DNA from: Streptomyces sp. NBC_00102
GTDB lineage: Bacteria > Actinomycetota > Actinomycetes > Streptomycetales > Streptomycetaceae
Direction: 5' to 3'
Length of the DNA stretch: 64,000 bases
NCBI RefSeq assembly: GCF_026343115.1
Contig: NZ_JAPEMC010000005.1
Location: 62,001-126,000 of the forward strand
Shown here: positions 1 through 64,000 of the stretch, one piece after another
Numbering within the stretch: position 1 is the first letter of the stretch
Layout: every line of letters begins with the position of its first letter
Notes under the pieces: model-generated
The model's database searches: none
Told to the model about the DNA's origin: nothing
The model's input: only the letters and a program-made list of their open reading frames with translations
Translations under genes and position numbers: made by a program

Positions 1-311
1 TCCGAGTGGCATCGGGCATACAACGAGAGTTGTGGAATGGGGAGTTGAGGACAGATGGCTTTGCCGGTGCCCTGCTGACGCACCGACAGCCGGACAACCG
101 CGTGGTCGTGGGTACCCTCATGCGTGGTCCGGTCCCGGACGCCGCCAACGCGCTCGCGCTCGGGCGCCTGCCGTTGGGTAGGCGGTCGGTCCGGTCAAGT
201 GCGCCTGTCGAAGGCCCCGTTGGCTGATCCGAGCGGTCGCGTGGATGGTCGCAGGTCACATGGCGAGTAACCTGCCGGCCATCTGATCTTCTGCGTGAGA
301 AGGGGGTTTTG
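1..311. other. No supported gene
   Basis: Short open frames exist on both strands, but none has a convincing ribosome-binding site or a recognisable protein pattern. The last bases hold the AGGGGG Shine-Dalgarno of the next gene. Confidence 0.5.
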
Positions 312-1097
312 ATGGTGACGTCGTGGTGGGCGCTGGCCTTCGCCGTGATTCTCGCCGTGATGTCCGTGGATGCCTGGCGTCGGGTGATCCGGTCGTGGCA
401 CACCCGATCGTTGCCCACGGCGCCCATGGCGCTGGTCGATCTCTTCGGACCGGCCGCAGGTCGCAGGCTCATGCGGGCCTCGTGGCTCAACGCCGTGTGC
501 TGGAGCGGTCTCACCGTCATGTTGCTCGGCGGGGCCTGGCTCCCCTCCGAGGGGCGCGATGCCCCGACGAGCTCCGCGGCGTTGGTGATCACTCTCGTGG
601 GACTGGGGATCTTCTTCCTCGGCCTCTTCACGCAACTGTCGATCGCCATCTTCGGGTGGCCACTTTCTCTGCTTCCGAGGGACACCAGCGCCGACGCCGG
701 TGGCGAGGGAGGTGGCCGCACGGGCTGGGAAGACGCGGGGCACGGGAGTCGAAACGCCCAGGCGGACGCGACGGGGAGCGTCAACTCCGCGGACGGCCGT
801 ACGGAGATCTCCGTACGACGTGACAAGGATGATTCCTTCGCACAGTTGCGACGCTACGACGTGTACGTGGACGGAGAACGTGTGGGCCGCATACGGCGGG
901 GCGAGGAGTGTTCGGCGCAGATTTCGCCCGGCGCGCATACCGTCCAGGTGAAGATCTCATGGTGCTCCAGTCCGGTCTTCCCGGTCGACGTCACGCCCGG
1001 GGAACGGCGCAACCTCAGCTGCCGGGCCGTTCCCGGAGCCGAGGCCGATCCCGTCGGAGGTATCAGACGTCGAAGCGACGTCCTCGTGCTGCGCTGA
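312..1097 (+). CDS. Membrane protein with C-terminal PEGA-like domain
   Basis: I do not recognise a named family. The protein has about 261 residues. The N-terminal part holds three hydrophobic stretches (roughly residues 4-20, 60-80 and 90-115). A polar, low-complexity Gly/Asp/Thr linker follows, and then a compact C-terminal domain (about 180-235) with the pattern YDVYVDGERVGRIRRGE and a later SPGAHTVQVK. That pattern resembles PEGA-type beta folds, which often lie next to membrane anchors. The ATG at 312 is preferred over the adjoining TTG because AGGGGG is better spaced from it. Role unknown; the C-terminal domain may face either side of the membrane. Confidence 0.75.
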   Translation: MVTSWWALAFAVILAVMSVDAWRRVIRSWHTRSLPTAPMALVDLFGPAAGRRLMRASWLNAVCWSGLTVMLLGGAWLPSEGRDAPTSSAALVITLVGLGIFFLGLFTQLSIAIFGWPLSLLPRDTSADAGGEGGGRTGWEDAGHGSRNAQADATGSVNSADGRTEISVRRDKDDSFAQLRRYDVYVDGERVGRIRRGEECSAQISPGAHTVQVKISWCSSPVFPVDVTPGERRNLSCRAVPGAEADPVGGIRRRSDVLVLR

Positions 1098-1371
1098 CGG
1101 GGGAGCCGACGACCGCGCCTCCTGCATCTGGTCGTTCGCATGGGCGGTCGAGCCGGGAGAGAACATCCCGGCGGCAGCTGCCCTACGGGCAGCACCTGGA
1201 TCGCGCAGGACCGTAGCGGGTCGACGAGCGAGGAAGCACTGGAAAGAGGTCGACACGTCCTGGTCGTGCGAGTAACCATGCGTGCGGCCCGTGGGCGAGA
1301 CGGCCTCCTGGCCGAAAGCCCTTCGAGCAGCCGCACGGCCCGGGGGACAACCTGGAGGGAAGGGTCTGGCT

Positions 1372-1617
1372 GTGGCAGAGGTCAGCGTCACCTACGACAA
1401 GTCCGTGGGCGCGGCGTACGTGTACTTCACCGAACCTGAGCTCTTCGTAAGGTCGGTGCACACGTATCCCTGCGACCCGGTGGCCGTCGACGGCATGATC
1501 AACCTCGACTTCGACGAGGACGGCCGCCTCATCGGCATCGAGATCCTGGCAGCCAGTTCGAAGATGCCCGAGTACCTCCTCAAGTCCGCGGAGCGGCTGG
1601 ATGCCGAAGGTGATTGA
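1372..1617 (+). CDS. DUF2283 family small protein
   Basis: The product has about 81 residues and fits the DUF2283 pattern: an N-terminal strand with an aromatic YDKSVGAAYVYF, then NLDFDEDGRLIGIEILAAS near the C-terminus. These proteins are small single-domain beta structures of unknown function, sometimes associated with toxin-antitoxin or mobile loci, but nothing nearby supports that here. The GTG at 1372 is chosen because a GGAGGGA Shine-Dalgarno lies about 11 bases upstream and the domain begins right after it. An earlier in-frame ATG would add 30 residues of non-family sequence. Confidence 0.8.
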   Translation: MAEVSVTYDKSVGAAYVYFTEPELFVRSVHTYPCDPVAVDGMINLDFDEDGRLIGIEILAASSKMPEYLLKSAERLDAEGD

Positions 1618-1631
1618 AGGAGCCTCGCCCG

Positions 1632-1654
1632 GGGCGGGTCCGCTAGCCCCGCCC
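1632..1654 (+). terminator. Possible terminator after DUF2283 gene
   Basis: A 7-bp GC stem (GGGCGGG with CCCGCCC) and 9-base loop start 14 bases after the stop codon. There is no T-run, which is common in high-GC actinobacteria. Confidence 0.4.
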
Positions 1655-1795
1655 GCGGAGTGGCCACGCCGTGTGTCGTGCGTACTCGCAACACGCGATG
1701 CGGACCGCTCCTGCGGGCCTCTCGGGCGGAGTGGGCTGGTGAGACCCCAGTCCGACCTCGCAGCCGTTCGTCATGGCCGATGGTGCAACAGCCTC

Positions 1796-2068
1796 TCAAC
1801 TCTCCTCGGCCAGGCCGCAGGCGAAGGGGAACGCCTCGAAGTATGCGCGTCGCTCAGGGTCTTGCTCGGCCCCGGCCAGATTGCCGAGCACGGTCAAGAA
1901 GTGGCTCTGCTGGTCCGGTGGCAGCTGCCCCAGCACCCAGCTCACCGACTCCGTCATCTTTACCGCAGAGTCGGGATCGATCTCGTCGTCCCCGCAGGTG
2001 TCGAGGAATCGGACGACATCGACGACGAGTCCGGCCAGGACGGGTACCAGCGGGTCCGTGTCAGTCAT
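1796..2068 (-). CDS. Small hypothetical protein
   Basis: A 90-residue acidic, largely helical protein starting MTDTDPLVPVLAGL. It carries a repeated Val/Leu-rich N-terminal helix and an ERRAYFEAFPFACGL segment near the end. I cannot assign a family. The frame stays open for 77 residues upstream of this ATG, but that stretch has Arg/Gly/Pro composition typical of non-coding frames, so the internal ATG is preferred. No strong Shine-Dalgarno is visible. It lies downstream of the GH76 gene on the same strand, with a 208-base gap. Confidence 0.6.
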   Translation of the reverse strand: MTDTDPLVPVLAGLVVDVVRFLDTCGDDEIDPDSAVKMTESVSWVLGQLPPDQQSHFLTVLGNLAGAEQDPERRAYFEAFPFACGLAEES

Positions 2069-2276
2069 CCGGGCAGGGTATCCGAGGAGTCCGGTTCTCC
2101 ATGTTTCCGGGCCGCTCCCGGCTCGTCCGACCCCGCCGGAACCCGGCACCCTTCCGCGGGAGGTGCCGGGCCGCTTGTCACGGAAGACGACCAGGATGCC
2201 CTTGCATGCGGAGGCGGCCCGGGGCGGCCCGAGCACCGGTGAGCGGTTCGGCGGGACGCGGCGTGCCGAACCGGGC

Positions 2277-3467
2277 TCAGTACAGCGTCCGCCAGGCACC
2301 GCGCGGCCAGGACAGAACCGCGAATACCTGTACGGCGGCGGCCTGTTCGATGGCCTGGGTGGTCCCGTTCTCGGCGAACCGCATCAGACCGGTGGCGCTG
2401 TCCCGCTGTTCGGACCAGATGTGGTCCGCGTAGTCGGCCATCGCTTGCCGGTAGACGGACCCGCCCGTCACCGACTCCAGCAGCAACAGGTTCTTGAAGA
2501 AGATCGAGTTGAAGAAGACGGGCTGGGACAGCAGCCTGTCCTCGGTCACAAAGTGCGTGTACGCGGCCTCGGCCGTCCGCCGGGCCTGGTTCAGGTACGT
2601 GCGGTCGCGGGTCGCCTCGTACAGCAGGACTCCGACGCCGACCGGGACGCCCTGGTTGTAGGACCAAACGGTCCGGTCGACCGTACCGGCGAGGTCGAGG
2701 TTGTCCCAGTAGAGGTACTCGGGGGTCCGCAGATGGGTGTTGGTCCAGTCGTAGAAGCGCCTGGACGACTCCAGATACCGGGACGCCCCGGTGATCTGGT
2801 GCAGGCGCAGGCCGAGTTGGGCGCCGGGCATGTTGGAGACCGTGTTGCGCCAGTGGTTCCAGTCGGCCTGGGTCCAGAACACCCCACCAGGGGAAGGGTG
2901 TTCGGCGTCGGTGTCCCAGCCCGACTCGACCAGTGCGAAGATCTCCTCCGCGCGGCGGAGCGCGGCCCGGTCACCGGTCTGCAGATGCAGCTGGGACTTG
3001 GCCAGCCCCACCCACTCGTTGTCGTCGTAGAACATGTCGCCGCCGTCGCCGTGCGGCGCGACCGGGTAGGAGTCGTAGCCGGCGAGGCCAGTGGTGCCGC
3101 CCGCCGGGTTCCAGTACAGCTCCTGCGCCCTGGCGCGGGTGGCCAGGGCCGGTGCGTAGCGGGGGTCCACGAAGGCCAGGTCGAGGGCGGCGACGTGGAC
3201 CTGGGACAGCGGCCATTCGTAGGAGTACGGGCGGTCGTCGACGGCGACCGGGTACTGCTCGCGTACGAGTCCGCTGCCGTCCGCCGTGTCGAAGTACCTC
3301 TCCAGAGCCCGGTACGTGACGCGCGCGCGGGAGAGCGAGCGGGAGGCGGACCGGCCATCCGCCGGAGACGGTGTCGCGGCGGTCGCGACGGCAGCGGTCG
3401 CGGGTGCGGCGGCCAGGGCGGCCAGAGAGGCGCCGAGGATCTGACGGCGTGAGGGGGACCAGCGCAT
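2277..3467 (-). CDS. GH76-family secreted alpha-mannanase-like enzyme
   Basis: The 396-residue protein begins with a twin-arginine-type signal (SPSRRQILGASLAALAAA), so export by Tat is likely. The mature part fits glycoside hydrolase family 76, which cuts alpha-1,6-mannan. The double aspartate that forms the GH76 catalytic pair is visible as MFYDDNEW (Asp148-Asp149), followed by further helical repeats with Trp/Tyr-rich motifs such as VFWTQADWNHWR. Length is normal for single-domain GH76. The ATG at 3467 is preceded by AGGAGAG; an upstream in-frame ATG lies inside the operator region. A LacI-type palindrome sits about 55 bases upstream and its close relatives precede the GxGYxYP gene at 9601, suggesting joint control by a glycan-sensing repressor not encoded here. 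Confidence 0.85.
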   Translation of the reverse strand: MRWSPSRRQILGASLAALAAAPATAAVATAATPSPADGRSASRSLSRARVTYRALERYFDTADGSGLVREQYPVAVDDRPYSYEWPLSQVHVAALDLAFVDPRYAPALATRARAQELYWNPAGGTTGLAGYDSYPVAPHGDGGDMFYDDNEWVGLAKSQLHLQTGDRAALRRAEEIFALVESGWDTDAEHPSPGGVFWTQADWNHWRNTVSNMPGAQLGLRLHQITGASRYLESSRRFYDWTNTHLRTPEYLYWDNLDLAGTVDRTVWSYNQGVPVGVGVLLYEATRDRTYLNQARRTAEAAYTHFVTEDRLLSQPVFFNSIFFKNLLLLESVTGGSVYRQAMADYADHIWSEQRDSATGLMRFAENGTTQAIEQAAAVQVFAVLSWPRGAWRTLY

Positions 3468-3521
3468 ACGGAGCTCTCCTGTTCGAGGTGCGACGCAGGG
3501 TGCGGGGTGTCCGACCGCGTT

Positions 3522-3535
3522 AGACAACGTTGTCA
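3522..3535 (-). promoter_or_regulatory. LacI-type operator upstream of GH76 gene
   Basis: The bases AGACAACGTTGTCA contain the perfect 12-bp palindrome GACAACGTTGTC at 3523-3534. The word differs at two positions from TGACATCGTTGTCA, which occurs twice before the gene starting at 9601. The CG-centred shape is typical of LacI/GalR-family operators. Confidence 0.65.
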
Positions 3536-3714
3536 CCGGGGTGCGGGGGCGTCAACGGCCAGGACGGAAAAGGGTTGTCGGAGATCGTCTCCGGCCCGCG
3601 CGTCCGGTCGGCCCCCGGGCGCCCGCGCCGGGACCCGGCCTTTCGGCTGCGCGCTCCGTCACCCCCGCTGACCTGGCCCGGGCCGCCGTCCGGCTATCCT
3701 GACCGGCGAACCGG

Positions 3715-3784
3715 ACACGGGGTGCCCCGCGCGGGGCTGAGAACACACCCGTCGAACCTGAACCAGCTAGTACTGGCGGAGGGA
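3715..3784 (+). ncRNA. TPP riboswitch (THI element)
   Basis: The conserved THI-box words are all present in order: GGGGTGCC near the 5' end, GCTGAGA, ACCCGTCGAACCTGA, and then CTAGTACTGGCGGAGGGA. The 3' strand of the closing helix contains the GGAGGG Shine-Dalgarno of the downstream permease. Thiamine pyrophosphate binding would therefore mask translation directly. This is a known arrangement for actinobacterial thiamine genes. Confidence 0.95.
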
Positions 3785-3792
3785 TGTCTTCC

Positions 3793-5208
3793 ATGGCGTT
3801 GCCGTACGCGCAGAACGACCGTACGACCCCGGAGCGGGACGCTCCGTACTCCTCGACCGCCTTCGGCGGCCGCATGCCCACCGCCCCGGGAGATCTGCGG
3901 ATCGAGACGCATGGGATAGCCCCCGTGCCCGAGGGCCGGCGGTACGGCGGCCCCGGCAGGCTGTTCACCGTGTGGTTCGCCCCCAACCTGACCATGACCG
4001 GTGTGTTCACCGGCACCGTCGGCATCGCGCTGGGCCTGGACTTCACCACGGCGCTCGTCGCGGTCGTCCTCGGCACACTCGTCGGGGCGGCGCCCACGGC
4101 ATACCTCGGCACCTGGGGAAGCCGGACCGGAGTCGGTCAACTTCCACTCGCGCGACTGGCGTTCGGCAGGGGAGTCGTACTGCCCGGAGCGTTGCAGTGG
4201 CTGTCCTCGATCGCCTGGGACGCGCTGATCGGCCTGTTCGGCGGGGACGCGCTGGCCCAGCTGTGCGGCTGGCCGTTCTGGCTGGGCGTCCTGGTCATGA
4301 TGGCCGCCCAGGGCGGGCTCGGTGTGCTGGGGTACGAGGCGATCCACCGGCTCCAGACCCTGATGACGTTCCTGCTGGCCGCAGCCTTCGCCGTGCTGGC
4401 CGTCAAACTGCTGGACGGTGTCCACCCCGCCGCCTCCGGTGCCGCGCACGGCGGTGACCGGGCGGGCGCCTTCGTCCTGACGTTCACGATCGCGCTGAGC
4501 CTGTCGCTGTCGTGGGCCCCGTACGCGAGCGACTTCAGCCGCTATCTGCCGACCGGTACCTCCCGGCCGCGCATGTTCTGGTGCACCCTGCTGGGCATCA
4601 GCCTCTCCTTCGTGGCGGTCCAGACGCTCGGCCTGTGGGGCGCGTCCGTCTTCACCGATCAGACCGCGCGGGGGATCGACACCCTGCTGGGCGGCGGCGC
4701 GCTCGGGGCGTTCGGTCTGCTCGCCGTCGTGCTTGCCGCGCTCTGCAGCAACGCCATGAACGACTACAGCGGCTCCCTGGCCCTGCAGACGATCGGGGTG
4801 CGCCTGCCACGCCCCGTCGCCGCCGCCCTCGCCGCCGCGCTCGGATTCCCGCTCGTGCTGTGGATGCACGCGGCCGACACCACGGCCCGGTTCCAGAACG
4901 TGCTGCTCCTGGTCGGCTACTGGATCCCCGCCTTCGTCGCGATCGTGGCGGTCGACTGGGCGGCGAGGGCCAGGGCCCGTCGCGGCGCCCCGATCGACCT
5001 CGCCGCCGAGAGCGCCCACGACCGGCCCTGGTGGCCGGCGCTCACCGCCTTCGTGGTCGCCTTCGCCGCGGCGGTCCCGTTCATGAGCACCGGCCTGTAC
5101 GTCGGCCCGGTGGCCGAGGCCCTGCACGGAGCGGACCTCGCCTACGGCGTGGCCTTCCTGGTGGCCCTGGCGGTGTACACCCCGCTGCGGCTGCCCCGGC
5201 GCTCCTGA
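3793..5208 (+). CDS. cytX: NCS1 permease, putative thiamine-precursor (HMP) transporter
   Basis: A 471-residue integral membrane protein with about 12 transmembrane segments and NCS1-family features. These include a conserved N-terminal GRLFTVWFAPNLT region, the WAPYASDFSRYLP segment, and SNAMNDYSG in the middle of the protein. NCS1 carriers move pyrimidines, purines, allantoin or thiamine precursors. The TPP riboswitch immediately upstream makes a hydroxymethylpyrimidine or related thiamine-precursor carrier (CytX type) the best call. The ATG at 3784 abuts the GGAGGG with no spacing; the in-frame ATG at 3793 has a normal 9-base spacing and is preferred. Substrate is inferred from regulation, not from residues. 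Confidence 0.88.
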   Translation: MALPYAQNDRTTPERDAPYSSTAFGGRMPTAPGDLRIETHGIAPVPEGRRYGGPGRLFTVWFAPNLTMTGVFTGTVGIALGLDFTTALVAVVLGTLVGAAPTAYLGTWGSRTGVGQLPLARLAFGRGVVLPGALQWLSSIAWDALIGLFGGDALAQLCGWPFWLGVLVMMAAQGGLGVLGYEAIHRLQTLMTFLLAAAFAVLAVKLLDGVHPAASGAAHGGDRAGAFVLTFTIALSLSLSWAPYASDFSRYLPTGTSRPRMFWCTLLGISLSFVAVQTLGLWGASVFTDQTARGIDTLLGGGALGAFGLLAVVLAALCSNAMNDYSGSLALQTIGVRLPRPVAAALAAALGFPLVLWMHAADTTARFQNVLLLVGYWIPAFVAIVAVDWAARARARRGAPIDLAAESAHDRPWWPALTAFVVAFAAAVPFMSTGLYVGPVAEALHGADLAYGVAFLVALAVYTPLRLPRRS

Positions 5209-5437
5209 CCGGCGGCCGGTCACCGCGGCGACCGGCCGGACACCGTCGCGGCCGCACGGGGCACGGTGGCGACCGCACCGGTCACCGCCGCGACCGGCCG
5301 CCGTCGCAGGGCTCTTCCGTTCTCTTCCGTTCTCCAGGTGTACGGCGGGGTGTCACGAACCCGCCCCCGCCCGGTATCCGGAGAGCGCTGTTCTTGGGGC
5401 GACTCCACACCCCCCGTCACCCCGGAGGCCGTCTCCC

Positions 5438-7498
5438 ATGACAGAACTCGACCGTCGCAGGTTTCTGCAGATCGCCGGAGGAACCGCGGCCCTCACGATG
5501 CTGAACGAGAGCATCGCGAGGGCCGCCGCCATTCCCGCGCGGGGAACCACCGGCACCATCCAGGACATCGAGCACGTCGTCGTGCTGATGCAGGAAAACC
5601 GCTCCTTCGACCACTACTTCGGGGCGATGAAGGGGGTGCGAGGCTTCGGGGATCCGCGACCGGTGCTCCAGGACAACGGCAAGTCCGTCTTCCACCAGTC
5701 CGACGGGACGAAGGACGTCCTCCCCTTCAACCCGCAGGTGGCCGACCTCGGTATGCAGTTCCTGGAAGGGCTGGACCACGACTGGGCGGGCGGCCACCGG
5801 GCGTACAACAACGGCAAGTACGACCAGTGGGTGCCGGCCAAGACGGCCACCACCATGTCGCACATGACGCGGAAGGACATCCCCTTCCACTACGCGCTCG
5901 CCGACGCCTTCACCGTGTGCGACGCCTACCACTGCTCCTTCATCGGAGCCACCGACCCCAACCGCTACTACCTCTGGTCCGGCCACACCGGCAACGACGG
6001 CACGGGTGGCGGTCCGGTCCTCGGCAACCAGGAGGCCGGCTACGGCTGGAAGACCTACCCGGAACGCCTGGAGGCGGCCGGAGTCTCGTGGAAGATCTAC
6101 CAGGACGTCGGCGACGGCTTGGACGCCGCCGGGTCCTGGGGCTGGATCAGCGACGCCTTCCGAGGCAACTACGGCGACAACTCCCTGCTCTACTTCAACA
6201 ATTACCGCAACGCCCAGCCCGGCAGCGCTCTCTACGAGAAGGCCCGTACCGGCACCGACGTCAAGGCGGGCGGCACCTACTTCGACCGGCTGCGCGCGGA
6301 CGTGACCGCCGGGACCCTCCCCAAGGTCTCCTGGATAGCCGCTCCCGAGGCCTTCAGCGAGCACGCGAACTGGCCCACCAACTTCGGCGCCTGGTACATC
6401 TCGCAGGTCCTGGACGCGCTGACCTCGAACCCGGCGGTCTGGGCGAAGACCGCCCTCTTCCTCACCTACGACGAGAACGACGGCTTCTTCGACCACGTGG
6501 TCCCGCCGTACCCCCCGGCCTCGTCCGCCTGGGGCCTGTCCACGGCCGACGTCTCCAAGGACCTCTACCCGGGCGGCACGAGCTACGCGGCGGGCCCGTT
6601 CGGCCTCGGCCCCCGGGTACCGATGATCGTGGTCTCGCCGTGGAGCAAGGGCGGTTACGTCTGCTCCGAGACCTTCGACCACACCTCGGTCATCCGCTTC
6701 CTGGAGAAGCGCTTCGGGGTGCACGAGCCGAACATCTCACCGTGGCGGCGCGCGATCTGCGGGGACCTCACCTCCGCCTTCGACTTCGGGCGCGCGGACG
6801 GAGCCCCCGCCGCTCTCCCCTCCACGGCCGGATACGTACCGGCGGACAAGAACCGTCACCCCTCCTACCACCCGACCCCGCCGGCCACGGGGACCCTTCC
6901 GGGGCAGGAGCCGGGCTCCAAGCCCACCCGCCCGCTCGGGTACAGCCCCTACGTGGACGGCCGGGCCACCGTCTCCACCGGCAAGTTCACCCTGACCTTC
7001 TCCGGCGGCCCCGCCCTGGGCGCGCACTTCCACAGCACGTCCGGCAACCGCACGGACGGCCCCTGGCCCTACAGCGTCGAGGCGGGCAAGACCCTCTCCG
7101 ACACGTGGAGTACCAGCGCCTCGACCGGCAACCGGATCGACCTCACGGTCTGGGGCCCGAACGGCTTCCTGCGCACTTGGCAGGGGCCGGCGGCGAAGGC
7201 CGGGCCCGAGGTCACCGCCCGCCACGTGGCCGCGAACGGCACCCTGAAGCTCACCATGACCAACTCCGCCCCCGCAGCGGTGCACCTCACCGTGACCAAC
7301 GCCTACGGCGGGGCCGCGCAGACCTTCAAGGTGAACCCCGGCGCGACCGTCTCCCACACGGTCGACCTGCGGGCGACGGCCCGCTGGTACGACGTCAAGG
7401 TCCTCTCCGACGCCGACACCGGCTTCCTCCGCCGCTTCGCCGGCCATGTGGAGACCGGCGCCCCGGGCGTCTCCGACCCGGCGATCCGGACCGCCTGA
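5438..7498 (+). CDS. plcC: Tat-exported phospholipase C (phosphoesterase family)
   Basis: A 686-residue enzyme of the phosphocholine-specific, non-haemolytic type phospholipase C family, which hydrolyses phosphatidylcholine to diacylglycerol and phosphocholine. The Tat signal is clear (DRRRFLQIAGG, residues 5-15). The metal-binding and catalytic motif ENRSFDHYFG lies at 53-62, followed later by TYDENDGFFDHVVPP and the DHTSVIRFLEKRFG segment, all typical of the family. The last 200 residues hold two beta-rich repeats of the kind (DUF756) found at the C-terminus of these proteins. The ATG is preceded by GGAGG. It stands alone in its orientation and faces the convergent gene ending at 7580. Family members can be induced by phosphate limitation, but no PHO box was recognised here. 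Confidence 0.92.
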   Translation: MTELDRRRFLQIAGGTAALTMLNESIARAAAIPARGTTGTIQDIEHVVVLMQENRSFDHYFGAMKGVRGFGDPRPVLQDNGKSVFHQSDGTKDVLPFNPQVADLGMQFLEGLDHDWAGGHRAYNNGKYDQWVPAKTATTMSHMTRKDIPFHYALADAFTVCDAYHCSFIGATDPNRYYLWSGHTGNDGTGGGPVLGNQEAGYGWKTYPERLEAAGVSWKIYQDVGDGLDAAGSWGWISDAFRGNYGDNSLLYFNNYRNAQPGSALYEKARTGTDVKAGGTYFDRLRADVTAGTLPKVSWIAAPEAFSEHANWPTNFGAWYISQVLDALTSNPAVWAKTALFLTYDENDGFFDHVVPPYPPASSAWGLSTADVSKDLYPGGTSYAAGPFGLGPRVPMIVVSPWSKGGYVCSETFDHTSVIRFLEKRFGVHEPNISPWRRAICGDLTSAFDFGRADGAPAALPSTAGYVPADKNRHPSYHPTPPATGTLPGQEPGSKPTRPLGYSPYVDGRATVSTGKFTLTFSGGPALGAHFHSTSGNRTDGPWPYSVEAGKTLSDTWSTSASTGNRIDLTVWGPNGFLRTWQGPAAKAGPEVTARHVAANGTLKLTMTNSAPAAVHLTVTNAYGGAAQTFKVNPGATVSHTVDLRATARWYDVKVLSDADTGFLRRFAGHVETGAPGVSDPAIRTA

Positions 7499-7579
7499 CG
7501 CGGTTTCGGGCTCGCGCCGGCAACCGTCCCGCGGATCGTCCGGTCCACGGGCAACGGCTGCCGGCGCGTACCGCCCGGG

Positions 7580-9601
7580 TCAGCGACGGGTGCTCCGCGC
7601 CGCCTGGTTCATCAGGTCGAAGAAGGTGTCCCCGCGCACCACTTCGAACCGGTCGTCCAGCAGAGCGACGAGTTCGGCGGCGTCGCTCGGCGTCCAGCTC
7701 CAGGCGTTGATCGCACCTGCCACGAACAGCGGCGCGGTACCGTCCCAGCCCTCGATGTGCTTCAGCAGCCCGTCCCGGTACTCGGCGGCCTTCCCCTGCG
7801 GGAAGAAGTTGCCGATCACCGGCATTCCGGCCGGCCGGTCCTGCAGGTCCCCGGTCTCCCAGGACTGGATGATGCCCCGCAGCGGGGTGTTCTTCCGGTA
7901 GGAGCCGGCGACGCGCTCGTCGAACGGCACCCATCCGTCGCCCGTCGTGCTGCGCTGGTTGTACGCGTACACCAGGTCGATGCCGGTCCGGCGCAGAAAG
8001 CGTCCGGTCAGCTCGGTGTAGGCGTCCAGGGCGCCGGCGGGCCAAGAGCCCGGATAGGTGTAACCGGCGCCGGAGGGACCGGAGATCAGCAGGTCGTTAC
8101 CGGTGGCGGTGGACTGGTAGTACGCCAGCAGCGCCGGGCCGATGTCCGCGAGCAGCGGGCTGACGGTCCAGTTGAGCGGCACGCTGCCCCGCTCGGGGTC
8201 GTCCCAGATGGTGCGCATGTGGCGCTGGCAGTACTGGATGTTGTCACCCTCGCCGAAGGTGAGGGTGAGGTGGACGCGGTCGGCGAGCCGGGCCTTCGGC
8301 TTCGGGCGGACCTTGTCCGAGACCCGCGCGGGCACACCGGCGTGCACGGTGCCGTTCATGAAGAAGTCGGCGGGCACCACCTCGATGCCGTGCTGGGAGG
8401 CCCGGTCGACACCGCCCCACTCGCCCGCCACGTCGTTGGAGAACCAGCCCGTGTAAGGAGTGGTGGGCCCGACCCGGCTGAACACCTCGTCCAGCAGCGT
8501 GCCCGTCTCGCCCGAGGGAGGCAGCCAGACGACCATGGCCCGGCTCGCGACCACGTAGTCCCGGAAGTACGGGAACGGTTCGACCCTGGTGGGGGAGGTG
8601 GCGGTCGCGGACACCAGGTACTGGTTCCACAGGTCGGCTTCGACCAGGAGCTGTCCGGTGCCGGCCGGCGGGGTGAAGTGGTAGATGAAGTAACCGCCGC
8701 CGTCGGCGAACCGGTTGGCGTCGCCGCCGATGGCCGAGTTCGAGCCGTCGAAGAGGTACGGCGCCTCCGCGTCCGTACCGGGTACGAAGGAGGCGACCAC
8801 CCGGCCGTCGGCCTTCACCGTGACCGAGCCGACCGACGCGCCCCAGCCGTCCTCGCCGAACGAGTCCTTGAAGCGCAGATAGACGCCGTCCCCGCCGGAC
8901 AGCTCCGCGCTCACGTCGAAGGTGCGGACCTGCCGGTTGGACGAGTCACGGACGCGCTCGGTCTCCCGCGCGATCTCGCGCCAGCCGACCTGGGGGGTCT
9001 GCACCGTCCGGGTGGGCGGCAATCCGGCCAGCAGGGTGTGGGTGCAGCGCGGGAACAGGTTGTCCAACTGCCAGCGGTAGGTGGCGAGTACGTCGCCCGC
9101 GTCGAAGCGGCCCCGCAGGTCGACGAGGGTCTTCAAGCCGTACTCGCGGGCCTGTTCGGCGGTGGCGGCGACCGCGTTCTCCAACCCGGCCAGAGTGGTC
9201 GCCACGTTTACCGAGTCCGGTACCGCGGGGTCGTGCAGGATCGCGCCGCGCACCTCGTTCCGGTAGCGGGCGACGAGGTCCAGCGCCCTCTCGTGGCGGG
9301 TGACCCGGGCGCCGGTGCCGGGGAGCCAGCGGAGGTCGACCTCGTCGCTGTCGAAGTTGAAGTAGAGGCGTGGCTCACGGCGGTTGACCACTCCCTGAAG
9401 GGTCGTCAGGAGCAGCTGGTCATGTCCGCCAAGGGGGCTCACATCGGCGACGTCGAGCCGGTTGGGGCGGCCGAACGACGGCAACAGGGCTTCCGTGGAG
9501 CGAGGTTGGGCCGCACCGGCCTGCGGGGAGAGGAAGATCCCGCCGGCACCGGCCGCGAGAGCCGCTCCGCCCGCCTGCAGAAGAGTTCTTCGGGACACCA
9601 T
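7580..9601 (-). CDS. GxGYxYP-family secreted putative glycoside hydrolase
   Basis: A 673-residue protein with a twin-arginine signal at its very start (VSRRTLLQAGGAALAAGAGG). The family-defining motif is present at about residue 500 as GPSGAGYTYPGSWP. Members of this family are large secreted proteins, proposed to act on glycans from genome context, but without a proven reaction that I know of. The N-terminal half contains an inserted beta-sandwich-like region (about 205-320), which could bind sugar. Two copies of a LacI-type operator lie 40-75 bases upstream, matching the site before the GH76 gene at 3467, so the two may attack the same alpha-linked polymer. AAGGAG precedes the ATG at a slightly long spacing. 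Confidence 0.85.
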   Translation of the reverse strand: MVSRRTLLQAGGAALAAGAGGIFLSPQAGAAQPRSTEALLPSFGRPNRLDVADVSPLGGHDQLLLTTLQGVVNRREPRLYFNFDSDEVDLRWLPGTGARVTRHERALDLVARYRNEVRGAILHDPAVPDSVNVATTLAGLENAVAATAEQAREYGLKTLVDLRGRFDAGDVLATYRWQLDNLFPRCTHTLLAGLPPTRTVQTPQVGWREIARETERVRDSSNRQVRTFDVSAELSGGDGVYLRFKDSFGEDGWGASVGSVTVKADGRVVASFVPGTDAEAPYLFDGSNSAIGGDANRFADGGGYFIYHFTPPAGTGQLLVEADLWNQYLVSATATSPTRVEPFPYFRDYVVASRAMVVWLPPSGETGTLLDEVFSRVGPTTPYTGWFSNDVAGEWGGVDRASQHGIEVVPADFFMNGTVHAGVPARVSDKVRPKPKARLADRVHLTLTFGEGDNIQYCQRHMRTIWDDPERGSVPLNWTVSPLLADIGPALLAYYQSTATGNDLLISGPSGAGYTYPGSWPAGALDAYTELTGRFLRRTGIDLVYAYNQRSTTGDGWVPFDERVAGSYRKNTPLRGIIQSWETGDLQDRPAGMPVIGNFFPQGKAAEYRDGLLKHIEGWDGTAPLFVAGAINAWSWTPSDAAELVALLDDRFEVVRGDTFFDLMNQAARSTRR

Positions 9602-9640
9602 CGGCGATCACTGCTCCTTGGGAGAGGGGGCGACTCGGTG

Positions 9641-9676
9641 TGACATCGTTGTCAACGAAATGTGACATCGTTGTCA
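9641..9676 (-). promoter_or_regulatory. Tandem LacI-type operators
   Basis: Two identical 14-bp words TGACATCGTTGTCA occupy 9641-9654 and 9663-9676. Their start-to-start spacing is 22 bp, about two helical turns, so two repressor dimers could bind the same face. They precede the gene starting at 9601 and recur in near-identical form at 3522-3535. Confidence 0.75.
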
Positions 9677-9785
9677 AACAATCGGTGAACGTAGTGCCGG
9701 GCGGGGGAGTTGTCCATGGTGCGGGCGAGGAGGAGGCGGAGTCGTACCCCCTTTTGATCGACTTCGCGGCAATGCTGATCTCGTG

Positions 9786-11081
9786 TCAGGGCGCCGGGCG
9801 GTCGTCCGCCTCGCCGTTCAGGGCGCTGTCGGCGGGCAGCGGGTAAGGGTGTACGGGCACCGGGGAACCGGTCTCCGGGCGGTCCGCGCGGCCCATGAAG
9901 TGGACGGCGACCGTCGCGCCCACGGAGGCGAGCCCGCCCATGTACAGGCCGCTCCGGCCACCCCAGTGCAGCGAGAGCCAGCCGACGAGAACGGCGCCCA
10001 GCGGGGTGGAGCCCTGCAGGACGAGGGTGTACAGGGCCAGCACCCGGCCCCGGTACCGCGGGTCGCTGCCCAGCTGGATCCGGTGGTTCGCGGCCTGCGA
10101 GAACCAGATCGAGGCGAAGCCGGTCAGCGCCAGCAGGAGGACCGCCGCCCCGAAGGTGGGAGCCCATCCCGTCGCCGTCTCGAACACGCCGAACGCCAGG
10201 GCGGAGACGGTCACCGTACGGGCGGAAGGCCGCTCCCGGCGAGCCGTGGTGGCGAGGGCGGCCATCAGGGAACCGGCCGCGAACGCGGCGGTGAGCAGGC
10301 CGAAGGACGCCGCGTCGGTGTGGAAGACGGTCCTGGCCAGCAGGGGCAGGGTCAGCTGGAAGTTGAGACCGAACAGGGCGACGAAGAGGACCAGCGTCAT
10401 CGGTCGCACCAGGTCGGGCCGGCTGCTCACGTAGCGCAGTCCGTCGGCGACCCGGCCCCGTCCGCTCCTGCCCGCGAGCCGTAGCTCGGACGTGCGCATG
10501 CGGCGCAGGCCGACCACCGTCGCCAGGTAGCTCGCCGCGTTGAGGGCCATGACCGGACCGGGGCCCCAGGCCGCGATGGCCAGGCCCGCCAGCGCCGGTC
10601 CGAGGACCCGGGCGATGTTGAAGTAGGCGGCGCTCAGCGCGGAGGCGTTCGGCAGCAGGCCGGGGCCGACCATCTCGCCCACGAAGGCCATACGGGTGGG
10701 CACCTCGACGGAGTTGACCGTACCCAGACAGAGCGCGAACAGGAAGATGTGCCACAGCCGCACGGTGCCGCTGAGGACCAGGACCGCGAGGGCCAGGGCG
10801 CAGGCCCCGGAAGCGAGGTTGGACACCGTCAGCAGCATCCGCTTGTCGTACCGGTCGGCGAGCCGGCCGCCGTAGAGCGTGAGCAGCAGCAGCGGGGTGA
10901 ACTGGAGGGCGGTGACCGTGCCCAGCGCCGTCGCGGAGTCCCCGGTGAGGCCGAGTACCAGCCAGTCCTGGGCCACCACCATCATCCACGTGCCGGCCGC
11001 CGAGAACACCTGACCCAGGGTGAAGAGCCGGAAGTTGCGGACGGCCAGCGAGCGGAAGGTGTCCGCGAAACGGGTAAGCAT
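9786..11081 (-). CDS. MFS transporter
   Basis: A 431-residue major facilitator with about 12 hydrophobic helices. The family signature between helices 2 and 3 is visible as GGRLADRYDKRMLL. The protein begins FADTFRSLAVRNFRLFTLGQ, as in the EntS/DHA3-like branch of MFS exporters often found in actinobacteria. The start at 11081 lies 2 bases after the stop of the upstream alpha/beta hydrolase gene, so the two are co-transcribed and translation is probably coupled. The C-terminal tail is hydrophilic and Pro/Asp-rich. Substrate cannot be read from the sequence; export of a small hydrophobic compound is the usual role. Confidence 0.88.
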   Translation of the reverse strand: MLTRFADTFRSLAVRNFRLFTLGQVFSAAGTWMMVVAQDWLVLGLTGDSATALGTVTALQFTPLLLLTLYGGRLADRYDKRMLLTVSNLASGACALALAVLVLSGTVRLWHIFLFALCLGTVNSVEVPTRMAFVGEMVGPGLLPNASALSAAYFNIARVLGPALAGLAIAAWGPGPVMALNAASYLATVVGLRRMRTSELRLAGRSGRGRVADGLRYVSSRPDLVRPMTLVLFVALFGLNFQLTLPLLARTVFHTDAASFGLLTAAFAAGSLMAALATTARRERPSARTVTVSALAFGVFETATGWAPTFGAAVLLLALTGFASIWFSQAANHRIQLGSDPRYRGRVLALYTLVLQGSTPLGAVLVGWLSLHWGGRSGLYMGGLASVGATVAVHFMGRADRPETGSPVPVHPYPLPADSALNGEADDRPAP

Positions 11082-11083
11082 GG

Positions 11084-11995
11084 TCAGGTGACCGCCGGGC
11101 GCGGTGCGGGCCGGGCCGTCTCGCGCGGTACGAGGCAGCCTTCGAGGAACGCGAGGGCGCGCAGATGGTAGGAGCGGGCGGCCCAGCCGAGGCTGATGTT
11201 GTGCCCGGCGTCCGGCAGGCGGTCGACGACCACCCGGGGAGCCGCGCGGAAGTGCGAGACCAGGTCGGCGAGGGTGTCGTCGTCGTGCCGCCACCACGCC
11301 TCGTGCTCGGCGAAGGTCAGCCGCACCGGCACCCGGACCCGGTGTGCGGTGGCCTCGAAGACCGCGGGCCAGCCGAGGATCTCCGCGTACTCGCGCGGCG
11401 GCATGGGCTCGACGAGCGCGGCGCCGGCGAAGAAGGTGTCGGGCGGGTAGAGGCGCAGCTCTCCCCAGCTCCTGCGCGACCGGCGGGTGCCGTCCGTCCC
11501 GGGCAGTTCGTGCTGCTCCACGGCGTACGCGTGGCCACACCCCGAGATGTCCAGTCCCAGCAGATCGGGCACCGAATCCTCGGCCGCCGCGGTCAGCGCC
11601 ACCTTGCCGCCGTAGGAGTGGGCGAGGACGAACATCCCCGCTCCCGTCCCGTACCGGTCAGCGAAGTCGCGCAGCGCCGCGCCGAGGGAGGCGGCCTGCT
11701 CCGCCAGGCCCTGTCCCTCGGGAACGTCGGCCGCCGAGCGCCCGTAGCCGGGCCGGTCCACGGCCAGCACCGTGTGGCCCAGGCTCGCTCCCAGCGTCAT
11801 CAACGACAGCCGCGGGTGTGCCTGGCCGTCGAAGTAGCCCGCGTTCATGCCACCGCCGTGGAGGGCGACCACGACGGCCTGAGCGGGGGCGGCCCGCTCG
11901 GGCTCGCTGAGCAGCGCGGAGAGGGTCACCCCGCCGGCGTCCAGGGTGATCGCGCGTACGCCGTGGGAGCGCGGCGCGTGGGCCGGTGCGGCCAT
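11084..11995 (-). CDS. Alpha/beta hydrolase
   Basis: A 303-residue serine hydrolase of the alpha/beta fold. The nucleophile elbow is AHSYGGK (Ser in the middle of the chain), the oxyanion-hole strand is LHGGGMNAGYF, and the catalytic histidine is likely in DAGHNISLGWA near the C-terminus. No signal peptide is present, so it is cytoplasmic. A strong GGAGGACC lies before the ATG. It is the first gene of a two-gene operon with the MFS transporter. The exact ester or amide substrate is not indicated. Family length is normal (about 280-310). Confidence 0.85.
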   Translation of the reverse strand: MAAPAHAPRSHGVRAITLDAGGVTLSALLSEPERAAPAQAVVVALHGGGMNAGYFDGQAHPRLSLMTLGASLGHTVLAVDRPGYGRSAADVPEGQGLAEQAASLGAALRDFADRYGTGAGMFVLAHSYGGKVALTAAAEDSVPDLLGLDISGCGHAYAVEQHELPGTDGTRRSRRSWGELRLYPPDTFFAGAALVEPMPPREYAEILGWPAVFEATAHRVRVPVRLTFAEHEAWWRHDDDTLADLVSHFRAAPRVVVDRLPDAGHNISLGWAARSYHLRALAFLEGCLVPRETARPAPRPAVT

Positions 11996-12145
11996 CGTGG
12001 TCCTCCTGTCGGGCGGGGGGCCGGACCTCGGGTCGGTGCCGGCCTGCCGGGACTCCGGCAGCGTGCGCCCCTGCTTCCCCGATCCGACCCGATCTTGACG
12101 ACGGGCGCTACCGGGGGGAGGCGCGGGCGGTGGGCCGGTGCCGCG

Positions 12146-13783
12146 TCAGGGCGCCCGGACGCCCGTTTCGCCCGTCCGGCCCCGGTGGGCCAGCAGCCGC
12201 TGGGCCGCGGCCAGTGCCCCGGCCCCGGCCCGCCCGGAACGCAGCGCGGCGCGGGCCGCGTTGGCCCCGGGGGCGCCGTGCACCCCGCCACCCGGATGCG
12301 CGGACGCGGAGGCCAGGTACAGCCGTCCCACCGGAGTCTCCGGGCGTCCGGTGCCCGGCACCGGACGGAACACCAACTGCTGGTGCATCGAGGCCGTGCC
12401 GCCGTTGATCGCACCGCCGCGGAGGTTGCCGTCCGCCGCTTCGAGCGCGCCCGGCGACAGGATCCGCCGGGCGCGGACACGGTCGCGGAACCCGGGGGCG
12501 TACCGCTCCACCTGCCGCTCCACCCGGTCCGCCATCCGCTCCCGCTCCCCGGCGTCCCACACACCCGTGAGCCCGTCCGGCCCGGCGTCCGCCTTGGTCC
12601 GGTGCGGCACGTGCGTGTAGGCCCACGCCGATTCCGTTCCCGGCGGCGAACGCGTCGCGTCCGCCGTGGTCATCTGCCCGCAGAGGAGGAACGGACGGTC
12701 GGGAATCAGGCCCCGCGCGATCTGCGCGGCCCACCGGGTGAGTTCGTCCACGCCCTCCGCGAGGTGCACCGTGCCGGCCCCGGCAGCGGCCGCAGCGGTC
12801 CAGGGGACGGGCCCGTCCAGCGCCCAGTCCACCTTGAACGTGGCGAAGTCCCACTCGAAGCGGCGCATGTCGTCGAGGATCCTCGACGGCAGGTGCTCCG
12901 CCGGAACCAGCGATCCGTAGAGGTCGGGCGCCGACACGTCCGCGAGCACCGCCCGCCGGGCGGGAACGCCCTCCCCGGAGGCCGTGCGGACGCCGACGGC
13001 ACGGCCCTGCCGCACGACCACCTCGGCCACCCGTTCCCCGCACCGCACAACACCCCCGCGCGACCTCAACCGCCGCACCAGCGCCCCGGTCAGCGCCCCG
13101 GCGCCGCCGACCGGCACGGGAAAGCCGTAGGACTGCCCGAGCATCGCCATCAGCCAGCCGAAACCACCGCTGCCGGCCGCCTCGGGAGCCAGATCCGCGT
13201 GCAGCGCGTTCCCGGCCAGCAGCAACTTCCCCCCTTCGCCGAGGAACTCCTCGTCCCCCAGCCTGCGCACCGGCAGCACCAGGCTGCGTGCGAGCCGCAG
13301 TCCGCCCGCCGCGCGGAGCCTCGCCGCCAGCACGCTTCCGGCGAGCACCGGAGGAAAGGGAGCGAAGAGTGCCTTGACGATGTCGTCGCCGAGCCGGTCC
13401 CAGATACGGCAGAGACCGAGCCAGCTCTCGCCGTCACCGGGCGCGAAGCCCTCCAGGACCTCCGCCGTCACCGCCCGGTCGCGGTCCAGTACCGCGCACC
13501 TTCCGTCCAGCAGTGGATGGGCGAGTACGTGGGGCGCGTGGCTCCAGCGCAGCCCCTCCCGGCCGAGGTCGAGGGCGGACAGCACGGGGGAGGCCGCCGC
13601 CAGGGGATAGAACGAGCTGAACACGTCGCTCACGTAATCGGGATGAACCTCCCGGTCACTGCGGACCGCCCCACCCGGCTCGGGCTGCTCCTCCAGGACT
13701 TCCACGCTCCAGCCCGCGTCGGCCAGGACGTTGGCCGCCACCAGGCCGTTGGGGCCGCTTCCGATGACCACCGCGTCGACCAT
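12146..13783 (-). CDS. FAD/NAD(P)-dependent oxidoreductase (phytoene dehydrogenase-like)
   Basis: A 545-residue flavoprotein with an N-terminal dinucleotide-binding motif VVIGSGPNGLVAANVL and the following acidic residue in EVLEEQPEPGGA. This matches the amine-oxidase/CrtI-like superfamily. A second conserved block near the C-terminus (YLASASAHPGGGVHGAPGANAARAAL) closes the FAD site in this group. It lacks carotenoid-cluster neighbours. The start at 13783 follows a GGAGGGTGG sequence; eight extra in-frame residues upstream are less likely. It sits 31 bases downstream of the SRPBCC gene on the same strand and is probably in one operon with it. Substrate unknown, probably a lipid-like or polyene molecule. 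Confidence 0.85.
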   Translation of the reverse strand: MVDAVVIGSGPNGLVAANVLADAGWSVEVLEEQPEPGGAVRSDREVHPDYVSDVFSSFYPLAAASPVLSALDLGREGLRWSHAPHVLAHPLLDGRCAVLDRDRAVTAEVLEGFAPGDGESWLGLCRIWDRLGDDIVKALFAPFPPVLAGSVLAARLRAAGGLRLARSLVLPVRRLGDEEFLGEGGKLLLAGNALHADLAPEAAGSGGFGWLMAMLGQSYGFPVPVGGAGALTGALVRRLRSRGGVVRCGERVAEVVVRQGRAVGVRTASGEGVPARRAVLADVSAPDLYGSLVPAEHLPSRILDDMRRFEWDFATFKVDWALDGPVPWTAAAAAGAGTVHLAEGVDELTRWAAQIARGLIPDRPFLLCGQMTTADATRSPPGTESAWAYTHVPHRTKADAGPDGLTGVWDAGERERMADRVERQVERYAPGFRDRVRARRILSPGALEAADGNLRGGAINGGTASMHQQLVFRPVPGTGRPETPVGRLYLASASAHPGGGVHGAPGANAARAALRSGRAGAGALAAAQRLLAHRGRTGETGVRAP

Positions 13784-13814
13784 GCCGCCACCCTCCGGGC
13801 GTTGCACCGTGTCG

Positions 13815-14273
13815 TCAGACCTGATCCCCCGGCCGGTCCTCGGACCTCTCCTCGACCAGCCGGGCGAGCCGCGCCAGCATGCTGCGGTGGCGAATCTGGA
13901 GCACCGCGTCCAGCAGCGCGTTGTGCACCCTGGCCCCCAGGCCCTTCAACGGATGCTCGTCGACGATCACGAGGGTCCGCTCGCCCCAGGGGCGGATGTC
14001 GAAGGCGATGCGCGCCGATCCCAGCGGGCCGCCGCTCGCCTCCAGCTCCAGCGCACCCGGTCTGCCGAGGCGACGGACCACCGTGCGCCCGGTGACCTCC
14101 TTCGGCCCCACCCGCAGGACGTACGTGATCGAGGAGCCCGGCTCCGGCCACACGCCCGACTCCGGCCGGGACCGGTCGGTCCCCACCACCCACTCCCCGT
14201 AGAGAGCCGGGTCCTCCAGCACGTTCCACACCGCGGCCGGCGGCCGGTCGATGAGATGGTGACGGACTGCCAT
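13815..14273 (-). CDS. SRPBCC-family ligand-binding protein
   Basis: A 152-residue protein with the START/Bet v1-like (SRPBCC) pattern. It opens with HHLIDRPPAAVWNVLEDPALYGEWVVG, has central strands with paired Gly and aromatic residues, and closes with a long C-terminal helix (about 115-145) that lids the cavity. Such proteins bind hydrophobic ligands or act as cyclase or hydratase partners. The ATG has GGAGGAG at ideal spacing. It is immediately upstream of the FAD oxidoreductase, so the two may act on the same hydrophobic substrate. Confidence 0.82.
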   Translation of the reverse strand: MAVRHHLIDRPPAAVWNVLEDPALYGEWVVGTDRSRPESGVWPEPGSSITYVLRVGPKEVTGRTVVRRLGRPGALELEASGGPLGSARIAFDIRPWGERTLVIVDEHPLKGLGARVHNALLDAVLQIRHRSMLARLARLVEERSEDRPGDQV

Positions 14274-14622
14274 GGTTCTCCTCCGGTCGGGGTCCCGATG
14301 ACCGCCGCCGCAAGCGTTCGCGTGGTGCCTTGCGGGAGCGCGCGCACCGTACCGGGGCGCGTTCCGGCGCCTCGGTACGGGCGCGTCGGAAAATGTGAGG
14401 GCCGCCCCTGCGGGCTCCAGCGCCGGTGGCCGTGTCACTTCCGGTCCTGAGGCGAGGCCGCACAGCGGCCCGGAGGAGCCCGCTTTCCCACCATCGATTC
14501 AACAACGCCCGGAGCGATCGCGCAGTTCGGTGGGGTTCACCGGAACACCTGAGCATGCCGGAGACCGGCGTCGACGTGGGTCACCGCGCCCTTGATCTCT
14601 GTCAGGGCGACCGGGCCGCGGC
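14274..14622. other. Intergenic region without a supported gene
   Basis: It holds the promoter region of the SRPBCC operon. No protein pattern was recognised on either strand. Confidence 0.5.
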
Positions 14623-14700
14623 CTGCGGCGGGTGCGGGTGTGTCCGCCGCCCCGGAACGGGCCACGGTCTGCGGCGGGTGCGGGTGTGTCCGCCGCCCCG
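14623..14700 (-). repeat. Two direct copies of a 32-bp hairpin-forming repeat
   Basis: Identical 32-bp words occupy 14623-14654 and 14669-14700. Each contains a 7-bp inverted repeat (GCGGCGG with CCGCCGC) around a 12-base loop. They start directly after the stop codon of the DUF5709 gene on the minus strand, so they may form a duplicated terminator. Confidence 0.7.
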
Positions 14701-14701
14701 C

Positions 14702-15172
14702 TCAGCGGCCCGCGCCGCCCTGCTCCTCCTCGTCGACCACGTGCACGGCGGCCTCCTCGGCGGAAGCGGCCCCGCCGTCGATGCCGACGTCCTCGGCGAT
14801 CCCGTCCGTGTGCCGTCCGGCCGGATCGTCGGCCGCGCTCAGACGGCCGGCCCGGGTGCCGCCCTCGATCCGGTCCTCGGGCTCGCCCTCGCCGTCCGTG
14901 AGGTCGCCGATACCGTCGCCGTCGGGCGGTTCGACGTCGGCGACCTCCTGGGCGAGCCGCTGGTCGAGGGATTCGCCACGTCGCTCCTCCGCCCCCGTGG
15001 TGCCGTACTTGTCCACCGCGAGCGGGCGTTCGGGGGGCGAGTAGCCCTCCTCCATCTGATCGTCCAGGGTCCGTTCGCCGAGCGCGTCCTCCATGTCGAG
15101 TTCGTCGTTGGGCGGGTCCTGGCCGTCGTCCTGCGGCTGGTACACGTCGTCTCCACGCGCCTGGTCCGGCAT
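14702..15172 (-). CDS. DUF5709 family acidic protein
   Basis: A 156-residue, strongly acidic, Gly-rich protein with the DUF5709 pattern: LDMEDALGERTLDDQMEEGYSPPERP in the first third, then GESLDQRLAQE, and DVGIDGGAASAEEAAVHVV at the C-terminus. Function is unknown. In actinobacteria these genes are common and are often placed among osmotic or general stress genes. A GGGAG lies before the ATG. It is the last of three leftward small-protein genes and ends at a duplicated hairpin. Likely cytoplasmic and partly disordered. Confidence 0.88.
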   Translation of the reverse strand: MPDQARGDDVYQPQDDGQDPPNDELDMEDALGERTLDDQMEEGYSPPERPLAVDKYGTTGAEERRGESLDQRLAQEVADVEPPDGDGIGDLTDGEGEPEDRIEGGTRAGRLSAADDPAGRHTDGIAEDVGIDGGAASAEEAAVHVVDEEEQGGAGR

Positions 15173-15292
15173 CGACTTCGCTCCCTCACGTTCGTGTGCA
15201 TGGACTTCGACGCACCCGTCGGCCTCCCGTACCCGGGCCGCGGGTCGCGTCGGCCTCTCACCGTGCGTGCTGCCACGGTGGGGGCCGTGGCT

Positions 15293-15619
15293 TCAGCGGC
15301 CGAGGGCCTTCCTCAGCTGCTCCTTGTTCATGGAGGAGCGCCCGTCGACGTTCTTCCTCTTCGCCTCCGCGTAGAGCTGGTCCTTCGTCGGCCCCTGTGC
15401 GCCCCGGTGGGACCGTTCACCGCCGCGCTGGTAGGCGGACTTCTCGTCCTCGGTGGACGTCCTGCTCGCCGTCCTGGACTCGCCGGAGCGCGCCCGCTCC
15501 TTGTTCACCGTCCTGGCGGCGATCTCCTCGGCACGGGACTCGGAGGAGCCCCGCTCTTTCTGGCTCTCCTTGATGTGTTCGTACTGGCGCTCGCGCTTGG
15601 CATTGGATCCAGCAGGCAT
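15293..15619 (-). CDS. Plasmid-stabilisation-like / Rho_N-type small basic protein
   Basis: A 108-residue, very charged protein. It starts with SNAKRERQYEHIKESQKERG, continues with AEEIAARTVNKERARSGES, and ends with a small helical domain (GPTKDQLYAEAKRKNVDGRS...LRKALGR) like the HeH/SAP/Rho N-terminal nucleic-acid-binding fold. In Streptomyces such proteins carry the label plasmid stabilisation protein although the genes are chromosomal. It probably binds nucleic acid. Its neighbours are other small stress-type genes. Three 15-bp repeats lie just upstream. Confidence 0.85.
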   Translation of the reverse strand: MPAGSNAKRERQYEHIKESQKERGSSESRAEEIAARTVNKERARSGESRTASRTSTEDEKSAYQRGGERSHRGAQGPTKDQLYAEAKRKNVDGRSSMNKEQLRKALGR

Positions 15620-15653
15620 GGTTTTCCTTTCGGTGTCGTCGCCCCGGGGCCGA

Positions 15654-15698
15654 GGCCGTTTCCGCCGAGGCTTTTGCCGCCGGGGCCTTTTCCGCCGG
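15654..15698. repeat. Three tandem 15-bp units
   Basis: Units at 15654-15668, 15669-15683 and 15684-15698 share the form GGCnTTTnCCGCCGg with two or three differences each. They lie in the upstream region of the gene starting at 15619. The minus-strand translation would be a PGGKG repeat, but no gene is supported there. Confidence 0.6.
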
Positions 15699-15883
15699 GG
15701 CCCGACCGACCCCGCGGGCGTCCTCGCGGTGGGCCGTTCACACGCGGTGATCTCCGCGGGGGACGCTCATCCGCGTTTCCGGGAACCCGCTGACCAAACA
15801 ACCGTGGCCCCGAAACAGCTCTCGCTCCAGGGCTCCGTCCGGTACCGGCGCGGCAGAGGGCGGCAGGCTGGTGACCGCCGGTA

Positions 15884-16144
15884 CTACGAGCCGCTCTTTC
15901 GGCGCAGCGCTCCGGGCTTGTGCACCGCGGATCTGCCCGTCTTCTCGCTTTCCACCTCGTACTGCGGGTCGCTCCCGGAGGCGTCCACGGTCCGGCCCGC
16001 TGCATCGGTGCGGCGGTCGATCTTGCGGGTGACCGAGCCCTCGACCTCCTGTCCGTGGCTCTTCCACGTGACGTCGTCGCCCTTGGACAGCGGCTTGTCT
16101 GGTGTGTGCCGCCCGCTCCGTCCGTCCCGGTGCTTCTCGTCCAT
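15884..16144 (-). CDS. DUF2945 (hypervirulence-associated TUDOR domain) protein
   Basis: An 86-residue basic protein with the DUF2945 pattern: LSKGDDVTWKSHGQEVEGSV, then a conserved Arg-rich turn, DPQYEVESEKTGRSAVHKPGAL, and a lysine/arginine tail. The fold is a small beta-barrel (TUDOR-like). Its role is unknown; homologues are common in soil bacteria. The ATG at 16144 follows GGGAGGC. The frame is open further upstream but there is no family sequence there. It belongs with the two small leftward genes downstream of it. Confidence 0.87.
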   Translation of the reverse strand: MDEKHRDGRSGRHTPDKPLSKGDDVTWKSHGQEVEGSVTRKIDRRTDAAGRTVDASGSDPQYEVESEKTGRSAVHKPGALRRKSGS

Positions 16145-16547
16145 GGGAGCCTCCCTTCGCCACCGGCTAGGGCCGGATCGTTTCCGCGCGGTGTTTTCGC
16201 GCTTCTCCGCCAGGATTGGGCCTCCGGCGGGCGGGCGCACGCCGGGTCGTCACGGGTCCACCGGTCAGTCCCGGCGGCGTGCGGGGGAGTGTGCCCGGGG
16301 GAGAGGTGGCGTTTTGCGCGCCGTCGCACCGAATCGCGCGCCGCTCCACCACCGGTCGCTTCCCCGAGTGATCCCAGGTGCGCATGGAGTGATCGGGCCG
16401 GGGGATGCTGCTGAGGACGCCGGTGCGTGGAGGACGGCTCGCGCGCCCCACTCCACGCACCGGCGCGGTTGCCCCGGGCCGCCCCGGCGGGTCGCCCGCC
16501 TCGCGCCGGGGCGGCGTCCTTTCCGCTCGGCCGGGCAAGCTGGAACC

Positions 16548-16820
16548 ATGACCGACATCTACGAAGGCCCTGCCACGCTCGTCATCGGCGACGAGGAAAC
16601 CCCGGTGATGGCCGCGCTGCGGGCCGACAGCCGGGGCACGTCCGCTTCCTGGTCGGGGACCGTCAGCGCCGACGGCCTGCAGATCGCCTTCTGGCCGGCC
16701 GTGCAGAGCGGCGGGGTCGTGATCCGCATGCCGGACGGCCGGCGCGGGACGGCCCAGATCGACATGGACGCGGAAAGCGGGAAGGCCACGCTCAGCGGAA
16801 GCGGCCAGGCGCCGTTCTGA
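16548..16820 (+). CDS. Small beta-rich hypothetical protein
   Basis: A 90-residue protein, MTDIYEGPATLVIG at the start and SGSGQAPF at the end, that looks like a single small beta-barrel. The opening resembles DUF4873-type domains (Y-x-G-P-A-T-L), but I am not certain of the family. GGAA lies shortly before the ATG. It is convergent with the sigma-fusion gene. A shared terminator-like stem lies between the two. Confidence 0.7.
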   Translation: MTDIYEGPATLVIGDEETPVMAALRADSRGTSASWSGTVSADGLQIAFWPAVQSGGVVIRMPDGRRGTAQIDMDAESGKATLSGSGQAPF

Positions 16821-16838
16821 GCCGCGCCCGGTACCCCA

Positions 16839-16870
16839 ACCGCCTCCCGGCCCCGGGGTCAGGAGGCGGT
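16839..16870. terminator. Convergent terminator-like stem
   Basis: A 9-bp perfect stem (ACCGCCTCC with GGAGGCGGT) encloses a GC-rich 14-base loop. It overlaps the stop codon of the leftward sigma-fusion gene and lies 19 bases past the stop of the rightward gene. Confidence 0.5.
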
Positions 16871-18991
16871 CATCGTCGCCCCCGCCGCCGTAGCGGCCCC
16901 GCCGCGGGGGGCGAGGAAGTCGGTGCGGGGGAGTGCGCCGTCGGCTGACCGGGGAGCCCGTGCGGAGTCTTCGTCGGTCGAGACGAACACGGTCGCATCC
17001 GTGGCACCGCCGTCCCACGTGTTGTCCGTGGAGCTGACCTGGTCGCCCAGTGCGGCGTCCCGCCCGTTCGCCACCGCCACGTTGGCGCGCGCCGCCGCGG
17101 CGGTCGTGGTCAGGTGGAAGCCGTCCACGCCGTTGCGATAGGCCGTGTTGCGGGTCAGCGAGATCCGGCCGGGGTTGCCCTCGTCGTTGAAACCCAGACC
17201 GGTGTTCTCCCAGGCGGCGTTGTTCCGTACGACATGGGCGACGGCGGCCCGGGTGTTGCCGCCGCCCAGGGTGAAGCCGTTGCCGTTGCCCTGCCAGTCG
17301 GTGTCCCGCCACCGGTTCACGCCGTTGCCGAAGGACCAGTTGCTCTCCACGGTCACCGGGCTGGTGAACCCGCCCAGGTCCAGGCCGTCGTCCGCGTTGT
17401 CGTACGTGCGGCATCCGCGCACCAGATTGCCTGCCCCGGATCCGAACTTGATCGCGAGGCCTACACCGCTGCGGCCGTGGTCGTCGGTGCCGTGATTGGC
17501 GTAGAAGTCGCTGTCGAGAACGGAGTTGGCCACCGTTCCGCCGTCGCGCAGCGTCAGACCCGACTCGGCGTTGTCGTGGAAGGAGAGGTCCTGGAAGACG
17601 GTGTGCGCACAGCCCCGGCAGACGTACGCGTGACTGGTGGAGCCGTGGATCTCCAGCCCTCGCACGGTCCAGTAGTCGGCGGTCTGGGTGACGGCCCACG
17701 AGCCCCGGGCGATGCCTGACGCGTCCACGACCGGCTGCTCGCCCGGGTAGTTGGCGAGAGTGATGCGGTGGTCGGCATCGGCGTCCGTGGTGATGTCCAC
17801 CGCTTCGGTGGGACGGTAGGTGCCGCCCCGCATGAGGATCGTCCCGCCAGGCCGGACGAGGCCGACCGCCTTGCCGAGTGTGGCGAGCGGGCGGGAGAGG
17901 CTTCCGTCGCCGCCGTCGGACCCGTCCGGGGCCACGTACAGGGTCAGCGCGGTGACGTCGTTGCCCGAGGACGGGGCAGGTGCCGTACCGGCCCGGGCGG
18001 GCGCCGTCGTCCGGGGCGTCGGGGCGGCCGACGGCGGGCCGGCCGGTGACTGCCACAGCAGGAGGGCCAACGTCCCGGCGGCGCCCCCCGCCGCGGCCAC
18101 CACGGCTGCCGCCTTCGCCTTGGAACCCGCGAGAGTGAGCGGTTCGCGCAGTCGGCCAAGGAGGGAAGGGGCGGTGGACGCGGCGGCAGCGGCGGTTTCG
18201 CGCAGCCACACCAGCAGGACCCCCGGCACGGCGACGAGCCCGATGCCGGGCAGCAGGTTCTCCGGGGTGACCAGGCCGTTTTGGTGGGCGTGGCACTGCG
18301 GGCAGTCCCGCACATGGCGGCTCAGACGCTTCCGCCACAGAGCGCCGCTCACCCCGTCCCACTCCCGCGCCTCGGACGCGAGCCCCGGGCAGCGCGGAGT
18401 GGCCGACAGGGCATGGACCAGAGTGCGCGCCGCCTCCAGCCGCTCCTTCATCCGCTGGACCCGCACGGCGGTGTGCCGGCGGTCGAGACCGAGGGAGGCG
18501 GCGAGTTCGGACCGGGTGAGACGGCCCGACGCCTCCTCCCAGTAGAGGGCGAGCAGTTGCCGGTCGGCGGGTTCGAGCCAGCGGGTGGCGCGGGCGAGAT
18601 GGCGGCGCTGACCGGTCAGGGCCAGTTCGGCGACGGTGCGTTCGGCGAAGTCCGGCAGGGGATCGGGCACGCTCTCGACGTCGTGGCGGGCGGGGTTCTC
18701 GCCCCCCGCGCGTCGTTGGTGCTGCTGGATCTCGCGGTACGCGATGGCCACCGCCCAGGAGCGGAACCTCTCGGGCTCGCGCAGTTTCGGCAGACCGCGC
18801 ACGATCCGCACCATGGTCTCCTGGACGAGGTCGTCGGTGTCCGTGTGCCCGTTCAGGGCCCGGCCGACGATCCCGTAGATCAGTGGCAGGTGGAGGGCGA
18901 CCAGCCGTTCCATCGCGCGCGGGTCACCGTCCCGCGCGGCGCGCACGAGGGAGGCGACGTCCTCCTCGGCGTCGGTCCGGTGCTCTGCCAT
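16859..18991 (-). CDS. ECF sigma factor - Zn-motif - membrane - beta-helix fusion protein
   Basis: A 710-residue single polypeptide with three parts. Residues about 10-195 are a sigma-70-like module: region 2 with DTDDLVQETMVRIVRGLPKL and FRSWAVAIAYREIQQHQRR, then region 4 with LTRSELAASLGLDRRHTAVR. Next come an HxxxCxxC motif (His226, Cys230, Cys233) like the zinc-binding anti-sigma domain, and two hydrophobic segments (about 248-263 and 294-313). After a Pro/Thr linker, residues about 345-690 form a right-handed parallel beta-helix with pectate-lyase-like repeats (YVAPDGSDGGDGSLSRPLATLGKA, then TVRGLEIHGSTSHAY and NNAAWENTGLGFNDEGN). The sigma part should be cytoplasmic and the helix outside. 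It is divergent from pectinesterase and pectate lyase genes. ATG 18991 has GGAG well placed; ATG 19012 is possible. Confidence 0.88.
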   Translation of the reverse strand: MAEHRTDAEEDVASLVRAARDGDPRAMERLVALHLPLIYGIVGRALNGHTDTDDLVQETMVRIVRGLPKLREPERFRSWAVAIAYREIQQHQRRAGGENPARHDVESVPDPLPDFAERTVAELALTGQRRHLARATRWLEPADRQLLALYWEEASGRLTRSELAASLGLDRRHTAVRVQRMKERLEAARTLVHALSATPRCPGLASEAREWDGVSGALWRKRLSRHVRDCPQCHAHQNGLVTPENLLPGIGLVAVPGVLLVWLRETAAAAASTAPSLLGRLREPLTLAGSKAKAAAVVAAAGGAAGTLALLLWQSPAGPPSAAPTPRTTAPARAGTAPAPSSGNDVTALTLYVAPDGSDGGDGSLSRPLATLGKAVGLVRPGGTILMRGGTYRPTEAVDITTDADADHRITLANYPGEQPVVDASGIARGSWAVTQTADYWTVRGLEIHGSTSHAYVCRGCAHTVFQDLSFHDNAESGLTLRDGGTVANSVLDSDFYANHGTDDHGRSGVGLAIKFGSGAGNLVRGCRTYDNADDGLDLGGFTSPVTVESNWSFGNGVNRWRDTDWQGNGNGFTLGGGNTRAAVAHVVRNNAAWENTGLGFNDEGNPGRISLTRNTAYRNGVDGFHLTTTAAAARANVAVANGRDAALGDQVSSTDNTWDGGATDATVFVSTDEDSARAPRSADGALPRTDFLAPRGGAATAAGATMTAS

Positions 18992-19384
18992 GGTCTCCGC
19001 CCCACCGGTCATACATCCGATCGATCATGCCAAGAGCCCGCATCGTGGCACAGCGCGAGCAGCCTGTACAGATTCCTTACGAGACGTCGAGCAGGCGGTT
19101 CGATGGCCTGATCGATCCACTAACACACCTGCTTACAAGCCATGTTGAGGTGCGTACGGACCGGTCGGCCGTGCAGCGGCGACGCTCCCGCGCCTGTGCT
19201 TTTGCGCGTACTCCGGCCGAACCGGCCGTGAGAAGCTCCGCTCTTTCTCGAAAATATTTCTCGGAGATTTCTGTTATCCCCGCCCTTCCCACGCATCTAC
19301 CAGGGCGCTGCGGCTCCTCCTGCCGCGGCCGGCACTCGGGTGACCGACCCCGCTGCCGTACGAGCCGCACGAAGGAGTATCCGG
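18992..19384. promoter_or_regulatory. Divergent promoter region of the pectin locus
   Basis: This 393-base gap separates the leftward sigma fusion from the rightward pectinesterase. An AT-rich patch at about 19241-19275 stands out from the GC-rich background and contains the near-palindrome GAAAATATTTC at 19250-19260. It is a candidate operator or promoter element. No gene was recognised. Confidence 0.4.
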
Positions 19385-20866
19385 ATGAAACGAGAGCACA
19401 CGACACGACCCGGCCCCGCCCGCGGGCGCCCGCACCGGCGAGGTGCCACCAGGCTGGGTGTGCTGGTGGCCGCGTTCGTGCTTGCGGTGGCGGGTCTGGT
19501 GGCAGGTGGCGCGGTATCGCCGGCCGTGGCCGCGACGTTGCCGGCGACGGGCGGGGTGTATCAGCTGGCGGTGACGAAGAGCGGTAAGTGCATCGATGTG
19601 CCGGCGGCTTCGGCGGCGAACGGTGCGTTGTTGCAGCAGTGGGGGTGCACCGCTGATTCGGACTGGCAGAACTTCACGCTGGCGTCGGCCGGTTCGGGGA
19701 CGTACCGGCTGGTGAACTTGCACAGTGGCAAGTGCGTCGATGTGCCGGATTATTCGACGGTGTCGGGGACGCGGTTGCAGCAGTACAGCTGTGCGGGTCA
19801 GACGAACCAGGCGTGGACGCTGGTGGCGAGTGGGTCGGGGACGTTCCAGATCGTCAACGTCAACAGTGGTCTCTGCATCAGTGACGAGGGTGCGTCGACC
19901 ACGAACGGCACCGCGATCATCCAGGAGACTTGCACCGCCAACACCAACAAGCAGTGGGCCTTCAAGCCCGTCTCCACCACGCACAACACCGTGGCGGCCG
20001 ACGGAACCGGGACGTACACCACCGTGCAGGCGGCCATCGACGCGGTCGGGACGGGCAACGCGAGCAGGGTCGTCATCACGATCAAGCCGGGCACCTACCG
20101 GCAGGCCGTGACCATCCCCGCCAACAAGCCCTACATCACGCTCCAGGGCACCGGCGATTCCCCCGACGACGTGGTGATCGTCGGCAACCGCAACGCGGGT
20201 GACTACGGCACCTCGGGCAGCGCCACCGTGGTCGCCCTCGGCCACGACTTCACCGCGACCAACCTGACGATGTCGAACGACTTCGACGAGAACAGCTCCG
20301 ACACCGGTGACCAGGCGCTCGCGCTCTACCTGGACGCCGACCGGGCCCTGCTGGACGACGTACGTCTCCTCGGCGACCAGGACACCTTCCTGGTCAACAA
20401 CAACGCCCGCGTCTATGTGTGGAATTCGTACGTCGAAGGCACGGTGGACTTCGTCTACGGCGGTGGCGTCGCGGTCTTCGACAACAGCCGGATCCACGAG
20501 AAGCGGACCACTGGCGGACCCATTACCGCCGCCAGCACCCCCGCCGAGCGTGCCTACGGGTTCCTCTTCTACCGGTCCACCGTCACGAGCACGGTGAACA
20601 ACACCACCCAACTCGGCCGCCCGTGGCGCCAGGACGCCCAGGTCCTCTACCGCGAGTGCACGCTCTCGGCGGCGATCGCCACCGCACAGCCGTGGACGAA
20701 CATGTCCACCAGCACCTGGCAGAACGCCCGGTTCCGTGAGTACCGCAACACCGGTGCCGGGGCCACGGTGAACGCCAACCGGCCGCAGCTCACCGACGCC
20801 CAGGCGGTCACCTACACCCCGCAGAAGTATCTCGCGGGCACCGACGGCTGGAACCCCGTCCGCTGA
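19385..20866 (+). CDS. Secreted pectinesterase with N-terminal ricin-type lectin domain
   Basis: A 493-residue CE8-type pectin methylesterase, which removes methyl groups from homogalacturonan outside the cell. A basic, then hydrophobic, N-terminus ending near AVAATLPATGG gives a Sec-type signal peptide. A ricin B-type lectin module follows (about 55-195) with three QxW-like repeats (DWQNF, NQAWTL, NKQWAF). The catalytic domain shows GDQDTFL (Asp333), GTVDFVYGGG (Asp355) and LGRPWR (Arg412), the expected acid, nucleophile and arginine. AAGGAG precedes the ATG at 19385. The ricin module DNA is almost identical to that of the next gene. Pectate lyase lies 45 bases downstream, so the two form an operon. 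Confidence 0.93.
   Translation: MKREHTTRPGPARGRPHRRGATRLGVLVAAFVLAVAGLVAGGAVSPAVAATLPATGGVYQLAVTKSGKCIDVPAASAANGALLQQWGCTADSDWQNFTLASAGSGTYRLVNLHSGKCVDVPDYSTVSGTRLQQYSCAGQTNQAWTLVASGSGTFQIVNVNSGLCISDEGASTTNGTAIIQETCTANTNKQWAFKPVSTTHNTVAADGTGTYTTVQAAIDAVGTGNASRVVITIKPGTYRQAVTIPANKPYITLQGTGDSPDDVVIVGNRNAGDYGTSGSATVVALGHDFTATNLTMSNDFDENSSDTGDQALALYLDADRALLDDVRLLGDQDTFLVNNNARVYVWNSYVEGTVDFVYGGGVAVFDNSRIHEKRTTGGPITAASTPAERAYGFLFYRSTVTSTVNNTTQLGRPWRQDAQVLYRECTLSAAIATAQPWTNMSTSTWQNARFREYRNTGAGATVNANRPQLTDAQAVTYTPQKYLAGTDGWNPVR
19472..19972 (+). repeat. 501-bp ricin-module repeat, copy 1
   Basis: Covers the end of the signal region and the whole lectin domain of the pectinesterase. It aligns without gaps to 20954-21454 with about eight differences counted by eye. 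Third positions here are visibly richer in T and A than in the catalytic domains. Confidence 0.85.
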
Positions 20867-20911
20867 TCCGGTCCGCGACTTCCTTTGCCGATACGAGAGA
20901 AGAGGAAACCC

Positions 20912-22363
20912 ATGTTCAACAGGAGTGGCACCAGGTTCGGTGCGCTGATCGCGGCGTTCGTGCTTGCGGTGGTGGGTCTGGTGGCAGGTGGTGGGGTGTC
21001 GCCGGCCGTGGCCGCGACGTTGCCGGCGACGGGCGGGGTGTATCAGCTGGCGGTGACGAAGAGCGGTAAGTGCATCGATGTGCCGGCGGCTTCGGCGGCG
21101 AACGGTGCGTTGTTGCAGCAGTGGGGGTGCACCGCTGATTCGGACTGGCAGAACTTCACGCTGGCGTCGGCCGGTTCGGGGACGTACCGGCTGGTGAACG
21201 TGCACAGTGGCAAGTGCGTCGATGTGCCGGACTATTCGACGGTGTCGGGGACGCGGTTGCAGCAGTACAGCTGTGCGGGTCAGACGAACCAGGCGTGGAC
21301 GCTGGTGGCGAGCGGGTCGGGGACGTTCCAGATCGTCAACGTCAACAGTGGTCTCTGCATCAGTGACGAGGGTGCGTCGACCACGAACGGCACCGCGATC
21401 ATCCAGGAGACCTGCACCGCCAACACCAACAAGCAGTGGGCCTTCAAGCCCGTCACGACCGGGCGTACCTGGTCGGACAAGGCGGACGGCTTCGCCTCTA
21501 CCGGCGGTGGCACCACGGGCGGCGCGGCCGGTTCCACCGTCACCGTGACCACCTACGCCGACCTGGTCAAGTACGCCACCTCCAGCAGCCCGTACGTCAT
21601 CAAGGTCGGCGCCGCGATCACGGTCGACCCGTACGGCCATGAGATCCCGGTGACCTCCGACAAGACGATCGTCGGCGTCGGCACCAAGGGTGAGATCGTG
21701 CACGGCGGATTCTTCCTGGGCACCGGCGTGCACAACGTCATCATCCGAAACCTCACCATCCGCGACGCGCAGATGACCGACGACGACCCGGACGACAAGG
21801 TCTACGACTACGACGGTATCCAGATGGACACGGCCGACCACGTCTGGATCGACCACAACCGCATCGAGCGCATGAACGACGGCCTGATCGACAGCCGCAA
21901 GGACACCAGCTACCTCACCATCTCCTGGAACGTCATGGGCACCGAGAACAAGGCCCTCGGCATCGGCTGGACCGACAACGTCACCGCCCGGATGACCATC
22001 CACCACAACTGGATCCACGACACCAACCAGCGCAACCCCAGCATCGACAACGTGGCCCTCGCCCACCTCTACGACAACTACCTCCAGAACGTCACCTCCT
22101 ACGGCAACCTCTCCCGGGGGGCTTCGAAGACCGTCATCGAGAACAGCTACTTCGAGAACGTCGCCAACCCCTTCAACATCGACACCTCGGCGGCGTCCCT
22201 GACCCAGTCGGGCAGCATCATGGTCAACTGCACCGGCAAGCAGGTGACGGCCGGCACGACCTTCACCCCGAGCAGTTACTACGCGTACACCCTGGACCCG
22301 GCGAAGGACGTGCCCGCGCTGCTCAAGGAGTACGCCGGACCGCAGAGCACGATCGGCGGCTGA
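20912..22363 (+). CDS. Secreted pectate lyase (PL1) with N-terminal ricin-type lectin domain
   Basis: A 483-residue polysaccharide lyase of family 1, cleaving polygalacturonate by beta-elimination. The signal peptide and lectin module repeat those of the upstream pectinesterase. The catalytic beta-helix begins after about residue 185 and contains the family hallmarks VWIDHNRIE, the calcium-site aspartates in YDYDGIQMDTADH and DGLIDSRKDTSYLTISWN, and the conserved arginine in TNQRNPSIDNVALAHLYDNY. The ATG at 20912 follows GAGAGAAGAGGAAA. A hairpin terminator lies about 45 bases after the stop. Acting after the esterase, it would release unsaturated oligogalacturonides. Confidence 0.93.
   Translation: MFNRSGTRFGALIAAFVLAVVGLVAGGGVSPAVAATLPATGGVYQLAVTKSGKCIDVPAASAANGALLQQWGCTADSDWQNFTLASAGSGTYRLVNVHSGKCVDVPDYSTVSGTRLQQYSCAGQTNQAWTLVASGSGTFQIVNVNSGLCISDEGASTTNGTAIIQETCTANTNKQWAFKPVTTGRTWSDKADGFASTGGGTTGGAAGSTVTVTTYADLVKYATSSSPYVIKVGAAITVDPYGHEIPVTSDKTIVGVGTKGEIVHGGFFLGTGVHNVIIRNLTIRDAQMTDDDPDDKVYDYDGIQMDTADHVWIDHNRIERMNDGLIDSRKDTSYLTISWNVMGTENKALGIGWTDNVTARMTIHHNWIHDTNQRNPSIDNVALAHLYDNYLQNVTSYGNLSRGASKTVIENSYFENVANPFNIDTSAASLTQSGSIMVNCTGKQVTAGTTFTPSSYYAYTLDPAKDVPALLKEYAGPQSTIGG
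20954..21454 (+). repeat. 501-bp ricin-module repeat, copy 2
   Basis: Second copy of the repeat at 19472-19972, inside the pectate lyase gene. Homology stops sharply at both ends, where the catalytic domains differ completely. Confidence 0.85.
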
Positions 22364-22407
22364 CCCCGCACCGACCCGCGGGGCGCGCTCCCGCCGGTCC
22401 CGGTGAA

Positions 22408-22445
22408 GACGTGCCCGCCGCGGTCACCGCCGCGACGGGCACGTC
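22408..22445 (+). terminator. Terminator after pectate lyase
   Basis: A 10-bp perfect outer stem (GACGTGCCCG with CGGGCACGTC) encloses an 18-base GC-rich loop that can form an inner hairpin. It ends the pectinesterase-pectate lyase operon. Confidence 0.65.
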
Positions 22446-22598
22446 CTCGTCGCCCCTCCGGTCCGGCGGGGTGGCCCGATCACCGGCCGGGCGAGGGACT
22501 GGGGCACCATGCAGGAGCGACACCCGCACGTCCGCACCCCACGACCAGGCAGGACGCGCACCACGGCCCGACCGGCACGGCCCGACCCGAGGATGAAC

Positions 22599-24128
22599 AT
22601 GGCGTACTTCGACAACCCCGTCATACCCGGCTTCAGCCCGGACCCGAGCATCTGCCGCGCGGGCGAGGACTACTACGTGGCCACCTCCAGCTTCGAGTAC
22701 GTACCGGGCGTGCCGCTGTGGCACAGCCGCGACCTCACGCACTGGCGGCTGATCGGACACGCCCTGGGCCGCCCCGGACAGCTGGAGCTTTCCCCCACCG
22801 CGCCCTCTTCCTCCGGCGTGTACGCCCCCACCCTGCGTCACCACGAGGGACGGTTCTGGATGATCACGACCGTGGTCGGCGGCGCCGGCACCCTGCTGGT
22901 GACCGCCGACGATCCGGCCGGGCCCTGGTCGGACCCCGTCCCCGTCGCGATACCCGGCATCGACCCCGACCTGGCCTGGGACGAGGAGGGCGACTGCTGG
23001 TGCCTCTTCTCGCACGACGGGATCAAGGGCGTGCGCATCGACCCGAACTCGGGTGAACTGCTGGGCGATCCGGTGGAGATGTGGTCGGGCACCGGACTGC
23101 AGTACCCCGAGGGGCCGCACCTGTACCGGATCGGCGACTGGTGGTACCTGCTGCTCTCCGAAGGCGGTACGGAACGCGGGCACGCCCTCTCGGTGGCCCG
23201 GTCCCGCACGCTGACAGGGCCGTTCGAGTCGCACCCCGACAACCCCGTGCTGTCGCACCGCAGTACGGACCATCCGGTGCAGAACACCGGCCACGGCGAC
23301 CTCGTGCAGGCCCACGACGGCAGCTGGTGGATGGTGCTCCTCGGCACCCGCCCCCGGGGTGACACCCCAGGCTTCCACGGCATGGGACGGGAGACCTTCC
23401 TCGCACCGGTGCGCTGGGAGGACGGGTGGCCGCTGCCGGGACCCGTGGAACTCCACGCCCAGGGGCCCGAGTTGACCCCGCACCCGTGGGCCGGGGAGCC
23501 CCGGCGTGACGACTTCGACGCCCCCGTCCTCGCTCCCCGGTGGGTGACCCTGCGCCGCCAGGACCCTGACGCCGTCGACCTCGGCACGAGGCCCGGGCAC
23601 GTCGTACTGAACTCCCGCGCGGACGGCCTGGACCGGCCCGGCGCCGTGTTCGTCGGGCAGCGCCAGCGCGATCCGGAATGCGTCGCGCGCACCAGGATCG
23701 ACGCCGCCGACGGCGGCCGCGGCGGACTCGCCGTACGGCTCGACGAGGCGCACCACTACCAGATCGAGCGGGAGGGCGACACCGTGCGCGCGGTCGCCCG
23801 GATCGGCCCGCTGCGCCAGTCCGTCGCCGAACGAACGGTGCCTGCAGGGCCGTTGACGCTACGCATCGACGTGACCACCGCCGACCTCCTGCCGCCCACC
23901 GTCACCGACCGACGTGCGGATCCGGCGGGCGCCGGTCTCCGCATCGGGGCCCCCGACGCCCTGCGGCTCGGATACGAGACGGAGGAGGGCGAGTTCGAGA
24001 TCCTCGCCGAACTGGACGGCCGCTACCTCACCACCGAGGTCGCCGGCGGATTCACCGGCAGGGTCCTCGGCATGTACGCGACCCGGGGCAGCGCGGCCTT
24101 CGACTGGTTCGAGCTGCGCCCCGCCTGA
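22599..24128 (+). CDS. GH43 glycoside hydrolase (beta-xylosidase/arabinofuranosidase type)
   Basis: A 509-residue intracellular enzyme (no signal peptide) of glycoside hydrolase family 43, five-bladed propeller fold. The three catalytic acids are readable: Asp15 in GFSPDPS, Asp122 in GIDPDLAWDEE and Glu171 in YPEGPH. A C-terminal beta-sandwich of about 190 residues follows (from about 310), as in the xylosidase/arabinosidase subfamilies. It probably trims short xylo- or arabino-oligosaccharides taken up by the cell, such as pectin or xylan side chains. The ATG at 22599 has GAGG at a proper distance; an ATG six bases earlier abuts the GAGG. A terminator separates it from the pectate lyase, so it has its own promoter. 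Confidence 0.9.
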   Translation: MAYFDNPVIPGFSPDPSICRAGEDYYVATSSFEYVPGVPLWHSRDLTHWRLIGHALGRPGQLELSPTAPSSSGVYAPTLRHHEGRFWMITTVVGGAGTLLVTADDPAGPWSDPVPVAIPGIDPDLAWDEEGDCWCLFSHDGIKGVRIDPNSGELLGDPVEMWSGTGLQYPEGPHLYRIGDWWYLLLSEGGTERGHALSVARSRTLTGPFESHPDNPVLSHRSTDHPVQNTGHGDLVQAHDGSWWMVLLGTRPRGDTPGFHGMGRETFLAPVRWEDGWPLPGPVELHAQGPELTPHPWAGEPRRDDFDAPVLAPRWVTLRRQDPDAVDLGTRPGHVVLNSRADGLDRPGAVFVGQRQRDPECVARTRIDAADGGRGGLAVRLDEAHHYQIEREGDTVRAVARIGPLRQSVAERTVPAGPLTLRIDVTTADLLPPTVTDRRADPAGAGLRIGAPDALRLGYETEEGEFEILAELDGRYLTTEVAGGFTGRVLGMYATRGSAAFDWFELRPA

Positions 24129-24140
24129 CGGATCGCCCGC

Positions 24141-24170
24141 GGGCCGGCTGCTCGTCCTGACGGCCGGCCC
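24141..24170. terminator. Terminator after GH43 gene
   Basis: An 8-bp stem (GGGCCGGC with GCCGGCCC) lies 12 bases past the GH43 stop codon, between convergent genes. Confidence 0.5.
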
Positions 24171-24295
24171 ACCGCGATGTGCCGCTTCGGGACACCGGGG
24201 TGGGCCGGCAAGGTCGCTGCGGGCCTCACCGGCCTTCCGGGCCTCACCGGATCCCGCGGTCGGTGCGCGTCGGTGTACGAGCGACGAGCGCCGTC

Positions 24296-25681
24296 TCAGC
24301 GCGAGCGGGCCGCCTCCAGCCACTCCAGGACCTCCGGGGTGACCGGGTCGGTGATGTCGGCGAACTCCGTGTGCTTGGTGAGGAACTTCGCCACGTAGGG
24401 GCAGACCGGCACGATCCGCTTCCCCGAGGCCCGTACGTCGTTGAGCGCCTGCTCCACGAGGACGGACGCCAGACCCTGGCCGGCGAACGCGTCGTCGACC
24501 TCGGTGTGGAAGAAGACGCGCTGGTCGTCGCGGTCGCGGTAGGCGGTCAGTCCCGCGCGGACGCCGTCGACGTGGATCTCGTAGCGGTGCCTGGCGTCGA
24601 CGCGCTGGACGCTCGGAGTGGCGGCGGGCTGGCTCATGGAGTGCCTTTCGGTGAGGGGCGGGTTGCCTCGCGGTGCGAGGGCGGCGTTCGGCAGGGCGGG
24701 GGCAGGGATGCGGTCGCCGGGATAGCCGTCCACGTGGCCGAAGCGGCTCGACCCCGCCTCCCACGCCTCGCGTGCCTCGACGATGTCCTGGTGGCTGCGG
24801 CCGACGAAGTTCCACCACATGACGATCTTCTCTTCGAACGGCGTTCCGCCCACGAGTACCGCCCGGGCGGGAACGTCCGATTCGTTGGTCAGGGTCATCG
24901 TGCGGTGCCCCGGACCGGCATAACCCAACTCGGCCGGACCGAGGAGGGTTTCGCCCAGACGGATGCTCCCCTGGTCCACGAGCAGACCATGCTCGAACGC
25001 GGAGTCCGTGTCCAGGGTGACGGTCGTGCGGGGTTCGACGACCAGTTCGGCACCGAGCAGGGGAGTGAACGTCGGTACGGGGGAGGTGTCCCCGGCCAGC
25101 GACCCGAGGAACACCCTGATGACGGCACCGTCGACGCGCACCGCGCCCGGCGCGTGGTGGCGGAAATCACGCTCGGCGAGCCGGTGTTCCTCCGGAAGCG
25201 CCACCCACAGCTGGACCCCGTGCAGGATCGTGGTGCCCGGAGTGGAGACCTCGGTGTGGCTGATCCCCAGCCCGCCGGTCATGAGGTTGAGCTCCCCCGG
25301 GCGAACGAACGCGTGGCTGCCCAGGCTGTCGCGGTGCTCGATCTCCCCGCTGAAGAGCCAGCTGACCGTCTGCAGGCCGGTGTGCGGATGGGGTGCCACG
25401 TCCATCCCGCCGGTCTCGGCGACGTCGTCGGGACCGTAGTGGTCGATGAAGCACCAGGCGCCTATGAAGGTGCGGGCCCGCTGCGGCAGGGTGCGCCGGA
25501 CCGTCATGGCCCGGGGACCGCCGAGGGGTACGTCCCGGGGGGTGAGTACCTCCACCCCGGCGGGCTCGGCCGGAGCACCGTGCGCTCCGGATTCCTGGGG
25601 CCCTGCGATCCGGTCGGGGCCGGTGCCGCCGGTTCCCGGCGTCCCGCCCCCACCAAAGGTGCTTTCATGTTCAACGATCAT
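24296..25681 (-). CDS. Pirin fused to GNAT acetyltransferase
   Basis: A 461-residue open frame with two domains. Residues about 40-335 are a pirin-type bicupin with the metal-site sequence VAPHPHTGLQTVSWLF and HRDSLGS, and a C-terminal half ending GGTPFEEKIVMWWNFVGR. Residues about 355-461 are a small GNAT domain of the YjdJ-like kind (VFFHTEVDDAFAGQGLASVLVEQAL, the acetyl-CoA loop, and PYVAKFLTKHTEF). Between them is a short linker containing GAAAGG and an ATG (at about 24638) placed like a normal ribosome-binding site and start, so the acetyltransferase may also be made separately. The pirin start has no Shine-Dalgarno. A second pirin (34914) ends naturally where this fusion begins its linker. 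Divergent from the AhpD-like gene. Confidence 0.85.
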   Translation of the reverse strand: MIVEHESTFGGGGTPGTGGTGPDRIAGPQESGAHGAPAEPAGVEVLTPRDVPLGGPRAMTVRRTLPQRARTFIGAWCFIDHYGPDDVAETGGMDVAPHPHTGLQTVSWLFSGEIEHRDSLGSHAFVRPGELNLMTGGLGISHTEVSTPGTTILHGVQLWVALPEEHRLAERDFRHHAPGAVRVDGAVIRVFLGSLAGDTSPVPTFTPLLGAELVVEPRTTVTLDTDSAFEHGLLVDQGSIRLGETLLGPAELGYAGPGHRTMTLTNESDVPARAVLVGGTPFEEKIVMWWNFVGRSHQDIVEAREAWEAGSSRFGHVDGYPGDRIPAPALPNAALAPRGNPPLTERHSMSQPAATPSVQRVDARHRYEIHVDGVRAGLTAYRDRDDQRVFFHTEVDDAFAGQGLASVLVEQALNDVRASGKRIVPVCPYVAKFLTKHTEFADITDPVTPEVLEWLEAARSR

Positions 25682-25759
25682 GCGTGAAATAGTAAGCCGC
25701 CACCCGTCCGGGCGTGCGGAGTGTTGGAGGGGCGAAGCGCCCCGGTTGAGGAGACACGG

Positions 25760-26248
25760 GTGAACGGCACCGAGGCTGCCCACGGCGAGCGCCGGATCTA
25801 CATCGACAAGCAGAGCCCGAAGTCCTATCACGCCATGGTCGCGGCCTCCGACGCGGTCCGCGTCGGCGCGGAGGAAGCGGGGCTGAGCCGCACCCTGGTG
25901 GAGCTGGTCAATCTCCGGGTCTCCCAGATCAACGGATGCGCCTTCTGTCTGGACGTGCACACCCGTGCCGCGCTCCGTGCGGGCGACACCGCCCGACGGC
26001 TGGGGGTGCTGGCGGCCTGGCGCGACACCGAGGTGTTCACCGCGCGGGAACGCGCGGCCCTCGCCCTGGCGGAAGCGACGACCCACCCCGCCGACGCCGC
26101 GCTCCAGGAGAACTCCTACGCCCTGGCGCGGGAAACCCTCTCCGACGACGAGATCGCGGCAGTGATCTGGGTGGCCGTCACCATCAACGCCTTCAACCGG
26201 GTCTCCATCATGAGCAAGCACCCGGTGCGCGCCCTGCCGGGGCAGTGA
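25760..26248 (+). CDS. Carboxymuconolactone decarboxylase/AhpD-like protein
   Basis: A 162-residue helical protein of the AhpD/CMD superfamily. The redox motif CxxCxxxH is intact as CAFCLDVH, preceded by the usual glutamate in LVELVNLRVSQINGCAFC. That favours an alkylhydroperoxidase-type disulfide activity over lactone decarboxylation. The GTG at 25760 has GAGGAG at ideal spacing. It shares a 78-base divergent promoter region with the pirin-GNAT gene; pirins and AhpD-like proteins are both linked to oxidative or electrophile stress, so joint control is plausible. Confidence 0.88.
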   Translation: MNGTEAAHGERRIYIDKQSPKSYHAMVAASDAVRVGAEEAGLSRTLVELVNLRVSQINGCAFCLDVHTRAALRAGDTARRLGVLAAWRDTEVFTARERAALALAEATTHPADAALQENSYALARETLSDDEIAAVIWVAVTINAFNRVSIMSKHPVRALPGQ

Positions 26249-26583
26249 GGTGATCCGGCGGAGGCTTCTCCGGGTCCCGGCCGTCCCGGCGGCGCCGCCT
26301 CCGGGACGCCGGCTTCCGCACGGCACGCGTCACCGGTTTTCGAGCGGCCGTCCGTAGCCGTCCCGCCCGGCGTCCGCCTGTTCGGTTTTCCTCGAACTCC
26401 AATCAAAACGCCCCTCTGCGTGTTATTTGGGGCATATCCCGACATGTGCACCTTAGGTTGTGGAACGACTCCACTCGGGTGGCGCGGTGCGCCGACCCGG
26501 TAACGCGATCCGAAGGTGCCGTGCGGGACAGTCCCGTCCGGCGCAGGACGCCACGGGGCCAGGAACGAGGAAAGGCAGAGCAG
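26249..26583. other. Intergenic region without a supported gene
   Basis: A local AT-rich patch at about 26385-26460 breaks the GC-rich background and probably holds the promoter of the following membrane protein. GAGGAAAGG near 26567 is its ribosome-binding site. Confidence 0.45.
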
Positions 26584-27777
26584 GTGAACGTGGTCGGCGT
26601 CATCATCTCCGGGGCTGTCGCGCTGGTGATCACCGTGGCACTCACCGCGGTCGTCCGCGGACTAGCCCCGGTCATCGCGGCGAAGGGCGGCCGCCGGGGG
26701 CCCCGGCGGACCGTCGGTACGGGCGTCGCGGTCGTCATGGCGACCACCGGCGTCATGCTCGCCGCGCCCCGGCTGGGCCTTCCGGAGCCCGGATCCGGCG
26801 TACGCATCCTGCTCGCCGCCTCCGCCGCTGTCGCGGTGCTCGGACTGGTGAAGGAGCTGCGCCCGGTCGGCGCCCGCATCGAACTCGTCCTCCACACCGT
26901 GCTGGCGGCACTCGTCGCGGCGTTCTCCGGACTCTCCCCGGTGGCGGCGGTGTCCGGGACCGTACTCATGGTGGTCCTCACCCACGCGCTCCAACTGCTG
27001 GAAGGAGCCGACGGTACGGCGGCCGGAGTGACCGTCGTCCTCGCCGCCGGACTGCTCACCTGCGCCGCGGCCGACCACCACCCCGGAACCGTGCTGCTGC
27101 TCGCCGTAGTGGCCGCCTCCGTGTCCGGCGTCCTGCCGTACAACTGGCCCCCCGCACGCGTCTTCTACGGCTCGTGCGGCTCGCGCTACACGGGCTTCCT
27201 CCTCGCCGGCGCCGTCCTGCTGCTGCTCGCAGGCGCACCGTCCGGCAGCGCCGCGTGGGTCTCGGTACCGGCGCTGATGACGGTGGCCCTCGCCGACCTG
27301 ATCCTCGTCCTGCTGTCCCGACGGAAGGCGGGCCGCCCCCTCCTGGCGCCCGCTCAGGACCACGCAGTCCACCGCCTGCGCCGCCTGCGCCTGACGCCCC
27401 GGGGAGCGGCCGTCACCCTGATCCTCGCCACCGCGGCCTGCGCCGCCACCGGCACGCTGATCCACACCGACGTGCTCCACCCGGCGGTCGGCCTCGCGCT
27501 GCCCGCGGCCGTCGGTGTCGCGGTCTTCGCCCTGCTGCGCGTACCGGTGTACTCCCCGCCCCCGCCCCGGACCGGCATCCGCCGCACGTCCGACGGCGCT
27601 TCCGCGGAGCCCGCGGCCTTCGCGGCCGCTTCCTCGACGCGGCACGCCGCCATGGTTCCCGGCCCCACGCAGCAGGGCGCCCCCGGCCAGAAGCCGGGGG
27701 CGCCCGCACCGCACATCGCCGCCACCAGGAAGCCGTCCGAAGGCCGCCCCGCGGACTTCGCCGGAGACCGGCGCTGA
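26584..27777 (+). CDS. WecA/MraY-like membrane protein lacking catalytic aspartates
   Basis: A 397-residue protein with about ten hydrophobic helices. It can be aligned by eye with polyprenyl-phosphate N-acetylhexosamine-1-phosphate transferases: GLVKELRPVGARIELVLH matches the DD-containing loop, THALQLLEGADGTAAG matches NAxNxxDGxDGL, and YNWPPARVFYGSCGSRYTGF matches the PAxxFxGDxGS loop. In each, the key acid is replaced (Lys90-Glu91 for Asp-Asp, Glu140 for Asp, Cys198 for Asp), although Asp143 remains. It is therefore likely a pseudoenzyme or a regulator. The last 70 residues are a disordered Pro/Ala-rich cytoplasmic tail. GTG 26584 follows GAGGAAAGG. Confidence 0.72.
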   Translation: MNVVGVIISGAVALVITVALTAVVRGLAPVIAAKGGRRGPRRTVGTGVAVVMATTGVMLAAPRLGLPEPGSGVRILLAASAAVAVLGLVKELRPVGARIELVLHTVLAALVAAFSGLSPVAAVSGTVLMVVLTHALQLLEGADGTAAGVTVVLAAGLLTCAAADHHPGTVLLLAVVAASVSGVLPYNWPPARVFYGSCGSRYTGFLLAGAVLLLLAGAPSGSAAWVSVPALMTVALADLILVLLSRRKAGRPLLAPAQDHAVHRLRRLRLTPRGAAVTLILATAACAATGTLIHTDVLHPAVGLALPAAVGVAVFALLRVPVYSPPPPRTGIRRTSDGASAEPAAFAAASSTRHAAMVPGPTQQGAPGQKPGAPAPHIAATRKPSEGRPADFAGDRR

Positions 27778-27817
27778 CGTACCTGGGGCCGGCGAATCCC
27801 GCGCCGGTGGACCGGGG

Positions 27818-29332
27818 TCAGACCTGCTCGGCCACCGGGTGCGCGGAGGCGTCGGCGGAACCGGGCTCCGGCCCGGAGAGGGCCGCGACCACGGCGTCGG
27901 CCTCCGCGTCCGGTTCCGGCAGCAGCAGGCCCAGCGCGGTGTAGACGACGAGCGAGGTCACCAGCGGGGTGACGATCACCGTGGTCTGGGAGGCGCCGTC
28001 CAGGCCGTACTTGACGAAGAAGTACCCGGCCAGGCCCAGCGCCCAGGACGCGAGGGCGGCCCGCGACCCGCAGCGGCGGAACGCCGGCAGCAGCCCGAGC
28101 AGCATCGGGATGGAGATCGGTCCCATCACGGCGGCGACCATGCCGACGATGATCCCGAGGACCCCGCCGAAGTGGTCGGCCTCGATGGCCACGACCATGG
28201 AGACCGCGATGAAGGCGACCGTGACCACCCGCGCCGTCAGCAGGGTCCGCTCGTTCCCCGCGTTCCGGAAACCGGGCACGAGCGCGGGCAGGATGTCGCG
28301 GGTGACCACGGACGAGATGGCGTTGGCGTCTGAGGAGGCCATGGCCATGGTGTGGGAGAACATCCCCGCCAGCGTCAGACCGACCAGGCCCACGGGCAGG
28401 TAGGACTGCGCCATCAGCGCGTAGGTCTGCTGAGGGTCGCTGATGTGGGGCATGAGCACCGGCGCGGCGACGGCGGGCAGCAGCAGCACCGCCGGCCAGA
28501 CGAGGTACAGGGCCGCCGACAGCCCGGCCGAACGCCGGGCCGATTCGGGGGAGTCGGTGGCCATGTAGCGCTGGGCCAGGTTCCACATGCCGCCGTTGTA
28601 CTCGAAGAGCTTCACCACCACGTACGCGGTGAGGAAGCCGGCGGTGTAGGGCCCTACCAGCGGATCGGTGTGTCCGGCCGGGAGCCGGTGCCACAGGGTG
28701 CCCAGCCCTGATATGCCGCCCAGGTGGTCGAGCACCACCCACATCATCGAGATGGCCGCCACCCCCTGGATGACGAACTGCCCGAACTCGGTCAGGGCGT
28801 CCGCCCACAGACCGCCGACGGTGCAGTAGAGAAGAGTGACGACGCCGGTCAGCAGGATGCCCTGGGTCATCGACATCCCGGTGAAGACCGCCAGGAGGAT
28901 CGCCACCGACGCCCACTTGGCGGCCACGTCGAAGACCTTCAGCAGGGTGCCGCTCCACGCCAGCGCCTGCTGGGTGGGGACGTTGTAGCGGCGGGCGAGG
29001 TACTCCAGCGGGGACGCCACCTTGTAGTGCTGCCGCAGCCGGTTCCACCGGGGCGCGAAGAGCCAGGCGCCCAGACCGGTACCCACGGCGAGTGGCAGGA
29101 ACGCCCAGACGTAGACGGTGATTCCGTAGTCGTAGGCGACCGCCGCGTACGCGACGAACACGGCGGCGCTGTAACCGGACATGTGGTGCGAGATGCCGGT
29201 CAGCCACCAGGGCATCCTGCCGCCGCCGGTGAAGTAGTCGGAGACGTCGCTGACGCGCCGGTGCGACCACACGCCGATGAGCAGCATCACCAGGAAGTAG
29301 CCGCCGACGGCGACCCAGTCGAGCCAATGCAT
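27818..29332 (-). CDS. Sodium:solute symporter (SSS family)
   Basis: A 504-residue membrane transporter with about 13 helices and clear SSS-family sequence: DYFTGGGRMPWWLTGISHHMSGYSAAVF at the start, the sodium-site helices near FDVAAKWASVAILLAVFTG, and MASSDANAISSVVTRDI in the second half. It lies 162 bases downstream of gudD on the same strand, and so most likely imports the sugar acid used by gudD-kdgD (glucarate or galactarate). ATG 29332 is chosen because GAAGG is seven bases upstream; an ATG two codons earlier is too close. Confidence 0.88.
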   Translation of the reverse strand: MHWLDWVAVGGYFLVMLLIGVWSHRRVSDVSDYFTGGGRMPWWLTGISHHMSGYSAAVFVAYAAVAYDYGITVYVWAFLPLAVGTGLGAWLFAPRWNRLRQHYKVASPLEYLARRYNVPTQQALAWSGTLLKVFDVAAKWASVAILLAVFTGMSMTQGILLTGVVTLLYCTVGGLWADALTEFGQFVIQGVAAISMMWVVLDHLGGISGLGTLWHRLPAGHTDPLVGPYTAGFLTAYVVVKLFEYNGGMWNLAQRYMATDSPESARRSAGLSAALYLVWPAVLLLPAVAAPVLMPHISDPQQTYALMAQSYLPVGLVGLTLAGMFSHTMAMASSDANAISSVVTRDILPALVPGFRNAGNERTLLTARVVTVAFIAVSMVVAIEADHFGGVLGIIVGMVAAVMGPISIPMLLGLLPAFRRCGSRAALASWALGLAGYFFVKYGLDGASQTTVIVTPLVTSLVVYTALGLLLPEPDAEADAVVAALSGPEPGSADASAHPVAEQV

Positions 29333-29494
29333 GGGCATACCTTCTTGTTGACGGGACGGGACCCGGACCGTCGCAGACGGTCCCGTCACCGGATCGGACG
29401 TGTCACCAGGACGGGTTCGTCACCGGGGAAAGGGGAACGGGGGTGCCGGTCCCGGGCGCACGGGCGCCGTACCGGTACCCGCGTCCGCCCCGCG

Positions 29495-30769
29495 TCACCA
29501 GCGTGGCGACTTGTTCTCGTACGACGGATCGATCCGTCGCATGTAGCCGGTGTCGTCCCTGTTGCGCAGGCCGCAGCGCAGGTACTGCTCGTGCAGCCTG
29601 GCCAGCGCGTCGCGGTCCAGCTCCACGCCCAGGCCGGGCGTACGGGGGACGGTGACGGATCCGGCGCGGAAGGCGAGCACCCCGGGGACGATCACGTCCT
29701 CCGCCGGGTCCTTCCACGGCCAGTGGGTGTCGCAGGCGTAGGAGAGGTTCTCCGTCGCTCCGGCCAGATGGGTCATCGCGGCGAGGCTGATGCCGAGATG
29801 GGAGTTGGAGTGCATGGACAGGCCCATGCCGAAGGTGTCGCAGATCCCGGCCAGCAGCTTCGAGCGTTCGAGGCCGCCCCAGTAGTGGTGGTCGGAGAGC
29901 ACCACCTGCACCGCGTCCGACCGTACCGCGGAGGGCAGTTCGTCGAAGGCGACCACGCACATGTTGGTGGCGAGCGGCATCGCGGCCTCGCGGGCGACGC
30001 GGGCCATTCCCTCCTGCCCCGGCGTCGGGTCCTCCAGGTACTCCAGCACGCCTTCCAGATCGCGGGCGACCTTGAGCGAAGTCTCCACGGTCCAGGCGGC
30101 GTTGGGGTCCAGCCGCAGCGGAGTGGTGGGGAAGGCCTCCCGCAGCGCCAGCACCGCCTCGACCTCCTGCTCGGGCGGCATGACCCCGCCCTTGAGTTTG
30201 ATGGCGGTGAATCCGTACTCGCCCACCGTGCGACGGGCCTGCGCCACGATTCCTTCGGCGTCCAGGGCGGGGCCCCAGCCGTCGGGCTCGTGCCCCGGGT
30301 GCGCGTCCCACTTGTAGAACAGGTAGGCACTGAAGGGAACTCGATCGCGTACGACACCGCCGAGCAGATCGCTGACAGGGCGGCCCGTGGCCCGGCCCCG
30401 GATGTCCAGGCAGGCCACCTCGAAGGGGGAGAAGACCCGGTCCGCCGTACTGCTGGTGGTGATCATGCCCGTCAGGCCGTGGCCGTCGCTGCCGCAGTCG
30501 GTACCGATCACCTCGGCGATCCTCCGCCGCATCGGGCCGGTGGAGTGGACGTCCATGCCGGTGATCGCGTCGGCCGCCGCACGCAGCCGACGCAGATGGC
30601 CTTCGTCGGCGTAGGTCTCGCCCAGCCCGGACACGCCCTGGTCGGTGTGGACTTCGACGACCGCGCGCAGCGCGTACGGCTCGTGGACACCCACCGCGTT
30701 GAGGAGTGCCGGGTCCTTGAACGCGACGGGGGTGATCTCGATTCCGGTGATCCGCAGTTCGTCGCTCAT
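29495..30769 (-). CDS. gudD: Glucarate dehydratase-like enolase-superfamily enzyme
   Basis: A 424-residue member of the mandelate racemase/glucarate dehydratase group, forming 5-keto-4-deoxy-D-glucarate from D-glucarate or a related hexarate. The KxK base pair is at 191-193 (IKLKGG). The metal ligand strand is RLDPNAAW (Asp221), followed by LEYLEDPTPG and the later catalytic histidine in MHSNSHLG. The C-terminal HWPWKDPAEDVI and YMRRIDP pieces are typical of glucarate dehydratases. The start overlaps the stop of kdgD in a TGATG junction, with GGAGG seven bases before, showing translational coupling. Confidence 0.9.
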   Translation of the reverse strand: MSDELRITGIEITPVAFKDPALLNAVGVHEPYALRAVVEVHTDQGVSGLGETYADEGHLRRLRAAADAITGMDVHSTGPMRRRIAEVIGTDCGSDGHGLTGMITTSSTADRVFSPFEVACLDIRGRATGRPVSDLLGGVVRDRVPFSAYLFYKWDAHPGHEPDGWGPALDAEGIVAQARRTVGEYGFTAIKLKGGVMPPEQEVEAVLALREAFPTTPLRLDPNAAWTVETSLKVARDLEGVLEYLEDPTPGQEGMARVAREAAMPLATNMCVVAFDELPSAVRSDAVQVVLSDHHYWGGLERSKLLAGICDTFGMGLSMHSNSHLGISLAAMTHLAGATENLSYACDTHWPWKDPAEDVIVPGVLAFRAGSVTVPRTPGLGVELDRDALARLHEQYLRCGLRNRDDTGYMRRIDPSYENKSPRW

Positions 30770-31737
30770 CACAGCACCTCCAGGGCACCGGTGCCGACTC
30801 CGGTACCCGCCTCGGCGTTCGCTTCGGCTTCGGCCGCCAGCGCCCGGCCCCGCTGGACGATCCCTTCCAGTTCCAGCAGGTGCTCCGGCGTGGGATCGGT
30901 CAGCGGCGGGCGTACGCCACCTACGTCGAGTCCCCCTTGCCGGACCGCAGCCTTGACCAGCGCGACCGAGTAACCGGGTACCCGGTCACGCAGTTCGATG
31001 AGCGGATGGAAGAAGCCGCCCAGCAGCCGCTGGACGGTGGCGTCGTCGCCCGAGGTGACGGCCCGGTGGAAGGCGAGGGCGATCTCCGGGGCGAAGCAGA
31101 ACACGGCGGAGGAGTACAACTCGACACCGATGCCGCGGTAGGCGGGTACGGTGCCCTCCGCGGTAGGCATCCCGTTGAAGAACTGGAACTCCTTGCCCGC
31201 GCCCTCCACGTCGGCGCGGACGGCGGTCACGATCCGGGACATCAGGTCCAGATCTCCGGTGCCGTCCTTGAACCCCACCACCTGGGGCATCCGGGCCACT
31301 TCGAGGGCCGAGGCCACGTCGAACCGGGCGGTGCCCCGCTGGTAGACGATCACGGGCAGCGAAGTGGCCCCCACCACTTGGCGCACATAGGCGACCAGCC
31401 CGGCGGGCTCCCCCGCCACCAGGTACGGCGGCATCAGCAGCAATCCGTCCGCCCCGGCTTCCTCCGCCGCGCGGGCGTACTGCCGGGCCAGTGGCAGCGA
31501 GCCACCCGCGCCGGCCAAGACCGGCACCCGGCCGTCCGCCGCCTTCACGGCGGTGCCGACCGCGGAGGCGAACTCCTCCACCCCGAGCGCGTGGAATTCC
31601 CCGGTGCCGCAGGCGACGAATACCCCGCCCGCCCCGGCGTGGACACCGCTCCGCACGTGTTCCGCGAGCTTCGCGGTGTCCACCGAATCGTCCGGGGCGA
31701 ACGGAGTGACGGGGAAGAACAGAACACCCTCTAGCAC
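30769..31737 (-). CDS. kdgD: 5-dehydro-4-deoxyglucarate dehydratase
   Basis: A 322-residue enzyme of the dihydrodipicolinate synthase/N-acetylneuraminate lyase superfamily. It dehydrates and decarboxylates 5-keto-4-deoxyglucarate to 2-oxoglutarate semialdehyde. The Schiff-base lysine is Lys157 (VVGFKDGTGD) and the partner tyrosine is Tyr132 (PVIVYQRGTARFD), both as in KdgD. The substrate loop GTGEFHAL is typical of this branch rather than of DapA. GTG start with AAAAGG eight bases upstream. It is the first gene of kdgD-gudD-symporter. A 16-bp inverted repeat just before the ribosome-binding site is a likely repressor site. Confidence 0.92.
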   Translation of the reverse strand: MLEGVLFFPVTPFAPDDSVDTAKLAEHVRSGVHAGAGGVFVACGTGEFHALGVEEFASAVGTAVKAADGRVPVLAGAGGSLPLARQYARAAEEAGADGLLLMPPYLVAGEPAGLVAYVRQVVGATSLPVIVYQRGTARFDVASALEVARMPQVVGFKDGTGDLDLMSRIVTAVRADVEGAGKEFQFFNGMPTAEGTVPAYRGIGVELYSSAVFCFAPEIALAFHRAVTSGDDATVQRLLGGFFHPLIELRDRVPGYSVALVKAAVRQGGLDVGGVRPPLTDPTPEHLLELEGIVQRGRALAAEAEANAEAGTGVGTGALEVL

Positions 31738-31753
31738 GGGAGCACCTTTTCAA

Positions 31754-31769
31754 GTTCACGTACATGAAC
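31754..31769 (-). promoter_or_regulatory. Candidate operator for the glucarate operon
   Basis: GTTCACGTACATGAAC is a 16-bp inverted repeat with one mismatched pair, about 17 bases before the kdgD start. Its form resembles GntR-family operators (GT-N-AC type). No GntR gene is in the window. Confidence 0.5.
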
Positions 31770-32452
31770 AATGGTCAATATGGCGAATCGCTGCACGGAA
31801 AGTAGGCGCCATGAGTTGTCGGGGTCAAGGGGTGTGCGCGGGCCGGCTTCAGGCGACGGGGTGTGAGACGGGCTGCCTTCCATGGGCGGGGGAGGTCGAT
31901 TCGACCGCTAGATCGAGGCTCGGGAACCGGGCACCGCATGACTGGGAGAAGGGCCCGTAAAGCCCCTTTGAACTGGCATGATGCCGCGAAGGGGCCGGTG
32001 GGTGACGTCAGTGGCCGCGTGCGGGTGACCTCCCTCGCGCCTTTGCGGTGAAGGGCTGTCCGGGAGTGGATTTCCGAAATTGTTTCGGTTGCGGTCAGAG
32101 GCGTGGGGCGGTACCGGGATGCCGGGCAGTCGCGGGAAAGCTCGTCGTTCGTTCCGGCTGCGGTCCGGCTGTTCCGCCGGTTGACTCTCGTGGGTCGTCG
32201 GGTTCGTGCTGCCTGATGCACGCGGAATGAGTGGTGCGGACGGAAGGGGGTGGTACCCGGAGGGGCGTGACGGTCGAGTCGCGAGAACGGGACGGCGTGG
32301 AAAGGGCTGCATGAGGGGTGATGCGGATAGGTGAAAAGAAAAGGGTGATGCGGAAAAGGCCGTACGGAATCGGGGATACGCCGAGGGGACTGCGCGGAGG
32401 GTGTGTACGGAAGGCGGCGGGATCCGCGACAGACGTGCGCACACCGCCGGGG
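31770..32452. other. 683-base region without a supported gene
   Basis: Somewhat less GC-biased than its surroundings. It holds a 12-bp direct repeat GGGTGATGCGGA at 32316-32327 and 32343-32354. Open frames here have Arg/Ser/Pro composition and no family pattern. Confidence 0.45.
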
Positions 32453-33064
32453 TCAGGCCGAGGGCTCCCCGTGGCCCGGTGGCATCGCGCCCAGCGAGAG
32501 GTTCCAGCGGCCGGAGCGTCCGGTGAGGGTGGTGAAGGAGAGCGGTGCCACGTCGAGGCGCCAGAACGCCTCCGGAGGGAGACGCACCGCGTGCACGACC
32601 GCCGCGCGGACGACCGAGGGTTCGGCGACCGCGATCATCCGCCCGCCCGCCTCACCGGCACCGACGACTCCGGTCAGGGAGTCCAGCCAGCCGCCCACGC
32701 GCCCGATCAGCGCGAGCATTGACTCCCCGCCGTGCGGCGTCGCGGCGGGGTCACCCAGCCAGTCCGCGATCCCGTCCGGTTCGGCCGCCGCCACGTCCGA
32801 CAACCGGCGCCCCCGCCAGCGCCCCATCTCCCAGTCCCGCAGCCGAGGTTCGGCGGTCACCGGAAGGCCGAGCGCCCGCGCCGTACACAGGCAGCGCTCC
32901 GAGGGACCCGACAGGTGGAGTCCGGCGCAGGGGACCGCCGAGGCGGCGGCGCGGGCCCGGCGTTCGCCCGCGTCGTCGATCGGGCCCTCACCGTCGCCGG
33001 CGAACCTGGCCTCGCGCAGCGCGGGATTCAGCGCCGGTGAGACGAACGTCACCCGCAGGGTCAT
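32453..33064 (-). CDS. Histidine-phosphatase-fold protein without the catalytic histidine
   Basis: A 203-residue protein with the overall pattern of histidine phosphatases (LSGPSERCLCTARALGLPVTAEPRLRDWEMGRWRGRRLSDV and PHGGESMLALIGRVGGWLDSL). The N-terminal RHG is replaced by VSPALNPALREARF, and the second histidine region reads VAEPSVVRAAV. So the phosphohistidine residue appears absent. It is divergent from the cobalt uptake operon and might have a binding role in cobalamin biology rather than acting as alpha-ribazole phosphatase (CobC). The ATG at 33064 is chosen because the family sequence starts there; 50 residues of open frame upstream run into the riboswitch region. Confidence 0.78.
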   Translation of the reverse strand: MTLRVTFVSPALNPALREARFAGDGEGPIDDAGERRARAAASAVPCAGLHLSGPSERCLCTARALGLPVTAEPRLRDWEMGRWRGRRLSDVAAAEPDGIADWLGDPAATPHGGESMLALIGRVGGWLDSLTGVVGAGEAGGRMIAVAEPSVVRAAVVHAVRLPPEAFWRLDVAPLSFTTLTGRSGRWNLSLGAMPPGHGEPSA

Positions 33065-33177
33065 CCCCGAAGTCTCCTTCTTCCTCAACATCCCCACCTT
33101 TGATGCGAGTTGGGGATCGGGTGGCGCACCGCACCGTGGCGGCGCCCGAACACAGGCGCTATGGTCTGACCAGCATG

Positions 33178-33266
33178 ACGACGGCGCAACGGAAGTCCGG
33201 TGAGAATCCGGCACGGTCGCGCCACTGTGAACCCGTACTGCGGGAAGTCAGACCCAGCACCGTCGT
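33178..33266 (+). ncRNA. Cobalamin riboswitch
   Basis: The B12-box GCCACTGTGA is present, preceded by GGAAGTCCGGTGAGAATCCGG, the usual conserved core, and followed by GGGAAGTCAGACCC. A 7-bp closing helix pairs ACGACGG (33178-33184) with CCGTCGT (33260-33266). It sits about 46 bases before the cbtB start, so it controls the cobalt transporter genes. Confidence 0.95.
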
Positions 33267-33312
33267 CTCAGGCACCACGATCGGGACGCGTGTTCCCTCA
33301 GGAGGTTCTGCC

Positions 33313-33528
33313 ATGGCACATGTTGCCGCACCCGCAACCGACATGCCCGCCGTCACTCCCCTATCGCTGAAGGCGATTGCCCCGTGGGCGGTCTTCTTCG
33401 GCATCCTCATGCTCGTCCTGCTCTACTTCGTCGGCGCCGAGCAGGGAGCCACCTCGCTCATCTCCGGCGAGGCCGTTCACGAGTGGGTCCACGACGGCCG
33501 TCACCTTCTCGGTTTCCCCTGCCACTAG
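33313..33528 (+). CDS. cbtB: Cobalt transporter subunit CbtB
   Basis: A 71-residue protein with one transmembrane helix (about 25-43, WAVFFGILMLVLLYFVG) and a histidine-rich C-terminus HEWVHDGRHLLGFPCH that ends in the typical histidine motif. CbtB works with CbtA as a B12-regulated cobalt importer for cobalamin synthesis. GGAGG stands 8 bases before the ATG. The cobalamin riboswitch upstream confirms the role. Confidence 0.93.
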   Translation: MAHVAAPATDMPAVTPLSLKAIAPWAVFFGILMLVLLYFVGAEQGATSLISGEAVHEWVHDGRHLLGFPCH

Positions 33529-33549
33529 ACCCCGGGGAACCGAACTCTC

Positions 33550-34323
33550 ATGAACTCCATATCAGTCCGAGCGCTCCTGGTCCGCGGCATGCTCGCGGGC
33601 TTTCTCGCGGGCGTCGCGGCACTTCTCGTCGCCTACTTCCTCGGTGAGTCCAGGGTGGACGCGTCCATCGCCCTGGAAGAGGCCCACAGCCACGACCATC
33701 ACGGCGGCGAGGAACTCGTCAGCCGGACGATGCAGGCCACCGGCGGTCTCGCCACCGGCGTCCTCGTCTTCGGCGTCGCCGTCGGCGGCATCGCGGCACT
33801 CGTCTTCTGCTACGCCCTCGGCCGTATCGGGAGCTTCGGCCCCCGGGCCACCGCGGCCCTGGTCGCGGGGGCGGCGCTGCTGACCGTCTACCTCGTACCG
33901 TTCCTGAAGTACCCGGCCAACCCGCCGGCCGTCGGCAACCCGGACACCATCGGGCAACGTACGGGGCTCTTCTTCCTCATGGTGGCGCTCAGCGTGCTGC
34001 TCGCCGTCGCCGCCGTCATCGGCGGGAGGAGGCTCGCACCGCGCCTCGGCAACTGGAACGCGACCATCGCCGCGTCCGCGGGCTACGTCCTGCTGATCGG
34101 CCTCGCGTACGTGTTCCTGCCGTCGTTCGACGAGGTGGGCGCGGACTTCCCGGCGACCCTGCTCTGGGAATTCCGGCTCTCCACCCTCGCGGTCCAGGCC
34201 ACCCTCTGGGTGAGCTTCGGCCTGATCTTCGGTGCCCTCACCGAGCGCCTGCTGCTCCCGTCGCGGGTACGGGGCGCGACCTCCCGGGAAGGCGCTCCCC
34301 GGCCTGCCGGGGCAGTGGGCTGA
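33550..34323 (+). CDS. cbtA: Cobalt transporter CbtA
   Basis: A 257-residue membrane protein with about five or six helices, fitting CbtA. A histidine-rich loop (EEAHSHDHHGGEE, about residues 44-56) follows the first helix and could bind the metal. Later conserved pieces are PFLKYPANPPAVGNPDTIGQRTG and PSFDEVGADFPATLLWEFRL. The gene begins 21 bases after cbtB and ends before a strong bidirectional terminator, so cbtB-cbtA is a closed two-gene unit under cobalamin control. Confidence 0.94.
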   Translation: MNSISVRALLVRGMLAGFLAGVAALLVAYFLGESRVDASIALEEAHSHDHHGGEELVSRTMQATGGLATGVLVFGVAVGGIAALVFCYALGRIGSFGPRATAALVAGAALLTVYLVPFLKYPANPPAVGNPDTIGQRTGLFFLMVALSVLLAVAAVIGGRRLAPRLGNWNATIAASAGYVLLIGLAYVFLPSFDEVGADFPATLLWEFRLSTLAVQATLWVSFGLIFGALTERLLLPSRVRGATSREGAPRPAGAVG

Positions 34324-34339
34324 CCCGGACAGTGCCCTG

Positions 34340-34370
34340 TGTGCGGCCGGAGAGCCACTCCGGCCGCACA
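34340..34370. terminator. Bidirectional terminator (13-bp perfect stem)
   Basis: TGTGCGGCCGGAG at 34340-34352 pairs perfectly with 34358-34370 around a 5-base loop. It lies between cbtA and the convergent TPR gene. Confidence 0.85.
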
Positions 34371-34407
34371 CTCTCTCCAGGGGGGTGTCCGGCGTGGACC
34401 GAGAGCC

Positions 34408-34755
34408 TCAGCCGGTGGGGAAGTCGCCGTTCAGAGCGGCGGCCATCCGCAGGTGCGGAGCGGCCTCCTCGCGCCGGCCCTGGCGCTCCAGCGTGCGTCC
34501 GAGGAGCAGCCGCGCGTAATCCTCGACCGGGTCGCGCTCCAGGACCACCCGCAACTCCGCTTCCGCCTTGCCGAGCCGCGCGGAGTGGTAGTAGGCACGG
34601 GCCAGAAGCAGCCGCGGGGCGACCTGCTCGGGAACCTCGTCCACGAGACCGCGGAGAATGCGCGCCGCGGTCAGGTATTCCTTCGCGTCGAAGAACATCT
34701 GCGCGCGGTTCCAGCGGTCGGCGGCGGTGCCGAACTCGTAGTAGGTCTCGTCCAT
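34408..34755 (-). CDS. Tetratricopeptide repeat protein
   Basis: A 115-residue all-helical protein of about three TPR units: WNRAQMFFDAKEYLTAARILRGLVDEVPE, PRLLLARAYYHSARLGKAEAELRVVLERDP, and YARLLLGRTLERQGRREEAAPHLRMAAAL. The spacing and the A/G, Y/L and P positions fit TPR. It is likely a cytoplasmic protein-binding module. It is divergent from the second pirin gene, with a GC-poor 158-base promoter region between them. A similar TPR-pirin pairing may be functional, but nothing in the residues shows it. Confidence 0.88.
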   Translation of the reverse strand: MDETYYEFGTAADRWNRAQMFFDAKEYLTAARILRGLVDEVPEQVAPRLLLARAYYHSARLGKAEAELRVVLERDPVEDYARLLLGRTLERQGRREEAAPHLRMAAALNGDFPTG

Positions 34756-34913
34756 GTGCTTCCTCCTCTGCCGCCGGCGGGGCGGCCGTCCAAGGCCTCC
34801 CGCCCGTGTGCTCGCGACAACATACCTCGGTGGTTGAAAATTCCACCAAATTGGGGAAGTGGCGGCTGCGTCCGAGGGCCCCCGCCCGGCCGGAGCGCAA
34901 TAGGTTGACCACC

Positions 34914-35879
34914 ATGAGCAACCTCGATCGCCAGGCCACCCTGTCCGTCTGCGGAGGGCGGGGCTTCGTCGTCGCCGAACCGGTACGTGAACTCCTCACC
35001 CCGCGCCGCGTACGGCTGGGGGAGTCCACCGAAGTCCGCAGGCTGCTGCCCAACCTCGGCCGCCGCATGATCGGCGCCTGGGCCTTCGTCGACCACTACG
35101 GCCCCGACGACATCGCGGACGAGCCCGGCATGCAGGTACCACCCCACCCGCACATGGGACTGCAGACCGTGAGCTGGCTCCACGAGGGCGAGGTGCTGCA
35201 CCGCGACAGCCTGGGAAGCCTGAGCACCGTACGCCCGAGGGAACTCGGACTGATGACCTCGGGCCGGGCCATCAGCCACTCCGAGGAGAGCCCGAAGGGC
35301 CACGCCCGGCTTCTGCACGGCGCTCAGCTCTGGGTGGCCCTCCCGGAGGCCCACCGCAATGTCGAACCCCACTTCCAGCACCACACCGACCTCCCCACGG
35401 CGACGGCCCCCGGGCTCACCGCCACGGTGATCCTCGGCGAACTCGACGGAGCGCGGTCGCCCGGTACCGCCTTCACCCCGATCGTCGGCGCGGACCTCAC
35501 CCTCTCCGCCGGCGCCGAGACCCGCCTGCCGCTCGACCCGGACTTCGAGTACGCCGTCCTGTCGATGTCGGGCGAGGCCCACGTCGACGGGGTGCCCGTA
35601 CTCCCCGGATCGATGCTCTACCTCGGCTGCGGCCGCACCGAACTGCCCCTGCGCGCGGGTTCCGACGCCGGACTCATGCTCCTCGGCGGCGAGCCGTTCG
35701 CGGAGGAGATCGTCATGTGGTGGAACTTCATCGGCCGGTCCGGTGACGAGATCGCACAGGCGCGAAACGACTGGGAGAAGGGTTCGCGGTTCGGCGAAGT
35801 ACACGGCTACGACGGTGCCCGCCTGCCTGCCCCGGAACTGCCCATCACACCGCTCAAGCCGCGCGGGCGCGTGCGCTGA
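34914..35879 (+). CDS. Pirin family bicupin protein
   Basis: A 321-residue pirin. The metal-site motif reads VPPHPHMGLQTVSWLHEG with HRDSLGS after it, and a late block GGEPFAEEIVMWWNFIGRS matches the family. Some bacterial pirins act as quercetin dioxygenases, others as regulators. It is a paralogue of the pirin half of the fusion at 24296 and aligns through the C-terminus LKPRGRVR, where that fusion continues into an acetyltransferase. There is only a weak ribosome-binding site (AGG) before ATG 34914. Divergent from the TPR gene. Confidence 0.9.
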   Translation: MSNLDRQATLSVCGGRGFVVAEPVRELLTPRRVRLGESTEVRRLLPNLGRRMIGAWAFVDHYGPDDIADEPGMQVPPHPHMGLQTVSWLHEGEVLHRDSLGSLSTVRPRELGLMTSGRAISHSEESPKGHARLLHGAQLWVALPEAHRNVEPHFQHHTDLPTATAPGLTATVILGELDGARSPGTAFTPIVGADLTLSAGAETRLPLDPDFEYAVLSMSGEAHVDGVPVLPGSMLYLGCGRTELPLRAGSDAGLMLLGGEPFAEEIVMWWNFIGRSGDEIAQARNDWEKGSRFGEVHGYDGARLPAPELPITPLKPRGRVR

Positions 35880-35987
35880 CTTGGGGAAACCTATGGCTGG
35901 GCGGTCCGTGCTCCCACTGGCGGCCACCGTGCTGAGGCACTCGCCTCGCACCCTGTTCCGTGCTCGGGCTCAGGCGGCAAGGCCCTC

Positions 35988-36086
35988 GAGGATACGCAGG
36001 AGATGCTGGACTTCTGCGCCCGGAACGGGATCGTGCCGGAGGTCGAGGTCGTCACGGCCGACGGGATCGACGCGGTGTACGGCCGT
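35988..36086 (+). pseudogene. Remnant of a zinc alcohol dehydrogenase C-terminus
   Basis: About 33 codons read EDTQEMLDFCARNGIVPEVEVV and then TADGIDAVYGR. This closely resembles the C-terminal part of YahK/AdhC-type NADP-dependent alcohol dehydrogenases (TQEMLDFCAxHGI...ADxINxAYER). The rest of the gene, including both zinc sites, is missing on both sides, so this is a decayed relic. The following sequence up to the chitinase stop is non-coding. Confidence 0.55.
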
Positions 36087-36297
36087 GCCGGCCGCCCACG
36101 GAGCGACGGGACTCGGAAAGGTCCCGCCTCGGCCGACGAAGGCGGACGGAACGGAAACAGACCACCGTCGGGGAGGCTCCTCCGTGAACGAACGAGGGCG
36201 TTCGCGGAGAAGCCTCAGGTCCGCCCGGCAGGGGGTGACGTCTACGTCGAGGTCCTGCTCCGCACGTCCCTGCGGGCCGGCCGTCACCGAGGCCGGG
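36087..36297. other. Region with no supported gene
   Basis: Together with 35880-35987 it flanks the dehydrogenase remnant. Nothing else was recognised. Confidence 0.4.
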
Positions 36298-37545
36298 TCA
36301 GCAGGTGCCGAGGTCCTGCCAGGCACCCCATTCACCGGTGGTGCCGGGCGTCTCGTTCTGCGTCCACCACTTGGCCTTCCAGGTGTGGCCTCCGTACGAG
36401 ACGGTGTTGCCGGCGGTGTAGACGGCGCCGCTGCTCCACGCCGCCGCGGCGCAGCCGCCACCCGTCGGGGGAGTGGTGGCAGGAGTGGTGGGGGGCGTGG
36501 TCGTCGGTGTGGTCGTCGGCGGGGTGACTCCGGCGAACTTCACCGAGTACTTGGCGAAGTCCCAGTTCGACTGGGCCACGCTGCTGCACGTACCGGATGT
36601 CGTGCCGTTGTTGTCGGGCGGGGTGCACTGGCGGTCGCGGTTGAGGGACCAGAACGTGAAGCGGTCCATGTGGTGGCTGGTCGCGTAGTCCAGAACCGTC
36701 TGGAAGTCGGCCTGAGTGAAGTACTCGCCGGTGTCGCTGCGGCCGTTCATCCCGGAGAATCCCTGGTGCGCGTAGGCGGTCGCCGCGTCCCAGCCGAAGG
36801 TGGACTGCAGGATGGAGTTGAAGTTCGTCAGGGCGCTCGTCTGCGCGGCCGCGCCGTTGAACCCGCCGTCGAAGGGCATGATCGAGAAGTTGTTCGGCGT
36901 GAAGCCCTGCGCCTTGGCCTCGTTGAGCATCTGCTTGCCGAACCAGCCGGTTCCGTCGGCCGTTCCCGCGGTGGTGACCGAGACGTAGAGTCCCGGGTTG
37001 TTCTGCTGGAGAATCTTGGCCGCGCCGATCTCATGGGCGATGGCGGTCGCGTTCTCGTACTCCGGCTCCTCCAGGTCGAAGTCGATGGCCTTCAACTGGT
37101 ACTTCGTGATGACCTGCTGGTAGGCGGCCGCGGTGGACGCCGCGTCGGAACAGGCCTGGCCGAGCTTGGTTCCCCCGTACCCGCCGATGGAGACCGACAC
37201 GTCGCCGCCCTTGGCGCGGATCGCGCTGACGACCGACCCCACCGCGGTGTCCGACGAGACCGGTGACGTCCCGTCCCACGTCGGACTGCAACCGCCCCCG
37301 TTGGGAGCGAGGACGAACGCCAGCTGGAACGCCTTGAGCCCGGTGGCGTCCATGATGGCGCCCGCGTCCGGCGGGTTGTTGTCGTGCGGCATCAGGTAGG
37401 GCGCGGCGGCGTACCACCGGTTGCTGAGGGCGGCGTTGGCGGCGGCGGACGCACCCGAAGCCTGCTGCGCGGTGAACGCCGCGAGTCCGGCGGTGGCCAG
37501 TGCCGCGGTCGCGGCACCGCAGAGCAGAGCGCGAAGACGCTTCAT
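36298..37545 (-). CDS. Secreted GH18 chitinase with C-terminal chitin-binding domain
   Basis: A 415-residue enzyme with a Sec signal (MKRLRALLCGAATAALATAGLAAF...). The GH18 domain carries the catalytic DxDxE motif as AIDFDLEEPE and the usual SIGGYGG strand before it. A Thr/Pro linker leads to a CBM5/12 chitin-binding domain (AAWSSGAVYTAGNTVSYGGHTWKA..., about 365-415). It degrades chitin outside the cell. CAGGAG precedes ATG 37545. A DasR-responsive element lies about 60 bases upstream of the start, as is known for Streptomyces chitinase genes, so it should be induced when N-acetylglucosamine-derived phosphosugars release DasR. Confidence 0.93.
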   Translation of the reverse strand: MKRLRALLCGAATAALATAGLAAFTAQQASGASAAANAALSNRWYAAAPYLMPHDNNPPDAGAIMDATGLKAFQLAFVLAPNGGGCSPTWDGTSPVSSDTAVGSVVSAIRAKGGDVSVSIGGYGGTKLGQACSDAASTAAAYQQVITKYQLKAIDFDLEEPEYENATAIAHEIGAAKILQQNNPGLYVSVTTAGTADGTGWFGKQMLNEAKAQGFTPNNFSIMPFDGGFNGAAAQTSALTNFNSILQSTFGWDAATAYAHQGFSGMNGRSDTGEYFTQADFQTVLDYATSHHMDRFTFWSLNRDRQCTPPDNNGTTSGTCSSVAQSNWDFAKYSVKFAGVTPPTTTPTTTPPTTPATTPPTGGGCAAAAWSSGAVYTAGNTVSYGGHTWKAKWWTQNETPGTTGEWGAWQDLGTC

Positions 37546-37605
37546 GGAGACTCCTGTCGGGAAAGGTGTCGCCAGAATCGAGTGATGACGCATGCACGTC
37601 AATGA

Positions 37606-37621
37606 TTTGGCCTAGACCATT
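37606..37621 (-). promoter_or_regulatory. DasR-responsive element (dre)
   Basis: The core TGGTCTAGGCCA on the minus strand (37608-37619) differs by one base from the dre core TGGTCTAGACCA. Its place in front of a chitinase gene is the classic DasR arrangement. Confidence 0.8.
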
Positions 37622-37697
37622 GCCCTCTTTTGAAGTTTGAAGATTGCCCCTGGTGGCCCGGGCTCCGCGCTTGCGAACTCCAGGGGTCATGAAAAGA

Positions 37698-37728
37698 AGC
37701 CCCGTTCCTGGTGACCAGGAACGGGGCT
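37698..37728 (-). terminator. Intrinsic terminator after the tRNA-like gene
   Basis: A perfect 14-bp stem (AGCCCCGTTCCTGG and its complement) with a 3-base loop is followed on the minus strand by TCTTTTC. It starts two bases after the encoded CCA of the tRNA-Gly-like gene. Confidence 0.9.
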
Positions 37729-37730
37729 GG

Positions 37731-37803
37731 TGGAGCGCTGGGCAGGCCTTGCACCTGCATTTCCCCGCGGGAAGCGGGGCGTCTTTCCTTGGACGACCAA
37801 CGC
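37731..37803 (-). tRNA. tRNA-Gly(UCC)-like gene with non-canonical T-loop
   Basis: The 73-nt minus-strand sequence folds as a full cloverleaf. Acceptor GCGTTGG pairs with CCAGCGC, the discriminator is U and CCA is encoded. The D-arm is a 3-bp stem (GTC/GAC) with GG in its loop. The anticodon arm is CCCCG-CTTCCCG-CGGGG with anticodon UCC. The variable loop has 4 nt, and the T-arm is GCAGG-TGCAAGG-CCTGC. Glycine identity features (G1-C72, C2-G71, U73, anticodon CC) are present. The T-loop reads TGC instead of TTC. The same GUGC change was reported for the peptidoglycan-dedicated tRNA-Gly of Staphylococcus epidermidis, where it weakens use in translation. It has its own promoter and terminator. 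Confidence 0.85.
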
Positions 37804-37845
37804 GCGGGCACCGTACCGCCGGAGCGGACCGCGCCTTCAAGATCA

Positions 37846-37874
37846 ACTATAGCCCGGATCCGCCGGAGTTCCAA
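37846..37874 (-). promoter_or_regulatory. Promoter of the tRNA-like gene
   Basis: On the minus strand TTGGAA (37874-37869) is separated by exactly 17 bases from TATAGT (37851-37846). Both are near the housekeeping sigma consensus. The predicted start gives a leader of about 35 nt before the tRNA. Confidence 0.7.
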
Positions 37875-37875
37875 C

Positions 37876-37928
37876 CACCCGATGGAGACGCGTGCCGCCG
37901 GCACGGCGGCACGCGTCTCCATCGGGTG
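37876..37928 (-). terminator. Perfect 25-bp hairpin terminator
   Basis: A perfect 25-bp inverted repeat with a 3-base loop (GCA) begins 5 bases after the stop codon of the gene ending at 37933. It stops 2 bases short of the tRNA promoter -35 element, insulating the two units. There is no T-run. Confidence 0.85.
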
Positions 37929-37932
37929 TGCG

Positions 37933-38994
37933 TCAGCCGCGCGCGAGGGCGATCGAACCCTGGAGCCGCTCGCCCGCCTCGTAGATCATGTACGGCACGC
38001 CGTGGTCGGTCCCGAAGCTCGGTGAGGCGCTGCGGCCGTTCTCGGGTGCCGCGGTGCCCGAGTCGTAGAAGACGCCGAGGTGGTCGCGGCGGCCGAAGTC
38101 GTTGCCGACCTCGGTGATCATCAGATTGCCGCCGCTCTCCTTGTCGGTGTTGTAGACGACGTACGTGCTCCCGTTCCGGCTCAGCAGGTGCGGGCCGCCG
38201 ACGTTGACCGCGCCGACGTCGGTGTGGCGTACGAGCGGCTGCTGGTCGAAGGTCCAGTCCCGGCCGTCCTTCGACCAGCCCCAGGCGATGTCGCGGTGGT
38301 TGGACTGGTTGTTGAGCATGAAGAGCATCACGTAGCGCGCACCGCGCGCGGGCAGGTCGTGCCGGAAGACGCGGGCGTACGAGGTCTCGGTGCTGCCCGT
38401 CGGCATCATCGCGGTGGTGAGCACCACCTTGTCGTAGGTGAAGGTGATGCCGTCCTTGGAACGGGCGAGCCGGGTCGTGCTGTTCTCGCCGTGGAAGTAG
38501 AGCCAGAGTTCCTTGACGTCCTCGTTCCAGAGGACGTGCGGGGAGGCGACGTGGCTGACCTTGTAGTGCGGCTGCCAGTCGTTGGGGACGATCGGGTTGG
38601 CCGGGTACTCGGTGAACGGGCCTTCCAGCGAGTCGCCGTAGGCCAGGCAGATCCCGCCGGGGGCGTCGTGCGGACCGTAGTAGAGGTAGTAACGGCCCAG
38701 CGGACTCGACAGCTTGTCGTAGACCCCCCTGATGCACGGGAAGATGATCTCGCCCGTCGGGTTGTACTTCAGCCGGGAGGGCGTCAGAAGCGTCCTCACG
38801 TAACGGTAGTCGGGGAATCCTCCGGGTGCCGCCGCGGCGGCGCTCCCGGTGGCGGCGCCGGTGGCGATCATTCCGGCGGCCCCGGCGGCCCCGGCGACCG
38901 CGCCCCGCAGGAAGATCCTCCTGGTCGGCCGCAGCGCCTCCGAAAAGGCGGGCTGCGGGTCCGGCCGGCGTGCCTCGTGCTCGTGCTGTGTCAT
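37933..38994 (-). CDS. Tat-exported five-bladed beta-propeller glycosidase-like protein
   Basis: A 353-residue protein with a twin-arginine signal (PTRRIFLRGAVAGAAGAAG, about 23-41). The mature part has the repeated pattern of GH32/43/117-like five-bladed propellers: GRYYLYYGPHDAPGGICLAYGDSLEGPFTEYPANPIV, then SHVASPHVLWNEDVKELWLYFHG, and GPHLLSRNGSTYVVYN. I cannot place it in a specific GH family or identify all catalytic acids. It is the last gene of the leftward operon headed by the LacI regulator, 51 bases after the permease gene. It would act outside the cell before uptake by that permease. Confidence 0.75.
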   Translation of the reverse strand: MTQHEHEARRPDPQPAFSEALRPTRRIFLRGAVAGAAGAAGMIATGAATGSAAAAAPGGFPDYRYVRTLLTPSRLKYNPTGEIIFPCIRGVYDKLSSPLGRYYLYYGPHDAPGGICLAYGDSLEGPFTEYPANPIVPNDWQPHYKVSHVASPHVLWNEDVKELWLYFHGENSTTRLARSKDGITFTYDKVVLTTAMMPTGSTETSYARVFRHDLPARGARYVMLFMLNNQSNHRDIAWGWSKDGRDWTFDQQPLVRHTDVGAVNVGGPHLLSRNGSTYVVYNTDKESGGNLMITEVGNDFGRRDHLGVFYDSGTAAPENGRSASPSFGTDHGVPYMIYEAGERLQGSIALARG

Positions 38995-39045
38995 GTCGTG
39001 CTCCGTCCCGTGGAGTGAGAGATCACAGATGGCCGATGTGGGGGA

Positions 39046-40338
39046 TCACAGGTAACCGGCGGCGGTGACACAGAATCCGCCCAGGGCGACGGCCCAGACG
39101 TACGGCAGGGTCCGCAGCATCACCTGCTGCGGTGTCACCCCGGCGTACTGCGCGCTCCAGACGGTCTGCGTGCTGGTGGGGTCCGACACCCCGAAGACCT
39201 GGTTGTACGAGGTGGCGAGGCCCAGCACCGCCACGGCCGGGTAGATGCCGGCGGCGATGAGGACACCGGCGATGCCCGCGCCGAGGCCGTAGACGTTGAG
39301 CGGGCCCCGGTACAGACAGAGCGGTACGAGCAGGGTGAACACCAGCACGAAGAGCACCGGGTTCTGCGGGCTGACGGCCTTGACCAGCGGCTCCAGGGAG
39401 TCGACCGCGCCGGGCAGCTTCACCGCGGCGAGCAGGATGCCGATGGCGACGAACAGCACGATCGGCGCCGCCGCGACCTCGAACGCGCCGTACAGCGTCC
39501 TCAGCAGCCGCTTGTTCATCTCGCGTGGCGGGGTGGTGGTGACCAGCGCGTACAGGACACCGGCCAGCATCGAGGGCAGGATCGCGACCTCGAAGCCGAG
39601 GGCGAGGACCAGGGGGACGACCGGGGTGAGCAGCGCGTACCAGGGCGCGTCGCCCAGCTGCTCGCGCCGCGAGGAGGACTTCGCGGAGGGCTTGGCCGAG
39701 GCCGACTTGAGCGACCAGGCGTGCTCCACGCCCCTTCGCCGCGTCTCGATGAGGACGAAGAGGACGGCGGCGGCGAGCGCGAAGGGGAACAGCTTCAGCA
39801 TGAAGCCGCGCACCGTGTCGACGGGCAGTTCGAGCGCGGTGGAGAAGAACTGCCAGATGGGCAGCTCGAAGGGCATGCCCGCGGCGATGCCCATCAGGAT
39901 CGTGCCGGCCGCGGTGACCTTGGGGATGCCCACGGCGATCATGGCGGGGATGCCGATGATGCCGGCGAGCATCGCCGCGGGGGCCGAACCGGTGACCGTG
40001 CCGACGAGGGTGGAGACCGCGAGCACGCCGAGAGCGACCACGACCGGCCGGTCCCCGCCGAACTCGACGATCTTGCGGACGAGGGTGCCCGCGATGCCGG
40101 TCTCGTCCAGCAGCTTGCCCAGCCAGGACCCGAGCAGAATCGCGATCATCGTGGCGGCGAGCATCGGCGCGCCGCCCTGGACGACCGTGTCCAGCACACT
40201 GTTCTCGCCGGACAGCGGGGCGCCGGCGACGAAGGCGATGACGACGCCCAGGACGACCAGCGCGAAGGCGGTGGGCAGTCTGCGGGTGAGCATCGCGGCG
40301 ACACCGGCCGCCATGACAAGAAGGATGACGACGCCCAT
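39046..40338 (-). CDS. Permease of the GntP/CitM-like ion-transporter superfamily
   Basis: A 430-residue membrane protein with about 12 helices, containing internal repeats such as STLVGTVTGSAPAAMLAGIIGIP and LVPLCLYRGPLNVYGLGAGIAG. Such paired helical hairpins with GSAPA and YRGPLN re-entrant loops are typical of the ion-transporter superfamily (gluconate, citrate or short dicarboxylate permeases). Substrate unknown. It starts 4 bases after the stop of the upstream unknown gene, so all are co-transcribed, and it likely imports the substrate of the HyuA-like protein and FAD oxidoreductase. Confidence 0.8.
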   Translation of the reverse strand: MGVVILLVMAAGVAAMLTRRLPTAFALVVLGVVIAFVAGAPLSGENSVLDTVVQGGAPMLAATMIAILLGSWLGKLLDETGIAGTLVRKIVEFGGDRPVVVALGVLAVSTLVGTVTGSAPAAMLAGIIGIPAMIAVGIPKVTAAGTILMGIAAGMPFELPIWQFFSTALELPVDTVRGFMLKLFPFALAAAVLFVLIETRRRGVEHAWSLKSASAKPSAKSSSRREQLGDAPWYALLTPVVPLVLALGFEVAILPSMLAGVLYALVTTTPPREMNKRLLRTLYGAFEVAAAPIVLFVAIGILLAAVKLPGAVDSLEPLVKAVSPQNPVLFVLVFTLLVPLCLYRGPLNVYGLGAGIAGVLIAAGIYPAVAVLGLATSYNQVFGVSDPTSTQTVWSAQYAGVTPQQVMLRTLPYVWAVALGGFCVTAAGYL

Positions 40339-40342
40339 GGCG

Positions 40343-40963
40343 TTACTTCTCTCTTCCGTGCGGGGATCCGTGGTGCGGCTCGGCCGCGGTGGCCAGGGCG
40401 GCCGTCAGCAGGAGTGGGCTGCGTCCCAGGCCGCAGGCGGCACGGGCGTGGGCATGGGCGGCGATCTCGTCGGCGCCCGCGACATGGCCGTACAGGCGGT
40501 GGCGTCCCGCACGCAGGACGACGTGGTCCAGAGCCAGCTTCAGCTCCTTCTTCGCCGTGCCGTGGTGGAGCCGCTCGTGCACCGCCTCGTGGGCGATCGC
40601 CGCCGCCCGGACCGAGCCGGCCGGGTACCAGTGGCGCCAGCCGAGGAGCTCGGTCAGCTCCTCGGCGAGGGCGAGGGTGTCGGTGAAGAGCTCGACGGTC
40701 GGGACCGGCCGGGAGGTGTAGCGCGCGAGGAGCCCCCTGGCCAGCCCGCCGTCGCTCTCCACGACACGGGCCGTGGAGGCGGCGGGCTCCAGCGCAGAGC
40801 CGAACGCGTCGGCCCTGCGCGCCCAGCGGCGCAGCAGCTCCGGATCGCGGTTCTCGTGCGTGGGGGTGTTCGTGAGCAGCCGTACGCCGAACTCGACGTC
40901 GTCCCGATCCGCGAGCGCCCCGATCGCCGCGAGGGCGGCCCGGTCGAGCAGAGCGGCCGTCAC
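40343..40963 (-). CDS. Uncharacterised operon protein
   Basis: A 206-residue protein that I do not recognise. It is mostly helical, has no signal peptide or membrane helix, and contains a His-rich stretch: GWRHWYPAGSVRAAAIAHEAVHERLHHGTAKKELKLALDH (about 118-160), followed by another histidine in HAHARAACG. The histidines could bind metal. The GTG start overlaps the stop of the hydantoinase-like gene (GTGA), and the permease starts 4 bases after its own stop. So it is a fixed part of this operon, possibly a second subunit or a maturation factor for the HyuA-like protein. Confidence 0.75.
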   Translation of the reverse strand: MTAALLDRAALAAIGALADRDDVEFGVRLLTNTPTHENRDPELLRRWARRADAFGSALEPAASTARVVESDGGLARGLLARYTSRPVPTVELFTDTLALAEELTELLGWRHWYPAGSVRAAAIAHEAVHERLHHGTAKKELKLALDHVVLRAGRHRLYGHVAGADEIAAHAHARAACGLGRSPLLLTAALATAAEPHHGSPHGREK

Positions 40964-43089
40964 GACCGTGACTCCACGACCGCGACGACCGTCTCGTCCG
41001 CGGCGCGGGAACGCAGTTCGCTGCGGGCGAGCGCCAGCAGCGGCTGCGGGTCGAGCACACCGGAGAGGTCGGCTATCCGCGAGCCCAGCAGGAGCCGCAG
41101 CGCCGGGGCGCGGACACCGCCGTCGCCGTACGAGGTGGCCTCCCTCACCAGGCCGGCGAGAACCTCGGGCGCCCGCCCGACGGTGGTGGTCTCGACCCGG
41201 GCGTCCGGCGCGTGGAGCCGTACGACGCCGTCCGCGTCGACGACCCGCACCGGGTGGCGGTCCGGGCGGAACCTGCGGTGCACCTCGGTGCCGTACACGG
41301 TGTGGGCGGCCGTCCCCGCGAGCACCCGCACCGACGCCGGGTCGGCCCTGAGGCTGTCGGCTGCGGCGCGCAGCCGGTCCGCCTCGTCGGCCCGGTGGGC
41401 GCGGTCCTGGGTACGCAGTTCGGTGGCGCCGGTCGCGACGGCCCGCACGGTGCTGGTCTGCGGATCGACGGTGACCTCCACCTCCACCCCGTCGGCGGCG
41501 GCCCCCTGGGCGACGACGGCGGCCTCCGCCTCGGCGCGCACGGCGAGGATCTGCTCCTGCCCGGCGCCCGGAACGATGCGCTCGACCTGCTCGCGGATGA
41601 GGGCGAGGGCGACGCCGATCGGGCTGATCACCTCGTTGTGCCGGGCGATCCTGCCCTCCTGACCCGTGACGGCCGCGAGATGGGGAGTGACGGAAGCCGC
41701 CCCGCCGCCTCCGCCGACGAGCACCGCGGTGTCCCTGTCCAGGCGGTAGTCGCGCATCATCGCGTCCACCACGGACCTCACCCGCTCGGTGCCCGCGTCC
41801 AGGACGCTCGCCGCCGCCGTGGCGACGTCGGTACCGAGCAGCGCGGCCAGCGGCGCGATCGCCGCCTCGGCCACCGCCGGGTCGCACCGCGCGAAGTCCC
41901 CCTCGGGCACCCGGCCCAGGGCATTGGCGGCGCAGGTCATGGTGAGGGCGAAACGGCCTCCGGCCGCGTCGATCACCACATGGTCCGCCGCGTCGTCGGC
42001 CATCGGACGGATCAGGGTGACCTTCGCTCCGGCCAGGTCCTCGGGGCTCGCGAAACAGGCGTACGGGAGCCCCGCGATGTGCGCGCTGCGCGGCCCGACG
42101 CCGGTGACCTTGCCGCCCGACACACGGACCATCGAACCGCCGCCGACTCCGACGGTCCGGACGTCGAGCGCCGACAGGTACGACGTCCTGCCGAGGATCG
42201 TGGCGTGCCGGACGGCGACCTTGCCGCGCCGCACCACGCTGATGTCCGTGGACGTACCGCCGGTCTCCAGGAACAGGCCCTCGCTCACGCGCTCCTGCAT
42301 GAGCGCGCCGGCCACGCCCGCCGCCGGACCGGAGAGCACGGTCAGCAGAGGTCTGCGCCGCATTTCGTCCAGCGACATCACACCGCCGTCGCACCGCATC
42401 ACCATCAGGGGCGCGTTCACGCCCGCCTTGGTGATGGAGGCGTCGACGAGATCGGCCGTGGCGAGCATGCGCGGCAGGATCGCGGCGTTGACCACGGCGG
42501 TCCGGGTCCGCTTGTGCAGCCCGTACAGCGAGGTGATGTCGTGCGCGGCGGTCGTCGGGAGCCCCCGCTCCCCGGCCGCGGCGGCGACGGCGTCCTCGCC
42601 ATCGGGGCGGTCGACGCTGAACGGCTGGCTGGCGACGACCACTTCGGCGCCCTCGCGGACGAGCGCGTCCAGGGCGGCGCCCACGGCGGACGCGTCGTCC
42701 GGGTCGGCCACGTGCCCGTAGACGAGCGGAAGCCGCTTGCCCGCGGTGAGTTCCAGCTTGCGGAAGGCGGCCAGCCTGCGCGTGAGGGTGGCGCTCGGAC
42801 CCGCGCCGATGCCGATCAGCCCGACGGTGGCGACGTCGCCCTCCAACAGGGCGTTGGTAGCCTGTGTCGTGCCGTGGGCGAGGAAGCTCACGTCCTCGGG
42901 GGTATGACCGGTCTGTTCGAGCAGGCGGTCGAGAGCCTCCACGATGCCGTGGGCGACACCGTCCTCATGATGGTGGCTGGTGGGAACCTTCACCTGCCCC
43001 AGAAGATCCAGGGTCGTGGCATCGACGGCCACGGCGTCGGTGAAGGTTCCGCCCACGTCGATGCCGACGCGGATGCGATGGGTGTTCAT
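40960..43089 (-). CDS. Hydantoinase/oxoprolinase HyuA-like protein
   Basis: A 709-residue protein of the ATP-dependent hydantoinase/oxoprolinase A family. The N-terminal phosphate-binding loop GIDVGGTFTDAVAVD, the ATPase segment FLAHGTTQATNALLEG, the central LSGPAAGVAGALM and ETGGTSTDISVVRRG are all present and intact. Typical enzymes need a HyuB partner; none is present here. Instead an unknown His-rich protein overlaps its 3' end. The substrate is therefore uncertain: a cyclic amide or a ketone (acetone carboxylase-type) are alternatives within the family. AAGGAGGTG precedes the ATG. Confidence 0.88.
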   Translation of the reverse strand: MNTHRIRVGIDVGGTFTDAVAVDATTLDLLGQVKVPTSHHHEDGVAHGIVEALDRLLEQTGHTPEDVSFLAHGTTQATNALLEGDVATVGLIGIGAGPSATLTRRLAAFRKLELTAGKRLPLVYGHVADPDDASAVGAALDALVREGAEVVVASQPFSVDRPDGEDAVAAAAGERGLPTTAAHDITSLYGLHKRTRTAVVNAAILPRMLATADLVDASITKAGVNAPLMVMRCDGGVMSLDEMRRRPLLTVLSGPAAGVAGALMQERVSEGLFLETGGTSTDISVVRRGKVAVRHATILGRTSYLSALDVRTVGVGGGSMVRVSGGKVTGVGPRSAHIAGLPYACFASPEDLAGAKVTLIRPMADDAADHVVIDAAGGRFALTMTCAANALGRVPEGDFARCDPAVAEAAIAPLAALLGTDVATAAASVLDAGTERVRSVVDAMMRDYRLDRDTAVLVGGGGGAASVTPHLAAVTGQEGRIARHNEVISPIGVALALIREQVERIVPGAGQEQILAVRAEAEAAVVAQGAAADGVEVEVTVDPQTSTVRAVATGATELRTQDRAHRADEADRLRAAADSLRADPASVRVLAGTAAHTVYGTEVHRRFRPDRHPVRVVDADGVVRLHAPDARVETTTVGRAPEVLAGLVREATSYGDGGVRAPALRLLLGSRIADLSGVLDPQPLLALARSELRSRAADETVVAVVESRS

Positions 43090-43289
43090 GGCTGGGCACC
43101 TCCTTGTGCGAATGGCAGGGCGAGGGCGGCAGGGCCGGTCGCCGGAAGGCGGCCGGCCCGTGGGCCGGGCGGGTACAGGTGGAGCTGCGCCCGCCCGGCG
43201 TTCCGCGGCACCCCGGGGGCCGTGCGGTGGAGCGGTGGTCCGATCGACGGGCGGTCCACGCCGCGCGTCGGGCGGATCGATCGGGTCGG

Positions 43290-44903
43290 TCAGTAGCCCC
43301 GTACGTCGGGCCAGTGGCGCTGCACGCCTTCGCGGTCCAGCAGCCCGGCGAACTCGTCGAACCGCTTGCTCTCGGCCTGGACCTGGTGCGGCTCGACACC
43401 CTCGGCGACGCAGTGCGCGGCCAGCGCGCCCGCCACCTCGCCGATGTTCCATTCCACCGGGTGGAGCCGGTAGCAGCCGTTGGTGATGTGCGTGGTGCCG
43501 ATGTTCTTGCCGGCGGGCAGCAGATTGCGGACCCGGCGCGGGATCAGCGCGCCGAGCGGGATCTCGAAGGGCACCGAGCCGATGTCGATGTAGTTGTCGC
43601 CACCGGTCGAAGGGTGCAGGTCGATGCGGTAGTTGCCGACGCCGACGGAGTCCGGGTACCGGGTGCCGCCGTACGGGCCGACGAGGTCGATCGAGACGTC
43701 GTGCTCCGTGACGGTGGTGACCGCCTTGATCCGGCGCGACTCGCGTACGTACGGGGCCTTGGCGAGGCCGTCGGACGTGCCGGTCACGTCCGGGCGCAGC
43801 CGCAGACCCGGGAACCCCCGGCCGCCGTCCGCGCGCGGTGCCTCGGTCTGCAGCCAGTACAGGACCGACAGGGAGAGCTGGCGGGCCTCGGCCAGCGCGG
43901 CGGCCGACGTCTCCTCGCCGCCACCGATCAGCGGCTTCAACCAGTAGTCGTTCAAAGGCCAGTTGACCAGGGTGATGTCGGAGTCGAAGGCGCCGGGCCG
44001 GTGGAGCTTACGGGCCAGGATCCGGCGGAAGCCGAAGAGCTCCTTGTCGCCCGCGTCCGCGGACTGGTCCGCGCTGACGTCGAGCGGATCGAGCTCCGGG
44101 TTGGGGACGAAGGTGCGCGGAACCGCCTCGAGGCTGCGGGGATCGGGAGCGAGGAAACCGAGCAGCGGTCCCGGCCAGAAGTCCGGCCGGTACGTGCGCC
44201 AGAACTCGTAGTCGGCCGGCCGCTCGATGGTGTGGTCCTCGCCCTCGTGGTGGGAGAGCGCGAAACACACCGTGATGCCCTGCTGGTTGAGGGGCTGGGC
44301 CTCCTCGGCGGCGTGCGGTTCACCGAACTCGCTCCGGGCCTCCGCGCCGGTCACGTGCTCGACCCCGGCCAGTTCGAGCAGTTCCCCCGTCTCGGTGGCG
44401 TCGACGACGTACCGGGCGCCGATCGTGCGACGGCCACCGCCGCGCAGGTCGGACAGGGTGACGGACCGTACGGTGTCGTCGCCGCCCGCCTCGGCGGCGA
44501 CCGGCCGGTGCTCGGTCAGGAGGGTCAGCCGTCCGGAGGAGCGGTGCGGCGCGAGCATCGCCTCCAGGACCGCGAGGGCGACGCGCGGCTCGTGGCACAG
44601 CTTGCTGACACGGCCAGCCCCCGGGTTGAGGGCGGTGAGGGCCAGCGCCTCGGAACGCAGGGGATACCACCGGCGGTAGTGGTCCCGGATGGACTCACGC
44701 AGGGTGCGGTACGAGGCGGTGGTCCCGAACTCCTCGACCCACGGGTGCTCGTCGGGCGGGACCGCCTGCGAGGTGAGCTGGCCGCCGATCCAGTCCGTCT
44801 CCTCGGTGAGGACGACGGTGCGCCCCGCCCGGCAGGCGGCGAGGGCGGCGGCGACGCCGCCCAGACCGGCGCCCACGATGAGGATGTCGGGTTCGGATAT
44901 CAC
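43290..44903 (-). CDS. FAD-dependent oxidoreductase (FAD_oxidored type)
   Basis: A 537-residue flavoprotein with the dinucleotide motif DILIVGAGLGGVAAALAACRAG at the N-terminus and the following TEETDWIGGQLTSQAVPPDEHPW, a hallmark of the FAD_oxidored family. Further conserved pieces are VVDATETGELL and NLLPAGKNIGTTHITNGCYRLHPVEWNIGEVAGALAAHC near the end. Members occur in sugar and organic-acid catabolic clusters with unknown reactions. GTG start with AAGGAG. It follows the LacI gene by 86 bases in the same direction, and a 200-base gap with GC-rich hairpins precedes the HyuA-like gene. Confidence 0.85.
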   Translation of the reverse strand: MISEPDILIVGAGLGGVAAALAACRAGRTVVLTEETDWIGGQLTSQAVPPDEHPWVEEFGTTASYRTLRESIRDHYRRWYPLRSEALALTALNPGAGRVSKLCHEPRVALAVLEAMLAPHRSSGRLTLLTEHRPVAAEAGGDDTVRSVTLSDLRGGGRRTIGARYVVDATETGELLELAGVEHVTGAEARSEFGEPHAAEEAQPLNQQGITVCFALSHHEGEDHTIERPADYEFWRTYRPDFWPGPLLGFLAPDPRSLEAVPRTFVPNPELDPLDVSADQSADAGDKELFGFRRILARKLHRPGAFDSDITLVNWPLNDYWLKPLIGGGEETSAAALAEARQLSLSVLYWLQTEAPRADGGRGFPGLRLRPDVTGTSDGLAKAPYVRESRRIKAVTTVTEHDVSIDLVGPYGGTRYPDSVGVGNYRIDLHPSTGGDNYIDIGSVPFEIPLGALIPRRVRNLLPAGKNIGTTHITNGCYRLHPVEWNIGEVAGALAAHCVAEGVEPHQVQAESKRFDEFAGLLDREGVQRHWPDVRGY

Positions 44904-44989
44904 GGTTCTCCTTGAAGTGCTGTGCGTGCGTGGGGTGGTGGTTCGCTGTCCGCGCGTCGGGTCTTCGGGGGCGCCTGTCCGCCGGGCCG

Positions 44990-46096
44990 TCAGCGGTGTC
45001 CGGCGCCGGGCGCCGGGCCCGAGGTCGTGCCGGGCCGGAAGGTGCAGGCCACGAGAGGCTCGGTCGTCTCCTCTCCGGCCACCAGGGCGGCGAGCATGCG
45101 TACGGCTGCCGCGCCCAACTGCGGCCGGGGGATGTCGAATCCCGTGGGGGACGGGCCGTCCGCCAGGTCCGGCGGCGGGCTGCCGAGCAGGGCGAGCGAG
45201 GCGTCGCGCGGCGCGTCGATCCCGAGGGACCGCGCGGTGTCGCGGAGGGCCAGCCACGCGTCTGCCGTGTCGGTCTCCTCCGCGACGAACGCGGTCACGC
45301 CGTCGGCCAGCCAGCCGCGCATCCGCTCCGCGGTGAGCTCGCGCCGCGGGTCGGGGGAGCGGAAGACGGCTCCGGGGCCGCCGGGCAGACCCGCTTCCTC
45401 CAGCCCCTTGAGGAAGCCGTGCTCGCGGTCGGTGGAGGCGGGGGCCTCGTCGTCCTCCCGCACGAGCACGATCCGCCGGTGTCCGAGGGCGGCGAGGTGC
45501 GCGACGACCTCCTGGGCCGCGCTGACGTAGTCGGCGCCGACCCAGGCGAGCCCTTCGAGTTCGTCCCTGCGGCCCAGGTGGACCACGGGGAAGCCGTCGG
45601 CGACCAGCCGCCCCAACTCGTCGGCGGGCGCGTGGCGTCCGAGGAACAGACAGCCGTCGGCGAGCCGTACCCGATTGAGCGCGTGGGGTCCGGCGGCCCC
45701 GGCGCCGCCCGTGCTGGACCCGGTGAAGAGCACCAGGTCGTAGCCACGGGCCGCGGCCTCCTGCTCGACGCCGACCAGGAACGGGTAGTACGAGTGCTGC
45801 ACGTCGGTCGGGAAGGTGGACGTGAAGCTGAAGACCCCGAGCAGATTGTTGCGTGCGGCCGCGAGCCGGCTGGCCGCCGGATCGGGGACGTAACCGAGGG
45901 TGCGCACCGCGTCGAGGACCTTTTGCCGGGTCTCCTCCGAGATCGTGACGCCCTGCTTGCGCGCCCCGAGCACCAGCGAGACCGTCGCCTGCGAGACCCC
46001 TGCCAGCCGGGCCACCTCGGCCTGTCTCGGCCGGGACGTACGACCCGTGGGTGCGGGTGTCCGGCCCGGCCGGGCCCGCTTCCTGGGTTCTTCCAC
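44990..46096 (-). CDS. LacI-family transcriptional regulator
   Basis: A 368-residue repressor. The N-terminal helix-turn-helix is readable as AEVARLAGVSQATVSLVLGARKQGVTISEETRQKVLDAVRTLGYVPDPAASRLA, with the hinge helix that inserts in the minor groove. A periplasmic-binding-type sugar domain follows (YYPFLVGVEQEAAARGYDLVLFTG to the C-terminus). The GTG at 46096 has GGAGG at the right distance; another GTG six codons upstream would overlap the palindrome. It is the first gene of a leftward operon, and the 14-bp palindrome upstream suggests autoregulation and control of the operon. Confidence 0.92.
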   Translation of the reverse strand: MEEPRKRARPGRTPAPTGRTSRPRQAEVARLAGVSQATVSLVLGARKQGVTISEETRQKVLDAVRTLGYVPDPAASRLAAARNNLLGVFSFTSTFPTDVQHSYYPFLVGVEQEAAARGYDLVLFTGSSTGGAGAAGPHALNRVRLADGCLFLGRHAPADELGRLVADGFPVVHLGRRDELEGLAWVGADYVSAAQEVVAHLAALGHRRIVLVREDDEAPASTDREHGFLKGLEEAGLPGGPGAVFRSPDPRRELTAERMRGWLADGVTAFVAEETDTADAWLALRDTARSLGIDAPRDASLALLGSPPPDLADGPSPTGFDIPRPQLGAAAVRMLAALVAGEETTEPLVACTFRPGTTSGPAPGAGHR

Positions 46097-46113
46097 CGTG
46101 TTCCTCCGGATCA

Positions 46114-46140
46114 CTAATGCGTATTACTAATGCGCATTAG
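46114..46140 (-). promoter_or_regulatory. Operator of the LacI-led operon
   Basis: CTAATGCGCATTAG at 46127-46140 is a perfect 14-bp palindrome. It overlaps by one base a weaker copy, CTAATGCGTATTAC, at 46114-46127. The TAATGCGCATTA form is typical for LacI-family binding. It lies about 18 bases upstream of the regulator start. Confidence 0.75.
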
Positions 46141-46438
46141 CGAGTACTGTGAACCCCGTCGACGTTGCGGTCAATGCTTTGCGCAAGACTTCTTTCAGCC
46201 CTTCCGCGGCGGAGCGATCAGGTGCCTCCGGCCCCGGGACGCGCCATGTCGTGGCGACGGGTCCGGACCCCTGGGGGTGCGCCCGGCGCTTCGGGGCGGC
46301 CGGCTGTCGTCGGCGAACTCCCTTTCGCGGATCGGCGGGTGGCCCCGGACCGCGTCGCGGCCGAGGCGCCGCGCGGGTGCGCCCGGCTCCGCTCCTCCGC
46401 GATCGACGGGGCCCGATGCGGTACTAGATTCCACATAC
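46141..46438. other. Intergenic region, no supported gene
   Basis: GC-rich spacer between the LacI operator and the MarR remnant. The end becomes AT-rich with repeated ATGCAT words (46439-46475). Confidence 0.4.
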
Positions 46439-46681
46439 ATGCATATGGATGATGAGCCTATGCATAAGAAGGTTATGGACCTCTGCCCGGGGCCGACCGC
46501 CGAGGAACTCATGCGCGCCGTCGAGGACATGGTGAGGTTCGTCCGCCTCGGTACCACCGCCGGAGGTCTGGGCAGGGCGTCCTCGTCGCTGCTCAACCGG
46601 CTGAACGGTGACGGGCCGCAGCGCCTGACGGAACTGGCCCGCGCCGCCCAGGGCAGTGTGCCCTCTGTGCATGTTCGGTGA
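46439..46681 (+). pseudogene. Truncated MarR-family regulator
   Basis: About 80 codons. After an AT-rich, possibly artificial start, the frame reads TAEELMRAVEDMVRFVRLGT then GRASSSLLNRLNGDGPQRLTELARA. This is the N-terminal dimerisation helix and first part of the winged helix of a MarR regulator of the kind common in Streptomyces. Where the recognition helix should be (SQPSMTQLVTRME), the sequence degenerates and a stop follows. The C-terminal half is absent downstream. I treat it as a decayed gene. Confidence 0.7.
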
Positions 46682-46928
46682 AGTCGCCGTGGCGGCAGGG
46701 CTGTTCGCCGGTCCGAGTGCTTCGTCCTCGAACTACCTTGAGGAATCAGGGTGTTCGCTCGACGGCCGGAAGGACTTCCGGCGCGACGCGCCTGCCCCCG
46801 TCGTGAGGGGCGGCCGTCGGGGTCGGGCGCACCGCTTTCTGCGGGATGCGCCGTGTTTGCCGCTCATCTTCCTGCTTACGGGTGGGTATCGACGCGAGAA
46901 AAACCTCAACGCCTCTTGTACGACGCCG
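46682..46928. other. Leader region of the ChvE operon, no gene recognised
   Basis: The stretch between the MarR remnant and the LacI-type operator. Codon-like periodicity is weak. The sequence at 46885-46925 is relatively AT-rich and may hold the promoter. Confidence 0.4.
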
Positions 46929-46944
46929 TTGTGAGCGCTAACAA
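46929..46944 (+). promoter_or_regulatory. LacI-type operator of the sugar ABC operon
   Basis: TTGTGAGCGCTAACAA is a 16-bp palindrome with one mismatched pair and an AGCGCT centre, as in many LacI/GalR operators. It lies about 135 bases before the chvE start. It differs from the operator at 46127, so another repressor is expected. Confidence 0.7.
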
Positions 46945-47078
46945 TCGAGCTCTGCCGGGTCTGCTGAGCCCCGGTCGCCAAGCCGGGACGACGCCGTCCA
47001 GCGGCGCGAGCACGCATGCTGCCGCCGAGGTCGTTCCGGACAGAGCCGCCTCGACGACGGGATTGCCAGGTAACGCCC

Positions 47079-48191
47079 ATGACGAAACTCCGATCCGCAT
47101 ACGCCCTTCTGGCCGTGACCACTGGTTGTGCCCTGCTCCTGACCGCCTGCGGGCAGAGCAGCGAGGGAGGGAGCGAGGAGTCGAAGGACAAGAAGAAGGA
47201 CCTGACCATCGGCATCGCCATGCCCACCAAGTCGTCCGAGCGGTGGATCGCCGACGGCAAGAACATGACGGCGAGCCTGAAGAAGGCGGGCTTCTCCGCG
47301 ACCCTCCAGTACGGCGAGGACGACCCCGACCAGCAGGTCGCCCAGATCGAGAACATGATCACCCAGGGTGTGGACGCGCTCGTCGTGGCCGCCATCAACG
47401 GCGAGGCGCTCTCCAACGTCCTGCAGCAGGCGGCGGACGCCCACATCCCGGTGATCTCCTACGACCGGCTGATCCTGGGCTCCGACCATGTCGACTACTA
47501 CGCCTCCTTCGACAACGAGAAGGTCGGCGAGCTCCAGGCCACGTACATCGTCGACAAGCTGGGTCTGGAGGGCGGCGCGAAGAAGGGGCCCTTCAACATC
47601 GAGCTGTTCGCCGGTTCCAACGACGACAACAACACCAAGTACTTCTTCAACGGCGCGATGAAGGTGCTGAAGCCCTACCTCGACAAGAAGCAGCTGGTCG
47701 TACGCTCCAAGCAGACCCAGCTCAACCAGGTCACCACGCTGCGGTGGGACGGCGGCACCGCGCAGAAGCGCATGGACGACCTGCTGACCTCCGCCTACTC
47801 GACCGCCCGGGTCGACGCCGTGCTCTCGCCCTACGACGGCATCTCCATCGGTATCCTCTCCGCCCTGAAGTCCGACGACTACGGAAGCGCCGCCAAGCCG
47901 CTGCCGATCGTCACCGGCCAGGACGCCGAGGTCGCCTCCGTGAAGTCGATCATCGCGGGCGAGCAGACCCAGACCGTTTACAAGGACACCCGGGCCCTCG
48001 CCCAGGTCGCCGCGGACATGGTGGCCGCCGTGCTCGACGGCAAGAAGCCCGAGACCAACGACGACACGACCTACGACAACGGCAAGAAGATCGTGCCGTC
48101 CTACCTGCTCGACCCGGTCAGCGTCGACAAGTCGAACTACCAGAAGGTCCTGGTCGACTCCGGTTACATCAACGCCGGGGAGCTCGGGTGA
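47079..48191 (+). CDS. chvE: Multiple-monosaccharide-binding lipoprotein
   Basis: A 370-residue substrate-binding protein of the ChvE type. The lipoprotein signal ends in [10 protein letters not shown], so the mature protein is lipid-anchored at the cysteine. Then come [42 protein letters not shown], and [30 protein letters not shown], as in xylose/glucose/arabinose-binding ChvE. It delivers monosaccharides to the MmsA-MmsB transporter. ATG 47079 is chosen because the signal peptide starts there; the ribosome-binding site is weak. Confidence 0.93.
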
Positions 48192-49828
48192 CCTCCGCCA
48201 CCCATCCCTCCGAGGTGCCCGCCCCCGAGCCGCCACCGACAGGACCGGTCCTGGAGATGCGGTCCATCGTCAAGACCTTTCCCGGGGTCAGGGCACTGTC
48301 GGAGGTGACCCTCTCCGTGGCGCGCGGAGAGGTGCACGCCCTGTGCGGAGAGAACGGCGCCGGCAAGTCGACGCTCATGAAGGTCCTGTCCGGCGTCCAC
48401 CCCCACGGGAGCTACGAGGGCGAGATCGTCTTCGACGGCGAACCGTGCAGGTTCAAGGACATCAGGGCCAGTGAGCGGCGCGGCATCGTCATCATCCACC
48501 AGGAACTGGCGCTGGTTCCCTACCTGTCGATCGCCGAGAACATCTTCCTCGGCAACGAGCCGTCCCGGCGGGGAATCATCGACTGGCGCGAGGCGCTGCG
48601 CCGTGCCGCCGAACTGCTCAGGCGGGTCGGGCTCGACGAGCACCCCGAGACCCGGGTCGCCGACATCGGCGTCGGCAAGCAGCAGCTGGTGGAGATCGCC
48701 AAGGCGCTGGCGAAGGACGTCCGGCTGCTGATCCTCGACGAGCCCACCGCCGCGCTCAACGACGAGGACAGCACCAAACTGCTGCGGCTGATGGGGGAGT
48801 TGAAGGGCCAGGGCATCACCTCGATCATCATCTCGCACAAGCTGAACGAGATAGCGCGGATCGCCGACTCCGTCACCATCCTGCGCGACGGGCGTTCCAT
48901 CGAGACCCTGGACGTCAAGGACCCGGCCACCACCGAGGAGCGCATCATCCGCGGCATGGTGGGCCGGGACCTCGACAGCCGTTTCCCCGACCGCACGCCC
49001 TACGAGGGCGCCGCCGACACCGAACCGGCCCTGGAGATCCGGGACTGGACCGTGCGCCACCCCCTCGACCGCAGCCGCAAGGTCGTCGACGGGGTCTCGC
49101 TCCAGGTCCGCCGGGGCGAGATCGTCGGCATCGCCGGGCTCATGGGTGCGGGCCGGACCGAGCTGGCGATGAACGTATTCGGCCGCTCCTACGGCCACTA
49201 CGAGCAGGGCTCCGTCCTCCGGGACGGCCGCGAGGTACGGACGCGTACGGTTCCCGAGGCCATCGCCAACGGCATCGCGTACGTCACCGAGGACCGCAAG
49301 CACTACGGTCTCGACCTCGGGGACACCGTGAGCCGGAACATTTCGCTCGCCTCGCTCGGCTCCCTCGCCCGGCGCGGCATCGTCGACGGCCACGACGAGC
49401 GCAAGGTGGCCGAACGCTACCGGAAGACCATGAACATCAAGGCTCCGAACGTCCTCGAACCGGTCGGCCGCCTCTCCGGCGGCAACCAGCAGAAGGTCGT
49501 CCTCAGCAAGTGGATTCTCGCCGGTCCGGACGTCCTGGTCCTCGACGAACCCACCCGAGGGGTCGACGTCGGGGCCAAGTTCGAGATCTACACCGTGATC
49601 GACCGGCTCGCCTCCGAGGGCAAGGCGATCCTCTTCATCTCCTCCGAGCTGCCCGAACTGCTCGGCATGTGCGACCGCGTCTACACCATGGCCGCCGGGC
49701 GGCTGACCGGTGAGGTGTCCCGCGAGGACGCCACGCAGGAGGTGCTGATGCGGTACATGACCCGGGACACCACCGCACCACCGGCAGTCACCGCAGGTGC
49801 CACCCCCAGCGAAGGACACCAGGCATGA
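48188..49828 (+). CDS. mmsA: Sugar ABC transporter ATP-binding protein
   Basis: A 546-residue protein with two ABC ATPase domains in tandem, as in all sugar-family (CUT2) importers. The first has an intact Walker A ([16 protein letters not shown]), signature ([14 protein letters not shown]) and Walker B ([11 protein letters not shown]). The second has the altered Walker A ([16 protein letters not shown]) and [14 protein letters not shown]. This asymmetry is normal for CUT2. The GTG start overlaps the chvE stop (GTGA). It energises uptake with MmsB. Confidence 0.95.
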
Positions 49829-51063
49829 GCACCGACGTCAGTACGACCACGACCACGCCCGCGCCGCCGGGCGGCGGTTCCACCGGCGGGCCGGTCGGCC
49901 GGGTGCTCCTGGACGGCGTCCGGCGCAACATGCGCCAGTACGGGATGCTCTTCGCCCTCGGCCTGATCGTGCTCCTGTTCGAGATCTGGACGGGGGGCGA
50001 TCTGCTGCTGCCGCGCAACGTCTCCAATCTGGTCCTGCAGAACAGCTACATCCTCATCCTGGCCATCGGCATGATGATCGTCATCATCGCCGGGCACATC
50101 GACCTGTCGGTGGGCTCCCTGATGGCCCTGGTGGGCGGCATCGGGGCGGTGCTCATGGTCGAGCACCACGTCTCCTGGCCGGTCGCGGTGCTGCTCACCC
50201 TGCTGCTGGGCGCCGCAGCCGGCGCCCTCCAGGGCTTCTTCATCGCCTACGTCGGCATCCCCTCGTTCATCGTGACCCTCGCGGGCATGCTGCTCTTCCG
50301 CGGGCTGACGGAGATCTTCCTCAAGGGGCAGACCCTCGGCCCGTTCCCCGAGGGGCTCCAGAAGGTCGCCAACGGGTTCCTGCCCGAGGTGGGACCGGAG
50401 ACCAATTACCACAACATCACGCTGCTCCTGGGGATCGGACTGGCCGCCTACGTGGTGTTCCAGGAGGTGCGGGACCGCCGGCGCCAGCGCGAGTTCACCC
50501 TGGAGACGCTCCCCGCGGGCCTGTTCGCGCTGAAGACGGCGGCGCTGGTCGCCGCGATCCTCGTCACGACCCTGCTGCTCGCCAGTTACAAGGGCACGCC
50601 CGTGGTCCTGCTGATCCTGGCCGTGCTGCTGGTCGGCTTCGGATACGTGATGCGCAACGCCGTGATCGGACGCCATGTGTACGCGATCGGCGGGAACCTG
50701 CCCGCCGCGAAGCTCTCCGGGGTCAAGGACAAGAAGGTCACCTTCGCGGTGTTCCTCAACATGGGAATGCTCGCGGCGCTCGCCGGTCTCGTCTTCGCCG
50801 CGCGCTTCAACGCCGCCTCGCCTAAGGCGGGCGTGAACTTCGAACTGGAGGCCATCGCGGCCGCGTTCATCGGCGGGGCGTCGATGAGCGGTGGTGTGGG
50901 AACCGTGCTGGGAGCCATCATCGGCGGCCTGGTCCTCGGTGTGCTCAACAACGGCATGAACCTGGTCGGGGTCGGGACCGACTGGCAGCAGGTCATCAAG
51001 GGCCTCGTGCTGCTTGCGGCAGTCGGCTTCGACGTGTGGAACAAGCGGAGGGCGGGCGCCTGA
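49825..51063 (+). CDS. mmsB: Sugar ABC transporter permease
   Basis: A 412-residue CUT2-type permease with about ten membrane helices. It includes the conserved [26 protein letters not shown] loop and [20 protein letters not shown], then [23 protein letters not shown] in the coupling region. The start overlaps the mmsA stop (ATGA). A strong terminator 22 bases after the stop closes the chvE-mmsA-mmsB operon. Confidence 0.95.
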
Positions 51064-51084
51064 CCCCCCGGCCCCTCCCGCGAC

Positions 51085-51126
51085 ACGGCTGTGCCCGCCG
51101 GCCCTTGCGCCGGCGGGCACAGCCGT
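51085..51126 (+). terminator. Terminator of the chvE operon
   Basis: A perfect 18-bp stem (51085-51102 with 51109-51126) and a 6-base loop, starting 22 bases after the mmsB stop. Confidence 0.88.
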
Positions 51127-51268
51127 CCTGTCGGGCGTTCGCGCCCGTTCGCGCGGCGCGCGGTGCCCCGACGCGTGGTCGCGGACGGAGAGGGCGCGGA
51201 ACGGAACGCGGTGGCAATGCCATGATCCGGCCACCCTCGGCCCGCTTCACGTGCCGTCGTGGAAGCGG

Positions 51269-52098
51269 TCAGGTCGACCGAAGGTGAACGGAGCTGATCG
51301 CCACCACCGTTCCGTCGCAGGCGTGGCGATAGGTGGCGACGTCGAACTTGAGGTCGCGCGGCGGTCTGTAGATCCTGTGCGGCTCGTTGTCGCGGTCGGC
51401 CCAACTGGCTTCGACTTCGTAATGCCCTCCCTCGCTCGCCGGCGTGCGGTCGAAGACCGCGTGCTCGGTCTTGGTGCTACGGAGGAAGCCGAAGAGCCAG
51501 GGCTTGTAGGTGATCGTTTCCCGGCACCGCAGGGTGGCTCCCTCGCCCTGGTCGAGATGGTGGTGTTTCTGGACCTCACGCCACAGGAGCTCCACGCCTC
51601 CGGCGACGAGCGTCGCGGGAGGGAGCCCGCCGCGGAGCGGAACGCCGGCGGCGCGGGCCTTCGCCGACAGATCCCCCAGGACCGACGCCGCGGTCCACAC
51701 GGACGTCATCCGTCCCAGAACGGTCGGATACAGTGCGCCCCTCGGGTAACCCGGCAGCAGCGCGCGGTCGTTCGCCGAGATTTTCTCCCCTCCGTCCCAG
51801 ACACGGAACTCCATTCCGGGTGGAACCTGTCCCATGCGGGCCACGAGCAGGTACGGCCTGTGGCCCTCCTGCTCCAGCACGCCGAAGGCACTTCCAGTCG
51901 TGCGGCTCCGGCCATGAGACGGGGTCGTGCCGGCCCCAGCTCCACTTCGTCGATGTCGCACTCTGCCCTGTACGCCTCGTAAGCCTGCTCGAACGACCGT
52001 GCAGCGCGCTGTGACAGCACGCCAACACCCCCTCCGGAGTACGCGAAAGCCGTGCTCCAGCGGTCTACCCGCCCCCGTCTCACGAAATCCGGGGGCAT
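51269..52098 (-). pseudogene. Hypothetical protein gene with an apparent frameshift
   Basis: Two frames join into one sensible protein of about 276 residues. The first part starts MPPDFVRRGRVDRWSTAFAY at 52098 (AGGGG just before) and runs to about 51,900. The second continues from FGVLEQEGHRPYLLVARMGQ to the stop at 51269. The switch lies near 51,890-51,915 and fits one missing base. The joined protein contains a beta-rich region VPPGMEFRVWDGGEKISAND and a C-terminal RHACDGTVVAISSVHL. Family not recognised. It could be a real pseudogene or a sequencing error. Confidence 0.6.
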
Positions 52099-52407
52099 CC
52101 CCTGAGGGACAGCCGTCGCGCAGCGGGACGCAGCGTCATGCGCGTCGGCCGGTCGACGGTCCGTGGTCCGATCCAGCCACCGACCATCGGACCGGCTACC
52201 TGGCCGGCGGCTCGCTCGAACCGTCCGCACGACGCTGATCGAGCCGCGGTGACGTGCGAGTCCGGCGCCGTCCCCGTGCGAGATCCCACGGAGTCGTCCT
52301 CTTTCGTTCCGGGAGGACGACCGGTCCACCGCGGCACCACATTGGCGAAGAGCTCCTCCGTCACCACCATTGCCGACGGCATCACACCTCGCTATGTTAA
52401 TCAAAAA
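52099..52407. other. Region without a supported gene
   Basis: Upstream of both the frameshifted gene and lcp. No coherent protein pattern was recognised on either strand. Confidence 0.4.
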
Positions 52408-52421
52408 TCACATCGGTGTGA
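52408..52421 (+). promoter_or_regulatory. Candidate operator upstream of lcp
   Basis: TCACATCGGTGTGA is a 14-bp inverted repeat in which six of seven pairs are Watson-Crick and one is T-G. It lies in an AT-rich promoter-like patch (52390-52425), about 90 bases before the lcp start. Confidence 0.4.
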
Positions 52422-52509
52422 CACGGTCCACCGCGTGTGGATCACCCGACTTGCAAGTCTGCGAAGGCTACTCGAAGCCAACTGACCCATCAGGGAAGCA
52501 GGTAAGTCA

Positions 52510-53715
52510 ATGGAGAATCTCAGCAGGCGAAAAATGTTGTCCCTCGGCGTGGCTCTCGGTCTCGTGGGCGTGGCCAACCCGGCCCAGGCATGGGCGTCGA
52601 CGGGATCGACCGGGGGAGCCACCGCCACCACGGGGACCGGACCGGCGTGGATCTGGGACGACCTGGCGGACCCGCTGATGGCCTCGATGGTCGACAACGG
52701 CCACGTGCCCGCGATCAACGCGGCGTGGGGGTCGTGGGTGAACAACAACGACCCGCTGCCCACCGGCGTTCCGGCCGAGTTCACCTCGTACCTGAGCCAG
52801 GTCAACCGGCTGCCCTCCTGGGCCGACCCCGTCAAGCTCGCCCGTGCCGCGGACTTCAACCGGCGCCGGGACACGTACCTCTTCATGCTGTACGGCCTCG
52901 GCGGCGGGATCATGAGCACCGTGATCCCGCGCGAGGCCAAGAGCGTCTACTGGTCCGCGGGCGGTGCCAACATGCAGGACCGCGCGGCCAAGACGTTCAC
53001 GTTCGGGTACGACCTCTCCCAGCTGGGGGCCTTCGAGCCGACGGGGCAGTTCGTCGTCACCGCGAACAAGACCCGTGTGGTGCACGCCGCGGTACGCCAC
53101 CTGCTGCCGCAGTCGCCGCACTGGCAGGCCGTCGCCGACGAGACCATTCCGATCAGCGCGGCCGATATCCTGGTCACCTTCCACAGCCTCGGCACCTACG
53201 TCCACCGCAAGCTGCTGGAGTGGAAGGTCCCGTTCTCCGCCGCGGACCAGGAGGCGTTCCTCCACTCGTGGCAGGTCGCCGTCCACCTGCTCGGAGTGCC
53301 GGACGAGTACATCCCGCAGACCTGGGCCGCCGCCGACGCACAGTCGGCGCAGGTGCTCACCCCGATCCTCACTCCGTCGACCGAGGGCATCGCGCTGGCC
53401 GAGGAACTGCTCGGCCTGACCGCGCAGATCGACCTCGGCGTCACCCGCGGGTTCCTGAACGAGTTCGTGCGCTACGTCCTCAGCGACCAGGTCGGCGACT
53501 GGCTCGGGCTGAAACGCGACTATGTGTCGGCGGCCCTGGTCCGTACCGCGTGGCCGGCGTTCATCCTGTTCCGTGAGGGGCTGTCGCCCATCATGCCCGG
53601 CTCGTTCTACGTGTTCGACCAGTTCGTCCGCGCCCTGGCCATGCTCTTCCTCAACAAGGGCACCTCGGGGGCCACCACACCCATCACCATCCCCACCGGG
53701 AACAGGGCGGCCTGA
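52510..53715 (+). CDS. lcp: Latex clearing protein (rubber oxygenase)
   Basis: A 401-residue b-type haem oxygenase that cleaves cis-1,4-polyisoprene outside the cell into oligo-isoprenoids with aldehyde and keto ends. A twin-arginine signal (SRRKMLSLGVALGLVG) starts the protein. The DUF2236 core matches Lcp of Streptomyces sp. K30 with a constant offset of six: axial ligands Lys161 and His192 (K167, H198 there), plus Arg158, Thr162 and Glu142 (R164, T168, E148). The helix RVVHAAVRHLLP holds the second ligand. Length is almost the same as K30 Lcp (407). It is convergent with the tandem TetR gene. Confidence 0.95.
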   Translation: MENLSRRKMLSLGVALGLVGVANPAQAWASTGSTGGATATTGTGPAWIWDDLADPLMASMVDNGHVPAINAAWGSWVNNNDPLPTGVPAEFTSYLSQVNRLPSWADPVKLARAADFNRRRDTYLFMLYGLGGGIMSTVIPREAKSVYWSAGGANMQDRAAKTFTFGYDLSQLGAFEPTGQFVVTANKTRVVHAAVRHLLPQSPHWQAVADETIPISAADILVTFHSLGTYVHRKLLEWKVPFSAADQEAFLHSWQVAVHLLGVPDEYIPQTWAAADAQSAQVLTPILTPSTEGIALAEELLGLTAQIDLGVTRGFLNEFVRYVLSDQVGDWLGLKRDYVSAALVRTAWPAFILFREGLSPIMPGSFYVFDQFVRALAMLFLNKGTSGATTPITIPTGNRAA

Positions 53716-53737
53716 TCCGCCGGTCCGGTCAACACCC

Positions 53738-53773
53738 GTGCCCGCCCCCGGCGATCGGCCGAGGGGCGGGCAC
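53738..53773. terminator. Convergent terminator after lcp
   Basis: An 11-bp perfect stem (GTGCCCGCCCC with GGGGCGGGCAC) around a 14-base loop, 22 bases after the lcp stop. Confidence 0.7.
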
Positions 53774-53839
53774 CAGGGCAACCGGCGCGAGAGAGGCACT
53801 CCACGCCCCGACGGCGCTCCGGCGACGCCGGGCGGCCGT

Positions 53840-55039
53840 TCAGACGCCGAGAGCGGACACGACCAGGGCGGTCACGGACTCGCGGTGGCCGGGAGTGTCC
53901 AGCCACCGGAGTCTGCGCCCCGCCTCGACCACCACACCGAACCCGGCGTGCACCAGAACCCGCGCCTGACGCGGGTCCAACTCGGGACGGGCCAGCCTCA
54001 ACTGCTGCTCCCAGACGGCGATGTGCTCCCGTTGCGCGAGGACCAACGGCCGGCGGTGTCCCGTGGGCAGACCGGCGAGTTCGGCCTCGGCGACGCTGTT
54101 GAGCTCGGTGTACTCGAAGCTGTAGGCCACGTACGTCGCCGCCAGAGCGACGACGGCGTCGTGGGGGCCGGTCACCTCGCGCAGACTCCGCTCCACCCCC
54201 TGGGCCAGCAGCGCTGCGGCCTGGAGGCAGGCCGCAGCCAGAATGTCGGTCTTGCCGGGGTAGTGGCGGTAGAGCGCGGACGGGGTCAGCCCCACCGCCT
54301 CCGCGATCTGGCCGTTCGTGACGCTGGCGAAGCCGTCCCGGGCGAACAGCGGGACGGACGCCGCGAGGATCTCCGCGCGCCGGGTGCGCGGCACCGGCTG
54401 GGCGGGCAGATCCACCACGGTGCGCGAACCCGCCGGAGCCCCTGCCGGACCACTCGCCGCTACGCGCAGCGCTGAGGCCAACAGCAGCTCCTCCAGTCTG
54501 CGTTGGGCGATCGACGTGTGATGCATCGTGATGGACCCGATCGCCCCGAGGGCGGCCAGGGTGCGCAGACGCTCATCGTCCCGCGGGTGCTCGCGCTGCA
54601 CCGCCTCGTCCACCCGCCCGGCCAGACGGTCGAACTTGGCCGCGAGACGACGACGGTCCTCGCGGCTGAGATAGCGGGCCTCCCAGCGGTACACACCACC
54701 CGACGCGCGATGGGCGACGGTGATCCGGGTGACCGCGGTGAGGACGTCCGCCAGCGCCGCCCCGGGAGGCACCTCGTCGAGCGCGGCGACCAGGCCGTCC
54801 ACCATGACGTCGGCGCACTCGGCGAAGAGCGCGTACTTGTTCGGGAAGTGCCGGTACAGGGCTGCCGCGGTGATACCCACGCCGGCCGCGACCTCCTCCA
54901 TGGAGGCCGCGTGATAGCCGCGCTCGCTGAAGACCCGCCCGGCCGCCCCGACGATGAGCTGCCTGCGGTTGCGGGGCCGCGTGGCCGCGGTCGCGTCGGG
55001 GGCCGCGGCCGAACGCGCGGACGGGGAGGCGGAGGCCAT
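53840..55039 (-). CDS. Tandem double TetR-family regulator
   Basis: A 399-residue protein that contains two full TetR units. The first helix-turn-helix is RVFSERGYHAASMEEVAAGVGITAAALYRHFPNKYALFAE (about 33-73). The second is VPLFARDGFASVTNGQIAEAVGLTPSALYRHYPGKTDILAA (about 228-270). Each is followed by a helical ligand-binding domain. The length is twice the normal TetR size (about 200). Such double proteins may act as internally paired dimers. It is convergent with lcp and downstream of an alcohol dehydrogenase gene, making it a candidate regulator of polyisoprene breakdown. No Shine-Dalgarno precedes the ATG. Confidence 0.88.
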   Translation of the reverse strand: MASASPSARSAAAPDATAATRPRNRRQLIVGAAGRVFSERGYHAASMEEVAAGVGITAAALYRHFPNKYALFAECADVMVDGLVAALDEVPPGAALADVLTAVTRITVAHRASGGVYRWEARYLSREDRRRLAAKFDRLAGRVDEAVQREHPRDDERLRTLAALGAIGSITMHHTSIAQRRLEELLLASALRVAASGPAGAPAGSRTVVDLPAQPVPRTRRAEILAASVPLFARDGFASVTNGQIAEAVGLTPSALYRHYPGKTDILAAACLQAAALLAQGVERSLREVTGPHDAVVALAATYVAYSFEYTELNSVAEAELAGLPTGHRRPLVLAQREHIAVWEQQLRLARPELDPRQARVLVHAGFGVVVEAGRRLRWLDTPGHRESVTALVVSALGV

Positions 55040-55113
55040 GCGGAGCAGTCAATCACACGGCGTCGGAGCGCCGGACTTCCTCGGCCGGGCCCGCGGGACG
55101 CGACTGCCGGTGG

Positions 55114-56205
55114 TCAGGGGAAGACGAGGACCGGCTTGACCGCACTGCCGTCCCGCATGGCGGCCACCGCCGCCCCGATCTCCTCGAACGGGAACGTGGT
55201 GACCAGTCGGCCGACCGGGAAGAGCCCGCGCCGGTACAGGCCGATCAGCTCGGGGACGAAGGTGCCCGGGTCGGAGTCGCCCTCGATCACCCCGTGGACG
55301 CGGACCCCCTTGGCGAGCAGCCCCATCACGTCGAACGTCACCTCGCCGCCGAGGCCGAGAAGGGCGAGCTCACCGCGCGGGCGCAGCGCCACGACCGCTT
55401 GTCGGGCCATCTCCGGACGCCCCGTGGTCTCCACGACGTACCGCGCCCCACCGCCGGTGAGGTCGCGCAATTCCGCCACCAGGCCGTCCCCGGGAGGCAG
55501 GGCCGCATGCGCGCCGAGTTCCACCGCCAGCGCACGCCGGGAGGCGACCGGGTCGACTGCCACCACCGGGTCGCAGCCCACCGCCACCGCCGCCATCAGC
55601 GCGCTCAGGCCGACCCCGCCCGCGCCCAGCACCACCAGCGAGGAACCCGGCGGGGGGCGCAGTCGGTTGAGCACGGTCCCGGCGCCCGTCTGGCCGCCGC
55701 AGCCCAGCGGTGCGGCGACCTCGTCCGGCAGGTCGGCGGGGATCTTGACCAGGCCGCGTTCGTGGACGACCGCGTACGTGGCGAAGCTGGACTGGCCGAA
55801 GAAGCCGGCCCGCAGCGGTGCGCCGTCGAGGGAGAGCGGAGTGGAGCCGTCGTCGCGCCCGCCGGAGAAGTTCAGGGCCTGTGCGGCGTGGCAGTACGCC
55901 GGGTGGCCCGCCGCGCACTCCCCGCAGGCCCCGCAGCGGGCGAAGGTGAGGCAGACCCGGTCGCCGGGCGCGACACCGGTCACCTCCTCGCCCACCGCCT
56001 CGACCAGACCGGCGCCCTCGTGGCCGAAGACCATCGGCATGAGCTGCCGGGGCCAGGACTCCCGCATCGCCAGGTCGGTGTGGCAGACGCCCACCGCGGT
56101 CATCCTCACCAGCGCCTCGCGGGGCCGCGGGTCCTCGAGCTCCACGTCCCGGACGGTGAACGGTGCGCCCGGCGCCTCCACGACCGCGGCGCGGACGCGT
56201 CTCAC
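55114..56205 (-). CDS. Zinc-dependent alcohol dehydrogenase
   Basis: A 363-residue medium-chain dehydrogenase. The catalytic zinc is held by Cys41 (GVCHTDL) and His62 (GHEGAG) with the usual later cysteine near LGCGGQTGAGT. The structural zinc has all four cysteines (91, 94, 97, 105). The NAD-binding motif is VVLGAGGVGLSALMAAVAVG, followed by an acidic residue (AVD), so NAD is likely. It resembles the class used for aryl or terpenoid alcohols. The GTG start overlaps the stop of the GXWXG gene (GTGA). It may handle alcohols or aldehydes from polyisoprene fragments. Confidence 0.9.
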   Translation of the reverse strand: MRRVRAAVVEAPGAPFTVRDVELEDPRPREALVRMTAVGVCHTDLAMRESWPRQLMPMVFGHEGAGLVEAVGEEVTGVAPGDRVCLTFARCGACGECAAGHPAYCHAAQALNFSGGRDDGSTPLSLDGAPLRAGFFGQSSFATYAVVHERGLVKIPADLPDEVAAPLGCGGQTGAGTVLNRLRPPPGSSLVVLGAGGVGLSALMAAVAVGCDPVVAVDPVASRRALAVELGAHAALPPGDGLVAELRDLTGGGARYVVETTGRPEMARQAVVALRPRGELALLGLGGEVTFDVMGLLAKGVRVHGVIEGDSDPGTFVPELIGLYRRGLFPVGRLVTTFPFEEIGAAVAAMRDGSAVKPVLVFP

Positions 56206-56717
56206 GATTCCTCGGTGGCGCGCGGGGCCGGTGCGGCGAGCCGGATCCCGGGGGCGCGTTCCAGGAAGAAGTAGTAGAAGGGGCCCTCGGCCGGAACGCC
56301 CTTGGCGTTCATGATCCCCATCAGGGTGTTCCCGTCCACCCGCTTGAAGTGGTCGAAGACCGGCCGGCCGTCGTAGGCCATGGTGGCCGTGGACTCGCCA
56401 CGGAACTCGACGGTCCACAGACTGGCCTCACCCTGGCCGAGTTCGAGGTTGGAGTACAGCTCGCCCGCCGCGTTCCGGCAGACCAGCGGCTTGGCGTCGT
56501 GCACGGAGAGGAACGACTTTCCGTACCAGTCGGCCTTCGCCAGCATGCCGTCGAGCGGGTGGCCGGTGCGGAACTCGCCGCCCTTCCAGTCGCCGAGGAT
56601 CTCCTCGGGGCTGACCGTGTCCAACTCGGCCCAGACCGCGTCGAGTTCGAGCGGGTCGACCTGGCCGTCGTGCTCCCGGAGTTCCTGGAACCGGGCGTGG
56701 GCTTCGGTGGGGTTCAT
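56202..56717 (-). CDS. GXWXG/DUF4334 family protein
   Basis: A 171-residue protein with GDWKGGEFRTGHPLDGMLAKADWYGKSF (the GXWXG motif) in the first part and VFDHFKRVDGNTLMGIMNAKG in the second (DUF4334). Both domains are lipocalin-like and of unknown function. In actinobacteria they often sit next to dehydrogenases of hydrophobic compounds, as here, where the alcohol dehydrogenase overlaps its end. It may bind or carry the hydrophobic substrate. Confidence 0.87.
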   Translation of the reverse strand: MNPTEAHARFQELREHDGQVDPLELDAVWAELDTVSPEEILGDWKGGEFRTGHPLDGMLAKADWYGKSFLSVHDAKPLVCRNAAGELYSNLELGQGEASLWTVEFRGESTATMAYDGRPVFDHFKRVDGNTLMGIMNAKGVPAEGPFYYFFLERAPGIRLAAPAPRATEES

Positions 56718-56761
56718 GCGGGTGTCCTCTCGTCGGTGCGGTCCGTGGAGGTGTGTCGGTG

Positions 56762-56802
56762 GCGCGGTGCATCGGTGGTGCGGCAGCGCGGTGCGTCGGT
56801 GG
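56762..56802. repeat. Short direct repeat in intergenic region
   Basis: Two copies of GCGCGGTGC(A/G)TCGGTGG at 56762-56778 and 56786-56802, with partial copies around. They lie between the TetR stop and the GXWXG start. Confidence 0.5.
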
Positions 56803-56831
56803 AGCCGTGGTGCGTACGGTGGCCCGCCGGG

Positions 56832-57551
56832 TCACCTGGGGGAGCGTGCGGCGGAACCCCCGGACGAGGGGGACCGGAGGGGAGTGCGCCGGTGGTACGG
56901 GAGCGCGGGACCGCCGGTGACCGCTCCGGGGTGGCCGAGCGTGCCGAGGCAGAACAGCACATGGCGCTCGGCGACCTCCTCCGCCGTGAGCGGACCGTCC
57001 GCGCGGAACCAGTTGGCGACCCCCTGGCACATGACGAGTACCGAACGCACCGCGTCGGCGGGGAAGGGTGTGGTGAACACACCCGTCGCCCGGCCCGTCT
57101 CGACCGCGTCCAGCAGCATGTGCTCCAGGTAGTCGCGCAGGGCGACGTAACGGGCCCGGTTCTGCGGCTCCAGGCTGCGTATCTCGGTGTCCAGGAAGGC
57201 CAGCCGCCGACGGTGGGCCATGTAGAGCACGATCGACTCGACCATGCCGCAGATGCGCGCCAGCGGATCGTCCCCGGCCTCCGCGGCCGCGGCCCGGCAG
57301 CGGTCCAGGACGTCCTTGATGGACGCCTCCAGCAGGGTGGCCAGCAGAGCCTGCTTGTTCTCGTAGTGGTAGTACAGCGCGGGCACGGTGACGCCGACCC
57401 GGCGGGCGATGTCCCGGACCGAAGTGCCGTGGTAGCCGTGCTCGTTGAAGGCTTCCATGGCGTGGAGCAGGATCGGGTGCAGTTCGAGCGGTCCGTAGGA
57501 GCGCCAGTGCGCCGCCTGGGGCGTGGGGTCCTGGCTCGGCTGGGTGTTCAA
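56832..57551 (-). CDS. TetR-family regulator
   Basis: A 239-residue TetR protein with an N-terminal HTH (LLHAMEAFNEHGYHGTSVRDIARRVGVTVPALYYHYENKQALLATLLE) and a C-terminal TetR_C domain of the kind seen in FadR/KstR2-like regulators of acyl-CoA metabolism (SIVLYMAHRRRLAFLDTEIRSL). There is no ATG near the start of the domain. A TTG at 57551 preceded by GGGAGAG is the best start. It is divergent from the racemase operon and two copies of a TetR-type motif lie between them, so it is the likely repressor of that operon and of itself, responding to an acyl-CoA. Confidence 0.85.
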   Translation of the reverse strand: MNTQPSQDPTPQAAHWRSYGPLELHPILLHAMEAFNEHGYHGTSVRDIARRVGVTVPALYYHYENKQALLATLLEASIKDVLDRCRAAAAEAGDDPLARICGMVESIVLYMAHRRRLAFLDTEIRSLEPQNRARYVALRDYLEHMLLDAVETGRATGVFTTPFPADAVRSVLVMCQGVANWFRADGPLTAEEVAERHVLFCLGTLGHPGAVTGGPALPYHRRTPLRSPSSGGSAARSPR

Positions 57552-57781
57552 CGACTCTCCCGGGGCCTGTCGTTCGGATCGTGCTGGGCTCGCGCGTCCG
57601 GTGCCGCGCCTCGCGGCGTCGTCGGTCGCCGACGCTCCGCGTGGACTCCCTCTTCCGCCTTCCGGCGTACGGCAACGGACCCCGCTCCCCGATCCAGCAT
57701 GATCCGAACGAAAGGCCCGGGGGCGGGTGGCGATCGGCGACATCGTACGGCCGTGGGTCCCCGACGGCATCCTTCCTGTGC

Positions 57782-57799
57782 TTAGCGATCGATCAGTGA
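57782..57799. promoter_or_regulatory. TetR-type motif, copy 1
   Basis: TTAGCGATCGATCAGTGA differs at three positions from copy 2. Confidence 0.5.
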
Positions 57800-57901
57800 T
57801 CCTGGCGAACGAACCCCGGCCTGCTCTCAATTCCCCGCCACTCCACCACAAAAACTCGTGCTGCGCGAGGAGTTGACCGACCGACTCCGCGCTTCTACGT
57901 T

Positions 57902-57919
57902 TTAGCGAACGCTCAGTAA
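57902..57919. promoter_or_regulatory. TetR-type motif, copy 2
   Basis: TTAGCGAACGCTCAGTAA has the palindromic core AGCG-AA-CGCT. It lies about 50 bases before the racemase start. It resembles operators of TetR regulators of acyl-CoA catabolism. Confidence 0.55.
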
Positions 57920-57968
57920 GGTCCCGGTCGATCGGCGGGAAGACCGCCGCGCACCGAGAAAGGAACCC

Positions 57969-59123
57969 ATGAGCCACCCTTCCCCGGACCCGCCCGGCGC
58001 TGCCGTGAAAGGCCCTCTGGACGGCGTACGCGTGCTCGAACTGGCAGGGATCGGTCCTGGTCCGTTCGCCGCGATGCTCCTCGCCGACCTGGGTGCCGAC
58101 GTGGTGCGCGTGGACCGTCCCGGCCCCTCGCCGCTCGGCGGCGATCCCGCCCGCGACGTGACCAACCGCAACAAGCGCTCGGTCCTGATCGACCTCAAAT
58201 CGCCCGAAGGGCCGGAAACCGTAAGGGCGTTGGCCGCGCGCGCCGAGATCCTCGTGGAGGGCTACCGACCCGGTGTGGCCGAACGCCTCGGGGTCGGCCC
58301 CGACGAGTGCCTGGCCGTCAACCCCGCGCTGGTGTACGGCCGGATGACCGGCTGGGGCCAGCACGGACCTCTCGCCGCCAGGGCCGGACACGACATCGGC
58401 TACATCGCCACCGCCGGCACCCTGTCCATGATCGGCACCCCGGACGGGCCACCGGCCCTCCCCGCCAACCTGCTCGGCGACTACGCGGGCGGCTCCCTCT
58501 ACCTGACCACCGGCGTCCTCGCCGCGCTGCTCACCGCCCGCGCCACCGGCCGGGGCCAGGTGGTGGACGCCGCCATCGTGGACGGCGCCGCACACCTCAC
58601 CGCCATGTTCTGGGGGATGCTCGCCGAGGGCACCTGGCAGGACGCCCGGGGCCGCAACCCGCTCGACGGCGGCAGCCCCTTCTACGGCGTCTACGAGACC
58701 GCCGACGGCGGCTGGATGGCGGTCGGGGCGCTGGAACCGCAGTTCTACGCGGTGTTCGTCGCCCTGCTGGGTCTGGACGGAGAGGATCTGCCGGACCGCT
58801 CCGACCCGGGCGACTGGCCCGAGCTGAGGGCCGCGTTCACCGCACGCTTCAAGACCGCCACCCGCGAGGAGTGGACGGCCGTCTTCGAGGGCACCGACGC
58901 CTGCGTCGCACCCGTCCTCACGCTGCGCGAGGCGGCCGGGCATCCGCATCTGGCAGGGCGCGGCACCTACACCGAGGCGTACGGCATCACCCAGCCCGCT
59001 CCCGCGCCGAGATTCTCCGGCACCCCCGGCACCCTGCGGCTTCCCCCGGCCGTCCCCGGCGCGCACACCCCGGACGTGGCCCGCGACTGGGACGTACCCG
59101 GACTTCTGAAGGGTCACAGCTGA
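57969..59123 (+). CDS. Alpha-methylacyl-CoA racemase (CaiB/BaiF family)
   Basis: A 384-residue CoA-transferase-fold enzyme. It inverts the 2-methyl centre of branched acyl-CoAs so they can enter beta-oxidation. The three catalytic residues of the Mycobacterium tuberculosis racemase MCR align with a constant offset of 15: His141 (AGHDIGY), Asp171 (LLGDYAGG) and Glu256 (ALEPQFY) against H126, D156 and E241. That favours racemase over formyl-CoA-type transferase. It starts the operon and ends in a TGATG overlap with the next gene. Mcr is required for rubber use in Gordonia polyisoprenivorans, which links this operon with lcp. Confidence 0.92.
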   Translation: MSHPSPDPPGAAVKGPLDGVRVLELAGIGPGPFAAMLLADLGADVVRVDRPGPSPLGGDPARDVTNRNKRSVLIDLKSPEGPETVRALAARAEILVEGYRPGVAERLGVGPDECLAVNPALVYGRMTGWGQHGPLAARAGHDIGYIATAGTLSMIGTPDGPPALPANLLGDYAGGSLYLTTGVLAALLTARATGRGQVVDAAIVDGAAHLTAMFWGMLAEGTWQDARGRNPLDGGSPFYGVYETADGGWMAVGALEPQFYAVFVALLGLDGEDLPDRSDPGDWPELRAAFTARFKTATREEWTAVFEGTDACVAPVLTLREAAGHPHLAGRGTYTEAYGITQPAPAPRFSGTPGTLRLPPAVPGAHTPDVARDWDVPGLLKGHS

Positions 59124-60148
59124 TGGAACTCTCCTCGCCCCTGACGTACGCCGGTGATCCGCGTGCCGCCGCGGACGGCGCCGCCGCCCTGGAGGCGGCG
59201 GGACTCGACGCCGTCTGGGTCGCCGAGGCCTACGGCTTCGACTCCCCGACGCTCATGGGATACCTCGCCGCGAGAACCGAGCGGATGCGGATCGGCTCGG
59301 CAATCCTCAACGTCTACTCGCGCACCCCCGCGCTGATCGCCCAGACCGCGGCCGGACTCGACGCCATCAGCGGAGGCCGCGCCGTCCTCGGCGTCGGCGC
59401 CTCCGGGCCGCAGGTCGTCGAGGGCTGGCACGGCCGCCGGTACGACCGACCGCTGGGCCGCACCCGCGAGGTGATCGAACTGTCCCGGCGGATCTGGCGG
59501 CGGGAGGTGATCGAGCACCGCGGCATCACCGAGCTGCCCCTGTCGCCGGAGAAGGGCGGCACCCTCGGCAAGCCGCTGAAACTGCTGAACCACCCGGTCC
59601 GCGACACGATCCCGGTCTACCTCGCGGCGCTCGGCCCGGCCAACGTCAAGATGGCCGCCGAGATCGCCGACGGCTGGCTGCCGTTCCTCTACGTCCCCGA
59701 GCACGCGGCCGAGGTCTGGGGCCGGTCGCTCGCCGAGGGCGCCGCCGCCCGCGATCCCGCGCTCGGCCCGCTCCAGGTCGTGGCCGGCGGACTGCTGGCC
59801 ATCGGCGACGAGGCCGAGGCCGTCCGCGACCTGATGCGCCCCACCGTCGCCCTCTACGTCGGCGGCATGGGCGCCCCCGGCCGGAACTTCTACCACGACT
59901 TGATCAGCGCCTACGGCTACGAGTCGGCGGCGGCCGCCATCCAGCAGCACTACCTCGCGGGCCGCAAGAAGGACGCGGAGGCGGCCGTACCCGCGGAACT
60001 CCTGGAGCGGCTCTGCCTGGCCGGTCCCGAGGGACATGTACGCGACCGGGTCGAGGCGTTCCGCGAGGCGGGGGTGACGATGCTCAACGTCACCCCCGTC
60101 GGACCCGATCCCGTTCGTCTGATCGAGCACGTGAGGAGCTGGCTGTGA
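59123..60148 (+). CDS. LLM-class F420-dependent oxidoreductase
   Basis: A 341-residue luciferase-like TIM barrel. Visible features are AAALEAAGLDAVWVAEAYGFDSPTLMGYLAARTERMRIGSAILNVYSRTPALIAQTAAGLDAISGGRAVLGVGASGPQV, typical of the F420 branch, and a later VYLAALGPANVKMAAEIADGWL. It probably reduces or oxidises an acyl intermediate in the branched-chain pathway. It starts inside the stop of the racemase gene and its stop overlaps the next start, so it is translationally coupled on both sides. Confidence 0.9.
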   Translation: MELSSPLTYAGDPRAAADGAAALEAAGLDAVWVAEAYGFDSPTLMGYLAARTERMRIGSAILNVYSRTPALIAQTAAGLDAISGGRAVLGVGASGPQVVEGWHGRRYDRPLGRTREVIELSRRIWRREVIEHRGITELPLSPEKGGTLGKPLKLLNHPVRDTIPVYLAALGPANVKMAAEIADGWLPFLYVPEHAAEVWGRSLAEGAAARDPALGPLQVVAGGLLAIGDEAEAVRDLMRPTVALYVGGMGAPGRNFYHDLISAYGYESAAAAIQQHYLAGRKKDAEAAVPAELLERLCLAGPEGHVRDRVEAFREAGVTMLNVTPVGPDPVRLIEHVRSWL

Positions 60149-61293
60149 CATTCGGACGCGACCTGTACGGACCCGACCACGAGGCGTTCCGCGAGACGGT
60201 GCGGACCTTCCTCGCCAAGGAGTCGGTTCCCCACCACGAACGCTGGGAGAAGCAGGGCGTCGTGGACCGTGAGGTGTGGCGATCGGCGGGCCGGCAGGGT
60301 CTGCTGGGCATGGCCGTCGCCGAGGAGTACGGCGGCGGAGGCAGCGACGACTTCCGTTACAGCGCCGTGCTCATCGAGGAGCTGGCCCGCGCCGGCGCCT
60401 CCGGGCCGGCCCTGAGCCTGCACAACGACATCGTCGGCCCGTACCTGACCCGGCTCGCCGACCAGGAGCAGAAACGCCGCTGGCTGCCCGGGTTCGTCTC
60501 CGGCGACATCATCACCGCCATCGCCATGACGGAACCCGGCGCCGGTTCCGACCTCCAGGGCATCCGCACCACCGCCACCGACCAGGGCGACCACTACCTG
60601 CTCAACGGCGCGAAGACCTTCATCTCCAACGGCGTTCTCGCCGACCTGGTGATCGTCGTCGCCCGTACCACCCCCGAGGGCGGCAGCGGCGGCCAGAGCC
60701 TGCTCGTCGTGGAACGCGGCACGGCGGGCTTCGAACGCGGCCGCAACCTCGACAAGATCGGCCAGAAAGCCCAGGACACCGCCGAGTTGTCGTTCACCGA
60801 CGTGCGTGTTCCCAAGGAGAACCTGCTCGGCGAGGAGAACCGGGCCTTCGTCCACCTCGTGGAGAACCTCGCCCAGGAGCGGCTGGCCATCGCGGTCGGC
60901 GCCGCCGCCGGGGCCGAGCGGATCCTGGAGGTGACCACGCGGTACGTCAAGGAGCGCGAGGCGTTCGGCAGACCGCTGGCCCGGCTTCAGCACATCCGCT
61001 TCGAGATCGCCGAGATGGCCACCGAGGCGGCGGTCACCCGCACCTTCCTGGACGCTTGCGTCCTGGAGCACAGCCAGGGCCGGCTCGACGCCGTACATGC
61101 CTCGATGGCCAAGTGGTGGGCGACCGAACTGCAGAAGCGGACCGTCGACCGCTGCCTCCAACTCCACGGTGGATACGGCTACATGAGCGAGTTCCCGGTG
61201 GCGAAGGCGTTCCTCGACAGCCGTGTCCAGACCATCTACGGCGGCACCACCGAAATCATGAAGGAGATCATCGGCCGCTCGCTGCTCGGCTGA
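60145..61293 (+). CDS. Acyl-CoA dehydrogenase
   Basis: A 382-residue FAD enzyme forming the 2,3-double bond of acyl-CoAs. Typical blocks are [45 protein letters not shown], the [21 protein letters not shown] segment and the late [40 protein letters not shown], which holds the family FAD-binding glycine/threonine turn and a conserved glutamate. The GTG start overlaps the previous stop (GTGA). Fits a short- or branched-chain substrate, given the neighbouring racemase. Confidence 0.93.
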
Positions 61294-61393
61294 GCACCGG
61301 ACGGGATCTCCGCGCGACACCCTCCGCGCCTGCGCACGGGCGAGATCCCTCCAGACCCGACTTCCCTCAGACCTGATACGGAAGGCACCCAAG

Positions 61394-62608
61394 GTGACCA
61401 GCGAAGCGTACGTGTACGACGCGATCCGCACCCCGCGCGGTCGCGGCAAGGACGACGGGGCCCTGCAGGGCACGAAGCCGATCGACCTGGTCGTCGGCCT
61501 GATCCACGAGATCCTTCGCCGCTTCCCGGAACTCGACCCGGCGACGATCGACGACATCGTGCTCGGTGTGGTGAGCCCGGTGGGAGACCAGGGTGCGGAC
61601 ATCGCCCGTACCGCAGCCCTCCTCGCGGGTCTGCCGGAGACGGTGGCCGGAGTCCAGGAGAACCGCTTCTGCGCGTCCGGACTGGAGGCCGTCAACATGG
61701 CCGCCATGAAGGTCCGCTCGGGCTGGGAGGACCTGGTGCTCGCGGGCGGCGTCGAGTCCATGTCGCGCGTCCCGATGGGCAGCGACGGCGGTGCCTGGGC
61801 GCTGGACCCGCGCACCAGCCACGACACCGGATTCGTCCCGCAGGGCATCGGCGCCGACCTGATCGCCACCCTGGAAGGCTTCACCCGGCACGACGTGGAC
61901 TCCTACGCGGCACTCTCCCAGGAGCGGGCCGCCGCGGCCTGGAAGGAGGGGCGCTTCGACCGCTCCGTCGTCCCCGTACGGGACCGCAACGGGCTGCCGG
62001 TCCTCGACCGGGACGAGCACATCCGGCCCGGCACCACCGCCGAGAGCCTGGCCGCGCTGAGGCCCTCCTTCGCGCAGTCCGGACAACTGGGCGGCTTCGA
62101 CGCGGTGGCCCTGCAGAAGTACCACTGGGTCGAGAGGATCGACCACGTCCACCACGCCGGCAACTCCTCCGGCATCGTCGACGGCGCCGCCCTGGTCGCC
62201 GTCGGCAGCAAGGAGGCGGGAGAGCGCCACGGCCTGAGTCCACGCGCCCGGATCGTCTCCGCCGCAGTCTCCGGAGCCGAGCCCACCATCATGCTGACCG
62301 GGCCCGCGCCCGCCTCCCGCAAAGCGCTCTCCAGGGCCGGACTGACCATCGAGGACATCGACCTGGTCGAGATCAACGAGGCATTCGCCGCCGTCGTCCT
62401 CCGCTACGTCAAGGACATGGGACTGAGCCTGGACAAGGTCAACGTCAACGGCGGGGCCATCGCCCTCGGCCACCCCCTCGGCGCCACCGGCGCGATGATC
62501 CTCGGCACCCTCGTGGACGAACTGGAACGCCGCGACCAGCGGTACGGGCTCGTCACCCTGTGCGTGGGCGGCGGCATGGGCATCGCCACCGTCGTCGAAC
62601 GTCTCTGA
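61394..62608 (+). CDS. Acetyl-CoA C-acyltransferase (thiolase)
   Basis: A 404-residue degradative thiolase, which cleaves 3-ketoacyl-CoA. The nucleophile is Cys93 ([15 protein letters not shown]). The histidine is in [16 protein letters not shown] and the second cysteine in [21 protein letters not shown] lies eight bases before the GTG start. There is a 100-base gap after the dehydrogenase gene. It acts with the following bifunctional protein as a beta-oxidation pair. Confidence 0.94.
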
Positions 62609-62659
62609 CCCGTCCCCGCCCGCCCGGCAGCTGTACGCCTTCCCTGGAGACAACACGCC

Positions 62660-64000
62660 ATGGACACCACCGCAAGGCCTTCCACCATCCGCTGGGAAGA
62701 GTCCGACGACCATGTCGTCACCCTCGTCCTGGACGACCCCGACCAGGCCGTCAACACCATGAACGCCGCGTTCATCGACTCGCTGGACGCCGTCGCCGCG
62801 CGGCTCTGGACCGCCCGCGACACCGTCCGGGGCGTCATCGTCACCTCCGCCAAGAAGAGCTTCTTCGCCGGGGGCGACCTGCGCGACCTGGTGTCCGTCA
62901 CCCCGGAGACCGCCGGAGCGTCCTACGAGGCCGGTATGCGGGTCAAGCGCTCGCTGCGGGTCCTGGAGACGCTGGGCAAGCCGGTCGTCGCCGCGATCAA
63001 CGGCGCCGCCCTGGGCGGTGGCTACGAGATAGCCCTCGCCTGTCACCACCGTGTGGTGCTGGACGCCCCCGGCGCCGCGGTCGGGCTCCCCGAAGTCACC
63101 CTGGGCCTGCTGCCGGGCGGCGGCGGAGTGACCCGCACGGTCCGCATGTTCGGCGTGGCGGACGCACTGCACAAGGTCCTCCTGGAGGGAACCCGGTACG
63201 CACCGGCGCGCGCCCTCGAGGCCGGACTGGTCGACGAGATCGCCGCCCGTCCGGACGAACTCCTCGCCAGAGCCCGGGCGTTCATCGACAGCCACCCGGT
63301 CTCGGCGCAGCCCTGGGACGCGCCCGGATACCGCATCCCCGGCGGTACCCCCGCCGACCCGGCACTCGCCGCACAACTTCCCGCCCTCACCGCGATGCTG
63401 AAGAGCAGGACGGGCGGTGCCCCCGGTCCGGCGCCGCGCAACATCCTCGCGGCGGCCGTGGAAAGCTCCCAGGTCGACGTGGACACCTCCTTCGCCGTGG
63501 AGGCCGGTTACCTCACGGAACTGGTCACCGGGCAGATCGCCAAGAACATGATCCAGGCGTTCTTCGACCTGCGGGCGGTCGACCACGGAGCCGGCCGTCC
63601 CCAGGGCATCGAGCCGCGCGAGGTGACCCGGGTGGCCGTGCTCGGCGCGGGGATGATGGGCGCCGGCATCGCCCACTCCTGCGCCGCCGCCGGACTCGAC
63701 GTCGTCCTCAAGGACCTCACCGCACAGGCGGCGGCGAAGGGGAAGAGCTACTCGGAGAAGCTCTGCGCCAGGGCGGTCTTCCGAGGGACGTCCACCCGGG
63801 AGAAGACGGAAGCCCTCCTGGCGCGCATCACCCCCACCGGCGACGTCCAGGACCTGGCCGGCTGCGACGTGGTGATCGAGGCCGTCTTCGAGGACACCGC
63901 CCTCAAGCACCAGGTGTTCCACGAGATCCGGGAGGTCGTCGCCCAGGACGCGCTGCTCTGCTCCAACACCTCCACCCTCCCCATCACCACCCTCGCCGAG
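62660..64000 (+). CDS. Fatty-acid oxidation bifunctional protein (enoyl-CoA hydratase / 3-hydroxyacyl-CoA dehydrogenase), 5' part
   Basis: 447 codons are visible and the gene runs off the window end. The N-terminal crotonase domain has [11 protein letters not shown] and [20 protein letters not shown] (oxyanion loop), with the acid region [20 protein letters not shown]. From about residue 325 the dehydrogenase domain begins with [28 protein letters not shown] (NAD-binding GxGxxG), continuing with [11 protein letters not shown] and [13 protein letters not shown] at the edge. Total length should be about 700-720. It completes beta-oxidation with the thiolase upstream. CTGGAGA precedes the ATG. 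Confidence 0.93.

Follow-up and report, generated by a model that had tools for sequence, protein, structure and literature searches.

A conserved family of tRNA-Gly(UCC)-like genes in Streptomyces that is probably set aside from translation

The window, by which we mean the whole stretch of 64,000 nucleotides (nt) analysed here (C5:62001-126000 of the 12-contig, 8.6-Mb genome of Streptomyces sp. NBC_00102), contains a cloverleaf that is a real, highly conserved tRNA gene. Its features suggest that it is a tRNA-Gly(UCC)-like element which has, with good probability, been withdrawn from translation to serve as an amino-acid donor, its glycine probably going to a different enzyme, for instance a ligase of the cell wall. 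Non-proteinogenic tRNA-Gly is already known in staphylococci; as far as our searches show, what is new is a family in actinobacteria that has spread as an accessory, multi-copy and also plasmid-borne element, together with a form without a standard anticodon loop. The portions of the literature covered by our search did not describe a tRNA of this type from Streptomyces, and a description may exist elsewhere.

A tRNA-Gly-like gene on the minus strand

Read directly from the minus strand (37803..37731), the 73-nt element forms a complete cloverleaf: GCGTTGG TC GTC CAAGGAAA GAC G CCCCG CTTCCCG CGGGG AAAT GCAGG TGCAAGG CCTGC CCAGCGC T CCA. The acceptor stem has 7 bp (GCGTTGG/CCAGCGC, with one G-U pair) and is followed by discriminator U73 and an encoded CCA; the D, anticodon and T stems have 3, 5 and 5 bp. 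The anticodon loop, CTTCCCG, presents UCC together with U33 and C37, and the T arm (GCAGG TGCAAGG CCTGC) has the loop TGCAAGG, which places a G at position 55 (GUGC). With a variable loop of AAAT, a D arm that keeps G18G19 and the potential tertiary pairs U8-A14 and A15-U48, the molecule would be compatible with a normal L-shape. The initial annotation had claimed a glycine tRNA with this anticodon, CCA, U73, acceptor pairs and TGC T-loop; all of these are found as described, on the minus strand, which it had not specified. The features of the locus are collected in Table 1.

Table 1. Features of the element and its putative transcription unit in the window
Feature	Position	Strand	Basis
tRNA-Gly(UCC)-like gene, 73 nt	37731..37803	-	Direct reading, family conservation, covariation
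-10 box TATAGT, then family motif TGATCTTGA	37846..37851	-	Direct reading; TANNNT similarly spaced in 69 copies
Possible -35 box TTGGAA, 17 bp from -10	37869..37874	-	Direct reading; family position table
Predicted precursor 5' leader, start inferred from -10 box; hairpin in fold	37804..37839	-	Inference
Intrinsic terminator: 14-bp stem, TCA loop, then TCTTTT	37692..37728	-	Direct reading, fold, family hairpin

Automated tRNA detection, which had been proposed as a check, gave a divided answer. For the window copy it was silent: ARAGORN over the window returned a tRNA-Arg elsewhere as its sole call, Rfam at gathering thresholds called two riboswitches and not the element, an RF00005 search of the element's segment gave no match at E≤10, and the element is missing from the 67 RF00005 matches found across its own genome. 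On short excerpts, ARAGORN called tRNA-Gly(tcc) for 57 of 69 relatives and overlooked 12, so the family is hidden only partly from standard tools.

A conserved core in a putative separate transcription unit

A 191-nt query found matches at E≤1e-3 in 171 of 295 same-genus genomes, 156 of them at E≤1e-8; these 156 were taken by E value rather than inspected singly, and type B-like relatives (see below) may be among them. The remaining 15 genomes (E from 1e-8 to 1e-3) were excluded from the comparison of presence and absence, which thus sets 156 genomes with the element against 124 without. Many matches are limited to the 73-nt element, with flanks that appear unrelated, and across 30 loci the core is 92-100% identical between seemingly unrelated flanks.

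We call this form type A. The set used here comprises 69 distinct copies with sufficient flank, representing 18 distinct 71-nt cores, and excludes three matches that are one base shorter (type B) as well as copies close to locus ends. Every copy carries the T-loop TGCAAGG (G55) and the UCC anticodon; the anticodon loop reads CTTCCTG in 57 and CTTCCCG in 12, with a pyrimidine at position 37 in all. The D arm occurs as GTCCAAGGAAAGAC (67 copies) or GTCTAAGGAAAGAC (2 copies), always keeping AAGG. U73 and C74 are likewise present in 69/69, and full CCA is encoded in 31/69. That conservation stops near the discriminator while CCA varies would fit a tRNA matured by the CCA enzyme.

Covariation argues for the same structure. 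Among 24 relatives (14 type A, 4 type B, 2 intermediate and 4 type D), 94.8% of cells were paired, and nine pairs and 40 cells had changed on both sides; shuffles gave 5.1 pairs and 9.2 ± 3.3 cells, none of 500 reaching the observed signal, and slid structures gave at most 2 and 5. Type B is off by one column in the anticodon stem of this alignment, which lowers the score. The 16 closest sequences (type A) taken alone gave a weaker signal, reached by 13 of 500 shuffles, because these sequences hardly vary. Conservation of the arms across species, on which the original proposal had been made to depend, is thus borne out by core identity, T-loop and covariation together.

A promoter and terminator of its own had also been claimed for the element, and family-wide comparison agrees. 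The window copy has a promoter-like TTGGAA-N17-TATAGT and, downstream, a T-rich tail after the 14-bp terminator hairpin. Comparison of the 69 type A copies places the end of a TANNNT box 37-52 nt upstream (at 41 nt in 27 of them), often with TGCGn before it and TGATCTTGA behind it; the box was chosen by a score rewarding TANNNT and a following GATC, so both are partly selected for. No TTGACA-like -35 consensus occurs at this place across the 69 copies. For a segment of 50 nt downstream, a fold of -20 kcal/mol or better is obtained in 68 of 69 copies, as against 26 of 69 for the control flank. Together these signals suggest that the element would be transcribed as its own unit. The stretch TGATCTTGA sits around the expected transcription start and is conserved upstream of the 69 type A copies; we know of no regulator for it.

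The silence of ARAGORN and Rfam in the window is what a pseudogene or a chance fold would lead one to expect. Given a conserved core between diverged flanks, the covariation, and a promoter and terminator, we regard that explanation as extremely improbable.

Accessory distribution on chromosomes and plasmids

In a class-wide sample of 394 genomes from 137 genera, matches of at least 81 bits were confined to the same genus, and the best match elsewhere scored 40.1 bits. Among 200 genomes of the family, the element was found in two of another genus (G745, 98.9 bits; G755, 101 bits), with diverged forms in G676 (75 bits) and G739 (63.5 bits). Of the R1 matches of 33-40 bits that the class sample gave outside the family, ARAGORN was applied to five (L096, L099, L100, L101 and L102, leaving L097 and L098) and identified these as ordinary tRNA-Arg. 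The window genome has a single copy, and others have up to five (G095) or six (G804). Carriers of a strong match have larger genomes (8.99 vs 8.02 Mb, p=6e-10).

Plasmids carry the element as well: 68 of 72,556 records match, 66 from Streptomyces and two from Streptantibioticus, and one S. clavuligerus plasmid record has up to eight matching places. The table of plasmid matches contains no RNA genes and is silent on whether the tRNA was annotated. A phage origin was discarded after a search of 50,697 phage records returned no match.

The surroundings of the element are diverse. The 145 loci compared by shared neighbours fall into 79 context groups, a number that may be slightly inflated because grouping relied on two shared proteins of >70% identity and many loci span 8 kb; by nearest genes, 150 loci fall into 93 groups. 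No neighbour gene was shared in 20 contexts of 20 kb and 20 kb of the window, or across the 145 loci, with open reading frames (ORFs) taken from our own GC-based script rather than a published caller. Recurring neighbour families were all generic (ABC ATPase, LysR, MFS, SDR and similar). A PADLOC and Pfam scan covered 150 of 159 nearest genes and 124 farther genes. PADLOC gave 90 and 46 families for the two sets, and in the first 25 of each no family had more than one hit among the nearest genes or more than two among the farther ones; this is a tally rather than a formal enrichment test. The lack of a shared neighbour suggests that the RNA most likely acts in trans. In the window, the element lies between genes for a CBM5/12-domain protein (36298-37545, minus strand) and a protein with a sub-threshold GH43 match (37933-38994, minus strand). 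On a 66-kb Streptomyces phaeochromogenes plasmid (L320, NZ_CP108691.1), the type A copy (record positions 22253-22323) adjoins DUF2397/DUF2398/DUF2399 genes of a Wadjet operon (JetA and JetB families), a single case.

Glycine identity bases with altered anticodon and T loops

The genome that harbours the element also encodes canonical glycine tRNAs, which ARAGORN, run around the RF00005 matches (65 tRNAs), resolved as one UCC, one CCC and three GCC. The situation that the initial annotation had envisaged as forcing the element into translation, the absence of a canonical tRNA-Gly(UCC), therefore does not arise: the canonical gene coexists with the element, which is thus not needed for decoding. 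The two share UCC, G1-C72, C2-G71 and U73 but are equal in 41 of 74 columns, the canonical tRNA (L045) having the T-loop TTCGATT and A37 in the loop CTTCCAA.

What glycyl-tRNA synthetase (GlyRS) recognizes is largely retained. According to PMC9976931, the glycine identity set includes G1-C72, C2-G71, C35, C36, U73, G10 and C50-G64. The first five are present in the window copy and in all 69 copies, and G10 and C50-G64 are also kept in the element; U16 of the T. thermophilus identity set is missing. GlyRS is encoded by a single gene in 40 of 40 genomes, and a second GlyRS was accordingly rejected as a partner.

The marks of a translational tRNA are absent from two loops: U54-U55-C56 of the T-loop gives way to G55, and purine 37 to a pyrimidine, each in 69/69, while type A itself keeps U33 and a 7-nt loop. 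C32 and G38 could pair in 69/69 type A copies, in the type B and type D sequences seen and in 19 of 20 type C sequences. The earlier suggestion that Streptomyces conserves an extra GUGC tRNA-Gly holds, with TGCAAGG throughout type A and the element in 156 of 295 genomes. From these features, the element would be expected to be glycylated, and to be used poorly by both EF-Tu and the ribosome.

In Staphylococcus epidermidis, glycine tRNAs reserved for peptidoglycan are said to carry the GUGC change and to bind EF-Tu poorly. Type A shares this T-loop and, like the staphylococcal cell-wall tRNA-Gly, consists of extra isoacceptors beside canonical ones. The passages of PMC2630981, PMC4052509 and PMC4307249 covered by our search contain no text supporting the S. 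epidermidis statement. Further likenesses come from published features rather than from a sequence alignment. Pyrimidine 37, which PMC2630981 notes in seven S. aureus and S. epidermidis tRNA-Gly and ties to cell-wall use, is found in 69/69 type A copies. Weak EF-Tu binders of S. aureus have, according to PMC4052509, A51-U63, A49-U65 and UU or CU replacing G18G19; type A shares A51-U63 but has G-C at 49-65 and an intact G18G19 (AAGG in 69/69). Unlike the staphylococcal tRNAs, type A is accessory, multi-copy and also plasmid-borne, and has diverged sister forms.

Sister forms of the element

In type B, found as five copies in G786 and one in G676, the loop of the anticodon hairpin is 6 nt long (CAGCCG or CAACCG), lacks U33 and could close to 4 nt, yet CC, the acceptor ends, U73 and TGCAAG are retained. 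Matches of 94-97% occur on plasmids of S. decoyicus, S. angustmyceticus and S. aureoverticillatus. A tRNA that lacks a standard anticodon loop and keeps glycine identity argues for a function other than decoding, and we consider this the best evidence on the point. It also bears on the alternative of an ordinary additional translational tRNA-Gly(UCC) with an odd T-loop. An intact cloverleaf, UCC with U33, U73 and the 57 of 69 relatives accepted by ARAGORN as tRNA-Gly(tcc) are all in keeping with that alternative; the canonical UCC gene and its 41 of 74 equal columns, the invariant pyrimidine 37 and G55, and type B itself make it quite unlikely.

Type C is present in the same genome (C1:3145989-3146063; L055:101-175), with UCC, U73, GUGC and a bulged base in the T arm. 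In a class sample of 296 genomes, all 28 from the same genus contain it with a score of 95 bits or more, the next best match elsewhere reaching 73.7 bits. In 20 of 20 loci it lies directly upstream of tRNA-Gly(GCC) and encodes no CCA, and ARAGORN overlooks it in 19 of 20. Types A and C have UCC, U73, GUGC, C32 and G38 in common (the last two in 19 of 20 type C sequences). Type C differs in its bulged T stem, its fixed locus, its lack of encoded CCA, its universal presence, the absence of any match among plasmid records, and A37, which leaves it without the staphylococcal pyrimidine-37 mark. Because of its universal distribution, type C would be a better candidate than type A for a housekeeping peptidoglycan tRNA.

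Type D has the acceptor ends and U73 of type A with a UUC anticodon. It occurs at L142:2045-4919 and L155:2024-5101, where two genomes each have three copies within about 3 kb, and at L156:2033-2105 and L143:1952-2024; the T-loop begins TGC in L142, L155 and L156 and TTC in L143. A 105-nt R1 match of 36.5 bits at L151:2042-2146 (G192) shares its ends with type A but is interrupted by a long insert in the variable or T region, and may be either a decaying copy or another form.

Somewhat short of an even chance, in our estimate, is the broader proposition that Streptomycetaceae possess a radiating tRNA family (A, B, C and D) that has left translation to form a separate pool of activated glycine for one or more non-ribosomal transferases. 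Such a family would include forms without a usable anticodon loop and stand-alone units on chromosomes and giant plasmids, and type D might serve a second amino acid.

Possible consumers of the glycine

We give about even chances to the following explanation: type A is a GlyRS-charged tRNA-Gly that is kept off EF-Tu and the ribosome and supplies glycine to a transferase in trans, with FemX as its main consumer. The cell's single GlyRS would charge the element, whose identity bases are kept. G55 and A51-U63 in the T arm, together with pyrimidine 37 and the possible C32-G38 pair, would hold it off EF-Tu and the ribosome, and the glycine would pass to a Gly-tRNA-dependent non-ribosomal transferase acting in trans. 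The likeliest consumer would be FemX, the glycyl ligase of peptidoglycan and the sole known consumer that every sampled host possesses; PMC4052509 lists FemX and VanK of S. coelicolor among the enzymes that use aminoacyl-tRNA. The element would then supplement the universal GUGC tRNA-Gly, type C, as an accessory and portable gene, and the extra copies in about half of the species could provide supply in larger genomes, meet special conditions or serve another consumer.

The stronger claim of the initial annotation, a dedicated cell-wall tRNA, is not well supported: FemAB (PF02388) is present in 295 of 295 Streptomyces genomes and type C in 28 of 28, the element in 156 of 295, and FemAB number does not track it. 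The mean was 1.87 genes in the 156 genomes with the element and 1.79 in the 124 without (p=0.64; logistic model with genome size, z=-1.7), and at least two genes were found in 14 of 20 genomes with it (only one in 6 of 20) and in 10 of 20 without. FemAB number was therefore rejected as a co-occurring partner in both the 20+20 and the 295-genome comparison. The choice of FemX as consumer has to be weighed against the roughly half of species that have FemAB and no strong match, and against the possibility that type C could supply FemX alone. The window genome has two FemAB genes, one near ORFs taken by eye as ssb, rpsF and alanine racemase. The other, an accessory gene on C4 (L313:3237-6025), lies beside a MurJ-type flippase gene and two-component-like genes, perhaps a cell-wall resistance cluster.

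The glycine might instead go to a different consumer, which we think rather unlikely; this would be either a Gly-tRNA-dependent enzyme with a GNAT fold that works in specialised metabolism, or a transferase that has yet to be described. Gly-tRNA users have been published for Streptomyces, namely Orf11 (BD-12) and DhpK (dehydrophos) (PMC12945691), and the accessory distribution, larger genomes and giant plasmids would suit such a role. In an exploratory comparison of 20+20 genomes, one of several families tried and with statistics that ignore kinship, PF13480 (GNAT) matches averaged 8.75 with the element and 5.2 without (p=1e-4); the excess persisted when genome size entered the model (t=2.5) and when FemAB genes were subtracted (t=2.8). 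This excess lowers the odds of FemX and gives a lead towards consumers that have a GNAT fold and do not belong to FemAB. Against such a consumer, no gene of this kind recurs next to the element. The lantibiotic dehydratase family PF04738, rejected as a partner, is no commoner with the element (13/20) than without it (15/20).

A further reading dispenses with glycine donation and makes the element a regulatory or decoy RNA that binds a tRNA-targeting nuclease, a Gly-tRNA-acetylating toxin or a sensor. Extreme conservation, several copies and plasmid carriage would suit a decoy, and a tRNA-like regulatory element, tRNA-Other of B. cereus, is described in PMC3399842 as outside translation and linked to cell wall and resistance. 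tRNA-Other belongs to a larger regulatory RNA encoded at a single island, whereas the Streptomyces element is compact, ends in a terminator of its own and occurs at many loci. Types A and B retain the GlyRS identity bases, no T-box (RF00230) exceeded the cut-off in 40 genomes, and defence genes offer one Wadjet neighbour and PADLOC families that match singly in the top 25 entries of each list (90 and 46 families). We judge this reading unlikely.

To our knowledge, the reservation of aminoacyl-tRNA for cell-wall or antibiotic synthesis has been little explored beyond staphylococci. In Streptomyces, the main genus of antibiotic producers, a tRNA-Gly that is conserved and apparently dispensable is open to deletion and assay, and type B offers a natural separation-of-function variant. 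Counts of tRNA-Gly(UCC) genes in Streptomyces may mix translational and non-translational genes.

Other RNA calls in the window

The tRNA-Arg(ccg) that ARAGORN calls at 23917-24015 lies within a long ORF (22593-24128, plus strand), is not among the RF00005 matches in C5 and is probably a false call. The two riboswitches exceeding Rfam thresholds are a TPP riboswitch at 3708-3801 and an AdoCbl riboswitch at 33164-33309, the latter upstream of a membrane-protein ORF (33589-34323).
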